Positions 1 through 64,000 of a stretch of 64,000 nt of DNA are shown in pieces. Both the position numbers and the translations under genes were made by a program. This DNA comes from a bacterium. Lineage in GTDB: Bacteria > Bacteroidota > Ignavibacteria > Kapaibacteriales > UBA2268. Numbering within the stretch: the stretch's first letter is position 1; each line of letters begins with the position of its first letter. The notes under the pieces are model-generated. The model was not told where the DNA came from and made no database searches. It saw nothing but the letters and a program-made list of their open reading frames with translations. Location: contig JANJTB010000029.1 in assembly GCA_024711295.1 (NCBI GenBank), positions 1 through 64,000 on the forward strand, read 5' to 3'.

Positions 1-213
1 ATAATATTAAGATAATTTTTAATAATAATTAATAATAATAATTAATTGATTTATTTTTTGCACAAACATACTTTTTTCTTGCAAAATACTATTATTTTTA
101 TTAACTTAGAATGTGTTTAATGTACAAGTAATTTAATGTTATTTTTCATTATTTTCTTGTTAGAATAAGCACATTAATTAGTGGGAGAATTAATTTATTT
201 CTGGGATTGTGGG

Positions 214-3200
214 ATGAAAAGAGTTATACTGATTTTATTTATCATAATGCCTTTAACAGGATATTCACAAGCAGAATATTCAAATTGGTATTTTGGTATA
301 AATTCGGGTATTACATTTAATACTCCGACAGGCAACCCTGCCTATCTTCCAGGTAATCGACTCGGGCAATTCGAAGGTGTAGCTACGATTTCAGATAAAA
401 ATGGTAACATTCTGATATACACTAATGGTGAATTCCTGATAAATCGATTTGGTAACAATGTAAATATCGGGAATCCTCTTTTTGGACACCAATCTTCAAC
501 CCAATCTGCAATAATAATTCCCAAACCCAATTCACAGAATATATATTATGTTTTTACTGCTGATGCAGGAGAATATACCGGCTCCACAAACAGAGGAATA
601 AATTATTCAATTTTTGATATTAGTGCGAATTTGGGCCAGGGAACTTTTACTGAAATGAACAGACCACTTCTAAAGCCTGCTTCAGAGCAGTTATCTGCCT
701 GTTATCATGCAAATGGAAGCGATGTGTGGATTGTAGCCAGAGGTTGGAAGAATAATAATTTTTACTCCTATTTACTAACTTCGGAAGGAATTGTAGATAC
801 TGTAATCACTTCAATCGGATTTACACGAACAAATGATTTTCACACAATTGGATGTCTTAAATTCTCACCAAATGGTAATTTAGCTGTAACACCCGTATAT
901 GACGAGCAATTTTTCGAAATGTACAGATTTGATAATAAAACCGGTGAATTTTACAATAGACTTCAGATAAATGTACCTGACCAGGTTACCTTGTATGGTG
1001 CCGAGTTTTCTTCAAATGGTAAAGTACTCTACATTTCAGCAAGCAAAAATGCTTACGGGTTTTATTCCCTTTATCAGTTTGATGTGTCGGAGTATAATGC
1101 TCAAAAAATCTCAAATTCTCAAATTCGTATTGCAAACAAAGAAGGACATATCGGAACACTTCAGAGAGGTATTAATAATAAAATTTATATAGCTCCATTG
1201 AACATCAAATTTTTACATTCAATAGAAAACCCGAATACTTTAGGAACAAATTGCAGATTTCAGGAAAAATCTGTAGAACTGCTTGATAGTACAAGTCAGT
1301 TGGGTTTACCTCAGGTTTTCAGACCTGCACCTAATAGTCGTGTAATATCTGCTTGTGTAAATTCTGACGTTTTTTTGGATACTGATGATTTTTTGGCTGA
1401 TACATCAAGATATCCGAATAGTTATAAATGGACCGGTCCTAACAGTTGGGAATCATTCTTACCAAAACCTCTGCTTGAGGATGTTCAGATTAACCAAAGT
1501 GGTCTGTACAGGCTAACAGTAACTTATCAAATAAATGGTAATCCATTTACTTTAGAATATAAAATTCAACTTAATGTAGGCGGAAATGTCAGTTTTAAAA
1601 TAAACGGTCAGGATACTATTTGTGTCGGTACTAGCACAACACTATCTTCAGACACCCTAAATCCTTCTTTTACATATATTTGGAATACAGGACGAAGAGC
1701 TTCATTTCTGACTACAAGCTCTCCCGGCTTGTACAAGCTTTATATTATCAATCAATTTGGATGCATTGATAGTGCAATACATCGTGTTACAATCGTTAAT
1801 CCGCCAAAAGCTAAAATTAGCGGAAATAAGTTAATTTGCAACAATCAACCAGTTACTTTAAAATACGATAATCATCAAAATGATTACTCATATTTATGGT
1901 CTAACGGAGAAATAACACCTGAAATTACAGTCACAGTTCCCGGAACTTACAAATTGGTGGTTACAAGCAGACACGGTTGCAAGGATTCTGCTTCCGTCAA
2001 GGTAGTGAGATATCCAAACATGCAGTTAAAAATTGTCGGGGATACTGTTCTTTGTGTACCGGGTACAGCAGAGTTGATTGCAAAACTTACACCATTTGAT
2101 TCAACATTAGCTTACAGATTTCTATGGAATACAGGAGATAGCACTTCTAAAATTACTGTAAATAAGCCAGGGACATATCAGGTTTCAGTTATTGTTGAAA
2201 ATATCTGCCTATACACAGACTCGATTTTAATAAAAAAATCCGATATTCCAAAGTTGGAAATAAATGTACCTGAAATAGTTGAAATATGTGACGGTGAGAG
2301 TGTTATCGTCAACTTACTTAACAAAGAAAATCATCTTAATTACAGTTGGAATGACGGTTACAAGGTTTTTCCAAGATTATTAAAATCCAGTGGAAAATTT
2401 TATATCGTTGCTGAAAATGTTGATGGTTGCTTTACTCGAAAAGACTTTGAATTAATAGTAAAAGACCGACCAAAAGCTTCAATCCAATTTGATAAAAATG
2501 TTAATATTTGCAACGCTGATTCTGTAATTTTGAATGCTTTTCCAAAAGGCACTGATTATAGTTATCAGTGGCTAGGTGGCAGCAATGCAGATACAATGAT
2601 AATAAGGCAAAGCGGTACTTTTTATTTAGTTGTGAAAAATGAACTGGGATGCACTGATACAACTTCAATTAAAATTGAATTAGGTAAAGGTTTGCCTATA
2701 AACATAACGGGTAATAATGTTGAATGTGAGGGTAATGAGGTTATACTTAAAGCTGGTGTTAACTTTATAGATAATGCCGATAATTTTACTTACAAATGGT
2801 CAACAGGTGAAACTAGTGAAACGATTAACCCTAAAACTTCTGGGAACTATCACGTCACAGTAACTCACATTTCAGGCTGTACTGGATATGACACAATAAA
2901 TGTTGATATTTTATCCAAACCATTTGTACAACTCAACTATAGTAATAAGATTGATGTATGTGAAGGCGACTCTGTAGAGATTTTTCCTATTAATACTAAT
3001 AGTCTTTGGGATTATTATTGGCAAGATGGAGCAGTTGCTACAGCGAAAACTATTAAACAATCTGGTGTTTATAAAGTTTATGTTTATAATAAAGGAATGT
3101 GCAAAGATAGTTCAGAAATTGAAATTGTTTTTGTAAATAAGCCTATCGCAAAAATTATATCATTAGATGGAAATAAATTGTGTAAATCCTCAAGCATCAA

Positions 3201-4572
3201 GTTAGTATCAGAGTACCAGGGAGATGATGTTGAATTTGAATGGATGCCAAGTAACCTGATTTCAAAAGAGCTCACAATTACTTCAACAGGTTGGTATTAT
3301 TTAAAAATAACGAACAGCAATGGATGCGTGGCATTTGATAGTATAAATATTCAGCGAGCACTTGAACCAAGCGTAAGTATAATCAATTCCAAACCGTATT
3401 TGTGTGAAAATGACGAACTGCTCCTTACTGCCGGAGGCAAATATGATAAAGTATTTTGGTCAAATGGAGATACAACTGTCACTACAAAGATAAATAAACC
3501 CGGCTACTACAGTGTAACAGTTATCTCGGCAGATGGTTGCACTGCATCAGATTTTACAGAAATTTCTAAATTTACAGGTACTGTAGCACTAAAAATTTCA
3601 GCCAATGATTTTGGTAGTATTTGTCCTGGAAGAATAGCAAAACAAGAAATTGTTGTATCTAATCCTTCAAACAGTGAAATGATTATTAACAGATATGAAA
3701 ATTCAAATAATGTGAACTTTGTAATTTTATCTGATCTGTCAGGTTTAATTATACCTCCTAAATCTGATATTATCATACCTGTTGATTTTAGACCAACTGA
3801 ATCAGGCACTTTTTCTTCCAACTTTAAAATTTATTATTCACATTCATGTCCGGATTCAGTTTCATTTACTTTGTCAGGTAAAAGCAATATCGAAAGTGAA
3901 ATTTCTTTACCGGATATTCTTGTTGAATCGGGTAATAGTTATTGTATCCCCGTAAATTACAAATTTGATTGTGCTGAAAGTGTTGATTTTGTCACCTCTC
4001 TAAAGTTAAAAATCTCCTTTAATGCTGAGTATTTTGTGCCTGACAGTGTAAGTGTTGGCAAAATCGTAAATAACTACATATCAAATTCTGCCAGACATTT
4101 AGAAATTGATATTTTGAACCATCATTTCAATACTATAGAGGGTGTTGTTACGAATATTTGCGGAAGAGCCTTGATTGGCTATGATACAGCAGCCACGATA
4201 TTTGTTGATGAGTTAATTTGGTCTGACAACATTAAATCAATTTATAATAATGGCTCAATAAGTACAGAATTATGCGTGTCAGAGTTAAGACCAATAAAAC
4301 TGTTCAAACCAACAAACTTTAATATCAGTCCAAATCCTGTTGGTGATTTTCTAAATTTAACAGTTAATTCACAAGAAAAAGGTATATTTGTAGTTGAACT
4401 AATTAATCAACAAGGAAATGTTGTTAAGCAAATAGAATGGCAACAAATTGACGGCATTTATAAAGAGCAAAAGTTCAATATTCCTGCAAATGATATTTCT
4501 TCAGGATTATATATGCTGGTATTAAAATCTCCTTGGTATATTTTTAGTTCTAAAGTACTGATTGTGAAATAA
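214..4572 (+). CDS. Large secreted propeller/Ig-repeat protein with type IX sorting domain (paralog 1 of 3)
   Basis: Probably exported and attached to or released from the cell surface; the molecular role is unknown. I chose the ATG at 214 rather than the in-frame GTG at 181 because it opens directly into a hydrophobic signal peptide (MKRVILILFIIMPLTGYSQA). The mature N-terminus carries the NWYFG...ITFNT signature and a beta-propeller-like region of roughly 350 residues. A W-x-GPN module follows, then about nine Ig/PKD-like modules, each with a Y-x-W-x-x-G core and ending in GC-x-D. Near residue 1130 is a choice-of-anchor D-like domain. The protein ends in a sorting domain (ISPNPVGDFLNL ... 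SSGLYMLVLKSPW). It heads a three-gene tandem array, with the next gene 12 nt downstream. Length is 1452 residues. Adhesin or cell-surface structural roles are guesses. Confidence 0.85.
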   Translation: MKRVILILFIIMPLTGYSQAEYSNWYFGINSGITFNTPTGNPAYLPGNRLGQFEGVATISDKNGNILIYTNGEFLINRFGNNVNIGNPLFGHQSSTQSAIIIPKPNSQNIYYVFTADAGEYTGSTNRGINYSIFDISANLGQGTFTEMNRPLLKPASEQLSACYHANGSDVWIVARGWKNNNFYSYLLTSEGIVDTVITSIGFTRTNDFHTIGCLKFSPNGNLAVTPVYDEQFFEMYRFDNKTGEFYNRLQINVPDQVTLYGAEFSSNGKVLYISASKNAYGFYSLYQFDVSEYNAQKISNSQIRIANKEGHIGTLQRGINNKIYIAPLNIKFLHSIENPNTLGTNCRFQEKSVELLDSTSQLGLPQVFRPAPNSRVISACVNSDVFLDTDDFLADTSRYPNSYKWTGPNSWESFLPKPLLEDVQINQSGLYRLTVTYQINGNPFTLEYKIQLNVGGNVSFKINGQDTICVGTSTTLSSDTLNPSFTYIWNTGRRASFLTTSSPGLYKLYIINQFGCIDSAIHRVTIVNPPKAKISGNKLICNNQPVTLKYDNHQNDYSYLWSNGEITPEITVTVPGTYKLVVTSRHGCKDSASVKVVRYPNMQLKIVGDTVLCVPGTAELIAKLTPFDSTLAYRFLWNTGDSTSKITVNKPGTYQVSVIVENICLYTDSILIKKSDIPKLEINVPEIVEICDGESVIVNLLNKENHLNYSWNDGYKVFPRLLKSSGKFYIVAENVDGCFTRKDFELIVKDRPKASIQFDKNVNICNADSVILNAFPKGTDYSYQWLGGSNADTMIIRQSGTFYLVVKNELGCTDTTSIKIELGKGLPINITGNNVECEGNEVILKAGVNFIDNADNFTYKWSTGETSETINPKTSGNYHVTVTHISGCTGYDTINVDILSKPFVQLNYSNKIDVCEGDSVEIFPINTNSLWDYYWQDGAVATAKTIKQSGVYKVYVYNKGMCKDSSEIEIVFVNKPIAKIISLDGNKLCKSSSIKLVSEYQGDDVEFEWMPSNLISKELTITSTGWYYLKITNSNGCVAFDSINIQRALEPSVSIINSKPYLCENDELLLTAGGKYDKVFWSNGDTTVTTKINKPGYYSVTVISADGCTASDFTEISKFTGTVALKISANDFGSICPGRIAKQEIVVSNPSNSEMIINRYENSNNVNFVILSDLSGLIIPPKSDIIIPVDFRPTESGTFSSNFKIYYSHSCPDSVSFTLSGKSNIESEISLPDILVESGNSYCIPVNYKFDCAESVDFVTSLKLKISFNAEYFVPDSVSVGKIVNNYISNSARHLEIDILNHHFNTIEGVVTNICGRALIGYDTAATIFVDELIWSDNIKSIYNNGSISTELCVSELRPIKLFKPTNFNISPNPVGDFLNLTVNSQEKGIFVVELINQQGNVVKQIEWQQIDGIYKEQKFNIPANDISSGLYMLVLKSPWYIFSSKVLIVK

Positions 4573-4584
4573 TTTTATTTTTCT

Positions 4585-7500
4585 ATGTCAAGATTCAAAC
4601 TTCTTTTAGCTATAGCATTTTCTTTATCACTTTATAATATATATTCTTACGAAAATCAGATTTGGGATAATTGGTATTTTGGTCGCAGAGCTGCCATTAC
4701 ATTTAATACACCAAACAGGATGCCTGTCGCTCTTAATAACAGTCAAATAAATACTCTAGAAGGTTGTGCTTCAATTTCTGACACCAACGGCAATCTTTTG
4801 TTTTACACAAACGGTGTTGATGTTTACAATCGGTTTGGAGAGGTTATGCCTAACGGAACCAACCTTAAAGGTCATTACTCAAGTACTCAATCAGCCTTGA
4901 TTGTAAAACGACCAAAATCTAATAATCTTTATCAGATATTTACTGTAGATAAAGGACCTTACGAAGGCGATTCACCACACGAACTTTGTGTTTCACTGGT
5001 TGATATGTCCCTTGATAATGGCAAGGGTGATGTTGTTTTCAAGAATTATACACTACACAGCCCTGTTGTTGAGAAGCTCACAGCTATCCAGCATGCAAAC
5101 GGTGAAGATTTTTGGATTTTTGCAAGAGGGATGAACGACAATAAATTTATCGTGAGTCTCTTGACAGCCGGTGGTGTTGTAAGTACAAATACTTTTGAAA
5201 TCGGACCTACATACTTCCCTTTCCCGGCTTCACCTGAATTTGCATTAGGGCAGCTGAAAGCTAATCCAAAAGGTGATATGCTTGCTACAGTTGTTTATGG
5301 TGCAAATAATATTGAACTATATAAATTTGATAATGCCAGCGGATCGATAATTGATTATATTGGTATCCCGGTTTTAGAACCTGTAACGGCATTATATGGA
5401 GTTGAATTTTCATCGAATAACAAGTATCTATATGTGAACAATCTTTATGGTAGAATATACCAATACGATGTATCAACTTTTGATAAGGACAAAATCTTCA
5501 ATAGTATGAATATAGTATTTGACAGTCTCGATTATAATTTTCAAAAGTTTGGTCAGTTGCAATTAGGACCTAATGGCAGAATTTATATGGCTTTATCTTA
5601 TGATACACTTCTTGCTGCCATCAGAAAGCCAAACGTCCCCCATCCATATTGTCAGTATAGCCCAAGAGATGTAGGACTTAATGGTAGATTATCTTTATTC
5701 GGATTACCTAATAATGTAATAACCGGAATTTATTATAGTGTTGATGTATATGGTAAAAGTATTTGTACCGGTATAGGTGATTCTGTAGAACTTTTTTCAA
5801 CAGTATATCCTGATGATGTTGAGTACACTTATGAATGGAAAGGACCCAACGGATTTAATTCAAAATTACCCAATCCAAAGATTCTGAATGCTAACTTTAA
5901 TGCCACAGGCATGTATAAATGTAATGTTTCACTGGATGGAAAGTTATTCAAAAGCGACTCAGTATATATTGATGTTTTCGAAATCCCCAAAGCTGAAATA
6001 ATAGGTCCTAAATCAATATGTCCTCCTGAAAAAGTGAAATTGAGTTCAAAATACCAATCACCAGAATATATTTATAAGTGGTCTGATGGAAGCTCAGGAC
6101 CTGATTTGTTAATCTCTGCACCGGGTGTTTATAAACTATATGTTACAAATCCTGCAGGTTGTTTAGATTCAGTAATTCACGAAGTTGTAAATGATGATAA
6201 CCTTAATATTACCTTTGATGGCAAACCTGTAATTTGCAAGGGCAGTACTGCTAGGATTGCACTTGACAAAGATGTTTATGAACCGATAACTGATTACAGA
6301 TTTAGGTGGTCTAATGGAGCAAATACTATATCAACAGTTGCAACCAGACCAGGTTGGTATGTAGTAACTGTTATTAGGAATGGAGGTTGCAGCGGTACTG
6401 ATTCAATTTTTGTTGAAGAAATAGAACCTACACAAGTTACACTAAACCTTTCTGATACTGTTGGAGCATGCAAAGGCGATAGCATTATGCTCGAAGCAAT
6501 TGATTACAATCCATTATGGAACTATAAATGGAATGACGGTTTTGCAGGTTTTAGACGATATGTTACACAATCAGGCAAATATACACTGATTGTTGATAAC
6601 AAAGGCTTTTGTGAAAGTAGTGTTGATATTTATGTACAATTTGAAGATTTAATACAGCCGGAGCTTGAGTTTGATAATTCAATGCAATTGTGTTTTGGGG
6701 ACACTCTAAATGTTACAATAAAAAACTTTAATGATGATTATTCTTACAATTGGAGTAATGGTAGCAGCGAAAAATCAATCTCTCTAACAGAAACAGGTAA
6801 ACATACACTGCTTTATCAAAATGCAATTGGATGCAAAGATAGTCTTGAGTTCAATTTATTTGTTGCTCCTGAATTGAATCTAAATATACTTGCTGATAAA
6901 ACTTATTTATGCCTTAATGATTCAGTTACATTATCTGCCAATGCAAGATATTCAGGTTATAAATGGTCAACAGGTGACACGACTGATTTTATCAGAGTTC
7001 ACGAACCAGGAGACTATACACTCATTGCAGAAAATTCTATCGGTTGCAAGGACACTTCGAATATTACAATATCTGGCCTGAATTTTACTGCAATACCAAG
7101 CAAGAATTCCATTATTATGGATTCTGTTTGCATAGGAAATTCAGTTAGTGAGATTATTGAAGTAATTTATAATACAAATCAGGATTTGATAATATCTGAT
7201 GTTACATGGTTAGGTAATGTGCTTGACTATAGTTTGGATTTCGAAGTCGAAAAAACTTCACCGACCGAATTTATTCAAAAAATTGAGTTTATACCTGGTA
7301 GCAACCTGCCTGGGATTTATGAAGGAGAAATTCTTGTTAATATTGAAAAACCCTGTGCTAATCAAATATCAATTCCGGTTTATATAAAAATTTATTCTGA
7401 ATACAATTTTTCTGTTAATCAAATTGATGCAGTTGCGGGCGACAAAAGGTGTATAAATGTCGAAATTAGTTCAAATTGCGGTATAAATCCTTATGATAAG

Positions 7501-8085
7501 TTATTTGCACCAAAATTCGGCATCAAATTTATTTCTGAATATTTTTGGCCAGATACAGTTATTGGTGGCAAAATTATTGAAATAAATAACGACAATATTT
7601 TTAAGATTATTAATCTAGAACTTGATTCAAACAGCTTTCCACCTAATACAAAAAGAAAACTTGAAATTTGCGGAACAGTGCTTGCAGGACAAAAAGAAGT
7701 TTCGGATGTTTTGATTGAAAATATTGATTGGGGAAATACCTTTACATACAACAACATTACTACTGGAAGTATCAAGGTAGAAGCCTGTACTCAGGAAATC
7801 AGACGACTTCAGGTTTTCAAACCAGCTTCTGTAAGTATCGCTCCCAATCCTGTTAGTGATAATCTTCAAATTAAAATATTTTCTCAACAAAGAGGTAATC
7901 ATATCTTATCGATTTATAATTTGGAAGGAATTTTGGTTTTTGAAAGTAATTTAGGTGAATTCAGCATTGACAACAATAGAATATTAAATCTTGAAACTGA
8001 AGCGTTTAACCAAGGTTTTTATCACATAATACTAAGAGCTCCTTGGAGTGTAATTACTGAAAAGATGTATATTATTAAAAATTAG
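4585..8085 (+). CDS. Secreted propeller/Ig-repeat protein with type IX sorting domain (paralog 2 of 3)
   Basis: Second member of the tandem family (1166 residues). A signal peptide (MSRFKLLLAIAFSLSLYNIYS) precedes the same propeller-like region (DNWYFGRRAAITFNTP, then LEGCASISDTNGNLLFYTNG). A W-K-GPNGF module and about five Ig-like modules with the Y-x-W-S-x-G ... GC-x-D pattern follow, then an anchor-D-like domain and a C-terminal sorting domain (SIAPNPVSDNLQI ... FYHIILRAPWS). It starts 12 nt after paralog 1 and ends 3 nt before paralog 3, so all three are probably one transcript. It differs from its neighbours mainly in Ig module number. A surface or matrix role is inferred; the ligand is unknown. 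Confidence 0.85.
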   Translation: MSRFKLLLAIAFSLSLYNIYSYENQIWDNWYFGRRAAITFNTPNRMPVALNNSQINTLEGCASISDTNGNLLFYTNGVDVYNRFGEVMPNGTNLKGHYSSTQSALIVKRPKSNNLYQIFTVDKGPYEGDSPHELCVSLVDMSLDNGKGDVVFKNYTLHSPVVEKLTAIQHANGEDFWIFARGMNDNKFIVSLLTAGGVVSTNTFEIGPTYFPFPASPEFALGQLKANPKGDMLATVVYGANNIELYKFDNASGSIIDYIGIPVLEPVTALYGVEFSSNNKYLYVNNLYGRIYQYDVSTFDKDKIFNSMNIVFDSLDYNFQKFGQLQLGPNGRIYMALSYDTLLAAIRKPNVPHPYCQYSPRDVGLNGRLSLFGLPNNVITGIYYSVDVYGKSICTGIGDSVELFSTVYPDDVEYTYEWKGPNGFNSKLPNPKILNANFNATGMYKCNVSLDGKLFKSDSVYIDVFEIPKAEIIGPKSICPPEKVKLSSKYQSPEYIYKWSDGSSGPDLLISAPGVYKLYVTNPAGCLDSVIHEVVNDDNLNITFDGKPVICKGSTARIALDKDVYEPITDYRFRWSNGANTISTVATRPGWYVVTVIRNGGCSGTDSIFVEEIEPTQVTLNLSDTVGACKGDSIMLEAIDYNPLWNYKWNDGFAGFRRYVTQSGKYTLIVDNKGFCESSVDIYVQFEDLIQPELEFDNSMQLCFGDTLNVTIKNFNDDYSYNWSNGSSEKSISLTETGKHTLLYQNAIGCKDSLEFNLFVAPELNLNILADKTYLCLNDSVTLSANARYSGYKWSTGDTTDFIRVHEPGDYTLIAENSIGCKDTSNITISGLNFTAIPSKNSIIMDSVCIGNSVSEIIEVIYNTNQDLIISDVTWLGNVLDYSLDFEVEKTSPTEFIQKIEFIPGSNLPGIYEGEILVNIEKPCANQISIPVYIKIYSEYNFSVNQIDAVAGDKRCINVEISSNCGINPYDKLFAPKFGIKFISEYFWPDTVIGGKIIEINNDNIFKIINLELDSNSFPPNTKRKLEICGTVLAGQKEVSDVLIENIDWGNTFTYNNITTGSIKVEACTQEIRRLQVFKPASVSIAPNPVSDNLQIKIFSQQRGNHILSIYNLEGILVFESNLGEFSIDNNRILNLETEAFNQGFYHIILRAPWSVITEKMYIIKN

Positions 8086-8088
8086 TAA

Positions 8089-10710
8089 ATGAAATTTGCT
8101 TTAAAAATATTTTTATTTATTTTCTTATATCCGCTTCAAATTTATACAGCTAATGAAGCTGTTAATTGGTATTTTGGTGATAAAGCTGCATTAAATTTCA
8201 AAACATCAGACGGTGAACCGATAATTATCGAAAATTCTAAACTTAGTACATTGGAAGGTTGCTCATCAATATCTGATACTAATGGTTCATTGCTTTTTTA
8301 TACTGATGGAGTTGACGTTTATAACAAAGATAATGAATTGATGAATCCTTCAATCAAGCTTAACGGGCATTTTTCATCTTCTCAAAGTGCAATGATAGTT
8401 AGGAAACCATATTCAGAACACTTATACTATATTTTTACAACTGACGCAGGATTGTACGTTGAAAATATTGACACAAATGTTTACAAAAACAAAGGTTTAT
8501 GCTATTCAATAGTTGATATGAGCAAAAATAATGGTAAGGGAGAAATAATCTTATATAATGAACAGATATTTTCTCCATGCACAGAAAAGCTTACTTCGGT
8601 ATATCATGAAAACGGTAAAGATATTTGGATTATAACACATGAATGGGATTCCAAAATTTTTGTAGCACTATTACTAACAAAAGACGGTTTATTACCAGCT
8701 GTAAAGAGCGAAGGAACAATTAGCCATTCGGGCGAAAGCCAAAGATTTATAGGTATAATCAAAGTTTCACCAAATGGAAAATTTGTAGCATCGAGCGTTC
8801 AGGGATTAGACTTTGTCGAACTAATCGAATTCAATAGTTTGACCGGTGAGTTTGACAATCCCATAAGAATTCAGACTAAAAACCGATTCAATAATTATGG
8901 ATTAGAGTTTTCGCAAAACAGCAATTTATTATATGTTACTGATTACGATAAAAAAACACTACATCAATATGATATTTCAAATTTCGACAGTCAAGTAATC
9001 GTAAAATCTGAATACCTAGTTTTTAGAGATACAGTATCACATTCTGTCGGAGCATTGCAAATTGCTCCCAATGGTAAGATTTACATGGCAATAAACTTGA
9101 ATAAAAATCTTGCATCAATAAATTTCCCGGATAAACTAAAAGATTCGTGTGGATTTATTTTTAATTCGATAGAATTGAATGGTATAACCTCAATGAGATC
9201 CCGCCATGGATTACCTAATATTAATCAAAGTTTTTTCGAATTCAAAAGTAAAATTGACTATTCAAAGCCTTGCTCTGGTGACCCATTAGTACTGAAATCT
9301 AAAGTAAATGCTGAATTCAGTAATATCATATACGAATGGACTGCACCTAATGGAATAGTAACATACTCAAAAGATTTAATAATTTCAGGCGCGAACCCAT
9401 CGCTTAATGGAATGTATTATCTTAGAACTAAATACCGCGATTACCAAGCTTATGATTCAATTTATGTAAAGATTGAGCAAACTCCGATTGTGAAAATTCT
9501 AGGAGATACTCTTTTATGTGTAAATACAAACGCTGTTTTGAAAGCATCATCTGTAAGTGATTCCTTAAATTACTATTGGTCGAATGGTTCAAGGGGCCAT
9601 TCGACGATGATAAGTTCCCCTGGATTATATAGCTTGAGTACTCAATTCCCTAATGGATGCTTCAGTCATGATACAATTGAAGTAAAAGGATTAATAACTA
9701 ATGCGGATTTCAGTAATCAAAATGTAGGTCTGTTCGGAAAAATTCCTATAGAGACAAATAAACTCATTAAGTTTGAATTCATAAACTACGATGATCAGCA
9801 GCTTAAAATTGAAGACATATACATCGAAAGATATAATGGTAATATTTCTATAAAGAATAAGCTGGCAAATTTGGGCAATTTGAATTCAAATTCAGTGCGA
9901 ACAATAGATGTTGAAATATTTTCTTCAAAACCGGCTCACATTAATGATTCTCTTGTAATTGAAGTTAAATCACCTTATTGTACGCTACTTTTCAAAGCAC
10001 CAATTGTAGGTAATATTATTGTTCCTGTAAAAATTACCTTCCCCACATTTTCATCAGAACCATCAAAAAAGTTAGACATTCCAATTTATTCACAAATTTC
10101 TCAATTAACTGATTCAAAATTCAATCAGTCATATCAAGCTGAATTATCATTTGATTCAGATTATTTTTTCCCGGATAGTTGCATTAATTGTACATTTACT
10201 GATAATTTTGTCATTGATGGAGTAAGGTATCTTTCATTAAATGGTAATAATTCAAATTTGAGTGATGATGAAACAATACTCTGTAAAATTAGTGGTACAA
10301 TACTGATAGGTAGTGAAGTACCTGCACCAGTCAAAATTCGGGCAGTAGAATGGAATGATTCACTATTTGTAACAGAGCCCATAGATGGGTCAATCGAAAT
10401 TACCGGTTGCTCTATTCCACTAAGGCCAATACAATTATTCGAGGCAACAAGAATAGATGTCGGACCCAATCCATGTTACGATTTTTATGTTAATGTGAAG
10501 GTTTATACTTCAGAAAGAGGTACATTTAAAATATATATAGGCGATGGTGTAGGTTCTCAAAAAGAATTATTCAACTGGGTAAGAAATGATGGTGACACGA
10601 AATATTTCGATTTCAATCTTAATTTAAACGAATTCAGTTCGGGTGTCTATAATATTATTTTGAATTCACCCTGGAGTGTAAACTCTCAGAAGCTAATTTT
10701 AGTTAGATAA
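8089..10710 (+). CDS. Secreted propeller protein with type IX sorting domain (paralog 3 of 3, short)
   Basis: Shortest member of the array (873 residues). It keeps the signal peptide (MKFALKIFLFIFLYPLQIYT), the NWYFGDKAALNF signature and the propeller-like region with LEGCSSISDTNGSLLFYTDG. It retains the W-x-APNG module but only one recognisable Ig-like module (LNYYWSNGSRG...FPNGCFSHDT). A diverged anchor-D-like stretch and the sorting tail follow (DVGPNPCYDFYVNV ... VYNIILNSPWS). The RPIQLFEAT motif just before the tail matches RPIKLFKPT in paralog 1 and RRLQVFKPA in paralog 2, so the linker is homologous too. The start lies 3 nt after the stop of paralog 2. No promoter separates the two genes. 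Confidence 0.83.
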   Translation: MKFALKIFLFIFLYPLQIYTANEAVNWYFGDKAALNFKTSDGEPIIIENSKLSTLEGCSSISDTNGSLLFYTDGVDVYNKDNELMNPSIKLNGHFSSSQSAMIVRKPYSEHLYYIFTTDAGLYVENIDTNVYKNKGLCYSIVDMSKNNGKGEIILYNEQIFSPCTEKLTSVYHENGKDIWIITHEWDSKIFVALLLTKDGLLPAVKSEGTISHSGESQRFIGIIKVSPNGKFVASSVQGLDFVELIEFNSLTGEFDNPIRIQTKNRFNNYGLEFSQNSNLLYVTDYDKKTLHQYDISNFDSQVIVKSEYLVFRDTVSHSVGALQIAPNGKIYMAINLNKNLASINFPDKLKDSCGFIFNSIELNGITSMRSRHGLPNINQSFFEFKSKIDYSKPCSGDPLVLKSKVNAEFSNIIYEWTAPNGIVTYSKDLIISGANPSLNGMYYLRTKYRDYQAYDSIYVKIEQTPIVKILGDTLLCVNTNAVLKASSVSDSLNYYWSNGSRGHSTMISSPGLYSLSTQFPNGCFSHDTIEVKGLITNADFSNQNVGLFGKIPIETNKLIKFEFINYDDQQLKIEDIYIERYNGNISIKNKLANLGNLNSNSVRTIDVEIFSSKPAHINDSLVIEVKSPYCTLLFKAPIVGNIIVPVKITFPTFSSEPSKKLDIPIYSQISQLTDSKFNQSYQAELSFDSDYFFPDSCINCTFTDNFVIDGVRYLSLNGNNSNLSDDETILCKISGTILIGSEVPAPVKIRAVEWNDSLFVTEPIDGSIEITGCSIPLRPIQLFEATRIDVGPNPCYDFYVNVKVYTSERGTFKIYIGDGVGSQKELFNWVRNDGDTKYFDFNLNLNEFSSGVYNIILNSPWSVNSQKLILVR

Positions 10711-10874
10711 CTTGAACTTCTCCTATTCATATATTTAATTTAAAGCCAAATTTTCATTATACTTTAATATTGGTATAATTTGTGCTATTTTTTTAAAAAA
10801 TTTTAATTAATTAATTTTTTTAGTTAAAATATTATGAAAAATAAATTAAATTCAATATTTTGGAGAAAATAAAA

Positions 10875-13800
10875 ATGCATTTTTTTAACAAAGTATTAAA
10901 AAAATTGGCTTCAACGAGAATTATTGGATTAAAAATCGTACTACTTCTTATTAGTACTATATTTATTATGAATTTAGAAGCTCAACCGCCTAATTATTCC
11001 ACATGGCATTTTAAAGACGGTAATCTAAGTGCTACTAAACGCAATAATCCCGGTTACATGTACCAGAATATTGATTCTTTCATAGTAAAGTGGTCAACAC
11101 CCTATATTAGCGGGGATGTCGTACCTTTGATTGGAAACATTAAGTCTAATAGTTTCTCTGGAGTATCTGACACAGAACCGCTCGAAATAGTTGCATTAAT
11201 GGGAGATGAACTTATACTAATCAACGGAGCAGGTAAGCTTATAAAAAGACAGAAACTCCCCTCTTTTGCTTTGAATGTTAAATCACTAACAGCTTTATTC
11301 GACTCTACTGATACAGGTTTTAGCGAATACACAAGAAATACTGTTCTTATAGGTTCGGAATCAATTGAATATTTCGATCCGAATAAACGAGACACTTTAG
11401 CGCACTCATACATATTCGGCTATGACACTGATATGGATTCGCTAAAAGTTGTAAAAAGATTATCCATTGATTTAAGAGAATTTAAACCTAATGTTTCTTG
11501 CTCTATCAAACCTTTTTACGGAAGAAGAGTTAACGGAAAACTTATGGTTTATTCAATAATTGACATGGAGAAACCCATTATAAATGCAAACAACAATCAA
11601 TATCAATATTTTCGTGGATTTGCACAATTTTATGATGATGATATTAATTCAGTTTTTCCTTTGCCCGACGTCAAAGACCAGAAGCAATTTAGATTTCACA
11701 TAGCAGGTGATGTAGGTTTATATCAGCCATCTGTTAAATTATTAGCCAATAATTTTGCAGGTGCTCTGCTTCCATACCAGAAAATCAATACTCACGAAGA
11801 TACTCTTTTTAAAAAATACTCAGTAATTGAGCAACTCGGCGGAGCTAATTATTCTACACATGCAGATTCAAATTACATTGTCGGATTCAATATAACCAAT
11901 ACCGGAACAGCATCAACATTTTCACCGATTCCATTTACACCAAACGGAAACAGACCGATAATCAGACCTGTTTATGCGGAGCTTACTGACGCTAATGGTA
12001 CTCTAAGTAGAAATTACATGCTTGTTTTGGAACAATACTCAGGTATTGACAGTTCTGTCGGAACAGCTAAGATTCATTTGTATAATGCTGCAGGTTCTGC
12101 AATTACAAGTGGTTCCAGACTCCCAATTCCTGCTTTGACAGGGTCGAAAAATCATTATTGGTCTGTTGCAGTTGGAAATGTTGACGGAAAAATTACAAAC
12201 TTCTGGGAAAAATATTATCCCAACAATCGTGGCAATGAAATAATCATAACCCAAAGCACCAAGGAAAGCGTAATTCCCGAAAATCGCTTATTTGTAATGA
12301 GATATAATAACGGTAATCCAATTATTAAGCCTACACCTAGCGGTGATACTTTATATCCTTTTGATACTATTGCAACTTCGAGAGTAAATGGTTGGCTTGC
12401 AGCTGTTTCAGATATTGACCTTAATGATGATGGTAAAGATGAAATTTTGTTGGTTGACGGCTCAAAACTGATGATTTTGAGAATGAGAGATTACAAAGAC
12501 ATCAACTTTAGGTTAGGTTATCCATTCGACACTGTGATGGTTCAGGACTTTAAAAAGCAAACAATTTCAAATGTATCAATTGCTGATTTGGAAGGGGACG
12601 GAAAGCCTGACATAATTGTAACAACTTTTGATAGTACTTACGTATTAGGCTCGCTGATTTCGAACACCATAACTATGGATTGTCCCCAAAAATCAGGTTC
12701 TACTTCATTTTGCGCAAATGACACTATTCAGCTAAGATGGACAAATGTGATAATTAGTCAACCAAAATTACGTTTAAAATTCGAAAGATTTGTCGGTGGA
12801 GTTGAACTTGATACATTAATTATTGATGATGAAATTGACAATCAAAATGATACGATTAATTATAGTTTTATTGCTGGACTATCTTTATTTGAGGGTACTA
12901 ATTCATCAAACATTTCGGGCAGATTCATACTTGAAGGTTTAGTATATCCTGATAAGTTATATGCTGAATCTTGCATTGTTGAAGTTGATAAGCCTAAGCT
13001 TACAATTACTACAATTCTACCTGACAGTATAATGGTTGGAGATATTCTTACCTTGAATGGTGAAACTAAATGTGCTGCCGTTGTAAGTGCCTACATTTTT
13101 AATTCAACTACAACTGAGTGGGATCTCATCGAATCTACACAAATTAACAATGACATCTATCAGTTAAATTATACTATTCCTTGCATTTCTGACATGTTTT
13201 ATTGCAATGAAAGTATCATGTTAGAAAAGTACATTAATTTAATGTTTGTAACAGAAATAAACGGGATTCAAGATACTTTATCAATTAATGGTATCAAAGT
13301 GGTACCTAAATTTTTCGACATCTCGATTGATCCTAAATTAACTGCAGATCCATCACTTATTATAAGATGGGATATTAATAGTGCCAAATCACTTTTACCT
13401 TGTGATAAAATTGGCATATCAGCATCTGATGATAATGGTAATACATTTAATCAAATATCTTTAGTTGATATTAATGCCGGATTCTTTAAGTGGGAAGTTC
13501 CATATAGCATTTCGGATAATTTAATAATAAGAGTTTGTTGTGATAATTATCAGTGCCTAAGGACTGATACCGCAGTTTCAGATGTTACTCCAAAATATGT
13601 AAATATAATAGCACCTAATCCATTTAATCCGAACATTGAAACAATGGAGTATGTTTACAAAATTGATAAAAGTTCGAATGTAACAGTAAAGATTTTCGAC
13701 CAAAGCAACAGATTAGTTAAATTATTATTAAATAATGCATCCAAAAATCAGGACATTGTTTATACCGACAGGTGGGACGGCACAAACGAAAATGGCTCGC

Positions 13801-13883
13801 TCGTTGCGAATGGTCTTTATTATTTAGTATTTGAATTACCAAATGGAAAGAGGGAAATTCATCAGGTTTTCGTAGCAAAATAA
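10875..13883 (+). CDS. Secreted FG-GAP/VCBS-type protein with FlgD-like type IX sorting domain
   Basis: Predicted exported protein of 1002 residues. I placed the start at ATG 10875 rather than 10860 because GGAG at 10862-10865 is well spaced for it. The signal segment is IIGLKIVLLLISTIFIMNLEAQ. FG-GAP-like metal-binding loops appear as DIDLNDDGKDEILLV and ADLEGDGKPDIIV around residues 510-590, which suggests an integrin-type propeller. The C-terminus is the FlgD-like sorting domain (APNPFNP ... DRWDGTNENGSLVANGLYY). It is preceded by a 149-nt AT-rich gap, so it is probably transcribed separately from the paralog array. The response regulator gene follows 32 nt later. The ligand or enzymatic activity is not identifiable. 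Confidence 0.82.
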   Translation: MHFFNKVLKKLASTRIIGLKIVLLLISTIFIMNLEAQPPNYSTWHFKDGNLSATKRNNPGYMYQNIDSFIVKWSTPYISGDVVPLIGNIKSNSFSGVSDTEPLEIVALMGDELILINGAGKLIKRQKLPSFALNVKSLTALFDSTDTGFSEYTRNTVLIGSESIEYFDPNKRDTLAHSYIFGYDTDMDSLKVVKRLSIDLREFKPNVSCSIKPFYGRRVNGKLMVYSIIDMEKPIINANNNQYQYFRGFAQFYDDDINSVFPLPDVKDQKQFRFHIAGDVGLYQPSVKLLANNFAGALLPYQKINTHEDTLFKKYSVIEQLGGANYSTHADSNYIVGFNITNTGTASTFSPIPFTPNGNRPIIRPVYAELTDANGTLSRNYMLVLEQYSGIDSSVGTAKIHLYNAAGSAITSGSRLPIPALTGSKNHYWSVAVGNVDGKITNFWEKYYPNNRGNEIIITQSTKESVIPENRLFVMRYNNGNPIIKPTPSGDTLYPFDTIATSRVNGWLAAVSDIDLNDDGKDEILLVDGSKLMILRMRDYKDINFRLGYPFDTVMVQDFKKQTISNVSIADLEGDGKPDIIVTTFDSTYVLGSLISNTITMDCPQKSGSTSFCANDTIQLRWTNVIISQPKLRLKFERFVGGVELDTLIIDDEIDNQNDTINYSFIAGLSLFEGTNSSNISGRFILEGLVYPDKLYAESCIVEVDKPKLTITTILPDSIMVGDILTLNGETKCAAVVSAYIFNSTTTEWDLIESTQINNDIYQLNYTIPCISDMFYCNESIMLEKYINLMFVTEINGIQDTLSINGIKVVPKFFDISIDPKLTADPSLIIRWDINSAKSLLPCDKIGISASDDNGNTFNQISLVDINAGFFKWEVPYSISDNLIIRVCCDNYQCLRTDTAVSDVTPKYVNIIAPNPFNPNIETMEYVYKIDKSSNVTVKIFDQSNRLVKLLLNNASKNQDIVYTDRWDGTNENGSLVANGLYYLVFELPNGKREIHQVFVAK

Positions 13884-13915
13884 TTAATTCAATTTCAAAT
13901 AAATTGGGAGAATTT

Positions 13916-14599
13916 ATGAGAGTTCTTGTTGTAGAAGACGAGAAAAAAGTCGCAAATTTTATTAAACATGGCCTCGAAGAAGAGCGCTATATAGTTGAAA
14001 CCGTCAACGATGGTATTTCAGCTATTGACGTAGTAATGAACAATCATTTTGATGCAATAGTGCTCGATGTCATGTTGCCTGGGAAAGACGGCTTGACCTT
14101 ACTGAAAGAGATTAGAGATTCCGGAATTTCTACACCGGTAATATTACTTACAGCACGTTCAACAGTAGAAGACAAAGTTGCTGGATTAGATTTGGGTGCA
14201 GATGATTATCTCCCTAAACCCTTTTCATTTGATGAACTTGCAGCCAGATTAAGGTCAATTTTAAGAAGGTCGAGTCCGGAAAAAAGTACAAAGTTACGAG
14301 CTGGTGATTTAATCCTTGATACAGTTTCACATTTGGCTTATCGTCATGGAAGAGAAATTGAGTTAACAACAAAAGAGTATGCTCTTCTCGAATATATGAT
14401 GAGAAATAAAAATAGAATTCTTAGTAGATCTACAATTACTCAACATGTATGGAAGCACAATTTTGATCCTGAGTCAAACATTATTGATGTATATATCAAA
14501 AGACTGCGGTCAAAAATTGAGAAAGATGACGAAAAACCTATTGTTCAAAGTATTCGTGGTGTTGGATATCGTTTAAGAGAAGTGGCTAACGAAGAATAA
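13916..14599 (+). CDS. OmpR/PhoB-family response regulator, orphan
   Basis: DNA-binding two-component response regulator of 227 residues. The receiver domain (about 1-115) shows the acidic pair E7-D8, phospho-acceptor D51 in VLDVMLPGKDGL, T79 and K101 in DDYLPKPF. The winged-helix output domain (about 125-223) has the typical ELTTKEYALLEYMM and RGVGYRLR signatures. ATG 13916 is preferred over TTG 13904 because GGGAGA at 13906-13911 lies immediately upstream. No histidine kinase gene adjoins it in this window, so its partner is encoded elsewhere or it is an orphan. The MazG-like gene begins 5 nt downstream, giving a likely two-gene operon. Its targets are unknown. Confidence 0.93.
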   Translation: MRVLVVEDEKKVANFIKHGLEEERYIVETVNDGISAIDVVMNNHFDAIVLDVMLPGKDGLTLLKEIRDSGISTPVILLTARSTVEDKVAGLDLGADDYLPKPFSFDELAARLRSILRRSSPEKSTKLRAGDLILDTVSHLAYRHGREIELTTKEYALLEYMMRNKNRILSRSTITQHVWKHNFDPESNIIDVYIKRLRSKIEKDDEKPIVQSIRGVGYRLREVANEE

Positions 14600-14604
14600 A
14601 TAAT

Positions 14605-14952
14605 ATGCACAATAAGTTTTATGAACTTATCGAAATCATAAGCGATAAAATTGATAATATTCAAAATGGATTCGACGCTTATCAGAATGAATGTTTTGAT
14701 AAGCGTCTTCCAGAATTTTTTTGTTTGGAACTTAATGGTGAAGCTGGTGAGCTTGCTAACCTTGAAAAGAAAAGTTGGAAAGGCAAAGTTATAAATAAAG
14801 AACAATTTGAGGATGAGGCAGCTGATGTATTGATTGCCCTAATGAACTATTCTAACTCAAAAGGAATAAATTTAGGAGAATCAGTTAAACGAAAACTCCT
14901 TAGAATAGAGCAGAATAGAATTTTGTTAGAGTCTAAAGGTGAAAGGTTTTGA
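14605..14952 (+). CDS. MazG-like nucleotide pyrophosphohydrolase
   Basis: Small all-alpha NTP pyrophosphatase fold protein (115 residues). The characteristic metal-binding pair is visible: E46-x-x-E49 in NGEAGELAN and E71-x-x-D74 in EDEAADVLIAL. Family members hydrolyse (d)NTPs to NMP and pyrophosphate and are often housekeeping enzymes that remove non-canonical nucleotides. The length matches single-domain MazG-like proteins rather than the double-domain MazG of Escherichia coli. It lies 5 nt after the response regulator gene and is probably cotranscribed with it. The exact substrate cannot be read from the sequence. Confidence 0.8.
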   Translation: MHNKFYELIEIISDKIDNIQNGFDAYQNECFDKRLPEFFCLELNGEAGELANLEKKSWKGKVINKEQFEDEAADVLIALMNYSNSKGINLGESVKRKLLRIEQNRILLESKGERF

Positions 14953-14964
14953 TTCTTTACTTTT

Positions 14965-15510
14965 TTAAAGATAAAATAGCAAGAATATAAGCGGTACTAA
15001 AATTCCTAAGGCACTCAAAATTGCACCTCGCCAAACTAATCCATACCTGCCTTTCAGTATAAACAAACCTGATATAGCCAAAAAAGCTAATACAACACAG
15101 AAAATATCAGAAAACCAAGTCCACAAAACTCCAGGGTTGTAATGTAAAAAGTTTACTTCCTTGAATAGCGGTCTATTTCTAATGGTTTCGATGTTGCAAT
15201 CTCCCCTATTCATAAACAGAGTAATATTTCCACCATGCACAAAAATTCTGCAAGTACTATCATTTAGAAAATAGTGGCTTTTGTATTGACCTACTTCCCC
15301 AGCTTTTACTAAAATTTCGTCAATAACATTTTGGTCAACTTTTTCAATTTTTCTATCAAGTCCAAAATCTGCATTTTTGATAATATAGTTTGGATTCCAG
15401 TCACGCTTATGGTTTATAGCTATGCCTGAAATCGCATATATGAGAATCATACCTACAAAAAAGTAACCCAAATCTCTGTGAAGAGTTTTGTTTAGCTTAT
15501 ATATATTCAT
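14965..15510 (-). CDS. Small PepSY-associated transmembrane protein
   Basis: Inner-membrane protein of about 181 residues with three predicted transmembrane segments: LGYFFVGMILIYAISGIAI near the start, then two near the end (FSDIFCVVLAFLAISGLFIL and LSALGILVPLIFLLFYL). The N-terminal LHRDLGYFFVG...NHKRDWNP pattern and the later LHYNPGVLWTWFSD are typical of PepSY-associated TM helix proteins. These often occur with metal or siderophore uptake and periplasmic redox genes. I chose the ATG at 15510; the frame stays open to a TTG at 15564, but that would run into the hairpin at 15539-15577. No iron-uptake gene is adjacent, so its substrate context is open. Confidence 0.72.
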   Translation of the reverse strand: MNIYKLNKTLHRDLGYFFVGMILIYAISGIAINHKRDWNPNYIIKNADFGLDRKIEKVDQNVIDEILVKAGEVGQYKSHYFLNDSTCRIFVHGGNITLFMNRGDCNIETIRNRPLFKEVNFLHYNPGVLWTWFSDIFCVVLAFLAISGLFILKGRYGLVWRGAILSALGILVPLIFLLFYL

Positions 15511-15538
15511 ACTATTTTCAATTTTTTCTATAAAAAAC

Positions 15539-15577
15539 AGGTTGTCTCTTTTACTACGAATCAATCAGAGACAACCT
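15539..15577 (-). terminator. Perfect 11-bp hairpin with T-tract (minus strand)
   Basis: AGGTTGTCTCT at 15539-15549 pairs perfectly with AGAGACAACCT at 15567-15577 across a 17-nt loop. On the minus strand the stem is followed, after one G, by TTTTTTAT, as in a rho-independent terminator. It sits between the end of the lipoprotein gene (15608) and the start of the PepSY protein (15510), so it should end the former and separate the two. An attenuator role for the downstream gene is possible but not shown. Confidence 0.75.
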
Positions 15578-15607
15578 TTTGTCAATACATAAAATAAGTC
15601 AGTCAGA

Positions 15608-16120
15608 CTAAATTTCTTTTACTTCAATTCCAGTCATTGTATATTTCGAAACATAACCTTTTTTGCTTTTTTCGACTTGTGCTTTTAAAAGCTCAACTTT
15701 TTTCATACTTTCTTCAAACTCACAGGATTCAGTGCTTTCAGAACTTTCTTTTTCAATCTCGGCAAGCCATTCGTTTATATAAGCCATATCAATTTTTTCT
15801 TCTTCTAATAAACCTGTAACTATTACTTTGCTTCCCTCATACTTCTTATCAAAAGAAGGGATATTATCGCCTGTGAATATTTGGAGTCTATTGTCTGGTG
15901 TAGCACCTGAAATAAACATTTTCTTACCACTATGTGAACAAACATGAACGCACAGCCCCTCTACAGAAACCTTGTCGCCTACTTTGTAAACAAAATCCTC
16001 ATTCATCAAATCATCTACAGTGTAAATTTGATTTTTTTGTGCCTGAGGTTCTGTTTTCTCCCAAGTACAAGAATTTAGCATAACCAATGCCAAAATTATT
16101 GTAATGAACATTTTATACAT
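15608..16120 (-). CDS. Predicted lipoprotein with OB-fold-like domain
   Basis: Probable outer- or inner-membrane-anchored lipoprotein of 170 residues: a signal segment ends in a lipobox, LNSC, with the lipidated Cys near residue 18. The stretch from about residue 35 to 115 (VGDKVSVEGLCVHVCSHSGKKMFISG ... KVIVTGLLEE) resembles small OB-fold periplasmic domains of the tRNA_anti-like or BOF type. It contains a closely spaced Cys pair in CVHVCSHSG that might bind metal or form a disulphide. The C-terminus is a charged helix rich in Glu and Lys. A GGAA sequence 8-9 nt upstream supports the first ATG. The function is unknown; proximity to the PepSY protein hints at a metal or redox theme but proves nothing. 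Confidence 0.7.
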   Translation of the reverse strand: MYKMFITIILALVMLNSCTWEKTEPQAQKNQIYTVDDLMNEDFVYKVGDKVSVEGLCVHVCSHSGKKMFISGATPDNRLQIFTGDNIPSFDKKYEGSKVIVTGLLEEEKIDMAYINEWLAEIEKESSESTESCEFEESMKKVELLKAQVEKSKKGYVSKYTMTGIEVKEI

Positions 16121-16223
16121 TTTATTAAATTCCTTTTTTAAAAAGACATAAATTATAAAAACTTAACTTTAATTAATATTCAAAAATATGTTTTATTTTC
16201 AATATTTCAAAATAATTGATAAA

Positions 16224-17099
16224 TTAATCATTGTCAGGGGCAACTATATCAAAAGCGCACAAAACCGGACAATGGTCGGATATCTTTTCAATTTCACTCT
16301 TGGTATAAGCATGATGAATGTTGTACATATAAACGCTATTAACCAAAAATCTGTTTCGGGCGCTAGCATTAACAGTTATGTGGTCAATCATATCCCAATT
16401 AGGATTTGCACAAGACCGTTCATTCTGAGTCAGGAACTCAAAACCATTATTTTCGATCAATGGAATCATATTTTTTGATTTTGGTCTGGTTGGGTTGTCA
16501 TTAAAATCCCCAACAATCATTATATCCTGTTCTTTCCCTGCTTTAGATATGGAGTCAGACCAATTACGAAGTACTTCCGCTTGTTTTCTTCGCATGTCAA
16601 AGCTTGCTAACCTCATAGCATCGGTACTATCATATCTTGAAGTTGATTTTAAATGAACCACCATCATTATCCAATCAAAATTCCCTTTCTTTGCTTCTAT
16701 AACCAAACCGGATCTTGTTCGATTTTTTTCAACAGCTAAAGGTTCGTAGTTTTCTATAAATTTAACACTTATATCCTTTTTGTAAATTACTGCGGGATTT
16801 TGTACGTATCCGGTATTGCCAATGAAATATGAGTAGTCAGGCAAATATTTCATAATCCTTTTTAAAGCCGCTTCATTCTCAATTTCCTGAAGACCGATGA
16901 TATCAGTATCAAGATTCATAATAATTTCTGCCAGTCTTTGATAATCCTTCTCATTTCTTTTTATTCTATCGTCATTTCCATCTCCTAACCATTCCATATT
17001 GAATGTTCCTACAACAACTGTCTGACTTTTATCAAAGCTTATTTTACTACATGAATAGAATACTAAAGTAGTCAGAATGACTAAAAATAATTTCTTCAT
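16224..17099 (-). CDS. Endonuclease/exonuclease/phosphatase (EEP) family lipoprotein
   Basis: DNase I-like fold hydrolase of 291 residues with a lipoprotein signal (MKKLFLVILTTLVFYSC). The EEP motifs appear in order: TFNMEWLGDG, IIGLQEIENEA, MVVHLKSTSRYDS, IVGDFNDNPTRP, WDMIDHITVN and a C-terminal SDHCPV. The catalytic His/Asp/Glu set therefore looks intact. The family cleaves phosphodiesters or phosphomonoesters in nucleic acids, inositol phosphates or lipids, and the substrate cannot be told here. I moved the start from the more upstream TTG at 17171 to ATG 17099, which gives a clean lipobox and removes an overlap with the desaturase gene. It is the last gene of the mtaB-TPR-desaturase run and lies 61 nt beyond the desaturase stop. 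Confidence 0.85.
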   Translation of the reverse strand: MKKLFLVILTTLVFYSCSKISFDKSQTVVVGTFNMEWLGDGNDDRIKRNEKDYQRLAEIIMNLDTDIIGLQEIENEAALKRIMKYLPDYSYFIGNTGYVQNPAVIYKKDISVKFIENYEPLAVEKNRTRSGLVIEAKKGNFDWIMMVVHLKSTSRYDSTDAMRLASFDMRRKQAEVLRNWSDSISKAGKEQDIMIVGDFNDNPTRPKSKNMIPLIENNGFEFLTQNERSCANPNWDMIDHITVNASARNRFLVNSVYMYNIHHAYTKSEIEKISDHCPVLCAFDIVAPDND

Positions 17100-17160
17100 A
17101 TTATATTTCCTAAAATTGAATATCTTGATTAAACAAAAATACATTTTTTTGATTAGATAA

Positions 17161-18630
17161 CTAAAAACCATCTATAATTGATGCACAGTTTTTACCTGAT
17201 AGAATAACCAACGGAATTCCACCACCCGGATGAACTGAACCACCCGTAAAGAATAAATTTTTGATAATTCTGGCTCGATTACCATATCTTTTGAATGCAG
17301 TAAACATACTATTTGAAGAAATTCCGTAAATACTGCCCTTATTACTCAAAAACCTTGATTCTAAATCTTTAGGAGTATAAACATGCTCGTAGATTATTTT
17401 ATTTCTAATGTCAATGCCATGCTTAAGTAGTTTGTTGATAATTAACTGTCTAACTCTTGTCACTTCACTAACCCAATTCTGGTTAACATTATATGGCATA
17501 TTTACTAAAACAAAGAAATTAGACTTACCAGCCGGTGCATGCGACTTATCATTTTTTGAAGTTATCGCAATATATATTGTCAAGTCATCCGGGACAGACT
17601 TATATTCGAATATTGTTTGAAATTCCTTATAATAGTCATTTGCATAAAAAACATTATGATGGTCAAGAATTTCAAAATCATCATCTATCCCCCATAAGAA
17701 AACCATACCTGATATCGAAGGCTCCAATTTATTTGTCTTTTTCTTAATATATTCATAACCGTCAATTAAATTTGAATATGTATATACAACATCAGAATTT
17801 GATATTATATAGTCAAATTCAAATATATCTGAGCCAATTTTAATACCTTTTGCTTTATTGTTTGTGACAATAATTTTATCAACCATGGACTTGGTATGAA
17901 TTCTGACATTAAGCTCTTCACATAATTTCTTAATACTATCAACTATTCTGAATATTCCGCCCTCGATATAATAAGCTCCGAGAACAAGCTCGACGAATGC
18001 AATTAAATTAAGGGTTCCGGGTGCTAGATATGGTGATGATCCATTATAAGTTGCATATCTGTCAAATATTTGCTGTATTTTTGGATTTGGGAAAAATTCG
18101 GAATTCACATTGTGCATGGTTGTAAAAGCATCAATTGAGGTAAAATCCAATAAATTAGGAAACTTTTTGCTTTTTATAAAGTAATTTACTTCATGTAAAG
18201 GTGAGAACAAAAAAATATCACTTGTTTTTCTGTAGATTGATTCTATTTTATTAAAGTAAGAGGATAAATTAGTAGCAGATATTGAGTCAATTTTTGAAAT
18301 CTCGGACTTAAACAACTCAAAGTCGGAAAAACTTGTGATTTCGCAGCCATCATCAAAAAAATTTTTGTTTATAATTTCTAATTTTTTGAATCGCAGATAA
18401 TCATTTGGATTTTTCCCAGAAGTAATAAACAGATCTTTTATAACATCAATCATTGTAACAACAGAAGGACCGGTATCAAAACGAAAGCCGTCAATATTTA
18501 CTTCGCCTAATTTACCACCTATGTCGTCATTTTTTTCATAAATATCAACTTCATATCCTTTTGCCGCCAAATGTACTGCAGCAGATAATCCTCCGAGACC
18601 GGCGCCAATGATTGCAACTTTTTTGGACAA
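17161..18630 (-). CDS. CrtI-like phytoene desaturase / carotenoid oxidoreductase
   Basis: FAD-dependent amine-oxidase-fold enzyme of 489 residues. An N-terminal dinucleotide-binding motif (IIGAGLGGLSAAVHLAAKG, then YEKNDDIGGK) and the CrtI C-terminal signature (LFFTGGSVHPGGGIPLVILSG) place it in the phytoene desaturase family, which includes CrtI, CrtD and CrtN-like enzymes. Such proteins desaturate or otherwise oxidise carotenoid precursors at the membrane. No phytoene synthase (crtB), cyclase or ketolase is nearby, so its exact step is unassigned. It begins 3 nt after the TPR protein gene and is probably part of the mtaB-to-EEP transcript. Confidence 0.85.
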   Translation of the reverse strand: MSKKVAIIGAGLGGLSAAVHLAAKGYEVDIYEKNDDIGGKLGEVNIDGFRFDTGPSVVTMIDVIKDLFITSGKNPNDYLRFKKLEIINKNFFDDGCEITSFSDFELFKSEISKIDSISATNLSSYFNKIESIYRKTSDIFLFSPLHEVNYFIKSKKFPNLLDFTSIDAFTTMHNVNSEFFPNPKIQQIFDRYATYNGSSPYLAPGTLNLIAFVELVLGAYYIEGGIFRIVDSIKKLCEELNVRIHTKSMVDKIIVTNNKAKGIKIGSDIFEFDYIISNSDVVYTYSNLIDGYEYIKKKTNKLEPSISGMVFLWGIDDDFEILDHHNVFYANDYYKEFQTIFEYKSVPDDLTIYIAITSKNDKSHAPAGKSNFFVLVNMPYNVNQNWVSEVTRVRQLIINKLLKHGIDIRNKIIYEHVYTPKDLESRFLSNKGSIYGISSNSMFTAFKRYGNRARIIKNLFFTGGSVHPGGGIPLVILSGKNCASIIDGF

Positions 18631-18633
18631 TTC

Positions 18634-19188
18634 CTATTTATTCCCGAGTAATGCTATATATTCAGCAACTTTTGACTTTTCTTCAGGTGTTAATTCAATT
18701 TTTTCAAGTATGAATTTTAAAGCATTAGTTAGTATTTCTGAGTCATATTTAATAATACTTTTTTCATCTAAGAGAGGAATAATATTTCTAAGCTTCTCGA
18801 TAGCCAGATCTTTTTTCCCTAAGAAAAATGGTAAGTAGTAGCATGACGAACCATAGATAAAGAGCGACTCAATGTTCTTGGGGTCTGCTGCTATACCTTT
18901 GTCCATTACCTTAATACCTTCATTAACATACTCAACTTTTTTGTGTGGCCAAAATGCATGTTTACCCTTCAGCATGGTTAGTGACCCTATGTAAGTTGTT
19001 GTAACACCATTCATTTGAGGATTATTTTTTTTAATTTCTTCAAACTCAATTATTGCTTTCTCAAGTTTATCTTCGTCTTTGACAGATTGATAGAAAAGCT
19101 TTCTCGCATTTTCCATTTTAATATTGGCACTTGCAGCCGAAATCAAAATGAATAATAAACATAAATAGCAAAATAATTTTACTTTCAT
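18634..19188 (-). CDS. Exported TPR-like protein of unknown function
   Basis: Protein of 184 residues with a signal peptide (MKVKLFCYLCLLFILISAASA). Helical repeats that read as degenerate TPRs follow, for example KAIIEFEEIKKNNPQ, YVNEGIKVMDKGIAADPKNIESLFIYG and LAIEKLRNIIPLLDE. I do not recognise a specific family. It is placed tightly between mtaB (13 nt upstream) and the CrtI-like gene (3 nt downstream), which suggests cotranscription and possibly a role connected with the desaturase in the envelope. That link rests on position only. Confidence 0.65.
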   Translation of the reverse strand: MKVKLFCYLCLLFILISAASANIKMENARKLFYQSVKDEDKLEKAIIEFEEIKKNNPQMNGVTTTYIGSLTMLKGKHAFWPHKKVEYVNEGIKVMDKGIAADPKNIESLFIYGSSCYYLPFFLGKKDLAIEKLRNIIPLLDEKSIIKYDSEILTNALKFILEKIELTPEEKSKVAEYIALLGNK

Positions 19189-19201
19189 ATTGTTTCTTTT
19201 T

Positions 19202-20494
19202 TTAAATTAATTCACCTAATACATAATCTCCCAAAGTAGAAGTAATTCTCACTCTGTGAAAGTCTTTTTTTAAATTTGAATTTGCACTAAATTTCACACG
19301 AACATAATTTTCAGACCAACTTTTCCAAGTATTATCTTCACTATTGTAGGTCTCAGGTATTACTGTCAAAACTCTTCCGAGTTGTTGTCCATAGAAAGCT
19401 TTTTGTTTTTTGACAGATAAATCTCTTAGCAATTGAGTGCGTTCTTTTCTAATATTTACAGGAACCGGATTAGGGTATTCAACTGCAGGTGTATTGTCCC
19501 TTTCGGAATATGTAAAGACGTGTAAATACGAGACCGGTAAGCTTTCAAGTAATGAGTATGTTTCAAGAAAATGTTCATTGGTTTCTCCTGGGAAACCTAC
19601 TATTACATCAACACCTATTCCGCAATGGGGTATTTTGCTTTTAATATTGTTGATAAGCTCAGCATAATAATCAGCTTTGTACCTTCTTCTCATTTTTTTT
19701 AAAATTTCGGGTGACCCGCTCTGTAAAGGGATATGAAAATGTGGGCAAAGATTTCCTTTAGAATTAGCTACGGTGTCAAGTATTTCATTATTTAAAAGAT
19801 TTGGTTCGATTGATGAAATTCTGATTCTCAAATCCATTTCTTTTGAATCAATAAGATTGACAACATCCTTAAATCTTTCACCAGTCTTAGCTTTATAATC
19901 ACCAAGATTGATTCCCGACATCACTACTTCTTTGTAACCAGATTCAATTATTTTTTCGATATTGGGAATAATTCTGTCAAAATCCATGGATCTACTGTTG
20001 CCTCTTGCATGCGGTATAGTGCAAAAGGTACAAAAGTAGTTGCAACCATCCTGAACTTTGAAAAATGCTCTTGTACGCATTTCATTGTCTGTTGTAAGAG
20101 CAGCATCAAAAGGTAAGTCATCAATACAAGATACATTTACCTGAGTTTTTTCACCACCTAAAATATCATGAATTAACGTTGGAACTCTAAATTTTTCACG
20201 CTGACCGAAAACAGCGTCAACACCATCAATTGCTGCAACTTCCTTAGGTTTGAGCTGAGCATAGCATCCCATAACACCAAGAAAAGCATTTGGTGATTGT
20301 CGCTTAGCCCGTCGAATTAATTTTCTTGCCTCTACATCAGCGTTATTAGTAACTGAGCAAGTGTTAATTACAATAATATCAGATTCCTTACCAAATTCTG
20401 TAATGCTATATCCTAATTCTTCAAACTTATCTTTCAGAACAGCTGTTTCGGCGTAGTTTACTTTGCAACCAAGTGTATGGAGTGATACACGCAT
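19202..20494 (-). CDS. mtaB: tRNA (N6-threonylcarbamoyladenosine-37-C2) methylthiotransferase
   Basis: Radical-SAM methylthiotransferase (430 residues) that converts t6A37 to ms2t6A37 in ANN-decoding tRNAs. The N-terminal UPF0004 domain has its three cluster cysteines C10, C46 and C77 (TLGCKVN, NTCSVTN, MGCYAQ). The radical-SAM cluster is C151/C155/C158 in GCNYFCTFC. The opening MRVSLHTLGCKVNYAET is characteristic of MtaB rather than MiaB or RimO. A C-terminal TRAM-like region completes the usual architecture and the length is normal for the family. It is the first gene of a four-gene minus-strand run that ends with the EEP lipoprotein. Confidence 0.95.
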   Translation of the reverse strand: MRVSLHTLGCKVNYAETAVLKDKFEELGYSITEFGKESDIIVINTCSVTNNADVEARKLIRRAKRQSPNAFLGVMGCYAQLKPKEVAAIDGVDAVFGQREKFRVPTLIHDILGGEKTQVNVSCIDDLPFDAALTTDNEMRTRAFFKVQDGCNYFCTFCTIPHARGNSRSMDFDRIIPNIEKIIESGYKEVVMSGINLGDYKAKTGERFKDVVNLIDSKEMDLRIRISSIEPNLLNNEILDTVANSKGNLCPHFHIPLQSGSPEILKKMRRRYKADYYAELINNIKSKIPHCGIGVDVIVGFPGETNEHFLETYSLLESLPVSYLHVFTYSERDNTPAVEYPNPVPVNIRKERTQLLRDLSVKKQKAFYGQQLGRVLTVIPETYNSEDNTWKSWSENYVRVKFSANSNLKKDFHRVRITSTLGDYVLGELI

Positions 20495-20594
20495 CTATAA
20501 TATAACCTAAAATTTTCGGGATAATAAAGTTAATTATAGACGATAAATCAATAGTTTTAAGATATCAATGATGAATAATAATTAAAGTACCATA

Positions 20595-22823
20595 TTATCT
20601 ACCAAATTTTGTTTTTAAGTCATTAACGGAGAAGTTGTTTGAAACTTCCTTTGATACTTTTTTGTTGCCCGTGTTTTTCTTCATCGACAATTGAATTCTC
20701 TTGAGTTTTACATCTACCTCAAGTACTCTGACGTTAACCAATTGACCTACTTTTACAATTTTGGTAGGATCTTTGACAAAAGTGTCTGACATTTCGGAAA
20801 TATGTACAAGACCATCTTGATGCACTCCTACATCAACAAAACATCCAAAGTTTGTGATATTTGTTACGACACCTTCAAGTTCCATGCCTTGTTTGAGGTG
20901 ACTTATTTCGGTTATTCCTTCTTTGAAGCTCGCATATTTGAATTCTTCTCTTGGGTCCCTTCCAGGTTTTTCCAATTCTTTGATTATATCATTAAGAGTA
21001 AGTTCTCCAATCTTATCATCAATATATTTCGATAAATCAATTTCTTTGACCTTATCTCTGAATGTAGTAATATTGTTCAGGTCTAAATTAAAATCTTCAG
21101 CAATTTTTTCAACCACATAATAACTTTCTGGATGAACGGCAGTGTTATCTAGAGGATTAATACCATTTCTTATTCTTAAGAATCCGGCAGCCTGCTCAAA
21201 TGTCATAGGACCGAGTTTGGATATTTTCAATAATTCTTTTCTACTTCTGAAAGCACCATTTTCATTTCTAAAATTAACAATATTTTCAGCGATTTTTTCA
21301 GATAGCCCTGCAACATAGGTTAAAAGTTCCTTTGATGCAGTATTCAGATCAACACCTACAAAATTTACACAACTTTCTACTGTTTCTTCAAGCTTTCTTT
21401 TGAGCAATTTCTGGTCAACATCGTGTTGATATTGCCCTACTCCTATTGATTTGGGGTCAATTTTTACAAGTTCTGCCAACGGATCCTGCAATCTTCTTCC
21501 AATTGAAATAGCCCCCCTAACGGTTAAATCTAAATTTGGAAACTCATTTGCTGCAATTTCACTGGCAGAATATATAGAAGCACCTGACTCATTTACAATT
21601 ACTTTAATTACTTTCTTTGATGCATTTTTCAATACATTGCTAACAAACTCATCTGTTTCTCTTCCGGCTGTACCATTACCAATAGCAATCAGCTCCACAT
21701 CATACTTCTCTAATCTTGAAATCAAGTAATCAGCTGCTTGTTTCTTTTCATAATCAGAATTATGGGGGAAAATTGTCTTGTACTCAATAAATTTCCCGGT
21801 TCCATCTAATACCACAACTTTACAACCTGTTCTAAATCCTGGATCAATTCCGATTGTAGGTTTCATTCCTGCAGGTGATGACAATAATATTTGTCTAAGA
21901 TTTGACTCAAAAACTTTAATTGATTCAATATCAGAAAACTCCTTTTTCTCCAACCTTACTTCACCTATCAGTGAATGTTTCATAAGTCTGTTGAACGAAT
22001 CTCTAAGGGAATTACCTAGAAACTCAATTAATTGCTTTGACGAAGTTTTAACATACATTTTTTGGAGATAATCAAAAATCAAAGTATCATCAAATTCAAG
22101 GTCTAAATTCAAGATACCTTCACTTTCACCTCTTCTTAATGCAAGCATTGCATGAGGTGTAATATCAGCCACATTCTTCTCAAATTCCCGATATGTTTCG
22201 TATTTGGTAGTTCCAACAGGAAAATCGCCTTTGATTGATGACTTAAATTTCCCTTTCTGAGAAATATACTCCCTTATATAATTTCTATAATCAGCAACTT
22301 CCGATACTTCTTCTGCAATTATATCTGAAGCACCTGCCAAAGCTTCATCAATGTTTGCTACACCTAAATCTGTGCTGACAAAACTCAAGGCAGCTTCAGT
22401 AAGATTAAATTGTAGTTCATTATTGAGATTTGCAACTTTTATCAACCCTGCCAAAGGTTCCAATCCCTTTTCTTTGGCTATAGTTGCCCGAGTTCTTCTT
22501 TTTGGTTTATATGGAAGGTATAAATCTTCTAACTCATTTTTTTGAAAACAGTTAAGAATTTTAGCCTTTAGTTCATCCGTAAGCTTACCTTGTTCCTCTA
22601 TAGATTGTAAAATTGTTTTTTTTCTACTCTCTAATTCAGTAAGATAATCAAATCTGTCAAAAATGTTCCTTAGCTGTACTTCGTCAAGGTTTCCTGTTGC
22701 TTCTTTACGATACCTTGCAATGAAGGGAACTGTACCACCTTCATCTCTTAGTTTTAGAGAACTTTGAACCTGCGTTTTAGCAATTTTTAATTCTGTGCTT
22801 ACAAAATCTATTAATTCCATCAT
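20595..22823 (-). CDS. tex: Tex-family transcription accessory / RNA-binding protein
   Basis: Conserved nucleic-acid-binding protein of 742 residues. The order is typical: an N-terminal Tex helical region (GGTVPFIARYRKEATGNLDE), a YqgF/RNase H-like domain (TIGIDPGFRTGCKVVVLDG, about 325-430), helix-hairpin-helix motifs (GVDLNTASKELLTYVAGLS and FRSRKELLKISKLGP), and a C-terminal S1 domain (EGVVTNITNFGCFVDVGVHQDG). A short basic tail follows. The full family length is present with no truncation. It has its own 113-nt upstream gap and 100 nt to mtaB, so it may be monocistronic. Role by homology: RNA binding, transcription and ribonucleoprotein quality control. Confidence 0.95.
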   Translation of the reverse strand: MMELIDFVSTELKIAKTQVQSSLKLRDEGGTVPFIARYRKEATGNLDEVQLRNIFDRFDYLTELESRKKTILQSIEEQGKLTDELKAKILNCFQKNELEDLYLPYKPKRRTRATIAKEKGLEPLAGLIKVANLNNELQFNLTEAALSFVSTDLGVANIDEALAGASDIIAEEVSEVADYRNYIREYISQKGKFKSSIKGDFPVGTTKYETYREFEKNVADITPHAMLALRRGESEGILNLDLEFDDTLIFDYLQKMYVKTSSKQLIEFLGNSLRDSFNRLMKHSLIGEVRLEKKEFSDIESIKVFESNLRQILLSSPAGMKPTIGIDPGFRTGCKVVVLDGTGKFIEYKTIFPHNSDYEKKQAADYLISRLEKYDVELIAIGNGTAGRETDEFVSNVLKNASKKVIKVIVNESGASIYSASEIAANEFPNLDLTVRGAISIGRRLQDPLAELVKIDPKSIGVGQYQHDVDQKLLKRKLEETVESCVNFVGVDLNTASKELLTYVAGLSEKIAENIVNFRNENGAFRSRKELLKISKLGPMTFEQAAGFLRIRNGINPLDNTAVHPESYYVVEKIAEDFNLDLNNITTFRDKVKEIDLSKYIDDKIGELTLNDIIKELEKPGRDPREEFKYASFKEGITEISHLKQGMELEGVVTNITNFGCFVDVGVHQDGLVHISEMSDTFVKDPTKIVKVGQLVNVRVLEVDVKLKRIQLSMKKNTGNKKVSKEVSNNFSVNDLKTKFGR

Positions 22824-22936
22824 TTTCTAATTCATATTTTAATAAAGACTTCAAATATAAGCAAGATTAAGTACTCTGCAGACATAATTATTCGAAATAA
22901 TTATCAACAAATTCTCAACAGTTGAATAAATTGTAG

Positions 22937-23773
22937 CTATTCTTTTGAATTATAGATAAAGCAATTAGGAAACATTTTATTTAACTCTTTGGTTTCAATT
23001 AACTTTGGAAACAATGCAAATACTGTAGAGCCACTCCCTGACATTAAAGCAAAATCAGCACCCAAGTAATATAATTTTGTCTTGATATCAGCGATTTCAG
23101 GATATAGCTTAAATATTGTCGGTTCGAAATCATTAATCAGATAATCTTTAAATAAACTAGTATTAAATTTTTCTAATGTTTGTTTAAAATCAATTGCAGA
23201 TTTTTCTTCAAATCCACGCTCTAGTGATTTATAAGCAAAAGGGGTTGAAACATGAATCCCAGGGTTTACTAATACAATATTATTGTTTAGAATAAAATCA
23301 AATGGTGTGATTATGTCCCCTCTTCCTGTTCCCAATGCAGACTGACATCCTGCAGCAAAAAAAGCACAATCTGAACCTATGATTGACGCTAATTGAATTA
23401 TTTCATTAGTACTTAATTTCATATCGTATAAATAATTTAATGCAATTATAGTTGTCGCAGCATCAGAGCTTCCTCCACCCAAACCTGCACCTACAGGTAT
23501 TCTCTTATTGACCACAACCTTGAAACCTGTCTGAATATTTTTGTAATCCAGAACCAACTTACCTGCTTTGTAAATTAAATTTTCTTTCTGAGGAATCTCT
23601 AATGGTATATCAGCTTCGATAATAATATCTTCAGACATAGAAAATTCCATTTCGTCACATAAATTTATTCTGTAAAATACAGTATTTATATTGTGATAAC
23701 CGTCATTTCGTTTATTCAATACTTGCAAACCCAAATTTATTTTTGAGTAAGCAAAATATTTAGTTATATTCAT
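22937..23773 (-). CDS. ispE: 4-diphosphocytidyl-2-C-methyl-D-erythritol kinase
   Basis: GHMP-superfamily kinase (278 residues) that phosphorylates CDP-ME in the MEP pathway to isopentenyl diphosphate. The N-terminal substrate region AYSKINLGLQVLNKRNDGYHNI and the ATP-binding loop PVGAGLGGGSSDAATT are diagnostic. The GHMP C-terminal motif LMSGSGSTVFALF is intact. It is transcribed divergently from the polyprenol-kinase-like gene at 23826, with only 52 nt between starts, so the two promoters must lie close together or overlap. Supplying isoprenoid precursors fits the CrtI-like gene elsewhere in the window. Confidence 0.95.
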   Translation of the reverse strand: MNITKYFAYSKINLGLQVLNKRNDGYHNINTVFYRINLCDEMEFSMSEDIIIEADIPLEIPQKENLIYKAGKLVLDYKNIQTGFKVVVNKRIPVGAGLGGGSSDAATTIIALNYLYDMKLSTNEIIQLASIIGSDCAFFAAGCQSALGTGRGDIITPFDFILNNNIVLVNPGIHVSTPFAYKSLERGFEEKSAIDFKQTLEKFNTSLFKDYLINDFEPTIFKLYPEIADIKTKLYYLGADFALMSGSGSTVFALFPKLIETKELNKMFPNCFIYNSKE

Positions 23774-23825
23774 ATTTACTTTATTTCCATATTTTGAAAA
23801 TTATTTATCAAAAATACAAAAGATT

Positions 23826-24569
23826 ATGCAATCAAGCTCTATGAATGAGGAAATACTATCAACTAACGCCATAAATATTAAAGATTCTGAGCAAAAGGAA
23901 AAGAAAAAAAAGAAGAAAAAGGATATATCATATTCACAGGAAATTCTTCGAAAGACTATTCATTTGTTATCGCTTAACATACCAATAGTTTATATATTTG
24001 TATCCGACAAACTTGCACTTTCAATTCTGATACCAATGGCATTAATTGCAGTTATTCTGGATTTACTCAGTAGAAAAGGAGTTCCATGGGCAGAAAAACT
24101 TATTTACGGCTACTTTGGCTCGATGCTAAGAAAACACGAAACAAAAAAAAGGAAAAAAATTATTCTTAACGGAGCAAGTTGGGTGCTTATAAGTGCGGTT
24201 TTAACAGTTTTACTTTTCCCTAAAGTAATTGCAATCGTAAGTTTTATAATCCTAATCATTTCGGATATTGCTGCTGCCCTTATTGGTAGAAAATGGGGAC
24301 GTACAAAATTAGGAAAAAAATCTTTGGAAGGTACTTTAGCTTTCATAGTTTCAGGGATTATAGTAGTAGTCATCATTGGAATTATTTTTAATGGTAATTA
24401 CATTTATTACATAGCCGGCATTTTAGGTGCTGTAGTTGGTGGTATTGCTGAATTAAATGCCAAGACTCTTAAAATTGATGATAATTTAGGCATTCCACTG
24501 GGTGTGGGAATAGTAATGCTTGCATTTGCAAAACTTTGGAGTGACTCATTCCTTTTTATGATGCAATGA
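23826..24569 (+). CDS. Polyprenol/diacylglycerol kinase-like integral membrane protein
   Basis: Membrane protein of 247 residues. A highly basic cytosolic N-terminus (KEKKKKKKKD) is followed by about six or seven hydrophobic helices. The motif ISDIAAALIGRKWGRTK...KKSLEGTLAF is the hallmark of the SEC59/VTE5/dolichol-kinase-like group within the CDP-alcohol cytidylyltransferase-related families. Members use CTP to phosphorylate polyprenols, phytol or diacylglycerol. The specific lipid is unknown; divergence from ispE is compatible with isoprenoid chemistry. It overlaps the following peptidase gene by 4 nt (ATGA at 24566-24569), implying translational coupling. Confidence 0.75.
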   Translation: MQSSSMNEEILSTNAINIKDSEQKEKKKKKKKDISYSQEILRKTIHLLSLNIPIVYIFVSDKLALSILIPMALIAVILDLLSRKGVPWAEKLIYGYFGSMLRKHETKKRKKIILNGASWVLISAVLTVLLFPKVIAIVSFIILIISDIAAALIGRKWGRTKLGKKSLEGTLAFIVSGIIVVVIIGIIFNGNYIYYIAGILGAVVGGIAELNAKTLKIDDNLGIPLGVGIVMLAFAKLWSDSFLFMMQ

Positions 24570-26908
24570 AAGTAAGTAAATCAATAATAAATCTATATAT
24601 TTATTTAACGCTTATTGTAATAGAACTCAGCTTTGGTTTTGGTTCATTAATAGTTTGCGAAGCAAAGACTCCTTTTTTCCTAATTAAAGCAGAAATTGAT
24701 ATTAATCATCCAGCAAGGGATTTTATCATAAAAAATTATGATATTCAAAGGTCGACTGACAATTATATCGAGATAATTAGCACCAAAGAAGAAATCGAAT
24801 TATTAACCAAAGAAGAAATTCCTTTCAAAATTATTAATGATGATTTAGAAAAATATTTCTCTAAAAGATTAAATTCTGAAAATTCTTTTGATGTTTTACA
24901 AAGTTCAAAATATTTTAAGCCTGGAACAATGAATGGCTACTTTCGACTAAATGAGATTTACCAAAATTTCGATAGTATGAAATCTCTTTATCCAGAATTC
25001 ATAATGATAGACACCATAGGATATTCTTTAGAGAATTTACCTATAATTGTTTATACAATTGGAAAGCTCCATAGTGATGCACCTGAATCATTAATAATGT
25101 CTTATTCACATGCAAGAGAAGCAGGAACTCCTTTTTCTATTATATACTTTTTATGGGATTTATTCGAAAGGTATGAAACCGGAGATGACGTTGCAACTAC
25201 TATATTGAAGGATAGGAAAACATATATTTTACCCGTTCAAAATCCGGATGGAGTTATGTTTAATGATACATCAAATCCAAATGGTGGAGGAATGTGGCGG
25301 AAAAACAGGCGAGGAGATGGCAATGGTGTTTACGGTGTAGATCTAAATAGAAACTTTGGACCTATGGAATCATGGGATGCACCTAATGGTGCTTCATCTT
25401 TAAACAAAAACTCGAGTACATACAGAGGAGAGTTCCCTTTTTCGGAACCTGAAAACATTGCTCTAAAAAACTTTGTTGAAAGCAAAAACATTAATATATC
25501 TGTAAATTTACATTCTTATGGAAATATCGCCACTCATCCAATAGGTTACAAAGAAATAAATCCGTCTGACTCTGTATGGTACAGAGCATTCCTTGAGGAT
25601 AACTTTAAGAATAGTCTTTATACTTACGACAACATAAGTCAAATACTTTATCCCGTTAGAGGCCTCCTTGATGACTTTTTATATACTGGAAATGATAAGT
25701 TCAAACCTATAAAATCAATTTTAGTAGAAATTGGTAGCGGATTTTACTCGTTTTGGCCACCTTATGATGTTATGATTGAATATGCTTACAAAAATCGAAA
25801 GTTACTCGAAAACGCTATATTATCTTCTGCTAAAAATATCACTGTTTCAAACAAGGATGCAATTAAAAAAGATGGTAAGTTTTTTTTGAAGTTTGAAATT
25901 CAAAATATTGGTTCGAATAGCATTCAAAATGCAAAAGTTAACATTAAAAATGACTCCGAAAATTTGCTGTTAGTAGATAACTTGTTCGTGATTGACAATA
26001 TAAATGTTGGAGAGAAAAAAGAATTATTATTCGAATATATACCTGTAGGTATTAAAAATGGGAGTTTTGAATTATTTTCTGTTTTGATTGACATAGGGTA
26101 TAATAAAGAATTCAAAGAGAACATAAAGTTGTATGAATATGAGCAAATTGCCTTACTGGATGATCTCAACATTTCAAATTGGAGACTTGATAATTCCTGG
26201 AGCATTTTTAACATTAACAACCAGAAATGCTTGGTAACAAATATAGATAGTCTTTATGATAATCAACTTAATAGTAATGCATCTTACAAATTGTCAGGTT
26301 TATCAGGTACAATTAATTCATCAACACTAGTGTTTGAACATTCATATAAAATCGAAACTGAATATGATATTGGCTCAGTCTGGATATCTGATTCTGAAGG
26401 TAATTTGACAAACCCAACCATAGGTGATTACCTTACACCATGCTCCAACATACCACTTTCTGCTCAGATTGGAGAATTTTACGGTTTTTCAGGCCATATA
26501 CCTGATTACAAAAGTCAGATGATTCACTTCCCAAGTAATTCTAATATTAATGAAATTGCCTTTAATTTTCGTTCGGACAAAGCTACACAGCGTTCAGGTT
26601 GGAAAATAAGAAATTTAAACCTAAGATTATACAAAGATATTGATACGAAAGTAAATGATTTAAAACTTCCAGCAAATTTTACCGCCACAATAAAAAATGA
26701 TGAATTGATCATAAATTCGTCTCTTAACTTTTTAAATGCTGAAATTTTGGTTTTTAATTATTTGGGAGAAAAAATTTATTATTCTCAATCCAATATCACA
26801 GTTGGAGAAAATAATTTTGAACTTCCCGGAATTGCTCAAGGATTCTACTATATTATTTGCAACAATCATTTTACAACCCGACTAATGAAAGTTATTTACA
26901 ATTATTAA
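24566..26908 (+). CDS. Secreted M14 zinc carboxypeptidase with type IX sorting domain
   Basis: Exported metallopeptidase of 780 residues. After a hydrophobic leader and a pro-region, the M14 domain (about 115-420) shows zinc ligands H182 and E185 in HAREAG and H316 in NLHSYG, the substrate-binding stretch GVDLNRNFG, and the catalytic Glu388 in LVEIGSGF. The remainder is a CARDB-like linker (NIGSNSIQNAKVNI), a beta-rich domain and a short C-terminal sorting domain (ILVFNYLGEKIYYSQ ... QGFYYIICNNH). Family members remove C-terminal residues from peptides. The start overlaps the upstream gene by 4 nt. Confidence 0.9.
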   Translation: MKVSKSIINLYIYLTLIVIELSFGFGSLIVCEAKTPFFLIKAEIDINHPARDFIIKNYDIQRSTDNYIEIISTKEEIELLTKEEIPFKIINDDLEKYFSKRLNSENSFDVLQSSKYFKPGTMNGYFRLNEIYQNFDSMKSLYPEFIMIDTIGYSLENLPIIVYTIGKLHSDAPESLIMSYSHAREAGTPFSIIYFLWDLFERYETGDDVATTILKDRKTYILPVQNPDGVMFNDTSNPNGGGMWRKNRRGDGNGVYGVDLNRNFGPMESWDAPNGASSLNKNSSTYRGEFPFSEPENIALKNFVESKNINISVNLHSYGNIATHPIGYKEINPSDSVWYRAFLEDNFKNSLYTYDNISQILYPVRGLLDDFLYTGNDKFKPIKSILVEIGSGFYSFWPPYDVMIEYAYKNRKLLENAILSSAKNITVSNKDAIKKDGKFFLKFEIQNIGSNSIQNAKVNIKNDSENLLLVDNLFVIDNINVGEKKELLFEYIPVGIKNGSFELFSVLIDIGYNKEFKENIKLYEYEQIALLDDLNISNWRLDNSWSIFNINNQKCLVTNIDSLYDNQLNSNASYKLSGLSGTINSSTLVFEHSYKIETEYDIGSVWISDSEGNLTNPTIGDYLTPCSNIPLSAQIGEFYGFSGHIPDYKSQMIHFPSNSNINEIAFNFRSDKATQRSGWKIRNLNLRLYKDIDTKVNDLKLPANFTATIKNDELIINSSLNFLNAEILVFNYLGEKIYYSQSNITVGENNFELPGIAQGFYYIICNNHFTTRLMKVIYNY

Positions 26909-27068
26909 TCGGATTATCTATAATTCTCTTTAAATATATTCACAATTTTCAATAATATTAAAAGTCTATACTTTCCATTAGTATTTACAAGTTGTATATT
27001 ATGTAATAATTTGGCTTAATTATTGATTACCATTCATAAGTTATTCACACAAATTTCGGTCTGTTAAT

Positions 27069-27602
27069 ATGGAAATATTGGATTACTACAAAATGACAAA
27101 AGAGAAGCATATCTTGCTTTCTTTTAAAGGTGCTTTAAGTCAAGAAATACTTGTCGAAATGGGCAATCTCATAAAAAGCCATTTAAGTTTAAGTAAAAAA
27201 ATAAAAAAGATATTCTCTGTTTTTGTAGAATTATCCCAAAATATAATGCATTACTCCTCCGAAAAAGAAATCGTCAATGATAAGGAGGTCGGAGTTGGAA
27301 TTATTTTGTTTGTTGACTCAGCAGACCATTTTTTGATTTTATCCGGTAATCTGATTGAAAAAAATAAAGTTGATTCGATTAAAAAAAGAATTAATCATAT
27401 CAAGTCTCTGAATCCTGAAGAATTAAAAGAAATTTACAATGAACAGATTCGAAACCAAAGAGATCCAAACAGCAAAGGAGCAGGTTTGGGTTTTATTGAC
27501 ATTTGCAGAAAATCCAACAGTAATATTGATTACGAATTTTATCCAATTGACTCCAAAAATTCATTTTTCTCATTTATCGTAAAGATTGCAAAGGAAGACT
27601 AA
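27069..27602 (+). CDS. siaB: SiaB-type protein kinase (DUF6272)
   Basis: Cytosolic kinase-like protein of 177 residues with the GHKL-type ATP-binding pattern: an N-box with E54 and N58 in VELSQNIMHYSSE and a glycine-rich loop in SKGAGLGFIDI. This matches the SiaB family, whose Pseudomonas aeruginosa member phosphorylates the small protein SiaC on a threonine. Its next-door partner at 27605 is a SiaC homolog, separated by 2 nt, and a PP2C phosphatase follows, so the kinase/substrate/phosphatase order strongly supports the call. It begins a new transcription unit after a 160-nt gap. No diguanylate cyclase (SiaD) lies nearby. Confidence 0.87.
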   Translation: MEILDYYKMTKEKHILLSFKGALSQEILVEMGNLIKSHLSLSKKIKKIFSVFVELSQNIMHYSSEKEIVNDKEVGVGIILFVDSADHFLILSGNLIEKNKVDSIKKRINHIKSLNPEELKEIYNEQIRNQRDPNSKGAGLGFIDICRKSNSNIDYEFYPIDSKNSFFSFIVKIAKED

Positions 27603-27604
27603 TT

Positions 27605-27982
27605 ATGAATAACCTTATAATTGAAGGGACAAAATCAACACCCAGCATAAATTTTGACTATAATACGGGTCATTTATCAATTGCAGGCGAATCTTTCCCC
27701 GAAAATTTTTCTTTATTCTATGAAGTAATAATCAACTGGCTTGACAAATACATTAGTGAAAGCAAACCTATACAATTCGACTTCAGGTTTGTTTATTTCA
27801 ACACAAGTTCATCAAAAGCAATACTCGACATAATAGAAAAACTTGATAATTATCACAAATCCGGAGGAGATGTTGTTTTAAACTGGTATTATGAAATTGA
27901 TGATGAAGATATCTATGAAAGTGGCTTGGAATTTACAGAGAATTTAACCCTTAAATGTGATTTAATTGAGTACAATGGTTGA
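27605..27982 (+). CDS. siaC: SiaC-type regulatory phosphoprotein (DUF1987)
   Basis: Small cytosolic switch protein of 125 residues. It has the DUF1987 pattern TPSINFDYNTGHLSIAGES followed by RFVYFNTSSSKAILDI. T67 in the NTSS motif corresponds in position to the phosphorylated threonine of P. aeruginosa SiaC. In the known system SiaB phosphorylates and the PP2C enzyme SiaA dephosphorylates SiaC, and the unphosphorylated form binds and activates a diguanylate cyclase. Here the output partner is not in the window. The gene sits 2 nt after the kinase gene and overlaps the phosphatase start by 8 nt, which predicts coupled translation. Confidence 0.88.
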   Translation: MNNLIIEGTKSTPSINFDYNTGHLSIAGESFPENFSLFYEVIINWLDKYISESKPIQFDFRFVYFNTSSSKAILDIIEKLDNYHKSGGDVVLNWYYEIDDEDIYESGLEFTENLTLKCDLIEYNG

Positions 27983-29015
27983 TGTAAATAATCTCAACAA
28001 CAACGAAAGAATTTTTCTGCGTGAATTTATAGCTTATAACAAATCACGAGAAATAATGAATTCTGATGAACCAGACAAATTAAAGAGTGCTCTCTCGGAC
28101 TTGTCTGATGAGTATTTACATCTATTAAAACAAGCTGTCAAGTTGGTTAAGGTTTCTGATTCCAATCAATTAAAATTAAGAAATGCTCAATCAGTATTAA
28201 AAGAGCAAAGTGAAAAAATTGAAGCTCAAAATTCTGAATTACTTAAATCAAACCAAGAAAAAGAAGAAACATTAAAGAAACTTAATAATGAGTTATCAAA
28301 AGCAGCATCTTATGTTAAATCCTTGTTACCCAAACCATTAAAAAATCATAAATCGGGTTTAAATATATGTTGGAAATTTGAACCATCATCAAAACTTGGT
28401 GGTGATTTATTTGGCTATAAATTTTTTGACGAAAAGCATGTCATATTCTATTTGTTTGATGTTAGTGGGCATGGAATCGGACCTGCATTATATTCGGTAT
28501 CTGTATGTAATGCAATCAATGACGGAAATATCCTTCAGGTAGATTTCCTTAGCCCGGCAAGCGTATTTAGAGGTCTGAACAAAGTTTTCGATATGCGTAA
28601 GCACAATGACCTTTATTTTACAATTTGGTATGGAGTATATAATTTAGAGTCTAAAAAATTAAGGTATGCTTCAGCAGGTCACCCTCCTGCCATTTTGCTA
28701 TCAAAACATAATAACAAAAAACTTCCTCCCGCTGATAATTTTTTTATTGGTGGTCTCCCCAACTATAATTTTGAAGAAATGTCCATCAAACTTGACAAAG
28801 GAGATGTAATATATCTTTTTTCGGATGGTGCATATGAAATTAGAACAAATGATACGGAGTACTTTACTCTGCAAGAGCTTGAAACTCTTATCAATACCTA
28901 CGATGGAAATGATAATATTCTTGATATTATATATAATCACCTCAAACTAATCTCATACGAACTACCAGACTCATCACTTGAAGATGATTTTTCGATGATG
29001 AGAATCCAATTTTAA
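27975..29015 (+). CDS. Soluble SpoIIE/PP2C-type phosphatase (SiaA/RsbU-like)
   Basis: Protein phosphatase of 346 residues. A helical, coiled-coil N-terminus (about 50-110, rich in Glu/Lys/Gln) is followed by a PP2C SpoIIE domain with the metal-binding motifs KLGGDLFG, FDVSGHGIGPA, FSDGAYEI and LEDDFSMM. By position it is the likely dephosphorylating partner of the SiaC homolog. Unlike SiaA it has no transmembrane or HAMP segment. ATG 27975 is preferred to TTG 27966; it overlaps the siaC-like stop codon region by 8 nt. Its activity on SiaC, rather than on an anti-sigma antagonist, is inferred from gene order. Confidence 0.85.
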   Translation: MVDVNNLNNNERIFLREFIAYNKSREIMNSDEPDKLKSALSDLSDEYLHLLKQAVKLVKVSDSNQLKLRNAQSVLKEQSEKIEAQNSELLKSNQEKEETLKKLNNELSKAASYVKSLLPKPLKNHKSGLNICWKFEPSSKLGGDLFGYKFFDEKHVIFYLFDVSGHGIGPALYSVSVCNAINDGNILQVDFLSPASVFRGLNKVFDMRKHNDLYFTIWYGVYNLESKKLRYASAGHPPAILLSKHNNKKLPPADNFFIGGLPNYNFEEMSIKLDKGDVIYLFSDGAYEIRTNDTEYFTLQELETLINTYDGNDNILDIIYNHLKLISYELPDSSLEDDFSMMRIQF

Positions 29016-29227
29016 TTATCTACATTTTGTTATGATAAACTTTGATATTTTTTTAGTTTAGGTATGAATAAATAAATATTTAATAAACTAAAAAATATAT
29101 TTTGGTTTTTTGAAATAATATAGTTATTTTTAATGGTAACTATTTTATAATTAAACTAATTACTATTTGTTCACAGAAATACTTAGTAATTACTTATGTT
29201 ATAAATTACAGAATAATTAGGGCAATT

Positions 29228-31237
29228 ATGAATAAGTATTTTTTGGTCGTAATTTTTGTAGTTTATATTGGATTGACAAATGAATTAATTTGCCAGTTAG
29301 AAGGTAATTTAAGGATTGATTCATTAAGAAAAGAAATCCCAAAGCTTAAGCACGACACCTCGAAAGTTAATGCTTTAATTGATTTATCCTACACACTTTA
29401 TTTCTCCTACCCTAAAGAAAGTATAGCTTTGGCAAATGAAGCTCTTGAATTATCCCGTAAACATAACTTTAAGTTTGGAGAATCCAGAGCTTATAGTAGC
29501 CTGGGTGTAACCTATACATTTGTTAAATCTGATTTTGCTAGAGGATTAGAATACTTCTTAAAATCCCTCAATATTAACATGGCAATTAATTTAGAAAAAG
29601 GGATTGCATCTAATTATGGAAATATTGGTGCCAATTATCACATGCAGGGTGATACTGTAAGTGCCCTGGAATATTATCATAAAGCATTACAAATTAACAA
29701 GAAGTTAAAAAACAGAAGGGCTCAGTCAACTAACTTAGGTAATATCGGAATGATATTATCATCCAAAGGGGAAAATGAAAAGGCATTGGAATACTTAAAC
29801 CAAGCACTTGATTTAGATATTAAGGAAGGTTTCAACGAAGGTATTGCAAGAAACTACGGCAGAATTGGCTTAGTTTTCAAAAATAAAATGGACTTTACAA
29901 AGGCATTTGAATACTTTGATAAAGCACTCAAGATAAACAACGAACTTGGTAACGAGACTGATATTGCTATTTGGCTATCTAAAATAGCAGAAACTTACAG
30001 TTTCTTGACTCGTGATAGTATAATATCAAAATTAAAGTATGAAACTAATATATTGCTTGACAAAAGAATTAATTTCGAAAAAAGTAAATATTATTATAAC
30101 CAAGCAAACGAACTTAACAAAAAATTAGGAGAACAAAAGTATCGTTGCGAGAATTTGGCAGCACTTTCAGAATTATACTTTAACATAGGGGATTATCTTA
30201 ATGCATACAAGCTGCATAAGGAATACAAATTACTAAATGACTCCTTGTTTAATATTGAAAAAACTAAAGAAATTGCCAACATTGAAGATATTCACAAGGT
30301 AAAAATCAAAGACAAAGAGATTTCAATACTTAAGTATCAGAATGAGAGTCAAAAATTGCAATCGTATTTGCTATTGGGTGGTGTTTACGTAATGTTTTTC
30401 GGCTTTGCGATTACACTATATAGTTATTTATCAAATAAGAAATTGAATAATGCGCTGAAAATTCAAAAAGCAATTGTCGAAGAAAAGAATGAACATATTA
30501 TTTCATCAATTAATTACGCTTCTACAATTCAACATGCCATTCTTCCTTGGGAAAGTACATTAAAAAAGGCATTTGAAGATGTTTTGATTTATTACAGGCC
30601 TAAAGATATAGTTTCAGGGGATTCCTATTGGTTTCAAGAATTCAATGGAGTTAAATTTTTAGCGGTTATAGACTGCACAGGTCATGGAATTCCAGGCTCG
30701 ATGCTTGCAGTAATTGCTAATTCAGTTCTTGACGATGCAATTATAAGCAAACAACTTACAGATACAGCCAAAATTCTGAACCACATGAACAGAAAAGTAA
30801 CTGAAGTACTTAATCAGAAACTAGTAGAAAATAAAATTCGTGATGGTATGGAAGTTGCAATAATTGCTATTTACAAAGATAAAATTCAATTCTCAGGTGC
30901 TGGGCGCCCTTTGTATATATTCAATGAAACCATTGAAATTATAAAAACTGATAAGCGAGGTATCGCCGGAAGTTCTTCTGATACTTCTTATACATTTTCT
31001 TCTGTTGAATTACAGAAAAATTGCAATCAGACTTTCTACCTTACTTCCGATGGCTTTGCTGACCAAATGAACGAAAACAGTAAAAAATACAGCACCAAAA
31101 GATTTGTAGAATTGCTCAACAAAATTAGTTCGAAACCATTTAATGAGCAGCAAGTGATGCTTGATTATGAATTCGAAGCACACCGTGGCTCAAGAGAGCA
31201 AATTGATGATATTACGATTATTGGAGTTAGAATATGA
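29228..31237 (+). CDS. TPR-transmembrane-PP2C (SpoIIE) phosphatase, paralog 1
   Basis: Membrane signalling phosphatase of 669 residues. An N-terminal signal or anchor segment is followed by about seven TPR units (for example GIASNYGNIGANYHMQGDT). A transmembrane helix near 380-400 (LLLGGVYVMFFGFAITLYSYL), a short coiled coil and a C-terminal PP2C SpoIIE domain come next. Metal-site motifs are IVSGDSYWF, AVIDCTGHGIPGSM, LTSDGFADQ and DDITIIGV. The predicted topology puts the TPRs in the periplasm and the phosphatase in the cytosol. A 212-nt AT-rich gap separates it from the Sia-like trio, so it may have its own promoter. It overlaps the next gene by 4 nt. Confidence 0.85.
   Translation: MNKYFLVVIFVVYIGLTNELICQLEGNLRIDSLRKEIPKLKHDTSKVNALIDLSYTLYFSYPKESIALANEALELSRKHNFKFGESRAYSSLGVTYTFVKSDFARGLEYFLKSLNINMAINLEKGIASNYGNIGANYHMQGDTVSALEYYHKALQINKKLKNRRAQSTNLGNIGMILSSKGENEKALEYLNQALDLDIKEGFNEGIARNYGRIGLVFKNKMDFTKAFEYFDKALKINNELGNETDIAIWLSKIAETYSFLTRDSIISKLKYETNILLDKRINFEKSKYYYNQANELNKKLGEQKYRCENLAALSELYFNIGDYLNAYKLHKEYKLLNDSLFNIEKTKEIANIEDIHKVKIKDKEISILKYQNESQKLQSYLLLGGVYVMFFGFAITLYSYLSNKKLNNALKIQKAIVEEKNEHIISSINYASTIQHAILPWESTLKKAFEDVLIYYRPKDIVSGDSYWFQEFNGVKFLAVIDCTGHGIPGSMLAVIANSVLDDAIISKQLTDTAKILNHMNRKVTEVLNQKLVENKIRDGMEVAIIAIYKDKIQFSGAGRPLYIFNETIEIIKTDKRGIAGSSSDTSYTFSSVELQKNCNQTFYLTSDGFADQMNENSKKYSTKRFVELLNKISSKPFNEQQVMLDYEFEAHRGSREQIDDITIIGVRI
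31058..31237 (+). repeat. Homologous 3' end shared by the three phosphatase paralogs, copy 1
   Basis: The last 180 nt of paralog 1 (from GCTGACC to the stop) align base for base with 34234-34413 and 36624 onward at an identity clearly above the rest of these genes. It encodes the final PP2C segment from ADQMNENSKKYSTKRFVEL to DDITIIGVRI. It is the most divergent of the three copies. Confidence 0.75.
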
Positions 31238-34200
31238 GAAAAACAATACTTATTTTTATAATGGCTTTAATTAGTATTTCCTTTATTCTGTTTGCTCAGA
31301 AGAATAAAGATCAGAAGGCAAAAAAGACAGATAAAAAGAAAGTTGAAATAAACAAATCTAACACAAAAACTGGAAAAGCAAGGCTGGATTCGTTGCTACG
31401 TGAGTTTAATTATTGGAAGAATCAAATTAAAATAACTACCGGCTACGCTGAAATTCCTTTTATAGCTGATACAAACTATATAGACTTACTTAATAGATTA
31501 TCACATGAATTTTTAAACAAAGACTCCCTCAAAAATATTGATTTTGCAAACAAAGCTCTAGAATATTCAAAATTAATTAATTATACAAGAGGTGAGGGTA
31601 TAGCTTATAATCAATTAGGAAATCATTATAACAAGTATAAATATTTTGAACAATCCGAGCATTATTACAAGCTTACTTTTGAAAAATCAAAAGAAGTTAA
31701 TAACTGGGAATATATGGGTGTTGCTGTCATGAATATGGGTTGGCAATTCTCGAATTTGAGAAAATATGATTCAGCATTGATAAAATATAATGAAGCATTA
31801 ACTTATTATGATAAAGGGAAGGTTCCGCTTTCCAGATACAATGCAATTTTCAATCTTAAAAAAAATGCACTGAGAAATCAAGGAAAAATTAATGAATCAA
31901 TTCATAATTTCGAGCAGATGCTATCATTCGCCCAGTATAATGGTGATGCTGACTTTTATTACAGTGCTTTAAATGATTATGCAGCTTTCTACTCAGATCT
32001 GGGAGATAAAATAAAAGCTACTGAATTAATGAAAGAGGCTTATGAGTTTGCTAAATTAAAAGAGATGAATGATGTTGAGTTACTCTCTTTAACTAACTTG
32101 GCTTCTATGTACGTAGCAAATAGATCAATTAATGAAGCAGTTGATTACAATGATAAAGCATTAAAATTATCAATTAATAAAAATGATACTGAATTTAGAG
32201 GAATAATCTTCAGAAATTTGGGTATTGTACATTTGATGAAGGGAGAAAACAAATTAGCAGACTCACTCTTTAACTTATCTAAAGAACATTCAAAAAAATA
32301 TCGTACATTAGATAATTATATAAGTGATATTATGCTCATTGGATTAAAATATTGGGAAAATGATGAAGCCGATATTGCATTGGAATATTATCTTGAAGCT
32401 GAAAAAGAAGCTGTAAAATTACCATTTGGTACTTCAAGCGAAGGTATGTTGAATTATAATATGTCTTTAATTTATCAGAAGAAGGGGCTATATTCCAAAT
32501 CTTTAGAATATGCAGTTAAAAATTTGAAAAGAGCTGAAAAGCAGAAAGATTCACTTGACATTGCACTTTCATATTCATCAATTGCAAGTATATACTATAA
32601 TTTAAAGGAATTAGATAAAGCTATTGATTATCTGAACGAAAGTATAAATATCTACAAAAAATATAAAATTAATAATAGGTTAGCTTTATCTTATTACAAT
32701 ATCTCACTTTTTTACAAGGGAAAAAATGAAATTGATAAATCCATTGCAGCTTTACATGAATCATTAAAATATGCAGAATTAAATAAAGATTTTAGTACAA
32801 TAATCTTAGTTCAAGGTACTTTAGCTGATTTAGAGTTATCAAACAGCAAAATTAAAGACTACGACAAGGCAATAAAATCCAGACTCAGAAATGTGCAAAT
32901 TTTTGATTCATTAGGTGAAAGATCATCATTAGCTTATGAATATTATAAGATTGGTTATTATTTCCATGAACAATATGCAGATACAACAATTAATGATAGC
33001 GTCAAGATTACTGAGTTTCTAAAATCTGGGTACGATTATAAAGAGAAAGCACTTAATTTATATAAGAAAACTAAAAATCATCAAAAAATTGTTAGCTTAT
33101 TAAAGGAATTAAGCTATATTAGCCAAGAGATGAACGAACCTAAAAGGGCTCTTGATTATTACATCGAGTATTCAGAACTAAAAGACTCATTACAAAAAAT
33201 TGACAATCAGAAAGAGCTTGCTGATTTAAAATCAAAAAGAGAACTCGAAGTCAAAGAAAAGGAAAATCAATTACTTTTTCAAAAAAGTGAGCTGCAAAAC
33301 CTTGAATTATTGCGACAAAAACAGGGCATTGCTCTTTTAGGCAAAGAAAAAGAGATTCAAAAATTAGCTCTTGATAATGAGATAAAAGAAAAAAATGATA
33401 AAGAACAAAAACTGAAATTAGCTGAGCAGGATAGAATTATCAAGGAAGGAATAATAAAATCACTGGATAGAGAAAAAGACCTTCAAAATGCTCAGTTAAC
33501 CACACAGAAATTCCAAAGAAATTTCTTTTTATTAGGGATAATAATACTTTTGATCCTGATAATTTTAGCTTACATCAGGTCGAGAGAAAAGAAAAAATTG
33601 ATTGAAAAGTTATCAATTCAAAATAATGAAATTGAATCTCAAAAATCACTTCTCGAAGAAAAGAATACCGAGATTGTTGATTCAATAAACTACGCTGCTA
33701 CAATTCAAAATGCACTTTTGCCTTGGTCAAGTGTACTTAATAATAGCTTTAAAGATCATTTTGTTATTTATAAGCCAAAAGATATTGTATCAGGAGATTC
33801 TTACTGGTTTCAGGAAGTTGATGGTATTAAGTTTTTGGCTGTAATTGACTGCACTGGTCATGGTGTTCCCGGCTCAATGCTTACAGTAATTGCTAATTCA
33901 GTATTAGATGATGCTGTACTGAGTAAGAAATTAACTTCAACCTCCGAAATTTTAACATATATGAATGGAAAAGTGACTGAAGTATTAAATCAAAGATTAG
34001 TAGAAAATTCAATTCGTGATGGTATGGAAGTAGCTTTACTTTCAATTCAAAAAGGTAGTATTCAATTCTCCGGTGCGGGTCGACCCCTATATTTGAAAAA
34101 TGGAACGATGGAAATTATTAAGACTGATAAGCGAGGAATTGCCGGACAAAATGATAACGATAACTACAATTATTCATCAGTAGAAATTAAGAAATCTGAT

Positions 34201-34413
34201 AATCTAATTTTATATTTATCTAGTGATGGATATGCTGACCAGATGAACGAAAACAGCAAAAAATACAGCACCAAAAGATTTGTAGAATTGCTTGACAAAA
34301 TTAGTTCGAAACCATTTAATGAGCAGCAAGTGATGCTTGATAATGAATTCGAAACCCACCGTGGCGCAAGAGAGCAAATTGATGATATTACTATTGTTGG
34401 AGTTAGAATATGA
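31234..34413 (+). CDS. TPR-transmembrane-PP2C (SpoIIE) phosphatase, paralog 2 (longest)
   Basis: Largest of the three tandem paralogs (1059 residues). A signal or anchor segment (MRKTILIFIMALISISFILF) leads into a Lys-rich linker, then around twelve TPR-like repeats up to about residue 650. A long coiled coil rich in Lys/Glu/Gln follows, then a transmembrane helix near 770-790 (LLGIIILLILIILAYI) and the PP2C domain (IVSGDSYWF, AVIDCTGHGVPGSM, LSSDGYADQ, DDITIVGV). The sensory part is nearly twice as long as in paralog 1 while the catalytic domain is conserved, so the paralogs probably read different inputs and share a substrate. The start and stop both overlap neighbours by 4 nt. Confidence 0.85.
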   Translation: MRKTILIFIMALISISFILFAQKNKDQKAKKTDKKKVEINKSNTKTGKARLDSLLREFNYWKNQIKITTGYAEIPFIADTNYIDLLNRLSHEFLNKDSLKNIDFANKALEYSKLINYTRGEGIAYNQLGNHYNKYKYFEQSEHYYKLTFEKSKEVNNWEYMGVAVMNMGWQFSNLRKYDSALIKYNEALTYYDKGKVPLSRYNAIFNLKKNALRNQGKINESIHNFEQMLSFAQYNGDADFYYSALNDYAAFYSDLGDKIKATELMKEAYEFAKLKEMNDVELLSLTNLASMYVANRSINEAVDYNDKALKLSINKNDTEFRGIIFRNLGIVHLMKGENKLADSLFNLSKEHSKKYRTLDNYISDIMLIGLKYWENDEADIALEYYLEAEKEAVKLPFGTSSEGMLNYNMSLIYQKKGLYSKSLEYAVKNLKRAEKQKDSLDIALSYSSIASIYYNLKELDKAIDYLNESINIYKKYKINNRLALSYYNISLFYKGKNEIDKSIAALHESLKYAELNKDFSTIILVQGTLADLELSNSKIKDYDKAIKSRLRNVQIFDSLGERSSLAYEYYKIGYYFHEQYADTTINDSVKITEFLKSGYDYKEKALNLYKKTKNHQKIVSLLKELSYISQEMNEPKRALDYYIEYSELKDSLQKIDNQKELADLKSKRELEVKEKENQLLFQKSELQNLELLRQKQGIALLGKEKEIQKLALDNEIKEKNDKEQKLKLAEQDRIIKEGIIKSLDREKDLQNAQLTTQKFQRNFFLLGIIILLILIILAYIRSREKKKLIEKLSIQNNEIESQKSLLEEKNTEIVDSINYAATIQNALLPWSSVLNNSFKDHFVIYKPKDIVSGDSYWFQEVDGIKFLAVIDCTGHGVPGSMLTVIANSVLDDAVLSKKLTSTSEILTYMNGKVTEVLNQRLVENSIRDGMEVALLSIQKGSIQFSGAGRPLYLKNGTMEIIKTDKRGIAGQNDNDNYNYSSVEIKKSDNLILYLSSDGYADQMNENSKKYSTKRFVELLDKISSKPFNEQQVMLDNEFETHRGAREQIDDITIVGVRI
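34101..34316 (+). repeat. Near-identical block in phosphatase paralog 2 (copy of 36491-36706)
   Basis: This 216-nt block differs from 36491-36706 (offset 2390) at only three positions by direct comparison. The 200 nt immediately upstream (33901-34100 against 36291-36490) differ at about 24 positions, many in third codon positions. The abrupt change suggests recent gene conversion or recombination between the tandem copies. Confidence 0.88.
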
Positions 34414-36842
34414 AAATGTACTTTCAGATTATTTTTGTATTCCTTATTATCAACATTTTATCAGTATTAAACGTAACATCCCAAAATAAGGGACCAACAA
34501 TGGTTGATTCATTGATAAATGTTTCAAAGAAAATTAAAGAAGATACTAATAAAGTTAAAATTTATTATCAAATCGCAAGAACTTTCATACAAAATGAATA
34601 TGAATTTGATAAAGAATTTGAAAATTCTACATTTTATGAATATGCAAATAAAGGTCTGAACCTGTCAAAGAAAATAAATTTTGTAAGAGGAATTGGTGAT
34701 TACTATAGAGTAATGGGTAGTTTCAATTGGAGTATTGAAAAAATAAAAGAAGCAATAGAAAACTTTGAAACATCAATAAATTATAGTAAATATTTAGATA
34801 CAATTAGTGTTGCTCGGACTTATTATCAGTTAGGTGTATTAAACTCAATTAGCGCAAATTATACAAAATCATTGGAATACTTACTTAATGCTTTAAAATT
34901 GTACGAATCTATTAATGATACTAAAGGCGTAGGTAGTTGTTTAAGTGATATTGGCTCACTCTATCTTTACCTATCAGATTATAATGAATCAGAAAAATAT
35001 TTGTTAAAAGCATTAGAGATTAACGAAAAGAATAAGGATACTTTTTATCTTAAACTCAATTATTCAAATTTAGGATTAGTTAAAGATGCAAAAAGTGAAT
35101 TTAAAGAGGGATTAAAATATCAATTAAAAAGTTTAAAACTTTTGGGTTCGGATATTAATAAGGATCATATTACATCTTATATTAATTTAGGAAATAGTTA
35201 TTTAAGGTTAGTTGATTATAAAAATGCAGAAATGTACTATCAAATGGTAATAGATTCTTCAAAAGTATATAATTGTGAAACTTGTAAAGTTCTTGGTCTT
35301 AGCAGGTTTGCTAATCTGATAAATTCAAGAATTAAAAATAAAATTAAAGATATTGATTACAAATTGGATTCAATTGATATAGAAAATCTAAACAAAAGTA
35401 TTAGATATTTAAATGAGAGTTTACAAATTTTCCAAACAAATATCAATTTTAAAGAAATTATCACTGTTAAACTCTTACTGTCAGAAACTTATGAATTGAA
35501 AAATGATTTTAGTAGTGCATTTACTACATTCAAAGAAGCTGTCAATTTGCAAGATTCAATTAGTACGATTGAAGTTAAAACCAAGATTGCAGATCTTGAA
35601 TCAAAACGTGCATTAGAGATACAAGAAAAAGAAAATCAAATTTTATTAAAAGATAATGAATTAATAAATGCTACCCTTATTCAAAATAAACAACAACTGA
35701 CTTTAGCGGAAAAAGAAAAGCAATTGCAACATTTAGCATATTTGAAAGAACAAGCAGAAAAACAAGAAAAGGAAAAGCAACTTACTCTATCCGAAACCCA
35801 AATGAAATTACAAAAAAGTCAAATAGAATCATTAGATAAAGACAAAGAAAGACAAAATGCAGAATTAAAGACAAAAAGTTTACAAAGGAACTTCTTAATT
35901 GCTAGTGCAATTGTTTTTATAATATTATTCTTGATTGCATTCATTCGATTTAGAGAAAAGAAAAAATTAAGTGAAAAATTATCATTACAGAATGCAGAGA
36001 TTGAAAGACAGAAAAATTTAGTAGAAACCCAGAAACAATTTCTTGAAGAGAAAAATCATCAAATAATGTCATCAATTTCTTATGCAGCAACAATACAGAA
36101 TGCGATTTTGCCCTGGGAAACAAGCATAACCAATTCCTTTGATGAAATTTTTATCCTTTTTAAGCCAAAGGATATAGTTTCCGGTGATTCGTATTGGTTT
36201 CAAGAAGTTGACGGTATTAAGTTTTTGGCTGTAATTGACTGCACCGGACATGGTGTTCCAGGCTCGATGCTTACAGTGATTGCAAATTCAGTTTTGGATG
36301 ATGCTGTCCTAAGTAAGAAATTAACTACTACTTCTGAAATATTAACTTATATGAATGGAAAAGTTACTGAAGTATTAAATCAGAGATTAGCAGAAAATTC
36401 AATTCGTGATGGAATGGAAGTAGCTTTACTTTCAATTCAAAAAGATAGAATTCAGTTCTCAGGTGCTGGAAGACCACTCTATTTAAAAAATGGAACGATG
36501 GAAATTATTAAGACTGATAAGCGAGGAATTGCCGGACACAATGATAACGATACCTACAATTATTCATCAGTAGAAATTAAGAAATCTGATAATCTAATTT
36601 TATATTTATCTAGTGATGGATATGCTGACCAGATGAACGAAAACAGCAAAAAATACAGCACAAAAAGATTTGTAGAATTGCTTGACAAAATTAGTTCGAA
36701 ACCATTAAGTGAGCAGCAAGTTCTGCTTGATAATGAATTCGAAACCCACAAGGGAAACAGAGAGCAAATTGATGATATTACTATTGTTGGAGTAAGAATT
36801 TCAAAAAAAGGCTTGAATAAATCAAGCCCTTTTTTGAAATAA
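34410..36842 (+). CDS. TPR-transmembrane-PP2C (SpoIIE) phosphatase, paralog 3
   Basis: Third tandem paralog (810 residues): signal or anchor segment, about seven TPR-like repeats, coiled coil, transmembrane helix near 495-515 (FLIASAIVFIILFLIAFI), second coiled coil and PP2C domain (IVSGDSYWF, AVIDCTGHGVPGSM, LSSDGYADQ, DDITIVGV). Its two sisters stop right after GVRI, but this one continues with SKKGLNKSSPFLK. The extra codons run through an inverted repeat that looks like the operon terminator (36803-36835). Translation therefore ends inside or just past the hairpin. The start overlaps paralog 2 by 4 nt. The 3' part is almost identical to that of paralog 2. Confidence 0.85.
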   Translation: MKMYFQIIFVFLIINILSVLNVTSQNKGPTMVDSLINVSKKIKEDTNKVKIYYQIARTFIQNEYEFDKEFENSTFYEYANKGLNLSKKINFVRGIGDYYRVMGSFNWSIEKIKEAIENFETSINYSKYLDTISVARTYYQLGVLNSISANYTKSLEYLLNALKLYESINDTKGVGSCLSDIGSLYLYLSDYNESEKYLLKALEINEKNKDTFYLKLNYSNLGLVKDAKSEFKEGLKYQLKSLKLLGSDINKDHITSYINLGNSYLRLVDYKNAEMYYQMVIDSSKVYNCETCKVLGLSRFANLINSRIKNKIKDIDYKLDSIDIENLNKSIRYLNESLQIFQTNINFKEIITVKLLLSETYELKNDFSSAFTTFKEAVNLQDSISTIEVKTKIADLESKRALEIQEKENQILLKDNELINATLIQNKQQLTLAEKEKQLQHLAYLKEQAEKQEKEKQLTLSETQMKLQKSQIESLDKDKERQNAELKTKSLQRNFLIASAIVFIILFLIAFIRFREKKKLSEKLSLQNAEIERQKNLVETQKQFLEEKNHQIMSSISYAATIQNAILPWETSITNSFDEIFILFKPKDIVSGDSYWFQEVDGIKFLAVIDCTGHGVPGSMLTVIANSVLDDAVLSKKLTTTSEILTYMNGKVTEVLNQRLAENSIRDGMEVALLSIQKDRIQFSGAGRPLYLKNGTMEIIKTDKRGIAGHNDNDTYNYSSVEIKKSDNLILYLSSDGYADQMNENSKKYSTKRFVELLDKISSKPLSEQQVLLDNEFETHKGNREQIDDITIVGVRISKKGLNKSSPFLK
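36491..36706 (+). repeat. Near-identical block in phosphatase paralog 3 (copy of 34101-34316)
   Basis: Partner of the block at 34101-34316: 213 of 216 positions match. Identity falls again after the shared ACCATT at the 3' edge, where paralog 3 reads LSEQQVLLDNEF and paralog 2 reads FNEQQVMLDNEF. Confidence 0.88.
36803..36835. terminator. Bidirectional terminator overlapping the 3' end of a coding region
   Basis: GGCTTGA (36810-36816) pairs with TCAAGCC (36822-36828) around a 5-nt loop, extended by an A-run on the left and a T-run on the right with one mismatch. It can act on both strands. It serves the phosphatase operon (plus) and the converging acyltransferase gene ending at 36856 (minus). 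It lies inside the last codons of phosphatase paralog 3. Confidence 0.82.
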
Positions 36843-36855
36843 AAATTAGATAGAA

Positions 36856-38589
36856 CTATAAGGTAATTGTATTTTCGCTCATTGATTCTAAACTCTTAAC
36901 GAATGCTGCAAGTGTTTGTCCAGCAAGCATACCATCAATGACTCTGTGGTCATAGGTAATCGAACAATACATCATGTGTCGGACTAAAATTAAGTCATTC
37001 CCTTCAACTTCTTTAACAACAGCACGTTTTTTGATTGCACCAACACCGAAAATTCCACACTGTGGCTGATTAATAACAGGAGTGCCAAACAAAGTACCAA
37101 AAGTACCAACATTAGTTAATGTGAATGTTCCTCCCTGAATTTCATCAGGCAAAAGCTTTTTATTTCTTGCTCTTGAAGATAAATCGAATACTGAACGAGC
37201 TAAACCGGTAATATTCAATACTTCTGAATTTTTGATAACAGGAACAATTAAATTACCATCAGGAAGAGCTGTTGCAACTCCAAGGTTAATTCTCTTATGG
37301 CGAAGAATATTCTTACCATCAACGCTAACATTTACCATCGGAAATTGTCTGATTGCATCAATTGCTGCTTTAGTAAAAAATGGTGTAAATGTAAGTTTGA
37401 ATCCTTCTTGTTTCTCAAATTGATTTTTATACTTTTCTCTAAAGTTCACAAGATTGGTAACATCTACTTCTGCAACACTGGTTACATGAGCAGAAGTATG
37501 CTTAGAATAAACCATGTGTTCAGAAATTAGTTGACGAATTCTATCCATCGGAATCACTTCAACATCATCTCCGCTTGGGAATGATATTTGTGGTGCCTTT
37601 GATACAACAGGTGCTGATTTTGGTGAATCAGCCGATTTAGTTGTCGAAGTAGCAGTTGTTGCTGGGGCTGCAACAACCGGAGCTGATTTTCTATTTTCAA
37701 TATACTTATTTAAATCTTCTTTTGTTATTCTGCCTTGTACTCCGGATCCATGAATTTGCATCAATTCTTCCAAAGTAATACCGTTATCTTTTGCCATCGA
37801 ACGAACTAGTGGAGAGAAAAACTTATCATCTTTACGTGATGGTATCTCAGTTGTGCCACCAACTACAGGTACAACAACACTAATCGGTTTTGGATCTTCT
37901 ACTTTTGCAGTAGGTTGAGAAGTAACAGGAGTCTCAGTAGTCTTAGCCGGCTGAGGTTGTGCTGATGGTGCGGAAGCAACTACCCCTCCACTTGTTGAAA
38001 TTTTTGCAATAACTACGCCAACTTCTACAGTATCCCCCTCTTGAGCAATTATCTGAGCAATTGTACCCGCAACAGGTGATGGAACTTCTGTATCAACTTT
38101 GTCAGTGGATATTTCAAGAATCATTTCATCTCGCTCAACAAGCTCTCCAACTTTCTTAATCCATTTAATTATAGTACCTTCCTGTAATGACTCACCCATT
38201 TTTGGCATAACTACATCTATTAGATTACTATTGCCTGCCTGTACGGGTGCAGGTGTAGCCTGAGCAGCAGTTTTTTCTTCAATCACTACAGCTGTTTTAG
38301 TTTCTACAACAGTTTGTGCCGTTGAAACAGTTGTAGAAACCGAAGCATTCATATCAGTGTCGATAACTGCAATAGGAGTACCAACTTCGACTGTTTCCTG
38401 CTCATTTACCAATATTTTAACAAGAATACCTGCGCTTGGTGCAGGTACTTCAGTATCAACTTTATCTGTAGATATTTCAAGAATCATCTCATCACGCTCT
38501 ACTACATCACCTTCTTTTTTCAACCACTTAGTGATTGTGCCTTCCTGAAGTGATTCACCCATCTTGGGCATAGGTACTTCAATTTTCAT
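36856..38589 (-). CDS. Dihydrolipoamide acyltransferase (E2) with two lipoyl domains
   Basis: E2 component of a 2-oxo acid dehydrogenase complex (577 residues). Two lipoyl domains are present, with lipoyl-lysine at K43 and K164, each in ISTDKVDTEVP. They are separated by Ala/Thr/Pro/Val-rich linkers. A peripheral subunit-binding domain (about 255-297, FFSPLVRSMAKDNGI ... GRITKEDLNKYI) and the catalytic acyltransferase domain follow, with H548 and D552 in DHRVIDG. Whether it serves pyruvate, branched-chain or 2-oxoglutarate dehydrogenase cannot be decided from sequence alone; the lipoyl sequence MPKMGESLQEGTI resembles branched-chain and succinyl E2s. No E1 or E3 gene adjoins it. The Kgd-like E1/E2 fusion at 55855-59445 lacks a lipoyl domain and could use this one. 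Confidence 0.88.
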   Translation of the reverse strand: MKIEVPMPKMGESLQEGTITKWLKKEGDVVERDEMILEISTDKVDTEVPAPSAGILVKILVNEQETVEVGTPIAVIDTDMNASVSTTVSTAQTVVETKTAVVIEEKTAAQATPAPVQAGNSNLIDVVMPKMGESLQEGTIIKWIKKVGELVERDEMILEISTDKVDTEVPSPVAGTIAQIIAQEGDTVEVGVVIAKISTSGGVVASAPSAQPQPAKTTETPVTSQPTAKVEDPKPISVVVPVVGGTTEIPSRKDDKFFSPLVRSMAKDNGITLEELMQIHGSGVQGRITKEDLNKYIENRKSAPVVAAPATTATSTTKSADSPKSAPVVSKAPQISFPSGDDVEVIPMDRIRQLISEHMVYSKHTSAHVTSVAEVDVTNLVNFREKYKNQFEKQEGFKLTFTPFFTKAAIDAIRQFPMVNVSVDGKNILRHKRINLGVATALPDGNLIVPVIKNSEVLNITGLARSVFDLSSRARNKKLLPDEIQGGTFTLTNVGTFGTLFGTPVINQPQCGIFGVGAIKKRAVVKEVEGNDLILVRHMMYCSITYDHRVIDGMLAGQTLAAFVKSLESMSENTITL

Positions 38590-38673
38590 TAAAAATTCTC
38601 CGATTTTAAATATTTATGCAGTGTTAAATTTCTTAATTTATTTGTAAATACAAAAAAGTATAAAACAAAAAAA

Positions 38674-38704
38674 AAGCGAATTTATTGTATTAATAAACTC
38701 GCTT
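38674..38704 (-). terminator. Rho-independent terminator after the LolA-like gene
   Basis: AAGCGAATTTATT (38674-38686) pairs with AATAAACTCGCTT (38692-38704), with one mismatch and a 5-nt loop. On the minus strand the stem runs into a T-rich tract (complement of 38665-38673). It lies 23 nt beyond the stop of the gene at 38727 and ends the run that begins at 41428. Confidence 0.82.
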
Positions 38705-38726
38705 AAAACTCAATAAGGTATTAAAT

Positions 38727-39467
38727 TTACTTTTTTAATTTAAAATCATCAGGATTTAACTGAGTGTTAAATTTAACTTCGGAAATAGTAATTTTTTGTT
38801 GCATCTGACCATTTTGATATACTTCAATTCTCTTTGGGAGTGTCATTCCATCAACTCTTTGGTATTCTTTAACTTTCATTTCGATAACAAACTCTTGTCC
38901 CTCAGAGCTTACCACAGATTTGTTAAGATAAATCAGGTTTGAAATAGCATCAAAAAACATTTCACTTTTTGAGCCATCTTCCTGTGTAAAAATTATTACT
39001 TCGCATTTTTTCTCGTCAATATCTTCCATACCCTTATATTCAGATTTCAAACCACGATTTTTAAAATCAAGCATCGGTGGATCAAGTAACCCTTTAAAAC
39101 CGTTCAACTGAGCTTGAATTTGCATAAGGTTTTCTTCTGGAATCTTTACTCTGTCTTTCGATCCTGGAGCTGTTCCCCAAAAATCAGTTCCATCAGTACC
39201 TGCTTCTAACTCCATACCCATAGATGGTACAATGGTAACAAGTTTCATCATATTCGGTTTAACTAAAGAAAAATTCAGTTTTAAATCAACCCCTTGAGCA
39301 GCAATATTCATGTCTGCACTAAAAGTAATTGTTTTAATATTCTCAAATTTTTCTGTTCCACCGGCATTTTTAATACTATTTTGAATAATATCTTCAACCT
39401 TATCGGCAAAAAGATTAGAATTAATTGCCAATACTGCAATCAAAACACTTAATAATTTTAAATACAT
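38727..39467 (-). CDS. Exported LolA-like / outer-membrane lipoprotein-sorting family protein
   Basis: Periplasmic protein of 246 residues with a signal peptide (MYLKLLSVLIAVLAINSNLFA). The body matches the DUF4292/LolA-like half-barrel style: AGGTEKFENIKTITFSADMNI near the N-terminus, then LVKPNMMKLVTIVPSMGME, FDAISNLIYLNKSV and VDGMTLPKRIEVYQNG. Such proteins bind lipids or lipoproteins in the periplasm; the ligand here is unknown. ATG 39467 is chosen over the far upstream start because GGAG lies 9 nt before it and the signal peptide begins there. It follows the related gene at 39493 by 25 nt. A clear terminator follows it. Confidence 0.75.
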   Translation of the reverse strand: MYLKLLSVLIAVLAINSNLFADKVEDIIQNSIKNAGGTEKFENIKTITFSADMNIAAQGVDLKLNFSLVKPNMMKLVTIVPSMGMELEAGTDGTDFWGTAPGSKDRVKIPEENLMQIQAQLNGFKGLLDPPMLDFKNRGLKSEYKGMEDIDEKKCEVIIFTQEDGSKSEMFFDAISNLIYLNKSVVSSEGQEFVIEMKVKEYQRVDGMTLPKRIEVYQNGQMQQKITISEVKFNTQLNPDDFKLKK

Positions 39468-39492
39468 AAAATCTCCATTTATAAAAAAATAA

Positions 39493-40245
39493 TTAATTTG
39501 GTTTGCTAAAATCACTATCAAGAAAGCCCAAATTAAATTCCACATTTTCAACAAAAAATCTAAAGTCTTTTGCTCCTGCAAATGCATAAATTATTTTGGG
39601 AATTTTAATTAATCCGAAAGTTTGATAATCCTCGAAAAACATTTCAATTAAGTCATCTTCTTTGCCAAAGTTCCAAAAACTTCTTAGTTTTACAACCCTG
39701 TAATCCTTTATGGAAATATAGATTTCAGTTTTGTTATCAGGCATTAAGACGTAACATTCGTCGCTTCCAATAACTTCTTTTTCATTCTTAAGACCATAAT
39801 AACCATAGTTGTTGAAGAAAGCCATTGGATTATAAGTAGCATATTTAAAAATGTAAAGAATAAACTTATTAAAAGAATCAAGAGCTAAAGGTTTGATACC
39901 ACCAAGTTTACTCCATGAACTACTATCAGATTCAACAGCAGTATTTCTAACTTTACCCAGATCTAAATCCAGTCTAAAACTATTATTGATTTTGCTTATA
40001 AAACTAAATTTGTTTTTAACTCCGGTATTTTCAAGTTTGTACCCGCTAATTTTGAAATCTTTATATTCAATAAGCTTATGATAAGAATTAAAAGCCATTG
40101 AATTCTTGATCAATATACTTTTGTTTGGGTTTTTACCTTTTTTTGTTGAGGTAGCTTTCTTCTGAGCAAATATCTCTGTGTTTGCAGAAAATAGCAACAT
40201 ACATATAAGGAGTATTTTAACCATATTTTTCAATTTATTCATCAT
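39493..40245 (-). CDS. Exported protein, LolA/outer-membrane lipoprotein carrier-like
   Basis: Protein of 250 residues with a signal peptide (MVKILLICMLLFSANTEIFAQ). The mature part shows a half-barrel-like alternation, for example NNSFRLDLDLGKVRNTAVESD, KEVIGSDECYVLMPDN and IYISIKDYRVVKLRSFW. This recalls LolA-type and DUF4292-type lipoprotein carriers, but similarity is weak by eye and no catalytic residues are evident. It lies 27 nt after thyX and 25 nt before the related gene at 38727, so the two may work together in the periplasm. Either ATG of the MM start is possible. Confidence 0.6.
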   Translation of the reverse strand: MMNKLKNMVKILLICMLLFSANTEIFAQKKATSTKKGKNPNKSILIKNSMAFNSYHKLIEYKDFKISGYKLENTGVKNKFSFISKINNSFRLDLDLGKVRNTAVESDSSSWSKLGGIKPLALDSFNKFILYIFKYATYNPMAFFNNYGYYGLKNEKEVIGSDECYVLMPDNKTEIYISIKDYRVVKLRSFWNFGKEDDLIEMFFEDYQTFGLIKIPKIIYAFAGAKDFRFFVENVEFNLGFLDSDFSKPN

Positions 40246-40272
40246 TCAACAATAAAAACGTAATTGCAAAAC

Positions 40273-41130
40273 TTAAGTTACATTTGACTTCATTAAATTC
40301 AACTTTTCAATTAATTCAATAGCTTCCCTTTTAGATATTCCTTTCTGCACTAAATCATCAACTGAAGGCAATTTTGAATAATCAATCAATTCTGCTAAAA
40401 CTTTATTTTCAATCGAACTAAAATAACTTGAATTAAGAATATAATCCTCAAAAGCTTCCCATGCCAAAGGTACTGCTGTTTTCACTATCTCAGCGATCGC
40501 ATTACCATAAACCTGAATCTCGTATTGAGCATGTTTGTCAATTCTCAATCTTAGGAAGTGGAATAAATTATGGAGGTCAATTTTCCAGTACCATTCAGTG
40601 TAGTTAGATAAAGGTAAATTTATCCTAGCAATTTCTCGGGCTAAACCAAGTTCGAGAAATTCTTTATATTCGCTGTATGACTCTTCGAAACTATTAGAAA
40701 GTTTGTCATAAATTATTTGTACTGAATCATCTTCCAGTTTCTCGTCACTTCTTCCCTGTTTGTTGACAACACTTTGAGTTCTGAGTTGAGATTTTTCGGG
40801 CAAATAGAATTCATCTTTCATCTCCGAATATCTGCCGCTATACTCATTTACATTAGCAGTACGGTGTCTAATCCATTGCCGAGCGATAAAAATCGGTAAT
40901 TTAACATGAAATTTAAATTCTACCATTTCGAAAGGTGATGTATGTTTATGACGCATCAAATATCTTATCAGTCCCCTATCCTCAGTAACTGATTTTGTCC
41001 CTTTACCGTATGATACACGGGCAGCCTGAACAATAGCAGCATCATCACCCATTACATCAATCAAACGGACAAACCCATGGTCAAGACAAGGTATCTCTTT
41101 CTCAATATATTCAATTACATTATTATTCAC
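40273..41130 (-). CDS. thyX: Flavin-dependent thymidylate synthase
   Basis: ThyX (285 residues) makes dTMP from dUMP using FAD, NADPH and methylene-tetrahydrofolate. The signature RHR-x7-S is present at 88-98 (RHRTANVNEYS), followed by GRYSEMKDEFYLP. The N-terminal AARVSYGKGTKS and the later LPLSNYTEWYWKIDLHNLFHFLRLR blocks are also typical. The C-terminus carries an extra tail of about 50 residues ending in a SKREAIELIEKL helix. The start overlaps the stop of the small membrane gene at 41123 by 8 nt, consistent with cotranslation. Confidence 0.96.
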   Translation of the reverse strand: MNNNVIEYIEKEIPCLDHGFVRLIDVMGDDAAIVQAARVSYGKGTKSVTEDRGLIRYLMRHKHTSPFEMVEFKFHVKLPIFIARQWIRHRTANVNEYSGRYSEMKDEFYLPEKSQLRTQSVVNKQGRSDEKLEDDSVQIIYDKLSNSFEESYSEYKEFLELGLAREIARINLPLSNYTEWYWKIDLHNLFHFLRLRIDKHAQYEIQVYGNAIAEIVKTAVPLAWEAFEDYILNSSYFSSIENKVLAELIDYSKLPSVDDLVQKGISKREAIELIEKLNLMKSNVT

Positions 41131-41428
41131 TATATAATTCCTGTTTACTTACTACTTTGTCTTTAACAAAAAAAATATAAAAAAAGAAAATCTCCGGAAT
41201 CAATAACAGAACCAATGATAATGTATCAGAGGTAAAGTAAATATTGTTCCAACTATCCGGATATATTAACCTTGCAATAGTTCCGGTTAGTGCCCAACCA
41301 ATACTAAAAAAAAGACCGATTATCAGAATAGCAAATATTCCTTCTTTGACATTCGATTTCTGCCAATTTTTAGTAAAACCGTAAAGAGCACCTACAATGT
41401 GCAAATAAAAAATAAATACTTCAATCAT
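41123..41428 (-). CDS. Small three-helix membrane protein, unknown function
   Basis: Hypothetical integral membrane protein of 101 residues with about three hydrophobic helices (EVFIFYLHIVGALYGF, GIFAILIIGLFFSIGWALTG and LSLVLLLIPEIFFFYIFFV). No recognised motif. It overlaps thyX by 8 nt and is the first gene of the run down to 38727. It is divergent from cutA, whose start at 41495 is 66 nt away, so both promoters share that gap. The coding call rests on length, hydrophobic pattern and coupling to thyX. Confidence 0.6.
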   Translation of the reverse strand: MIEVFIFYLHIVGALYGFTKNWQKSNVKEGIFAILIIGLFFSIGWALTGTIARLIYPDSWNNIYFTSDTLSLVLLLIPEIFFFYIFFVKDKVVSKQELYSE

Positions 41429-41494
41429 TATTTCGTTTTACAATTAATTATTTATTTTTGCAAATATATAAACTACAAATATAATCTTAATTTT

Positions 41495-41827
41495 ATGGAT
41501 ACAGCAACAGATTTTCGAATTGCTTATGTAAGTGTAAATAGTATTGAGTTAGCAACACATATTTCCAGAATTCTTGTGAGTGAACATTTGGCTGCTTGTT
41601 GCTCATTAATTCAGAACACTTTGGCTTTTTTTCAATGGGAAAATTCAATTACCGAGCGCTATGAGACAATTATAATGATAAAAACTCATAAAGATAAGGT
41701 TGATGAGCTTACCAAAAGAGTATCCGAATTACACCACGACAGGATTCCGGAAATTATTACTGTAAGTATGCAGGAATCTTCTGTGCCATATCTTAAGTGG
41801 ATGAAAACCGTTTTTTTTGCAGAATAA
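41495..41827 (+). CDS. cutA: CutA1 divalent-cation tolerance protein
   Basis: Trimeric cytosolic ferredoxin-fold protein (110 residues). Typical blocks are IAYVSVNSIELATHISRILVSEHLAACC, the IQNTLAFFQWENSI hairpin, EIITVSMQESSVPYLKWM and the conserved TERYETIIMIKT strand. Genetically linked to copper tolerance in some bacteria, with an unclear molecular role. ATG 41495 gives the normal family length; the reading frame stays open to 41399, but that extension has no homology-like content. radC starts 4 nt downstream, giving a cutA-radC-M16 peptidase run. Confidence 0.9.
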   Translation: MDTATDFRIAYVSVNSIELATHISRILVSEHLAACCSLIQNTLAFFQWENSITERYETIIMIKTHKDKVDELTKRVSELHHDRIPEIITVSMQESSVPYLKWMKTVFFAE

Positions 41828-41831
41828 TTAT

Positions 41832-42551
41832 ATGCGCAGCAAAGAAAGTCCCGAAAACGAATACACTGCAGATTATACACCTATAAATAAATGGCGGGAG
41901 GATGACCGGCCACGAGAAAGATTATCAAGATACGGAAGTGAATCTTTATCTGACTCTGAGCTACTTGCCATAATTATTGGATCAGGTACTGTAGGTAAGT
42001 CAGCTGTTGATATTTCAAGAATTTTATTCAAAGAATTTGTTAACTTGGCAAATATGGCAAGAGCTGATATTGCGCAATTTTCAAAATTTCCCGGAATAGG
42101 CATTGCCAAAGCAGTTACATTAGCTGCTACATTCGAATTATCTCGTAGGGTTGCTGTCTCTCCATTCGATGAAAAAAGGTCTTACTCATCGCCTCATGAT
42201 GTAGCTGATTATTTTATTCCAAGATTGAGAGACTCGCGTGTCGAAACTTTTAGAATAGTTTTACTCGACTCCCAAAATAAAATGATTCGTGAACAGGTAA
42301 TATCAGAAGGAATACTTACGAGCACTCTCGTTCACCCAAGGGAAGTATTCAGACCGGCTATAGTTGAATCTGCTGCATCTATTATACTGATTCATAACCA
42401 CCCTTCCGGATCGGTGGAGCCTTCTTCAGAAGACAAAATAATTACAAAAAAGCTTGTTGAAACTGGTGAAATAATAGGAATTAAGGTAATTGATCATATA
42501 ATAATCGGAGGTACCGGTTTTTCGAGTTTTAGGAATTTAGGACTAATTTGA
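41832..42551 (+). CDS. radC: RadC-family JAB/MPN domain protein
   Basis: Protein of 239 residues with an N-terminal helix-hairpin-helix region (LSDSELLAIIIGSG ... FSKFPGIGIAKAVTLAATFEL) and a C-terminal JAB1/MPN metalloprotease-like domain. The zinc motif is intact as HNHPSGSVEPSSED, with the upstream Glu in ISEGILTSTLVHPREVF. Despite its name, a direct role in DNA repair is disputed. ATG 41832 is preferred over TTG 41817, which overlaps cutA. The M16 peptidase starts 2 nt after the stop. Confidence 0.94.
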   Translation: MRSKESPENEYTADYTPINKWREDDRPRERLSRYGSESLSDSELLAIIIGSGTVGKSAVDISRILFKEFVNLANMARADIAQFSKFPGIGIAKAVTLAATFELSRRVAVSPFDEKRSYSSPHDVADYFIPRLRDSRVETFRIVLLDSQNKMIREQVISEGILTSTLVHPREVFRPAIVESAASIILIHNHPSGSVEPSSEDKIITKKLVETGEIIGIKVIDHIIIGGTGFSSFRNLGLI

Positions 42552-42553
42552 TA

Positions 42554-43828
42554 ATGAAGCACAAAGTATTGGAATTGAAACAAAAGTACACAAAAAGCAT
42601 TAGACAAACCTCTTTTTTAGGTACCAACATAACTGTAGTGAGCGAAGAATTACAACACTCTGAAAGCTATGCTTTAGGTTTCTTTTTACCTGTAGGTTCG
42701 AGAGACGAAGACTTATCGTACAACGGCATATTTCACTTTATTGAGCATTGTGCATTCCGTAAAACAAGCAAATTAAACTCTAAGCAAATAGCTTCAAAAT
42801 TTGAATCCTACGGAGCTTATGCTAATGCATTCACTACTCAAGAATCAACTTGCTTTTATGTGAGGGCTTTGAAGGACAATTTTTTGCCTGTTATGAAATT
42901 ACTTTCTCAAATTACATTAGATACGGTATTTGAGAACAAAGATGTTGAAAAAGAAAGAGAAATTATTCTCGAAGAAATAAAATCCTATGATGACGACCCC
43001 GAAGAGTCAATTTTTGACTTAGGTGATAAACTGATATTTGGAAGTCACCCAATGGGAGAATCAATATTGGGAACTGAAGAATCACTCAACAACATTGACT
43101 TATCTGATTTGGAGACATATCACAATGAATTTTACAAATCAGGCAGTTTGATAATATCATATTCTGGTCCACACAGTCATGAATTTGTGATTGAAAAAAT
43201 TTCCAGATTGGTAAATATTTCTAGCCAGAAAATTTTGTCTAAAATTAGAAACCGACCTGATGTAATGCCTCATAACGAGATAGAAGTAGAAAAAACTGTC
43301 AGTCAATCTCATATTTTACTTGGCACAAGAATACCCGGGTATGATGAAGATGACAGCTACTTACTTCCAATGTTCAACATCATGTTTGGTGACGGTATGA
43401 GCTCACGACTATATCAAAATTTGCGCGATAAGTATGGAATAGCTTATTCCATATATTCGACTTTACAACTTCATTCAGATTGTGGTGTATTCTATATCTA
43501 TGCAGCTACTGATAAAAAGAAAATTGACAGAACCAAAAGATTAATAATTGAAGAAATTGACAAATTCCTCAACCAAAACCTTAGTAATAAAACACTGGTA
43601 AGAGCAAAAGAACAATTAAAGTCAAGCATTATTATGGAACAGGAAAGCTTATCTGCGAGAATGCAATCATTGGCAAAAAATATTCTTATGAAAACAGATT
43701 TTGAAGATATTAACGAGACTATCGAAAACATCAATTCAATTAAATCAGACGAAATAAAAGAATTCGTTGCCAAGCATATCAGCCCACACAAGTTAAGTGT
43801 AGTGAAAATGATAGGTCAAAATACTTAA
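42554..43828 (+). CDS. M16-family zinc peptidase (processing-peptidase-like)
   Basis: Insulinase-superfamily metallopeptidase of 424 residues. The inverted zinc motif is H61-F-I-E64-H65 (FHFIEHCAF), with the distal Glu within EREIILEEIKSYDDDPEES. The R/Y pair of the C-terminal half appears in GDGMSSRLYQNLRDKYGIAYSIYS. The size matches single-chain bacterial M16B peptidases. It probably acts on short or unfolded peptides. ATG 42554 is chosen over the TTG at 42548, which overlaps the radC stop. Its stop abuts that of the converging lipoprotein gene at 43829 with no spacer. Confidence 0.92.
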   Translation: MKHKVLELKQKYTKSIRQTSFLGTNITVVSEELQHSESYALGFFLPVGSRDEDLSYNGIFHFIEHCAFRKTSKLNSKQIASKFESYGAYANAFTTQESTCFYVRALKDNFLPVMKLLSQITLDTVFENKDVEKEREIILEEIKSYDDDPEESIFDLGDKLIFGSHPMGESILGTEESLNNIDLSDLETYHNEFYKSGSLIISYSGPHSHEFVIEKISRLVNISSQKILSKIRNRPDVMPHNEIEVEKTVSQSHILLGTRIPGYDEDDSYLLPMFNIMFGDGMSSRLYQNLRDKYGIAYSIYSTLQLHSDCGVFYIYAATDKKKIDRTKRLIIEEIDKFLNQNLSNKTLVRAKEQLKSSIIMEQESLSARMQSLAKNILMKTDFEDINETIENINSIKSDEIKEFVAKHISPHKLSVVKMIGQNT

Positions 43829-44173
43829 TTATTGATTATTTTGCTGGTTTATTGAATCTAATTTTCTTTGCCTCTCTTTTCCAAACTCAAGTAAATTTCT
43901 TTCAGCTTTGTTTCGAACTGAGTCAATTATGGCGGTAAACATTTGAGGATTTTTTGAGAATATTTCGTAAGAGTATTCTTTAAAGCTTTGCTCGTCATAC
44001 CCATATTTTTTAAGCAAATCAGCAATTTTCGGATTTGCTATATTAGTATCAAGATATTTTTCTCTAATCATCAAAATATCGTAATAAATATCGGTAAATT
44101 CCTTTACATTACTCTCATCAGTGTTGCAGGACAACATAAAATAAGTCATTAGAATCAAAAAAGCTTTTTTCAT
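43829..44173 (-). CDS. Small DUF4296-like lipoprotein
   Basis: Lipoprotein of 114 residues: signal segment MKKAFLILMTYFMLSC with a lipobox Cys near 16. The helical body (DIYYDILMIREKY ... DLLKKYGYDEQSFKEYSYEIFSKNP) resembles the Bacteroidota DUF4296 pattern, in which a short helix pair follows a variable head. The function of that family is unknown. It lies 12 nt after the barrel-like gene at 44186 on the same strand. The stop is immediately adjacent to that of the M16 peptidase gene. Confidence 0.6.
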   Translation of the reverse strand: MKKAFLILMTYFMLSCNTDESNVKEFTDIYYDILMIREKYLDTNIANPKIADLLKKYGYDEQSFKEYSYEIFSKNPQMFTAIIDSVRNKAERNLLEFGKERQRKLDSINQQNNQ

Positions 44174-44185
44174 ATTTTTTAATAT

Positions 44186-45055
44186 TTATATAATTAATGT
44201 CAGACCAATCTTGAATGCGTCATAGTATAAAGGTGGCTCTGATTTGAATGGAAAATACATTTCATGCTTTCTTAAATTGTAACTTATCAATGAAACAAAG
44301 TTTTTGTAAGCAAATTTTACCCATGGATAATTATTGCCGAGTACCTTTATCAAATCTGGTTCAAAATAATCAATCCACCTTTGCAACAAATTATCAGTCA
44401 TCCACATTCCGAACCAATTCATAAATTGAAAATCTCTATAATACTGAGACATTTCATAATTAGCATTCAAATGAACAAATTCGTATATTTTGAATCTTAA
44501 ACCCCCGGAGTAAATTTGACCAAACTTAAACTTCCTGTCAAATGTTTTGATGAAATCAGCATCTTTAGTATTTTGTGGTACACCGTCGAAATCAACTCTT
44601 AAAAAAGATATTGCTGTTGAATGAGTAAGATGTAAAAGTGGTTTACCATCTGATAAAAACCCAAATCCATCGTTTAAGCCAAAACCAAATCTCCATGCAT
44701 CTGATTTAATTCCATCAAAATTAAAATCCAAGGTCTTGAAGTCCGTAGAAACATTGCCTAAAAAAGCAAATTCAGACTGATGTTTGAACAAATCAGAGTT
44801 GCCGGTTTCTTTATCAATTCTTACAAAACCATAATAGCCCTCTAAATTTTGTGTTTGGGCAAGATTAGTCTCACTAGTAAGACTATATGAAGTAAGATTG
44901 GATATTCCTCCGTCAAATTTAAGATAGACCTGATTTACCACATGCCCGGGTTTAGAGTAGAAATTATGAATAAATCTCTCCCACCGACTTTCTTCAACAA
45001 ATTCTGCATATACAGGTAAATTAAGAAAAAGAAGAATATAAATATACTTTATCAT
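44186..45055 (-). CDS. Predicted outer-membrane barrel-like protein, family also found at 59679
   Basis: Exported protein of 289 residues (signal MIKYIYILLFLNLPVYA). The mature part has amphipathic strand-like stretches and aromatic turns. Its C-terminus, YNLRKHEMYFPFKSEPPLYYDAFKIGLTLI, is clearly homologous to YELRKKNMNWPFDTEPALMFDTFKIGVSAS in the protein at 59679-60578. Both also share a W-x-W/MW stretch about 100 residues earlier. I do not recognise a named family; an outer-membrane beta barrel is plausible from composition and the aromatic C-terminus. Cotranscribed with the small lipoprotein at 43829. Divergent from rng. Confidence 0.68.
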   Translation of the reverse strand: MIKYIYILLFLNLPVYAEFVEESRWERFIHNFYSKPGHVVNQVYLKFDGGISNLTSYSLTSETNLAQTQNLEGYYGFVRIDKETGNSDLFKHQSEFAFLGNVSTDFKTLDFNFDGIKSDAWRFGFGLNDGFGFLSDGKPLLHLTHSTAISFLRVDFDGVPQNTKDADFIKTFDRKFKFGQIYSGGLRFKIYEFVHLNANYEMSQYYRDFQFMNWFGMWMTDNLLQRWIDYFEPDLIKVLGNNYPWVKFAYKNFVSLISYNLRKHEMYFPFKSEPPLYYDAFKIGLTLII

Positions 45056-45205
45056 AGATTGATGTTGCTTAAGATTTTTAATTTATTAACGATTAATATG
45101 TATCAAAATTGAATAGCAAAGTAGTATTGCACCTCTTATTTATAATGATTAATCATAAATTGCTTAAAATTTAATATTTTTGTATTTTAAAATCAAGTTA
45201 CTTTA

Positions 45206-46870
45206 ATGAAAAAAGAAATAATTATACATTCAGCAATTAATGAAGTTAGAGTCGCAATTACTGAAGATGGCGATTTGGCGGAATATTTTATTGAGTTACC
45301 AAATAAAGAGAGATATATTGGAAGTATCTATTATGGCAGGGTAAATAAAATATTGCCAGGTATCAATGCAGCTTTTATTGATATTGGAATGAGTCAGGAT
45401 GCATTCCTGCACTTCTCTGACGTTGACGATAATTTAGATAACAACGTAATCACAGAAGAAGACGATGATGAATCACTTGATGTTGAGCTTGAAAATTCTG
45501 AAAGTATCACCATAGATGAACCTGAAATTATTACAGAAAACGAAGAAGAAATTCAGGAAAATGACAAAGCAATCCCAACAAAACAAAAAAATGATTTTAA
45601 GAAAAAGAAAAATCCAAAATTTACAAAGAGAAAAACAGGTGATATATCCAAAAATCTAAAGGAAGGCCAGTGGATACTTGTCCAAATTGTTAGAGAAGCT
45701 TATGCAAACAAAGGGGTTAAAGTTACATCCAAAATAGCAATCCCAGGCAGATATGTTGTATTTCTACCTAAAGATGAATTAATTGGTGTGTCTAGGAAAA
45801 TTGCATCTTACCAGGAAAGAAAAAGATTACGGAGTTTGACAAGAAAATTCTTGCCCAAAGGTGCAGGTTGTATAATCAGAACAGCGTCTCGTGGTAAAAA
45901 TGAAGAAGAATTGAAGAAAGATTGGCAAGAACTTTTAGAAATTTGGAATGAAATTGAAACAAAAATAAAAAGTTCATCCCGCCCCGGCAATGTTTATATG
46001 GATATGCAACTCGCAAACAGCATTGTCAGAGATTTATTTACCCCAAACGTAGAAAGAGTAATTCTTGATTCAAAAAAGTTGTACAAAGAACTTAATAATT
46101 ATATTAAAAGGGTATCACCTCATCTTGAAAACAGAGTAGAGCTGTACTCCGATAAAGAACCAATTTTTGAAGCTTTTGGAGTTGATAAAGAGCTGTCAAA
46201 GACGTACAAACGCAGAGTAAATCTCCATAATGGCGGTGATATCATGATTGAGCATACAGAAGCAATGACAGTCATTGATGTGAATTCTGGAAAATCCACG
46301 GAGAAAGACCAGGAGCGTAATGCATTCAGAACAAACATGGAAGCTATGCGAGAGGCAGCAAAACAAATCAGGTTAAGAGATTTGGGTGGAATGATAATTA
46401 TTGATTTTATTGATATGAATGATGAGGGCAATCGCAAAAAGTTGTTTCTCGAAATGAAAAAAGAACTTAGCAGAGATAGGGCTAAAACAGTAATTTATCC
46501 ACTATCACAACTTGGATTGATGCAAATAACAAGGCAAAGAATTAATCAGAATATCGTAGAGAAGCTTACTGAATCATGTCCTACTTGCAAGGGTTCGGGG
46601 AGAATTACATCAAAAACCGTTCTGATAAATGAAATTGACAGATGGCTCAAGAACTTCAGACGCTCATCAAGTGAATTTAGGCTTATTTTGAATGTACATC
46701 CTTCGATAGCAAATTTTATTACCGAAGGTACAATATCAGTAATATCAAAGCTAATGATAAAGTACTTTGCAAGAATAAAAGTTCAGCAATCCGATTCAGT
46801 AGGGATAGACCAGTTTAGGTTTTATTCAGTCAGACAGCAAAAGGATATTACCACGGAATATACAGCATAG
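45206..46870 (+). CDS. rng: Ribonuclease G/E family endoribonuclease
   Basis: RNase G-type enzyme of 554 residues that processes 16S rRNA ends and mRNAs. The catalytic core is complete: S1 domain (YYGRVNKILPGINAAFIDIGM), RNase H-like/5' sensor region, DNase I-like domain with ITVIDVNSGKST and GGMIIIDFIDM, and a zinc-link CPTCKGSG. Unusually, the S1 domain is interrupted by an acidic then basic insert of about 80 residues (72-152, ending in KKKKNPKFTKRKTG). No long C-terminal scaffold is present, so RNase G rather than RNase E is the better name. The flavin reductase gene follows after 60 nt. Confidence 0.92.
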   Translation: MKKEIIIHSAINEVRVAITEDGDLAEYFIELPNKERYIGSIYYGRVNKILPGINAAFIDIGMSQDAFLHFSDVDDNLDNNVITEEDDDESLDVELENSESITIDEPEIITENEEEIQENDKAIPTKQKNDFKKKKNPKFTKRKTGDISKNLKEGQWILVQIVREAYANKGVKVTSKIAIPGRYVVFLPKDELIGVSRKIASYQERKRLRSLTRKFLPKGAGCIIRTASRGKNEEELKKDWQELLEIWNEIETKIKSSSRPGNVYMDMQLANSIVRDLFTPNVERVILDSKKLYKELNNYIKRVSPHLENRVELYSDKEPIFEAFGVDKELSKTYKRRVNLHNGGDIMIEHTEAMTVIDVNSGKSTEKDQERNAFRTNMEAMREAAKQIRLRDLGGMIIIDFIDMNDEGNRKKLFLEMKKELSRDRAKTVIYPLSQLGLMQITRQRINQNIVEKLTESCPTCKGSGRITSKTVLINEIDRWLKNFRRSSSEFRLILNVHPSIANFITEGTISVISKLMIKYFARIKVQQSDSVGIDQFRFYSVRQQKDITTEYTA

Positions 46871-46930
46871 AAATAATTTGTACCTACAAATTACGTCCTG
46901 AATTTTGGTTAAAAAAATATTGAAAGAAAA

Positions 46931-47851
46931 ATGTTGACAATTAATCCAAAAGAGATAAAACAGAGTGAAGTTCAAAAGTGGTTGACAGGTGGTGTCGCAC
47001 CGCGACCAATAGCATTGGTCTCAACAATTAGCATAGATGGTATTAGAAATCTGTCTCCATTTTCATTTTTTAATTCGTTTGGTTCTAATCCTCCTGTTGT
47101 TGCTTTTTCTCCATCTCGACGTGGCAAAGATAATACAGTCAAAGATACTTATAATAACTTGGTTGAAACAGGCGAATGTGTGATCCATGCTGTTACAATT
47201 GATATTGTTCAACAAATGAATCTTGCTTCGGCAGAGGTGCCAAGTGATGTAGATGAGTTTTATCTTGCAGGTTTTACACCAGTTGAATCCCAAATGGTTC
47301 GACCATTTAGAGTAAAAGAATCACCTTTTGCAATGGAATGTAAGGTAATCCAGATCATTGAACTTGGTGGCTCTAACGGTTCAGGAAACTTGGCAATTTG
47401 TGAGGTACTGCTGTTTCATATTGATGAAAATGTCATTACTAATAATTCTATTGATCCTTTCAAAATCAGGCATACAGCTCGTAACAGCGGCAATTGGTAC
47501 ACTATTGCCGATAAAAACTCGATGTATGAACTTCCAAAACCAAAGTTTGACAATCCGATAGGTTATTATGGCTTACCAGCTTTCATCAAAAATTCAAAAA
47601 TATTGACAGCAAATCACATAGCAAGGTTAGCTCACGTAGATAAGCTACCTTCTATTGCTGAGGTTGAGGAATCTTGTAACAATATGATATCAGGTGATTA
47701 CTCACTATTACAGATGGAGTTTAAGGATATAATTAGTGCCGGCAAACCGGTCACAATTAATGAATGTGAACAAATAATCAAGTCGGCACTTGATAGCAAT
47801 GATTTAGACTTTGCACTTAAGGCAATGGTTTATGCCGGTAAATTTATTTAA
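46931..47851 (+). CDS. Flavin reductase-like domain protein (DIM6/NTAB family)
   Basis: FMN-binding split-barrel protein of 306 residues. The first 190 residues carry the typical WLTGGVAPRPIALVST, LSPFSFFNSFGSNPPVVAFS, GECVIHAV and MVRPFRVKESPFAMECKV blocks of the flavin reductase-like family. The C-terminal 100 residues form a separate helical extension. Members reduce flavin or act as flavin-dependent oxidoreductases of unknown substrate. Probably cotranscribed with rng at a 60-nt distance. It converges on the secreted protein gene at 47844, overlapping it by 8 nt. Confidence 0.85.
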   Translation: MLTINPKEIKQSEVQKWLTGGVAPRPIALVSTISIDGIRNLSPFSFFNSFGSNPPVVAFSPSRRGKDNTVKDTYNNLVETGECVIHAVTIDIVQQMNLASAEVPSDVDEFYLAGFTPVESQMVRPFRVKESPFAMECKVIQIIELGGSNGSGNLAICEVLLFHIDENVITNNSIDPFKIRHTARNSGNWYTIADKNSMYELPKPKFDNPIGYYGLPAFIKNSKILTANHIARLAHVDKLPSIAEVEESCNNMISGDYSLLQMEFKDIISAGKPVTINECEQIIKSALDSNDLDFALKAMVYAGKFI

Positions 47852-50750
47852 CAATCATTAAGGGTATTGTCTTAGAGAACGGACCAGAACTCATCCTTAT
47901 GTAATACGAGCCTGAGCTTAGTATTGAAGTGTCTATAATTTGATAATACTCACCAGGCCGACACATACCGTCATAAATTGTTTTAACAATACTTCCGTAA
48001 CTGTCAAATAATACTACATTTGTGTAAGATTCAAAAGGTATGCTGAACATAATTTCATTTTCGTTGCCCCGGCTCAGAGATTGGGTAACATTTCGAAGAT
48101 TGTACATATGCTTGGAAATAACAATTTTTCTGACTTCGTCACCACAATAAGATAGAGCAAGTTTTCCATCTCTCATACTTTTTTCAAAGCAATTATCAAA
48201 ACCGGATATTATCGAATTAATTAATTCTATGTAAATAAAGTTTGAATCACTGAGTAAAATCATAAAAACAGGTTTGAATAAAATTCCGGAAAGACCTGAA
48301 ACTGAACTTGGTCCTGATGCAGTGATTTCTAATAAATTATATTTTTTATCCAACTCAATTACATTAGCACTCAAATAGTTCCAACCCTCTATCAAATCAC
48401 CCATTTTCACCTTATTCCTGAATTCCAATTCAGATTTATTATATTTAATTGTGACTTTTACAGACTTAATCTCCTCCAAATCGACTTTTGTAAAATCAGC
48501 AAAAATATCAAAATCCTTATCATAATTTTCCGGAGGATTGTAATCAAGAATACTTCCTGGGGCCAGCTCTTCAATTTGTGGTAAAAATATTGAAACCGGT
48601 GTTTTGATTGTTGTACCTTTAATAAGACCTGTACCTGTATCAACATCACTGATTACTTTTACCAAACATTCAAAAAAATCTTTGTCAAAATTTTCAGGTT
48701 CGAATGTAATTGGTATAGAAATACTTTCCTGGGGTTTAATTACAACAAAATTATTTTCAATTGAATCAATATTTAACTTGAAGGCATTAATATCACCATT
48801 GCTAAGATACGAGGTAATAATGAAAGCCTCAGCAGAATCTGATATATTCTTTATTTGTAAATGGCCATTATGAACTGCACAATGCTTAACATCATCAAAA
48901 ATATATGGTTCGATACTCAAAATTCTGTTGAATCCGGTACCTTTGATATATACAAAAGTAGTATCAACTTTAAAAGCATTAGGTTCAGAATACGCATCAC
49001 TTAATATTTCGACTCTGAACACCCTTTCACCAGCATCTCTTGGAATAAAACTTATAGGTATTTTAATGGAATTTCCACTTTTTACTAGTGTATCTCTTAA
49101 CTGTTTGCCAATAACCAAAAAATCGTCTTTGCCAGTCGGAAAAACTGGTATAAAATTAACTTTTTTTATCAATAAATCACTACTTAACGAAACAGATCTG
49201 ACTTCAAGCTCTAGGGTATCTTCATGTGGTACATTAACTAATGTTCTGCCATCAAAGTTCAGCCCATCGGCCTGAATTTTGGGCAAGTAAGCAAAACCTC
49301 TGACATAATTGAAAACCGTTCCTGTTTTGTATTTGGATGATTCTGCAAAAACAGGTTGGATTTTTGCTTCTTTATAATATTCAACATTGGGGTTGTATTC
49401 AACCATTAACTTAATTTCATGTAAAAAACCACTGTATTCAGGAGTTTGAGGATATAGTGTAACATTAACAAAGTTCTGGGGAATGGATTCAGACTTAATA
49501 ATTCTAAAATCTGAACTTTGCTGAATGATCTGAAAATCCAAAATCTCTACAGGCTCGCTGCCACTGTTTCTCACAATTATAAATTCTTTTTTAACCTCAC
49601 CTACCCTGACTCTGCCAAAACTGTGAGAACTAAGATATGGTCCGGGAAGGTAGGCAATTCCTCTCAAATATGCAATACTATCAGGTCCGGAAGCATTATT
49701 CTTGAATATCAAAGGTTCGATAAATTCACCAATACTTTGTGGGAAGAAACAAATTCCGGTTATGAACTTTTCGTTGTTTGGATTAATTTCCAAATCATTC
49801 AGGTTAGGATTTGTAGATGCTTTGACATAAAAATTAGAGCCGTCGGATAGCTGGTAATATCCATTTACGAATAGTTTACCTGTCCCACCATTGGATATTC
49901 TTAACCCCCTGCCATCGTCAGCGGAGGTGCACGATTCTGTTCCAATCTCTATAGCTCCGAAATCGAAGTCATCGGCATAAATTTTGGGGATTACACCCTG
50001 ACCTGAGACAGCTATTGTGTACCTCAAACAGTTTGTCTCTACTACTAAAGTATCTATATCACCAGGTAATAAATCATAATTATCTTTTATAGGAAAGTAA
50101 TTAACAATTATTTTTAAAGATGAGTCTTTTTCAAGATTAAAATTTGTAATATTTTGGTTAAGCTTGAATAGTTCATTACGTTTTAAAAAAATGGAACGAA
50201 TAAAAACTGATGAATTGCTTACATTGAGTACCTGAGCGGATAATTCTGCACTTTGACCAACAAAAACGGAACCGAAACCTAAATACCCGGGAGTTACCAT
50301 CAACTTTTCTGACTTGTAAACAACTGAATCAAATGTAAAATTTCCCGCCATATCAGTCACAACAAATACAGCTTTAGCATCTTTGTATGGGTCGGTTACA
50401 CTTAATCGAAATGAGAAGTCGAAGTTAATCTTGCCCGTTTCAAAAGTACTTGAGTAAATCTCTGAAAAATTCTCTGAAAATTGAGGATATAAAATTGGTG
50501 CTGATGTAATACCCACGTCAAGATGGAACTTACTTTCATCTATGTTGAAACTTCTGTTATCAGAAACATTAACCAAAAAATTTCCGCAATGTGAATTTTT
50601 TGAGATTTCGGGTCGCAAAACATCGAGAGTATCTTTACTTAGTAATGTATTCGAATTGAAAAATAAAAATACCAACATTATCAAACTGAAACAGCTTGAT
50701 AATGAGTAGTTTGCTATATTTAATTTTCTTTTTGTCAAAATGTAATACAT
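47844..50750 (-). CDS. Large secreted protein with anchor-D/ASPM-like domains and sorting tail
   Basis: Exported protein of 968 residues. The start at ATG 50750 yields a signal peptide (SLSSCFSLIMLVFLFFNSNTLLS). The body is a series of immunoglobulin-like choice-of-anchor D or ASPM/Hydin-type domains, seen as repeated blocks such as LGFGSVFVGQSAELSAQVLNVS, FDFGAIEIGTESC, HSFGRVRVGEVKKEFIIVRN and the FxxxSxG endings. It ends in a type IX-like tail (VVLFDSYGSIVKTIYDG ... SGSYYIRMSSGPF). The function is unknown; structural or adhesive roles are typical for such domain mixes. The stop overlaps that of the converging flavin reductase gene by 8 nt. A 181-nt AT-rich gap precedes the relic IS. Confidence 0.82.
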   Translation of the reverse strand: MYYILTKRKLNIANYSLSSCFSLIMLVFLFFNSNTLLSKDTLDVLRPEISKNSHCGNFLVNVSDNRSFNIDESKFHLDVGITSAPILYPQFSENFSEIYSSTFETGKINFDFSFRLSVTDPYKDAKAVFVVTDMAGNFTFDSVVYKSEKLMVTPGYLGFGSVFVGQSAELSAQVLNVSNSSVFIRSIFLKRNELFKLNQNITNFNLEKDSSLKIIVNYFPIKDNYDLLPGDIDTLVVETNCLRYTIAVSGQGVIPKIYADDFDFGAIEIGTESCTSADDGRGLRISNGGTGKLFVNGYYQLSDGSNFYVKASTNPNLNDLEINPNNEKFITGICFFPQSIGEFIEPLIFKNNASGPDSIAYLRGIAYLPGPYLSSHSFGRVRVGEVKKEFIIVRNSGSEPVEILDFQIIQQSSDFRIIKSESIPQNFVNVTLYPQTPEYSGFLHEIKLMVEYNPNVEYYKEAKIQPVFAESSKYKTGTVFNYVRGFAYLPKIQADGLNFDGRTLVNVPHEDTLELEVRSVSLSSDLLIKKVNFIPVFPTGKDDFLVIGKQLRDTLVKSGNSIKIPISFIPRDAGERVFRVEILSDAYSEPNAFKVDTTFVYIKGTGFNRILSIEPYIFDDVKHCAVHNGHLQIKNISDSAEAFIITSYLSNGDINAFKLNIDSIENNFVVIKPQESISIPITFEPENFDKDFFECLVKVISDVDTGTGLIKGTTIKTPVSIFLPQIEELAPGSILDYNPPENYDKDFDIFADFTKVDLEEIKSVKVTIKYNKSELEFRNKVKMGDLIEGWNYLSANVIELDKKYNLLEITASGPSSVSGLSGILFKPVFMILLSDSNFIYIELINSIISGFDNCFEKSMRDGKLALSYCGDEVRKIVISKHMYNLRNVTQSLSRGNENEIMFSIPFESYTNVVLFDSYGSIVKTIYDGMCRPGEYYQIIDTSILSSGSYYIRMSSGPFSKTIPLMIVK

Positions 50751-50931
50751 TATTATATATGACAAATAAATTATAATAAAGTTACGGAAAAAATGAAAAA
50801 ATAATTTATAATAATTGCTTTTACATTAAAAAATTAATAAAAAAATCATAATTCAATCTTTATCTGCAGTATTTAAATTCTATAACGAATTACTTTAGAA
50901 TTTTCTCTTCTTATAAATTTGATACGTAATT

Positions 50932-50946
50932 GACAAAAAGTAGACT
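50932..50946 (+). repeat. Left terminal inverted repeat of the relic IS
   Basis: GACAAAAAGTAGACT. Its reverse complement is found at 51922-51936 with one mismatch (A/G at position 13). The two bracket the degraded transposase at the expected distance for an IS of about 1 kb. Confidence 0.8.
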
Positions 50947-50987
50947 AAAATTGTAGTAAGTATTTATATTTCTAATATTTGTAACAT

Positions 50988-51763
50988 TTGATGATTGAAA
51001 TAAAAAAAGGTAATTTCTGTGGTTCAAAATATACCAAAAAAAATGGTAATTACAGCTATATAAATGCTATTATTGTTACCGCCGATTTATTAGTGGCACT
51101 AGAATTGATAAAAGCAAATTATGAGATGAATTTGTTAGAGGAAAACAGATTTATACAGAAGTGGCAGATCGTTTTAATTTCTAAACAAGAACAATTCAGA
51201 GGCACCTAGTTACAGTAATTCCAAACAAAAAGACTCAAGCATTAAAAATATCTGTTGTTTTTATGGACACAACATACTTTGAAAGATCCTTAGTGTAATG
51301 CTTTTTAAAAGATGCATTATCCGGTAAAGATCTTCTTTCAAAGTTTGTCAAATATGATACAAATCTACTTTATTATGAAGGATTACATGAGTTAATAACA
51401 AAAGGTCTTGAATTAATAGCAGTTTTTTTGATATAAGAAGAGGTTATTTTCAATGTTTAAAGATTATCCTATTCTGATGTGGCAATTTCATCAAATAGCA
51501 ATAATAACAAAGTATTTGACCATAAATACCAAATTGGAAGCATCAAAATAATTGAAAGAATTATCAAAATTACTAACTACAATAAATAAAAATAGTATTG
51601 AGAAAAAACTTCAAGAGTGGTATTAAAAATCCACAATACTAAAAATTCAATAGATGGTCATTTTGCAGAATTAAAAAGTAAACTTTATGTTTATAATAAC
51701 TTATCAATTCAATGGAAGAAGATATTTATTCTTGAGTTTTTTAAAGGCATAAGTATGAAATAG
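50988..51763 (+). pseudogene. Frameshifted transposase remnant (IS256-group, Zn-binding variant)
   Basis: Translating in shifting frames gives a recognisable transposase order. It begins with a half zinc finger (FCGSKYTKKNG), then the HTH-like VADRFNF*TRTIQRHL. These are followed by VVFMDTTYFERSL*, KDALSGKDLLSKFVKYDTNLLYY, DIRRGYFQCLK, WQFHQIAIITKYLTINTKLEASK and finally NTKNSIDGHFAELKSKL. At least three frameshifts and several in-frame stops are present, and about 55 residues before NTKNSIDG appear deleted. The family assignment rests on remembered motifs (MCQFHQ, RYLT, NTTNSLDGHF). The gene cannot make an active transposase. Confidence 0.8.
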
Positions 51764-51921
51764 TATCAAAGAAACTTAGTTAAGAATTTCCATGATACTG
51801 ACTTTCTTTAAATACGCTGATTATTCTGTTAGGTTGATTTTTAGAAGAGACTAATTATGCTTCACCGGATTTTAAAAAATAACAGATTATTTTTTTAATG
51901 TTTTTCTATCTTGAAAAAAAC

Positions 51922-51936
51922 AGCCTACTTTTTGTC
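51922..51936 (-). repeat. Right terminal inverted repeat of the relic IS
   Basis: Reads GACAAAAAGTAGGCT on the minus strand and matches the left end at 50932-50946 with one mismatch. It lies about 160 nt beyond the end of recognisable transposase homology. Confidence 0.8.
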
Positions 51937-51996
51937 TTTAACTCCTATTTTTTTTCTTATATTTGCTATTAAATAATAATATATTTTAATAAAAAT

Positions 51997-53250
51997 ATGA
52001 AAGAAAAATTAAAAGCTTTGAACAAACCAATAAGATTTGGAAATATTGGTAGTGGTGCAATGGGTATGGGTGTATATTACCAATCAATTATTACTCCAAA
52101 TATTGAATGTTCTGTACTATCTGATCTTGATATTAATAAGGCAATTAAATGTGCAGAAACATTCAACAAGGCATATAGAATTGTCGAAAATCTTAATGAA
52201 TTAAATGATTGTATAGACCAATCCATATTAGCAATTACAGATAACTCTAATCTAATTACTGAATGTGAACTTTTAGAAGCAGTTTGCGAGTCTTCTTCTT
52301 CAATTGAGGATGCTGCTCATTATTGTATTAATACTTTAGAATCGGGAAAAGATTTAATATTGATGAACGCTGAAGTTGATTTGGCTTTTGGTCACTATTT
52401 TAAAAAGATAGCTGACAAAAACAATCTAATCGTAACTTCTTGTGATGGCGACCAGCACTCTGTTTTAAAAAGAATGATAAATGATATTGAACTTTGGGGG
52501 CTTGAGACAATTCTGGTTGGTAATATCAAGGGTTTCTTAGATATTTATTCTAATCCTGATAAAATTAAGCCCGAGGCAGATATTAGAAAGCTAGATTATA
52601 AAATGGCTACTGCTTATACAGATGGCAGCAAATTAAACATCGAAATGGCACTGATTGCTAACAACCTTAGTTTACGCACACAAAAACCAGGTATGACCGG
52701 ATATTATACAAAATCTGTCCATGATGTTTTAGGTTTATTTAATCTAAAGGAAATAAAGAATTCAGGCAATGCAATTATAGATTACATTATAGGTGCAGAA
52801 CCAGGCGGTGGTGTTTTTGTTGTAGCATATTGCGACAATCCGTATCAGCAATTTATGTTAAATTATTATAAATTAGGAAATGGTCCATTTTATTTATTTT
52901 ATCGCCCATACCACTTGTGCCATTTAGAATTTACGAGAACATTAATTGAAGGGGTTATTGATAGAAGTCCTTTATTACAACCAATAGGGAAAAGAAAAAC
53001 TGATGTTGTAACTTATGCCAAAAAAGATCTATCAATAGGTGAATCTTTAGACGGATTGGGAGGATATTCATGCTATGGTAAAGTTGAAAATCTAGAGGAA
53101 CAAAATATTGGACTTCCAATTTTACTTTCCGATGGAATAAAATTAAAGAGAAATGTTAGAAAGGATGAACGTATTTCGTTGTTGGATATAGAATATGATA
53201 AGTCATCATTTTTATTTAATTTATACTCAAACTCTATGGACACTATTTAA
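51997..53250 (+). CDS. NAD(P)-dependent, homoserine dehydrogenase-like protein with SAF domain
   Basis: Oxidoreductase of 417 residues. An N-terminal Rossmann fold (RFGNIGSGAMGMGVYYQS, then CSVLSDLDINKAIKCAE) resembles homoserine dehydrogenase. The middle is a catalytic-like region (GKDLILMNAEVDLAFGHYFKKIA). The C-terminal about 80 residues (TYAKKDLSIGESLDGLGGYSCYGKV ... ILLSDGIKLKRNVRKDERIS) form a SAF-type domain. Related proteins occur in surface-polysaccharide clusters, but the sugar or acid substrate is unknown. The next gene begins at its stop (TAATG), so the two are translationally coupled. It lies 60 nt from a relic IS, consistent with acquisition by transfer. Confidence 0.75.
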   Translation: MKEKLKALNKPIRFGNIGSGAMGMGVYYQSIITPNIECSVLSDLDINKAIKCAETFNKAYRIVENLNELNDCIDQSILAITDNSNLITECELLEAVCESSSSIEDAAHYCINTLESGKDLILMNAEVDLAFGHYFKKIADKNNLIVTSCDGDQHSVLKRMINDIELWGLETILVGNIKGFLDIYSNPDKIKPEADIRKLDYKMATAYTDGSKLNIEMALIANNLSLRTQKPGMTGYYTKSVHDVLGLFNLKEIKNSGNAIIDYIIGAEPGGGVFVVAYCDNPYQQFMLNYYKLGNGPFYLFYRPYHLCHLEFTRTLIEGVIDRSPLLQPIGKRKTDVVTYAKKDLSIGESLDGLGGYSCYGKVENLEEQNIGLPILLSDGIKLKRNVRKDERISLLDIEYDKSSFLFNLYSNSMDTI

Positions 53251-54167
53251 TGTCGGATAATTTTAAATTGGGTATAGTTGTAGTATATTTAATGAATGAA
53301 GATGATGAAAATCTTTTGAAGATTCATTTAGATTTTATAAAAAAATATACTCCTCAGGATTTTACAATTTACGCTGCTGCAAATAGGTTGCATCAACATT
53401 TAAAAAGTATTTTGAAAAGTCACGATTTTGTGAGAATTTGCAGCATTCCAGATACAAATCTTAGACTAGCTTACGAAAATACTTATTATCTGCAGCATTT
53501 AATAGACATTGCTTTAGAAGATAATTGCACTCATATTGCTCTCTTTCATCCAGACTCTTTTCCCATAAAATATAATTGGTTTCAAACTGTTATTGATAAT
53601 ATTGGAAATAGCTATGCTATGGCAGCAATAGTTACTAATTTAGTAACAAACAATAAGCCACACTCATCTTTTATGTTGTTTGAAAAAGAATTCTATCTTA
53701 AGTACTCACCTAAACTAATTCCTGATTTTACAACACTTCATACACCAATATATCGAGAATACATCAAAGAACATAGTGTATTGGTTGAAACCGGCATCGG
53801 CTATGGGTTTTGTCTTTATCACAATAAATTAAATTACTACAAATTACTACATAGCAATAAAAATTATATTCATCCAGATTTTGCTTTAATCTATGATGAC
53901 CTAATATTTCATATCCATTACAATGCAATGCCATATAAATCAACTTCGAATTTTTATAACTTCAAAGGTGGAGAAGTTTTTAAATTCATTAATAATTTAA
54001 TAGCACTAATTATTCCTGATAAATTGTTTAGTTCTATTAAGGCAAGTATCATCAAAAAGATTAAAAAAAGTGAGGATATTAAAAATAGAAATATTATTGA
54101 AGAGTTGAAAAATAGATTATATCAAAATCCTGAGAATTTCATTAATAATTTAATACACAATTCATGA
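53250..54167 (+). CDS. Putative glycosyltransferase of the GT-A type
   Basis: Cytosolic protein of 305 residues that reads as a nucleotide-sugar transferase. The strand order LGIVVVYLMNEDDENLLKIHL, TIYAAANR and THIALFHPDSFPIKYNWF places an acidic/His motif (HPDSFP) where GT-A enzymes carry a DXD-like metal site. A GIGYGFCLYHNKL stretch follows in the acceptor half. I do not recognise a precise family. Coupling with the SAF-domain oxidoreductase through TAATG (53248-53252) suggests that the oxidoreductase makes or modifies a sugar that this enzyme transfers, for example to a surface polysaccharide. That inference is from position only. Confidence 0.6.
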   Translation: MSDNFKLGIVVVYLMNEDDENLLKIHLDFIKKYTPQDFTIYAAANRLHQHLKSILKSHDFVRICSIPDTNLRLAYENTYYLQHLIDIALEDNCTHIALFHPDSFPIKYNWFQTVIDNIGNSYAMAAIVTNLVTNNKPHSSFMLFEKEFYLKYSPKLIPDFTTLHTPIYREYIKEHSVLVETGIGYGFCLYHNKLNYYKLLHSNKNYIHPDFALIYDDLIFHIHYNAMPYKSTSNFYNFKGGEVFKFINNLIALIIPDKLFSSIKASIIKKIKKSEDIKNRNIIEELKNRLYQNPENFINNLIHNS

Positions 54168-54644
54168 TGGTTGTATTTATTTAGAAATTGTCATAAATAC
54201 TAAAAGTAATAATAAATCAATTACAATAACATATTAGAAACAGATCGAATCATTATATTAAATTTCTCTAATCTAACTTACTTTTTTTTACACACCATTA
54301 GGATTGTAATGGCTCATAAATTATCCGATTTTTCCAAAACGTCGCATGATTAATAGGTTAGTTTTTTTATTAATTTATATTGCTTCGGACTTTAGTAGAA
54401 CATTATACCTCTTACAGTGTTTTTTTTGTCAAAAGTATTTTTGAGTCATAAAAATCATAAAAACGATATTTTTTATTGCCTATTACTCCAAATTTGCACT
54501 AGTTTATTTATGTTTTTTTGTTCAATTTTTCTCATAAAAAAATTAAATAATATTATACAATTTGTAAATATTTGCTTGCAGTTATTAATTATTTTATTAT
54601 TTTTACAATTGACAATATCTCAATATTTACAAAACGTATATAAC
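54168..54644. other. 477-nt gene-free spacer
   Basis: AT-rich spacer between the glycosyltransferase gene and the HTH gene. The frame of the HTH gene remains open back to a GTG at 54417, but the predicted leader (two hydrophobic stretches rich in Leu, Ile and Phe) looks like unselected AT-rich translation. A TTGACA at 54609-54614 could be a -35 element, but no well-spaced -10 is apparent. I see no RNA gene or repeat. Confidence 0.5.
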
Positions 54645-55037
54645 ATGATAAAGCCGAAATCACACAATGTTAATATTATGGTTAAGCGACTCAAGCGACA
54701 TCTCAAAATCAAGTCTGACTATGAGCTGTCAACTTATCTTGGGCTAAGTAGAAACACAATTTCGATGTGGAAACAACGAAAAAGTTTTGATTATGATTTG
54801 ATAATGGCAAAATGTCCTGACATATCAATAGACTATCTTCTAACGGGTGTACAGCCGGAATTAATGTCAGAAAGAAACAGAATACTAAATTATTATCAAA
54901 TACCTCTGATGCAAATTGATGTAAATCAACAGCCTATTATCAACGAAGAACAGATACAAAAGAACGCAAGCAATAAAATAGCCGAGTTAGAAGATGAAAT
55001 TAAAAATATTTACAAAATATTGTCCGAAAAGCTTTAA
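54645..55037 (+). CDS. CI-repressor-like helix-turn-helix protein
   Basis: Small DNA-binding protein of about 130 residues. The HTH segment VKRLKRHLKIKSDYELSTYLGLSRNTISMWKQR followed by CPDISIDYLLTG matches the phage CI repressor N-terminal domain family. The C-terminal part (NEEQIQKNASNKIAELEDEIKNIYKIL) is a predicted coiled coil, suitable for dimerisation. There is no peptidase domain, so it is shorter than a full CI/LexA-type repressor. The ATG at 54645 is preferred and 54678 is also possible. The PAS gene starts 9 nt downstream, giving a probable regulatory pair in the accessory patch. Targets unknown. Confidence 0.72.
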   Translation: MIKPKSHNVNIMVKRLKRHLKIKSDYELSTYLGLSRNTISMWKQRKSFDYDLIMAKCPDISIDYLLTGVQPELMSERNRILNYYQIPLMQIDVNQQPIINEEQIQKNASNKIAELEDEIKNIYKILSEKL

Positions 55038-55046
55038 CTTTTAATT

Positions 55047-55788
55047 ATGCCTAAAAGCGCTCAATACGGAAAATTCCTTAAAACACATGAGGCAATCAAT
55101 ATATTCCTCAAAAGTATGCCTGATTTGATTCTTATTCAGGACAGGTATGGTGTTTACATTGATTATTTTACACAAAACAACAATGTTTTGATTGCTCCAC
55201 CGGATGCTTTTATCGGCAAGAATATGCACGAATTTCTTCCACATGATTTAGTGAAGGAAATCACACCATTATTCAATGAAGTAATAGATAAAAAAGAGCT
55301 AAGAATCTACGAATACTCCTTGAATCTTGATGGAGTGACCAAATATTTCGAAACAAGAATGAACCTATATAATGAAGATAAGGTTCTATCCATTGTAAGG
55401 GATATATCAGACAAAGTAAAGGCAGAAAAAGAGAATAATATCCAAACTTGGCATTTTTGACAATGATTTTTTAAATTCTCTCTACAATAATGATGAGAAT
55501 ATTCTAAGTGACCAAGGCATGCAAAATTTATTAGAAAAAAGTAACGACAAAAAAAGAAAAAGTGACCATGATAGTGAAGATAAAAGCTTTTCTTTCGAAA
55601 TTGTCACGGTAAAATTCAGTGAACTACAGGCAGGAAATATCCTGGCAAGCAATATTGAAGATGAATCAGGAAATATCCTTATACCTGAAGGGCAAGAAAT
55701 TTTTGATGACTTAATACAAGTATTACTTAAGTACAAACATCATCAAAAAATCAAAGAACCAATCTATATACTAAAAGAAAATAATTAA
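55047..55788 (+). pseudogene. PAS-domain regulator split by a frameshift
   Basis: The first frame (55047-55460) encodes a PAS fold (MPDLILIQDRYGVYIDYF, IGKNMHEFLP, VLSIVRDISDKVKAEKE) and stops after WHF. A +1 shift between 55420 and 55460, close to an A5 run at 55426-55430, opens a frame to 55788. It continues as KLGIFDNDFLNSLYNNDENI and ends in a domain with VTVKFSELQAGNILASNIEDESGNILIPEGQEI. That last block resembles the small C-terminal domain of HD-type response regulators. Either the gene is a recent pseudogene, the frameshift is a sequencing error, or the two parts are made separately. An intact product would be about 246 residues. Confidence 0.68.
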
Positions 55789-55810
55789 ACTAAATATAAA
55801 GAACAAAGCA

Positions 55811-55846
55811 AAAAAAAACTAATGAAATGATTCATTAGTTTTTTTT
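55811..55846. terminator. Perfect 16-bp bidirectional terminator
   Basis: AAAAAAAACTAATGAA at 55811-55826 pairs perfectly with TTCATTAGTTTTTTTT at 55831-55846 across the loop ATGA. A/T-runs on both sides let it work for the plus-strand regulator and for the converging minus-strand dehydrogenase ending at 55855. It lies 8 nt beyond the dehydrogenase stop. Confidence 0.9.
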
Positions 55847-55854
55847 CTCTCTAA

Positions 55855-58800
55855 TCAGCTTAATGCCTTATTCATAATTGACTCCTGTTCACGAGTATGT
55901 ATGCTATGAATTCCTGTAGCAGTAGCAGCACTTGATTTACGGCCGACATACTTTAATAATCCGGATAACTCAGGTAAATTCTCTTCTAAGGAAGTTCTGA
56001 TAAAGTTCCAAGCACCCTGATTTTTCGGCTCTTCCTGTACCCATACTAATTCATTGCATGATGAATATTGAGCAAAAAGTTGTCTGAATAACTCAAAATG
56101 AAACGGATAAATTTGCTCAACCCTTAGTATTGCAATATCTTTGATATTTTCTTTTGTACGCTCAGTGACCAGCTCATAATACACTTTACCGGTACAAATT
56201 AAAACTTTTCTGACATTTTTTTTATCTACAAAATCATCATCAAAAATATGATGGAATTTTCCTTCACTAAAATCTCTGATAGAAGATACAGCCAGAGGAT
56301 GTCTCAGCATACTCTTGGGTGTCATCAAAATCATTGGGATTTTGACAGGCATCATTGTTTGACGTCTCAAAGCATGATAGTAGTTTGCCGGTGTCGAAAA
56401 ATTACATACAAACATATTATTCTCCGCACATAGCTGCAAATATCTTTCTAATCTTGCACTTGAATGCTCAGGACCCTGCCCGTCGTACCCATGAGGCAAC
56501 AACATAACCAGGTTGCTAGTTTGCCCCCATTTTACTTCAGCACATGATAAATACTGATCAACGACAGTTTGAGCATTGTTGGCAAAATCCCCAAATTGTG
56601 CTTCCCACATAGTTAAACCGTCACGGGATATTACGCTATAACCATATTCAAATCCCAATACAGCCATTTCTGACAATGGGCTGTCGAAAACTCTGAATAC
56701 AGCTTGCTGTTTACGTATATGATTTAGCGGAATGTAATCAATCTCTCTTTGGAAATCAGTATAAACAGAATGTCTTTGGCTGAAAGTACCTCGTCTGCTA
56801 TCTTGACCGGATAATCTGACTTCCTTACCTTCAATTAGCAAGCTGCCGATTGCAAGCAACTCACCCATAGCCCAATCAATTATTGGCTTATCAGATTCCA
56901 TCATCTCAGCACGTTTTTTTAGCAGCGACTTTATTTTAGGATTTAGAATAAAATCTTCGGGCTCTTTGGAAAGTGCACTTCCAATTTCTTTCAATTCTGA
57001 AACGGTTTTTGCTGTATCAAAATCACTAAAAACTGCAACAGACTTATCTTCAACAATTAAACGACTCTGATCGGATTTATCCTTACGTCTTGCATAAGCA
57101 TCATCGAGTCGCTCTTTCAAGTCATTGTAAATCGCATCAATCTCAAGCTGTGTTATTGTATTTTCTTTTATCAACTGATTTTCGTATATTTTAGCTACGT
57201 TAGTCATTGATTTAATTCTCTTATAGAGAAGAGGTTGAGTATATGATGGTTCGTCACCTTCGTTATGACCATACTTTCTATAACACAACATATCAATGAT
57301 AACATCTTGCTTAAATTTTGACCTGAATTGAAATGCAAATGCTGCTGCTGTACGAACAGCTTCGGGATCATTTCCGTTAACGTGAATAATAGGAGATTGA
57401 ATCATTTTAGCAATATCTGTAGCATAAATTGTAGATCTTGATGATTCAACATTAGTAGTAAATCCAATTTGATTGTTTATAATTATATGAATAGTCCCAC
57501 CTGTTTTATACCCATCAAGCAGGGATAAATTTAGTGTTTCGGCAACGATGCCTTGGCCTGCAAAAGCAGCATCTCCATGTACCAATACCGGAAGTGCCTT
57601 GTAATAGGTTTTGTCTCCAATTTCATTCTCAAGAGCTCTTGCCATACCTTCTACAACCGGATCAACAAGTTCAAGATGTGATGGATTTGGTGATAATAAT
57701 ATATTGCACTGCGAACCATCACCTGTACGGTACACTCCCCTATCACCAAGATGATATTTAACATCACCCGAACCTTGGTAAGTATCTTCATCAATATGGC
57801 CTTCGAACTCTTTAAACATCTTTGTAAATGATTTGCCTATATTATTAGCCAAAACATTCAGACGACCTCGATGCGCCATACCTATAACAACTGTGTGGAT
57901 ATCTTTTTCAGCAGATTCCTGCAAAATTTTGTCTAAAAGAATTATAAATGATTCACCCCCTTCCAGAGAAAATCTTTTATGTCCGACAAACTTTGTGTGA
58001 AGGTAATTTTCGAATACCTCTGCTTCAATTAATTTAGTCAATATCTGGATTTTTTCATCTTTTGTGTATTCTATAGTATTTCTAGTTGTTTCTAATTTTT
58101 TCTTTATCCAATCCTTTACTTCTGGACTTTGAATATGCATAAACTCAATACCAGTTGAGCCACAGTATGTTTCTCGCAGTAATTCAATTATGTCTCTCAA
58201 AGGTAAATTATTACTTTGCCAAGTATCATCAGCATGAAAAACTCTGTCCAAATCCCAAATAGTAAACCCATAATAAGCAGGATCGAGCTCAGGGTAATAA
58301 TAGGTTTCGTAACCCAAAGGATTAACTGACGCCAGCAAATGCCCTCGTACCCTATAAGCATTAATCATCTGCATTACATGAGCACCTTTTTCGATGTCAT
58401 CGTTTTGGGTATTAAAGCTAAATTTCTCTGTCGAAAAATCTTTTTGCCATTTAATCGGTTCGAAAGGTATTTTTAAACTATAAAAAATCTGCTCATAGAA
58501 TTGTCCTTCACCAAGAAGAAGCCTGTTCATAAATGATAAGAATTCTGCAGCCTCGGCACCATGGATAATTCTGTGGTCGTATGTATTAGAAATATTAACA
58601 ACTTTGGAAACAGCAAGTTTAGTAAGAACATCAGGTCGAACTGCCTGAAATTCAATTGGATAGTCAATAAGACCTGCTGAAATAACCATCCCCTGACCTT
58701 TGAATAATCTCGGATGCGACATTGTTGTACCAATCATACCTGGATTCATCAATGTAATCGAAACATCGGTCAAATCTGAAAATTCAAGTTTTCCGCTTCT

Positions 58801-59445
58801 TGCTTTGTCGAGCAATTCATCGAACTGAACAACAAAATCATAAAAATTCAAATTCTGAGCATCACGTAAACATGGTATTACCAGTAATCTGGAACCATCT
58901 TTAGCAACAATATCAACAGCGAGTCCAACATTGATGCTTTCTTTTCTTACACGGACGGCTTTACCTTCCTTAATATCAAAAGAGTCATTCAGTCTTGGAT
59001 ATTTCTGAAGTGATTTTACTACACTCCAAGCCAATAGATGAGTAAAAGATACTCTTGGTTTGCGAAGTTTATAATGATAGCGGTTGATGATTCGCCTATT
59101 TTCATCCAGAGCTTTCACAGCCATTGTACGGGTAGAAGTAGCTGATGGAACATCTAAGCTTTCTATCATGTCAATTATATGCTTTGAATCTTCACTTGAA
59201 AAATCACTTAAATTACCTGAAAAAACTCTTGAACTACCTGACTTATTATATGAAATTCCATTACCATTTGGTCTTGAAGTAATTCCACTTACTTCAGTAG
59301 CTGGTACTGGTTTTTCGTCAATTACAAAAAGAGATTTGCCATGTATTTTCTCAAAATAACTTTTCCATTCAGGGCTAACTGAATCAGGATCCTTCAAAAA
59401 ATTAAAATATAATTCATCTTCGAATGCAGAATTTAAGTTTATCAT
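55855..59445 (-). CDS. kgd: Kgd/SucA-type fused 2-oxoglutarate dehydrogenase E1 with E2-like acyltransferase domain
   Basis: Multifunctional 2-oxoglutarate dehydrogenase/decarboxylase of 1196 residues. An E1o-type N-terminal segment (FEDELYFNFLKDPDSVSPEW) is followed by an E2-like acyltransferase domain (about 90-330). The full thiamine-diphosphate E1 comes next (VIGMAHRGRLNVLANN, ALPVLVHGDAAFAGQGIVAET, NNQIGFTT, YRKYGHNEGDEPSYTQP). This is the Actinobacteria-type Kgd/OdhA arrangement. There is no lipoyl domain. The acyltransferase signature is HRIIHG (H291 to G296), so the usual HRxxDG aspartate is His at 295. It catalyses oxidative decarboxylation of 2-oxoglutarate in the TCA cycle. It is preceded by a 233-nt gap shared with the divergent barrel-like gene. 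Confidence 0.93.
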   Translation of the reverse strand: MINLNSAFEDELYFNFLKDPDSVSPEWKSYFEKIHGKSLFVIDEKPVPATEVSGITSRPNGNGISYNKSGSSRVFSGNLSDFSSEDSKHIIDMIESLDVPSATSTRTMAVKALDENRRIINRYHYKLRKPRVSFTHLLAWSVVKSLQKYPRLNDSFDIKEGKAVRVRKESINVGLAVDIVAKDGSRLLVIPCLRDAQNLNFYDFVVQFDELLDKARSGKLEFSDLTDVSITLMNPGMIGTTMSHPRLFKGQGMVISAGLIDYPIEFQAVRPDVLTKLAVSKVVNISNTYDHRIIHGAEAAEFLSFMNRLLLGEGQFYEQIFYSLKIPFEPIKWQKDFSTEKFSFNTQNDDIEKGAHVMQMINAYRVRGHLLASVNPLGYETYYYPELDPAYYGFTIWDLDRVFHADDTWQSNNLPLRDIIELLRETYCGSTGIEFMHIQSPEVKDWIKKKLETTRNTIEYTKDEKIQILTKLIEAEVFENYLHTKFVGHKRFSLEGGESFIILLDKILQESAEKDIHTVVIGMAHRGRLNVLANNIGKSFTKMFKEFEGHIDEDTYQGSGDVKYHLGDRGVYRTGDGSQCNILLSPNPSHLELVDPVVEGMARALENEIGDKTYYKALPVLVHGDAAFAGQGIVAETLNLSLLDGYKTGGTIHIIINNQIGFTTNVESSRSTIYATDIAKMIQSPIIHVNGNDPEAVRTAAAFAFQFRSKFKQDVIIDMLCYRKYGHNEGDEPSYTQPLLYKRIKSMTNVAKIYENQLIKENTITQLEIDAIYNDLKERLDDAYARRKDKSDQSRLIVEDKSVAVFSDFDTAKTVSELKEIGSALSKEPEDFILNPKIKSLLKKRAEMMESDKPIIDWAMGELLAIGSLLIEGKEVRLSGQDSRRGTFSQRHSVYTDFQREIDYIPLNHIRKQQAVFRVFDSPLSEMAVLGFEYGYSVISRDGLTMWEAQFGDFANNAQTVVDQYLSCAEVKWGQTSNLVMLLPHGYDGQGPEHSSARLERYLQLCAENNMFVCNFSTPANYYHALRRQTMMPVKIPMILMTPKSMLRHPLAVSSIRDFSEGKFHHIFDDDFVDKKNVRKVLICTGKVYYELVTERTKENIKDIAILRVEQIYPFHFELFRQLFAQYSSCNELVWVQEEPKNQGAWNFIRTSLEENLPELSGLLKYVGRKSSAATATGIHSIHTREQESIMNKALS

Positions 59446-59678
59446 CTCGAACTATGTAAATATTTGAATTAATGTAAATACAAAAAGATGTTAACGTCTG
59501 ATAATATGCAAAATTTTGAATTATTTATCTTATATTTCAATTCTTTAATTTGGAATTTAAATAGTTTAAATCAATACTTATAATAATATCAAATATTTTG
59601 AATTTTATGTGAAACCTTTATCAAATTATTGCGTTTTAAAAGTCATATTAAGACATTTTGATAAATAACAGGGAGTTT

Positions 59679-60578
59679 ATGATGAAAAATTTTATGCTGC
59701 TGTTTGCACTTATAATTGGTGTTAATTTTCAAAACAGTATTGCTCAAGATTCAAGTATGACCAATTCACCTTCTGATGCTATAGAAGAAGAATGGGATTT
59801 AGTTAGATTCAGATTTCAAAATTTTAACAAACCAAGAATTGATGTTAATTATGGATTCACATCAGTTTCTTATGATAAAGACTTTGTAGCCAGTGAATTT
59901 CATGATAATAATGCAATTGAAATTAAATTAGGATTTGATAAAATCCAAAAATATAGATTTACTGATAATATATATAGATTTAACTATTCTTACATTGGAA
60001 TAGCCAATAATCAGCAATTTTCTACAAAATATGACGAGACAAATAATCAGGAATTGAGAATAGAAACCTGGAGGATCAGCTTAGGGAATTTGGAAGGTTT
60101 TGGATATGATTTAGGTTCAAATATCAAGCTTGGCTTTGGGGAAGGTAACACAATGGTTTGGACTCAGAACAATTTTATTGATAAATCTCAGAACCAAAGT
60201 GACAATCATTGGTTTGATTATGTAGGTGATTCCTTTAGATTTGGTGCACAGACAGAATCTAATATCAACCTGAAAATTGGTGATTACGTTGGATTAAATG
60301 CTGCTTACGAACGAACAGCAGTATTTCCTAGACACATGTTTTGGTATTGGGCTGGTAGTGAGATTACTCGCGGAATTGGTTCAGGTCTAATAGGTTGGTT
60401 TGTAAGGGAAGTAGGTAAGAGTACACCAGAGGCAGTTCCGGTAGTTAATTTTCTTCTCAAAAATGGTCTTAATTATGGATTTTATGAGCTTAGGAAAAAG
60501 AACATGAATTGGCCCTTTGATACAGAACCAGCTTTAATGTTTGATACCTTTAAGATTGGTGTAAGCGCATCATTTTGA
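59679..60578 (+). CDS. Predicted outer-membrane barrel-like protein, paralog of 44186
   Basis: Exported protein of 299 residues. ATG 59679 follows GGGAG at 59671-59675 and opens a signal peptide (MMKNFMLLFALIIGVNFQNSIAQ); a TTG at 59658 is less likely. The mature protein is rich in alternating, aromatic-tipped strands (YRFNYSYIGIANNQQFS, VGLNAAYERTAVFPRHMFWYW). Its C-terminus (YELRKKNMNWPF ... FDTFKIGVSASF) matches the protein at 44186-45055. The terminal Phe fits an outer-membrane barrel. Function unknown. A clear terminator follows at 60599. Confidence 0.7.
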   Translation: MMKNFMLLFALIIGVNFQNSIAQDSSMTNSPSDAIEEEWDLVRFRFQNFNKPRIDVNYGFTSVSYDKDFVASEFHDNNAIEIKLGFDKIQKYRFTDNIYRFNYSYIGIANNQQFSTKYDETNNQELRIETWRISLGNLEGFGYDLGSNIKLGFGEGNTMVWTQNNFIDKSQNQSDNHWFDYVGDSFRFGAQTESNINLKIGDYVGLNAAYERTAVFPRHMFWYWAGSEITRGIGSGLIGWFVREVGKSTPEAVPVVNFLLKNGLNYGFYELRKKNMNWPFDTEPALMFDTFKIGVSASF

Positions 60579-60598
60579 TTAAATATTCCCCAAAAAAA

Positions 60599-60631
60599 TA
60601 AAGGGATTGTTCAAATTTGAGCAACCCTTTA
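60599..60631. terminator. Bidirectional terminator between barrel-like gene and ssb
   Basis: TAAAGGG-A-TTGTTCAAA folds back on TTTGAGCAACCCTTTA with one bulged A and one G-T pair. A T-rich tail follows on the plus strand and, in the other direction, a TATTTTTTTG tract on the minus strand. It lies 20 nt after the stop of the gene at 59679 and 16 nt before the ssb stop (60648). Confidence 0.75.
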
Positions 60632-60647
60632 TCTTTTAATTCATATA

Positions 60648-61118
60648 TTAAAATGGAACTTCATCATCAGGTGTTGGAGAGCCATCAAACTCAATGTCAT
60701 CATCAGCAACATTTGTATATGATTTTGAAGGTTGATTATCATAAGACTTAGATGAATAAGACTGATTTCCACCACCACCTTCTACTTTGTCAAGAAAAAC
60801 TATCTCTCTAGCTAATACTTCGGTAATATACCTGGTAACACCATCTTTCCCTTCGTATTGTCTATGCTTTAGTGCTCCTTCCACATATAGTTTACTACCT
60901 TTTTTACCATATTGAGAAATTCTGTCTGCTAATTTATCCCACGCAACTATGCTGTGCCAGTCAGTATTTTCTTTCCACTCGTTTGAGTTTTTGTCTAAAT
61001 ATCTCTCGGATGTCGCGATGCTAAAAGTACAAACAGACCTACCCTGTGGTGTTGAACGAAGTTCAGGGTCCTTACCCATATTTCCCAGTATAATTACTTT
61101 GTTGACTGAATATGCCAT
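60648..61118 (-). CDS. ssb: Single-stranded DNA-binding protein
   Basis: OB-fold SSB of 156 residues. The N-terminal half (VNKVIILGNMGKDPELRSTPQG, then NTDWHSIVAWDKLADRISQYGKKGSKLYVEG) is the conserved DNA-binding domain. A Gly/Ser/Asn-rich linker leads to the acidic tail DDEVPF that recruits repair and replication partners. GGAG lies 6-9 nt before the ATG. It is the last of three minus-strand genes (SMC-like ATPase, DUF1207-like, ssb) with gaps of 30 and 61 nt. It may also be transcribed alone. Confidence 0.96.
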   Translation of the reverse strand: MAYSVNKVIILGNMGKDPELRSTPQGRSVCTFSIATSERYLDKNSNEWKENTDWHSIVAWDKLADRISQYGKKGSKLYVEGALKHRQYEGKDGVTRYITEVLAREIVFLDKVEGGGGNQSYSSKSYDNQPSKSYTNVADDDIEFDGSPTPDDEVPF

Positions 61119-61179
61119 TTTATCTCCAAATTGTAAAGTTCATAGGTTTCCAAAATAACAAAAAAAAATTAAATATTAC

Positions 61180-62004
61180 CTAAAAATATATCAACTGAAA
61201 GCCAATACCATCATAATTATCTTTAGTATCGTAAAACATCCCATGCATACTTGAGCCAAAATATTTATAATATCCGAAGAATACACCAAAATCTTTAAAT
61301 AGTTTTAAGTTCAGACCCAATTGGCCCGAGAAATTTGTAAACTCTTTCTCACCTTTTTTAATATCAATTCCTCCGGATATACTTAATATTTTGAATATTT
61401 TCTTTTCAAAGTCTATACCTAAATAAGGTAAAAAATCGTTTAAATCACCAGGAGTGGTCGAAAAAATCCAGTAAAATCCACCATAAAGTCTGTAATCAAT
61501 AATATTATTGCTGTTTTTGTAAGCTAATGCCCAATCTACAAATTCCCTACTATAAACAAATGGCTGTTTATAAAAAACACCATTTTCGGAGTATCCATCA
61601 ACTAAATGTGATGAGATATGTGCAATTCGTATTCTTGAGGCAAAGTTCAAATCCTTTATTCTGAAATCTGTCGAAGAATTGATTCCAAAATAATAATCCG
61701 ATGTCTCTACCGGAAACTTAAAGTTCTTCTCGGATCTAAGTCTGGTGTATGTAAAAAAGTCACCGCCAAAACTGAAACTTATACCAGAATTGTCACTTGC
61801 CCTGTATAAATCAAGTGATGTGCCAATATCTAATCTGAGATTATCTTCTGACATGTTGATAATACTTCCAATTCTAGGCTCAAAGATCGCTGCAGTAAAT
61901 GGCTTAAACAACAGTATCTTACTATCTTCAACATCTGTATATACATTCATAAATGAAGTCAACAGTACTATTATAATTAATATGATGTAATTGATTATTC
62001 TCAT
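61180..62004 (-). CDS. DUF1207-like outer-membrane protein
   Basis: Exported protein of 274 residues (signal IINYIILIIIVLLTSFMNVYT). An N-terminal AAIFEPRIGSII-type block, RIRIAHISSHLVDGYSENG and VDWALAYKNSNNIIDYRLYGGFYWIF match the DUF1207 pattern (lipid A deacylase-like barrels and related outer-membrane proteins). The strand-like alternation and the C-terminal aromatic residue (GIGFQLIYF) support a beta barrel. No catalytic motif was recognised. It lies 61 nt before ssb and 30 nt after the ATPase gene. Confidence 0.68.
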   Translation of the reverse strand: MRIINYIILIIIVLLTSFMNVYTDVEDSKILLFKPFTAAIFEPRIGSIINMSEDNLRLDIGTSLDLYRASDNSGISFSFGGDFFTYTRLRSEKNFKFPVETSDYYFGINSSTDFRIKDLNFASRIRIAHISSHLVDGYSENGVFYKQPFVYSREFVDWALAYKNSNNIIDYRLYGGFYWIFSTTPGDLNDFLPYLGIDFEKKIFKILSISGGIDIKKGEKEFTNFSGQLGLNLKLFKDFGVFFGYYKYFGSSMHGMFYDTKDNYDGIGFQLIYF

Positions 62005-62034
62005 TTTTACTTTCTTAATATTAAAAAAAATCGT

Positions 62035-64000
62035 TTAACTTAATTGAATAAAATTGCTTGCCATTTCTCTAAAAGTTTCATCATGAGTAACAATGATTGC
62101 CTGTTCAAGAGAATTTAATAAGTAATTTAAGGATTCGGAGAGTGCAGCCCTCTTTTCTCCGTCGAGATTTACAGTAGGTTCATCAAAAATTACAAATCTT
62201 GCATTTGTCAAGAGTGTATTCATAGCAGCCCTCAATGAAATCGCCACCATCATTTGTTCTCCCCCTGATAATAATTCATACTCTCTGGTTTTACCGGATT
62301 TGAGCTTCAAATAAACCTGATATGAATTGTTACTCTCTAAGTCAGAATTCCACTTAATGGTTTCATCTCTACCACTTATAAATTGATAATTTTTTGAAGC
62401 CAAGTTCTCAATTTTACCAAGTATTTTATTTGCAATTATCTGCCCCATATTTCTTAAATTGGCTTTGAGCGTTTTAGTTAGTTCCATTTTCTTGTTCAGA
62501 ATTTTGCACAATTTTTCATACTCTGATATTTCAGTTCTAAAGATTTGGTTTTGCCTTATTTTATCATTCAAAAAATCAAGTTTAGTTTTAAATTCCTGGA
62601 TTTTTGAAAGATGCATGTCCTTAATTGCAGATAATTCCCCAGTTAAATTCTCAAGTCTCAATATTTCATCTTTATCAAATTTACTAATCAAATTATCCAT
62701 TAAAGATTTACTTTCCAATAATTTTGATTTATTTAGATTAAAAAGTTCATTTAAATCATATATCTCATTTTCAATCATTTGCTTCCTGTTTGCCAACTCT
62801 ATGTATTGCAAATATTTATCATGATTTGATTTAAATAAACTCATTTCATTGTTAATCATATTTCTTCTTAGTTTTGTATCTTCAAAATCTTTAAGTTTAT
62901 CGGTGTTTTCAGAAATTTTTGACTCTACATCAACTCTTTCTGAGTTAAGAATTTTTAAGCTATTAGTTTTTTCGGAAATTAATTTCTGTAAATTGTTTAA
63001 TTGCTGATTAAGGTTATCTTTTTCGGTCATATATTGATTTTTCTGTTTTTCAGTTAACCTTATATTGCTTTCATGGTTGTTAATTTCAATTGTAGAATTG
63101 TTGATTAAATCATTCAGATTTTTAATGTAGTCAATTTTATCTTCAACTCTAGTTAATGATAGTTTGTTCATAATCACTTCAGCTTCTATTTGATATGTCA
63201 ATTCAGCATTAATCTTAGTTTGCTCAATAAGTGATATCGAATTTTTGATATCATTTACACGGGTCAAATTTGCTGAGTTATTATTTAGTTTCTCAAGTAA
63301 AATTTGGTATTGCCCCTTATATTGGTCATATTTCGAAACCTTTATTTCTAACTCATTGATATATAAAATCTTTGAATCAATCTCAGTTTGCAGTAACTGA
63401 GCCTTAGTTTCAAAGAAGTTGCTTGAAGAACTGTCGTCATCTTCAATATTTTTACACTTTTCAGCCAAAAAGGGACAAATCCCTCCCGACAGCTTTTCTC
63501 TTGCTTCAATATTGTCGTTAAGTCTTTGGTAAAGATTACTTAAAAGGATTTTTTCTTTAGATAATTTTTTATCTAATTCTGCTAAGTCATTGATTAATAT
63601 CTTAGTTTCATTCAATTCATCAGTTAATTCCTCTTCGTTGACCAAAAGACTACTAATGGAACCTAGCTCAACATTCTTTTCTGCTATTTCACTGGAAATT
63701 GCACTAACTCGATTCTGAATTTCAATCAGTTTATTTGAGGCAAATTTTAATTCTGATAACATCCTTTGTACAGAATCTTTCATCTCTATTAATTTAAGTA
63801 AGTCATCATCATATTGTTTTATCAAGAGATTATTAGTATCCATTGACGCTTTTATTTCATCATATTTCTTAAGTTCATTTTTTAAATCTAAGTTTGTTAT
63901 AGCTATATCCTTTTCAAGCTCAGAAAGCCTGTTTTTTAGAGATTTCGTAGAATCATCCAAAGATTCAAAATAGTGAATGGCATCGTTAATTCTATTTATT
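62035..64000 (-). CDS. SbcC/Rad50-like SMC-family ATPase, partial at the window edge
   Basis: C-terminal portion of a coiled-coil ATPase. The frame stays open to the last base of the window (INRINDAIHYFESLDDSTKS read upstream of the TTG at 63960), so the true start and the Walker A motif lie outside. The visible part is a long coiled coil interrupted by a hook-like GGICPFLAEKC (Cys spaced by six residues, unlike the CxxC of classical zinc hooks). It ends in the ABC signature LLSGGEQMMVAISLR, Walker B FVIFDEPTVNLDG and an H-loop IVTHDE. Likely a DNA-end processing nuclease partner (SbcC) or a relative. An sbcD-like gene would be expected beyond the edge. Confidence 0.85.
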   Translation of the reverse strand, partial: INRINDAIHYFESLDDSTKSLKNRLSELEKDIAITNLDLKNELKKYDEIKASMDTNNLLIKQYDDDLLKLIEMKDSVQRMLSELKFASNKLIEIQNRVSAISSEIAEKNVELGSISSLLVNEEELTDELNETKILINDLAELDKKLSKEKILLSNLYQRLNDNIEAREKLSGGICPFLAEKCKNIEDDDSSSSNFFETKAQLLQTEIDSKILYINELEIKVSKYDQYKGQYQILLEKLNNNSANLTRVNDIKNSISLIEQTKINAELTYQIEAEVIMNKLSLTRVEDKIDYIKNLNDLINNSTIEINNHESNIRLTEKQKNQYMTEKDNLNQQLNNLQKLISEKTNSLKILNSERVDVESKISENTDKLKDFEDTKLRRNMINNEMSLFKSNHDKYLQYIELANRKQMIENEIYDLNELFNLNKSKLLESKSLMDNLISKFDKDEILRLENLTGELSAIKDMHLSKIQEFKTKLDFLNDKIRQNQIFRTEISEYEKLCKILNKKMELTKTLKANLRNMGQIIANKILGKIENLASKNYQFISGRDETIKWNSDLESNNSYQVYLKLKSGKTREYELLSGGEQMMVAISLRAAMNTLLTNARFVIFDEPTVNLDGEKRAALSESLNYLLNSLEQAIIVTHDETFREMASNFIQLS

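Follow-up and report, generated by a model that had tools for sequence, protein, structure and literature searches.

In the window analysed here, a stretch of bacterial DNA of 64,000 nucleotides, six genes probably constitute an extended Sia partner switch in which a phosphatase serves as the output. The model we favour has several sensors feeding one SiaC-type phosphoprotein, which would switch a soluble PP2C on, probably toward a STAS-type target; the target of the switch protein here is likely to be a second phosphatase, not a c-di-GMP enzyme. The docking helix carried by this soluble PP2C appears, from sequence comparison, to be present in four or more further types of output protein.

All six genes lie on the forward strand, and their open reading frames were found with the lengths, coordinates, overlaps and gap that an earlier note on this DNA had reported. 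The first encodes a SiaB-type, GHKL-like kinase (27069-27602, 177 aa) that matches NF038262 (4e-53), PF19788 (2.7e-42) and PDB 6kko_A (3e-22), and is separated by 2 nt from the gene for a SiaC-type phosphoprotein (27605-27982, 125 aa; PF09345 7.5e-40, PDB 6kko/7e6g 1.7e-25), which likewise bears out the families proposed in that note. The third gene, for the soluble PP2C that we propose as switch output (an N-terminal helical stalk followed by an RssB/RsbU-type PP2C), starts either at TTG 27966 (27966-29015, 349 aa) or at ATG 27975; the ATG is likelier because the homologue in the sister species also opens with MVDIKNL, and it yields the 8-nt overlap with siaC that had been described before. 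A gap of 212 nt (29016-29227) follows, in which scans found neither terminator-like sites nor promoter-like sites on the coding strand, although such scans say little on co-transcription. Beyond it lie three sensor phosphatase genes that overlap by 4 nt each. Sensor phosphatase 1 (29228-31237, 669 aa) has a signal-like N-terminus, TPRs, a transmembrane segment near aa 381 and a PP2C domain at 413-669; the second (31234-34413, 1059 aa) is TPR-rich, with a transmembrane segment near aa 763 and PP2C at 803-1059; the third (34410-36842, 810 aa) has TPRs, a transmembrane segment near aa 494 and PP2C at 541-797. Their matches to NF038263 are at 1.7e-51, 9.2e-53 and 6.5e-52, respectively.

SiaB and SiaC are each present in one copy genome-wide. 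SiaB scores 115 bits against an equivalog cut-off of 225 and is therefore called only a family-level member (NF038262); SiaC (104 bits) is also below its cut-off of 150. In the alignment to PDB 6kko_A, the Glu that has been proposed as the catalytic residue of Pseudomonas aeruginosa SiaB is matched by E54 and N58 of the VFVELSQN segment. SiaC T67 (codon 27803-27805, in YFNTSS), previously singled out for its place in NTSS, corresponds by alignment to the Pseudomonas phospho-site T68. Neither SiaC nor the stalk region had relatives in the viral contigs that were scanned.

The four phosphatases, all of which have a SpoIIE-type PP2C domain and have kept its metal-binding aspartates, fall into two classes. 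TPRs are found in three of them, and by crude hydropathy each TPR protein has a signal-like N-terminus and one transmembrane segment while the soluble PP2C has none, in line with the earlier description of one soluble and three membrane-bound enzymes. The TPR-membrane proteins match the NCBI SiaA model NF038263 over linker and PP2C at 1e-51 to 1e-53, missing its equivalog cut-off because the sensor part differs, and the sole PDB relative of sensor phosphatase 2 is SiaA itself (6k4e, 1.2e-33). The soluble PP2C has its best match in RssB (PDB 2.5e-10) and a weak one to the SiaA model (5e-9); the seven PP2Cs of the genome that lie outside the window match that model at 2.4e-9 at best. In a tree of 41 PP2C domains, 30 SiaA-like ones, including P. 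aeruginosa SiaA, split from the RssB/RsbU-like domains at 100/100; the three TPR-membrane PP2Cs of the window group with Pseudomonas SiaA in a 100/100 clade, and the three stalk PP2Cs in the tree fall in the RssB/RsbU-like part. As judged by profile, PDB match and tree, the three membrane proteins are SiaA-type phosphatases. The soluble protein, judged by its PP2C domain, is placed outside SiaA and within the RsbU/RssB-type class, with a helical linker and intact metal-binding aspartates. Its AlphaFold2 model has one helix running from aa 36 to 120 into the PP2C domain, with low confidence in the stalk (pLDDT about 50-78).

Identity among the three sensors is 71-88% in the catalytic domains and 28-31% in the sensor parts, which argues for diverse inputs feeding one conserved catalytic part. 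The number of SiaA-type genes per SiaC is 3:1 here, 6:1 in the sister species and 7:1 in genome G018, and about 1:1 in G029 and G037. Two further sensor arrangements were observed among relatives. At L029:10162-12039 a SiaA-type PP2C and SiaB form a single 625-aa fusion protein, whose gene lies upstream of siaC and of the gene for a small membrane protein with a stalk, and at L028:12311-14476 a SiaA-type PP2C near siaBC has a sensor part resembling iron-only hydrogenase plus ferredoxin, which suggests a redox input.

The gene after siaC varies among relatives, encoding a class III cyclase, a histidine kinase, a small membrane protein or a PP2C, and at their N-termini these varied proteins share a segment some 46 residues long; the same motif heads GGDEF proteins beside siaC. 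A profile of this stalk built from 8 proteins and run on 4287 ORFs retrieved 16 at E<=1.6e-10, the next match being at 0.27. Half of the 16 were new to the profile. These eight come from Desulfobulbaceae, Leptospiraceae, Chloracidobacterium, a mixed-label bin, Kapaibacterium and Bacteroidota, and every one lies downstream of siaC. In control searches, ORFs with shuffled residues and profiles with shuffled columns gave a best E-value of 0.28. In the soluble PP2C the putative SiaC-docking stalk occupies 28074-28241 (profile A5, 4.5e-22), with a core, K59-L71 in the 349-aa numbering, that reads KLVKVSDSNQLKL (28140-28178). In the PDB alignment its S64, D65 and Q68 stand in register with SiaD S82, D83 and Q86. 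In the crystal structure the contacts of SiaD with SiaC include K77, V78, R80, I81, S82, D83, Q86 and M88; S82 and Q86 bond the SiaC phospho-acceptor T68, whose neighbours Y65, N67 and S69 are met by Q86 and D83 (PMC8457831).

When searched against the PDB, the first wide stalk profile had SiaD (7e6g) at rank 4 (E 0.12, with both SiaD motif copies in register), a 16-sequence profile placed it first of 177,635 (E 0.14), and a narrower profile of 46 columns only fifth (E 1.9). The NCBI SiaD model, which was built independently of our profiles, matches seven stalk proteins (one PP2C, three cyclases and three histidine kinases) at E 1e-4 to 0.05; the window's stalk has no direct match to it, its link to SiaD running via the family profile. 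We therefore regard the segment as the SiaD docking stalk because of the contact register and the NCBI model matches, the PDB E-values alone being modest. Among 38 distinct stalks the position of D83 is D in all 38, that of Q86 is Q in 37, and that of S82 is S or G in 37. The single Q-to-E change at the Q86 position is in a stalk-bearing membrane protein (L136:1414-1836) of G007, a genome without SiaC. Some proteins of 77-85 aa, encoded immediately after siaC (L195:1477-1710, L196:1390-1647 and L197:1504-1761), consist of the stalk only, their frames lacking an output domain; they are possibly adaptors or competitors. At L046:10434-12926 one siaC is followed by a stalk-GGDEF protein, siaB and a stalk-histidine kinase, i.e. 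two outputs on one switch.

The association of stalk and SiaC extends to the genome scale. In 395 genomes drawn across the phylum, SiaC was present in 21, the stalk in 17 and both in 16 (Fisher 3e-23, ignoring relatedness), and the co-occurrence recurs in five families (f1, f7, f12, f17 and f42). Out of 28 stalk genes, 18 are directly after siaC and two are one gene later; seven of the eight unlinked ones are in SiaC genomes. The unlinked stalk proteins (L139, L140, L141, L194, L199-L201 and L203), nearly all in SiaC genomes, include histidine kinases (L139-L141) and class III cyclases (L194, L199), and are likely to be remote outputs of the same SiaC switch. Weighing against the model, SiaC and SiaA-type genes are present in the relatives G005 and G017 and a stalk was not detected, and most siaBC loci of Bacteroidales have neither a SiaA-type nor a stalk gene adjacent.

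The organism's own genome holds 11 SpoIIE-type PP2C domains, four of them in this locus, and one stalk protein, namely the soluble PP2C (5.6e-20). The next match, a 956-aa ORF, was rejected as a second stalk protein since its E-value of 0.6 is at background level. No GGDEF output is encoded at the locus, and the earlier remark that no cyclase is visible holds genome-wide, the only match being weak (50 bits) with a degenerate signature (INTDTYCIL); as it lies on another contig and is without a stalk, it was discarded as a hidden output. The DeoC-family aldolase and the carboxyl transferase whose genes follow siaC at a group of loci in Bacteroidota were also dismissed as outputs, being without a stalk.

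The earlier note took the soluble PP2C as a replacement for SiaA, with all four phosphatases acting on SiaC, in which case the output would lie elsewhere. We consider this unlikely. It is true that siaC adjoins and overlaps the soluble PP2C gene, that SiaC is STAS-like and RsbU-class PP2Cs are well known to act on STAS proteins, and that stalk docking could deliver phosphorylated SiaC or provide feedback. However, the soluble PP2C falls outside the SiaA clade and bears a SiaD-type docking helix, and the genome has no other stalk protein to serve as output. Moreover, Pseudomonas SiaC no longer docks once it is phosphorylated (PMC8457831), and on this basis docked SiaC would not be what the PP2C takes as its substrate. 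The different PP2C class and the SiaD-type stalk are why the soluble PP2C is best read as the output, and its gene also has the position of that for SiaD, the output in Pseudomonas. Convergence of several sensors on one phosphoprotein, as first suggested, is thereby retained for the three TPR phosphatases and given up for the soluble one.

With the soluble PP2C as output, the circuit would run as follows. Three membrane sensors, whose TPR domains differ and are probably periplasmic, would present near-identical SiaA-type PP2Cs; SiaB would phosphorylate T67 of the single SiaC, and the three SiaA-type PP2Cs would strip that phosphate. Through its NTSS loop, unphosphorylated SiaC would dock at S64/D65/Q68 of the soluble PP2C's stalk, ordering the stalk as a parallel coiled coil and so turning the PP2C dimer on. 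The direction of this effect is predicted from two precedents, as SiaC switches SiaD on by ordering its stalk into a dimer (PMC8457831) and RsbT switches the RsbU PP2C on by ordering the linker into a coiled coil (PMC12143880). One may also consider the opposite sign, in which bound SiaC would keep the soluble PP2C inhibited or sequestered and the PP2C would be active when SiaC is phosphorylated: the sequence suggests docking only, the sign being borrowed from SiaD and RsbU, yet in both of these binding activates, in RsbU through linker ordering (PMC8457831, PMC12143880), and the opposite sign is accordingly quite improbable. The activated soluble PP2C would probably dephosphorylate a STAS-type protein encoded elsewhere in the genome, so that one partner switch would control a second; the genome encodes seven small STAS proteins and three RsbW-type kinases as candidate targets, making a second partner switch our best guess for the substrate.

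The tie between the sensors and siaBC, which had been drawn from adjacency, now has further support in the SiaA-type profile, PDB match and tree and in co-occurrence: among 40 relatives, SiaA-type genes are present in 8/8 SiaC genomes vs 1/32 others (Fisher 1.2e-7). SiaA-type genes adjoin siaB in many relatives and are fused to it in G011. Conserved adjacency of siaBC and the TPR array holds in part: the sister species has kept siaB-siaC-PP2C, but its six tandem SiaA-type genes (L127:2946-17482) are on another contig, and adjacency is therefore not what ties the two halves. (This array is preceded by a PrkA-type kinase gene and is interrupted at L127:9841-11716 by MpaB/rubber-oxygenase-like and Pyr4-like terpene-cyclase genes.) A TPR-SiaA beside siaBC does occur in another genome, a member of the Desulfobulbaceae (L045, JAGXRP010000014.1) in which TPR-SiaA, siaB, siaC and stalk PP2C form one run; this shows SiaA-type sensors and a siaBC-stalk PP2C tied directly. 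That the array works independently of siaBC and lies next to it here by accident, as the separate contig in the sister species and the 212-nt gap might be taken to indicate, is highly improbable in view of its SiaA-type catalytic class, the neighbourhood and fusion with SiaB in relatives, and the co-occurrence with SiaC.

The only enzyme type on which SiaC is known to act is a diguanylate cyclase. A literature search of partial coverage, and hence weak as evidence, turned up neither the shared motif nor any SiaC output that is a PP2C, class III cyclase or histidine kinase. DUF1987 (SiaC) proteins have been suggested, in a general way, to modulate the proteins next to them (PMC8457831), and coiled-coil linkers have been proposed to allow the exchange of regulatory modules among phosphatases, cyclases and histidine kinases (PMC12143880). 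The stalk fits the latter proposal and adds class III cyclases and a docking partner absent from that work. A short target-marking motif makes the outputs of SiaC switches predictable from sequence, for at least five kinds of protein, and allows single-residue tests. We lean toward the view that the stalk is a portable address tag on dimeric outputs. If so, a GGDEF protein, class III nucleotide cyclase, histidine kinase, PP2C, or membrane or stalk-only protein could be placed under SiaB/SiaC by the tag, and each genome would tune the number of inputs (SiaA-type copies) separately from the type of output; here the tag on a PP2C would create a phosphatase-to-phosphatase relay from the Sia switch to a classical STAS switch. 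For this organism, a testable circuit of three inputs, one switch and one phosphatase output replaces that of four phosphatases on one protein.

Compared with known systems, the locus is close to SiaABCD of P. aeruginosa, sharing a SiaA-type PP2C, a SiaB kinase, a SiaC phosphoprotein and, after siaC, an output gene whose helical stalk carries SiaC-docking residues. There, however, the output is a GGDEF cyclase and here a PP2C; SiaD has two docking motifs and the soluble PP2C one; and a single SiaA, first in its operon, contrasts with three TPR SiaA-type sensors downstream. As there is no GGDEF at the locus and the sole genomic match is degenerate, the system is Sia-like in its working and not a SiaABCD orthologue. 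The Desulfobulbaceae locus, identified in this analysis, differs in having one sensor, upstream of siaB. In Bacillus subtilis, RsbU and RsbP, two PP2Cs, converge on one STAS protein, and in RsbT-RsbU (as in RsbP/RsbQ) a partner binding the helical linker of a PP2C switches it on, as proposed here, although RsbT is a kinase homologue and not a SiaC/STAS-like phosphoprotein. Finally, HptB-HsbR-HsbA-HsbD and BgrSTUWV are partner switches that act on a non-sigma output enzyme via a STAS-type partner (PMC8457831); they differ from the present circuit in that the partner is a STAS-domain protein rather than SiaC, and the output a diguanylate cyclase rather than a PP2C.
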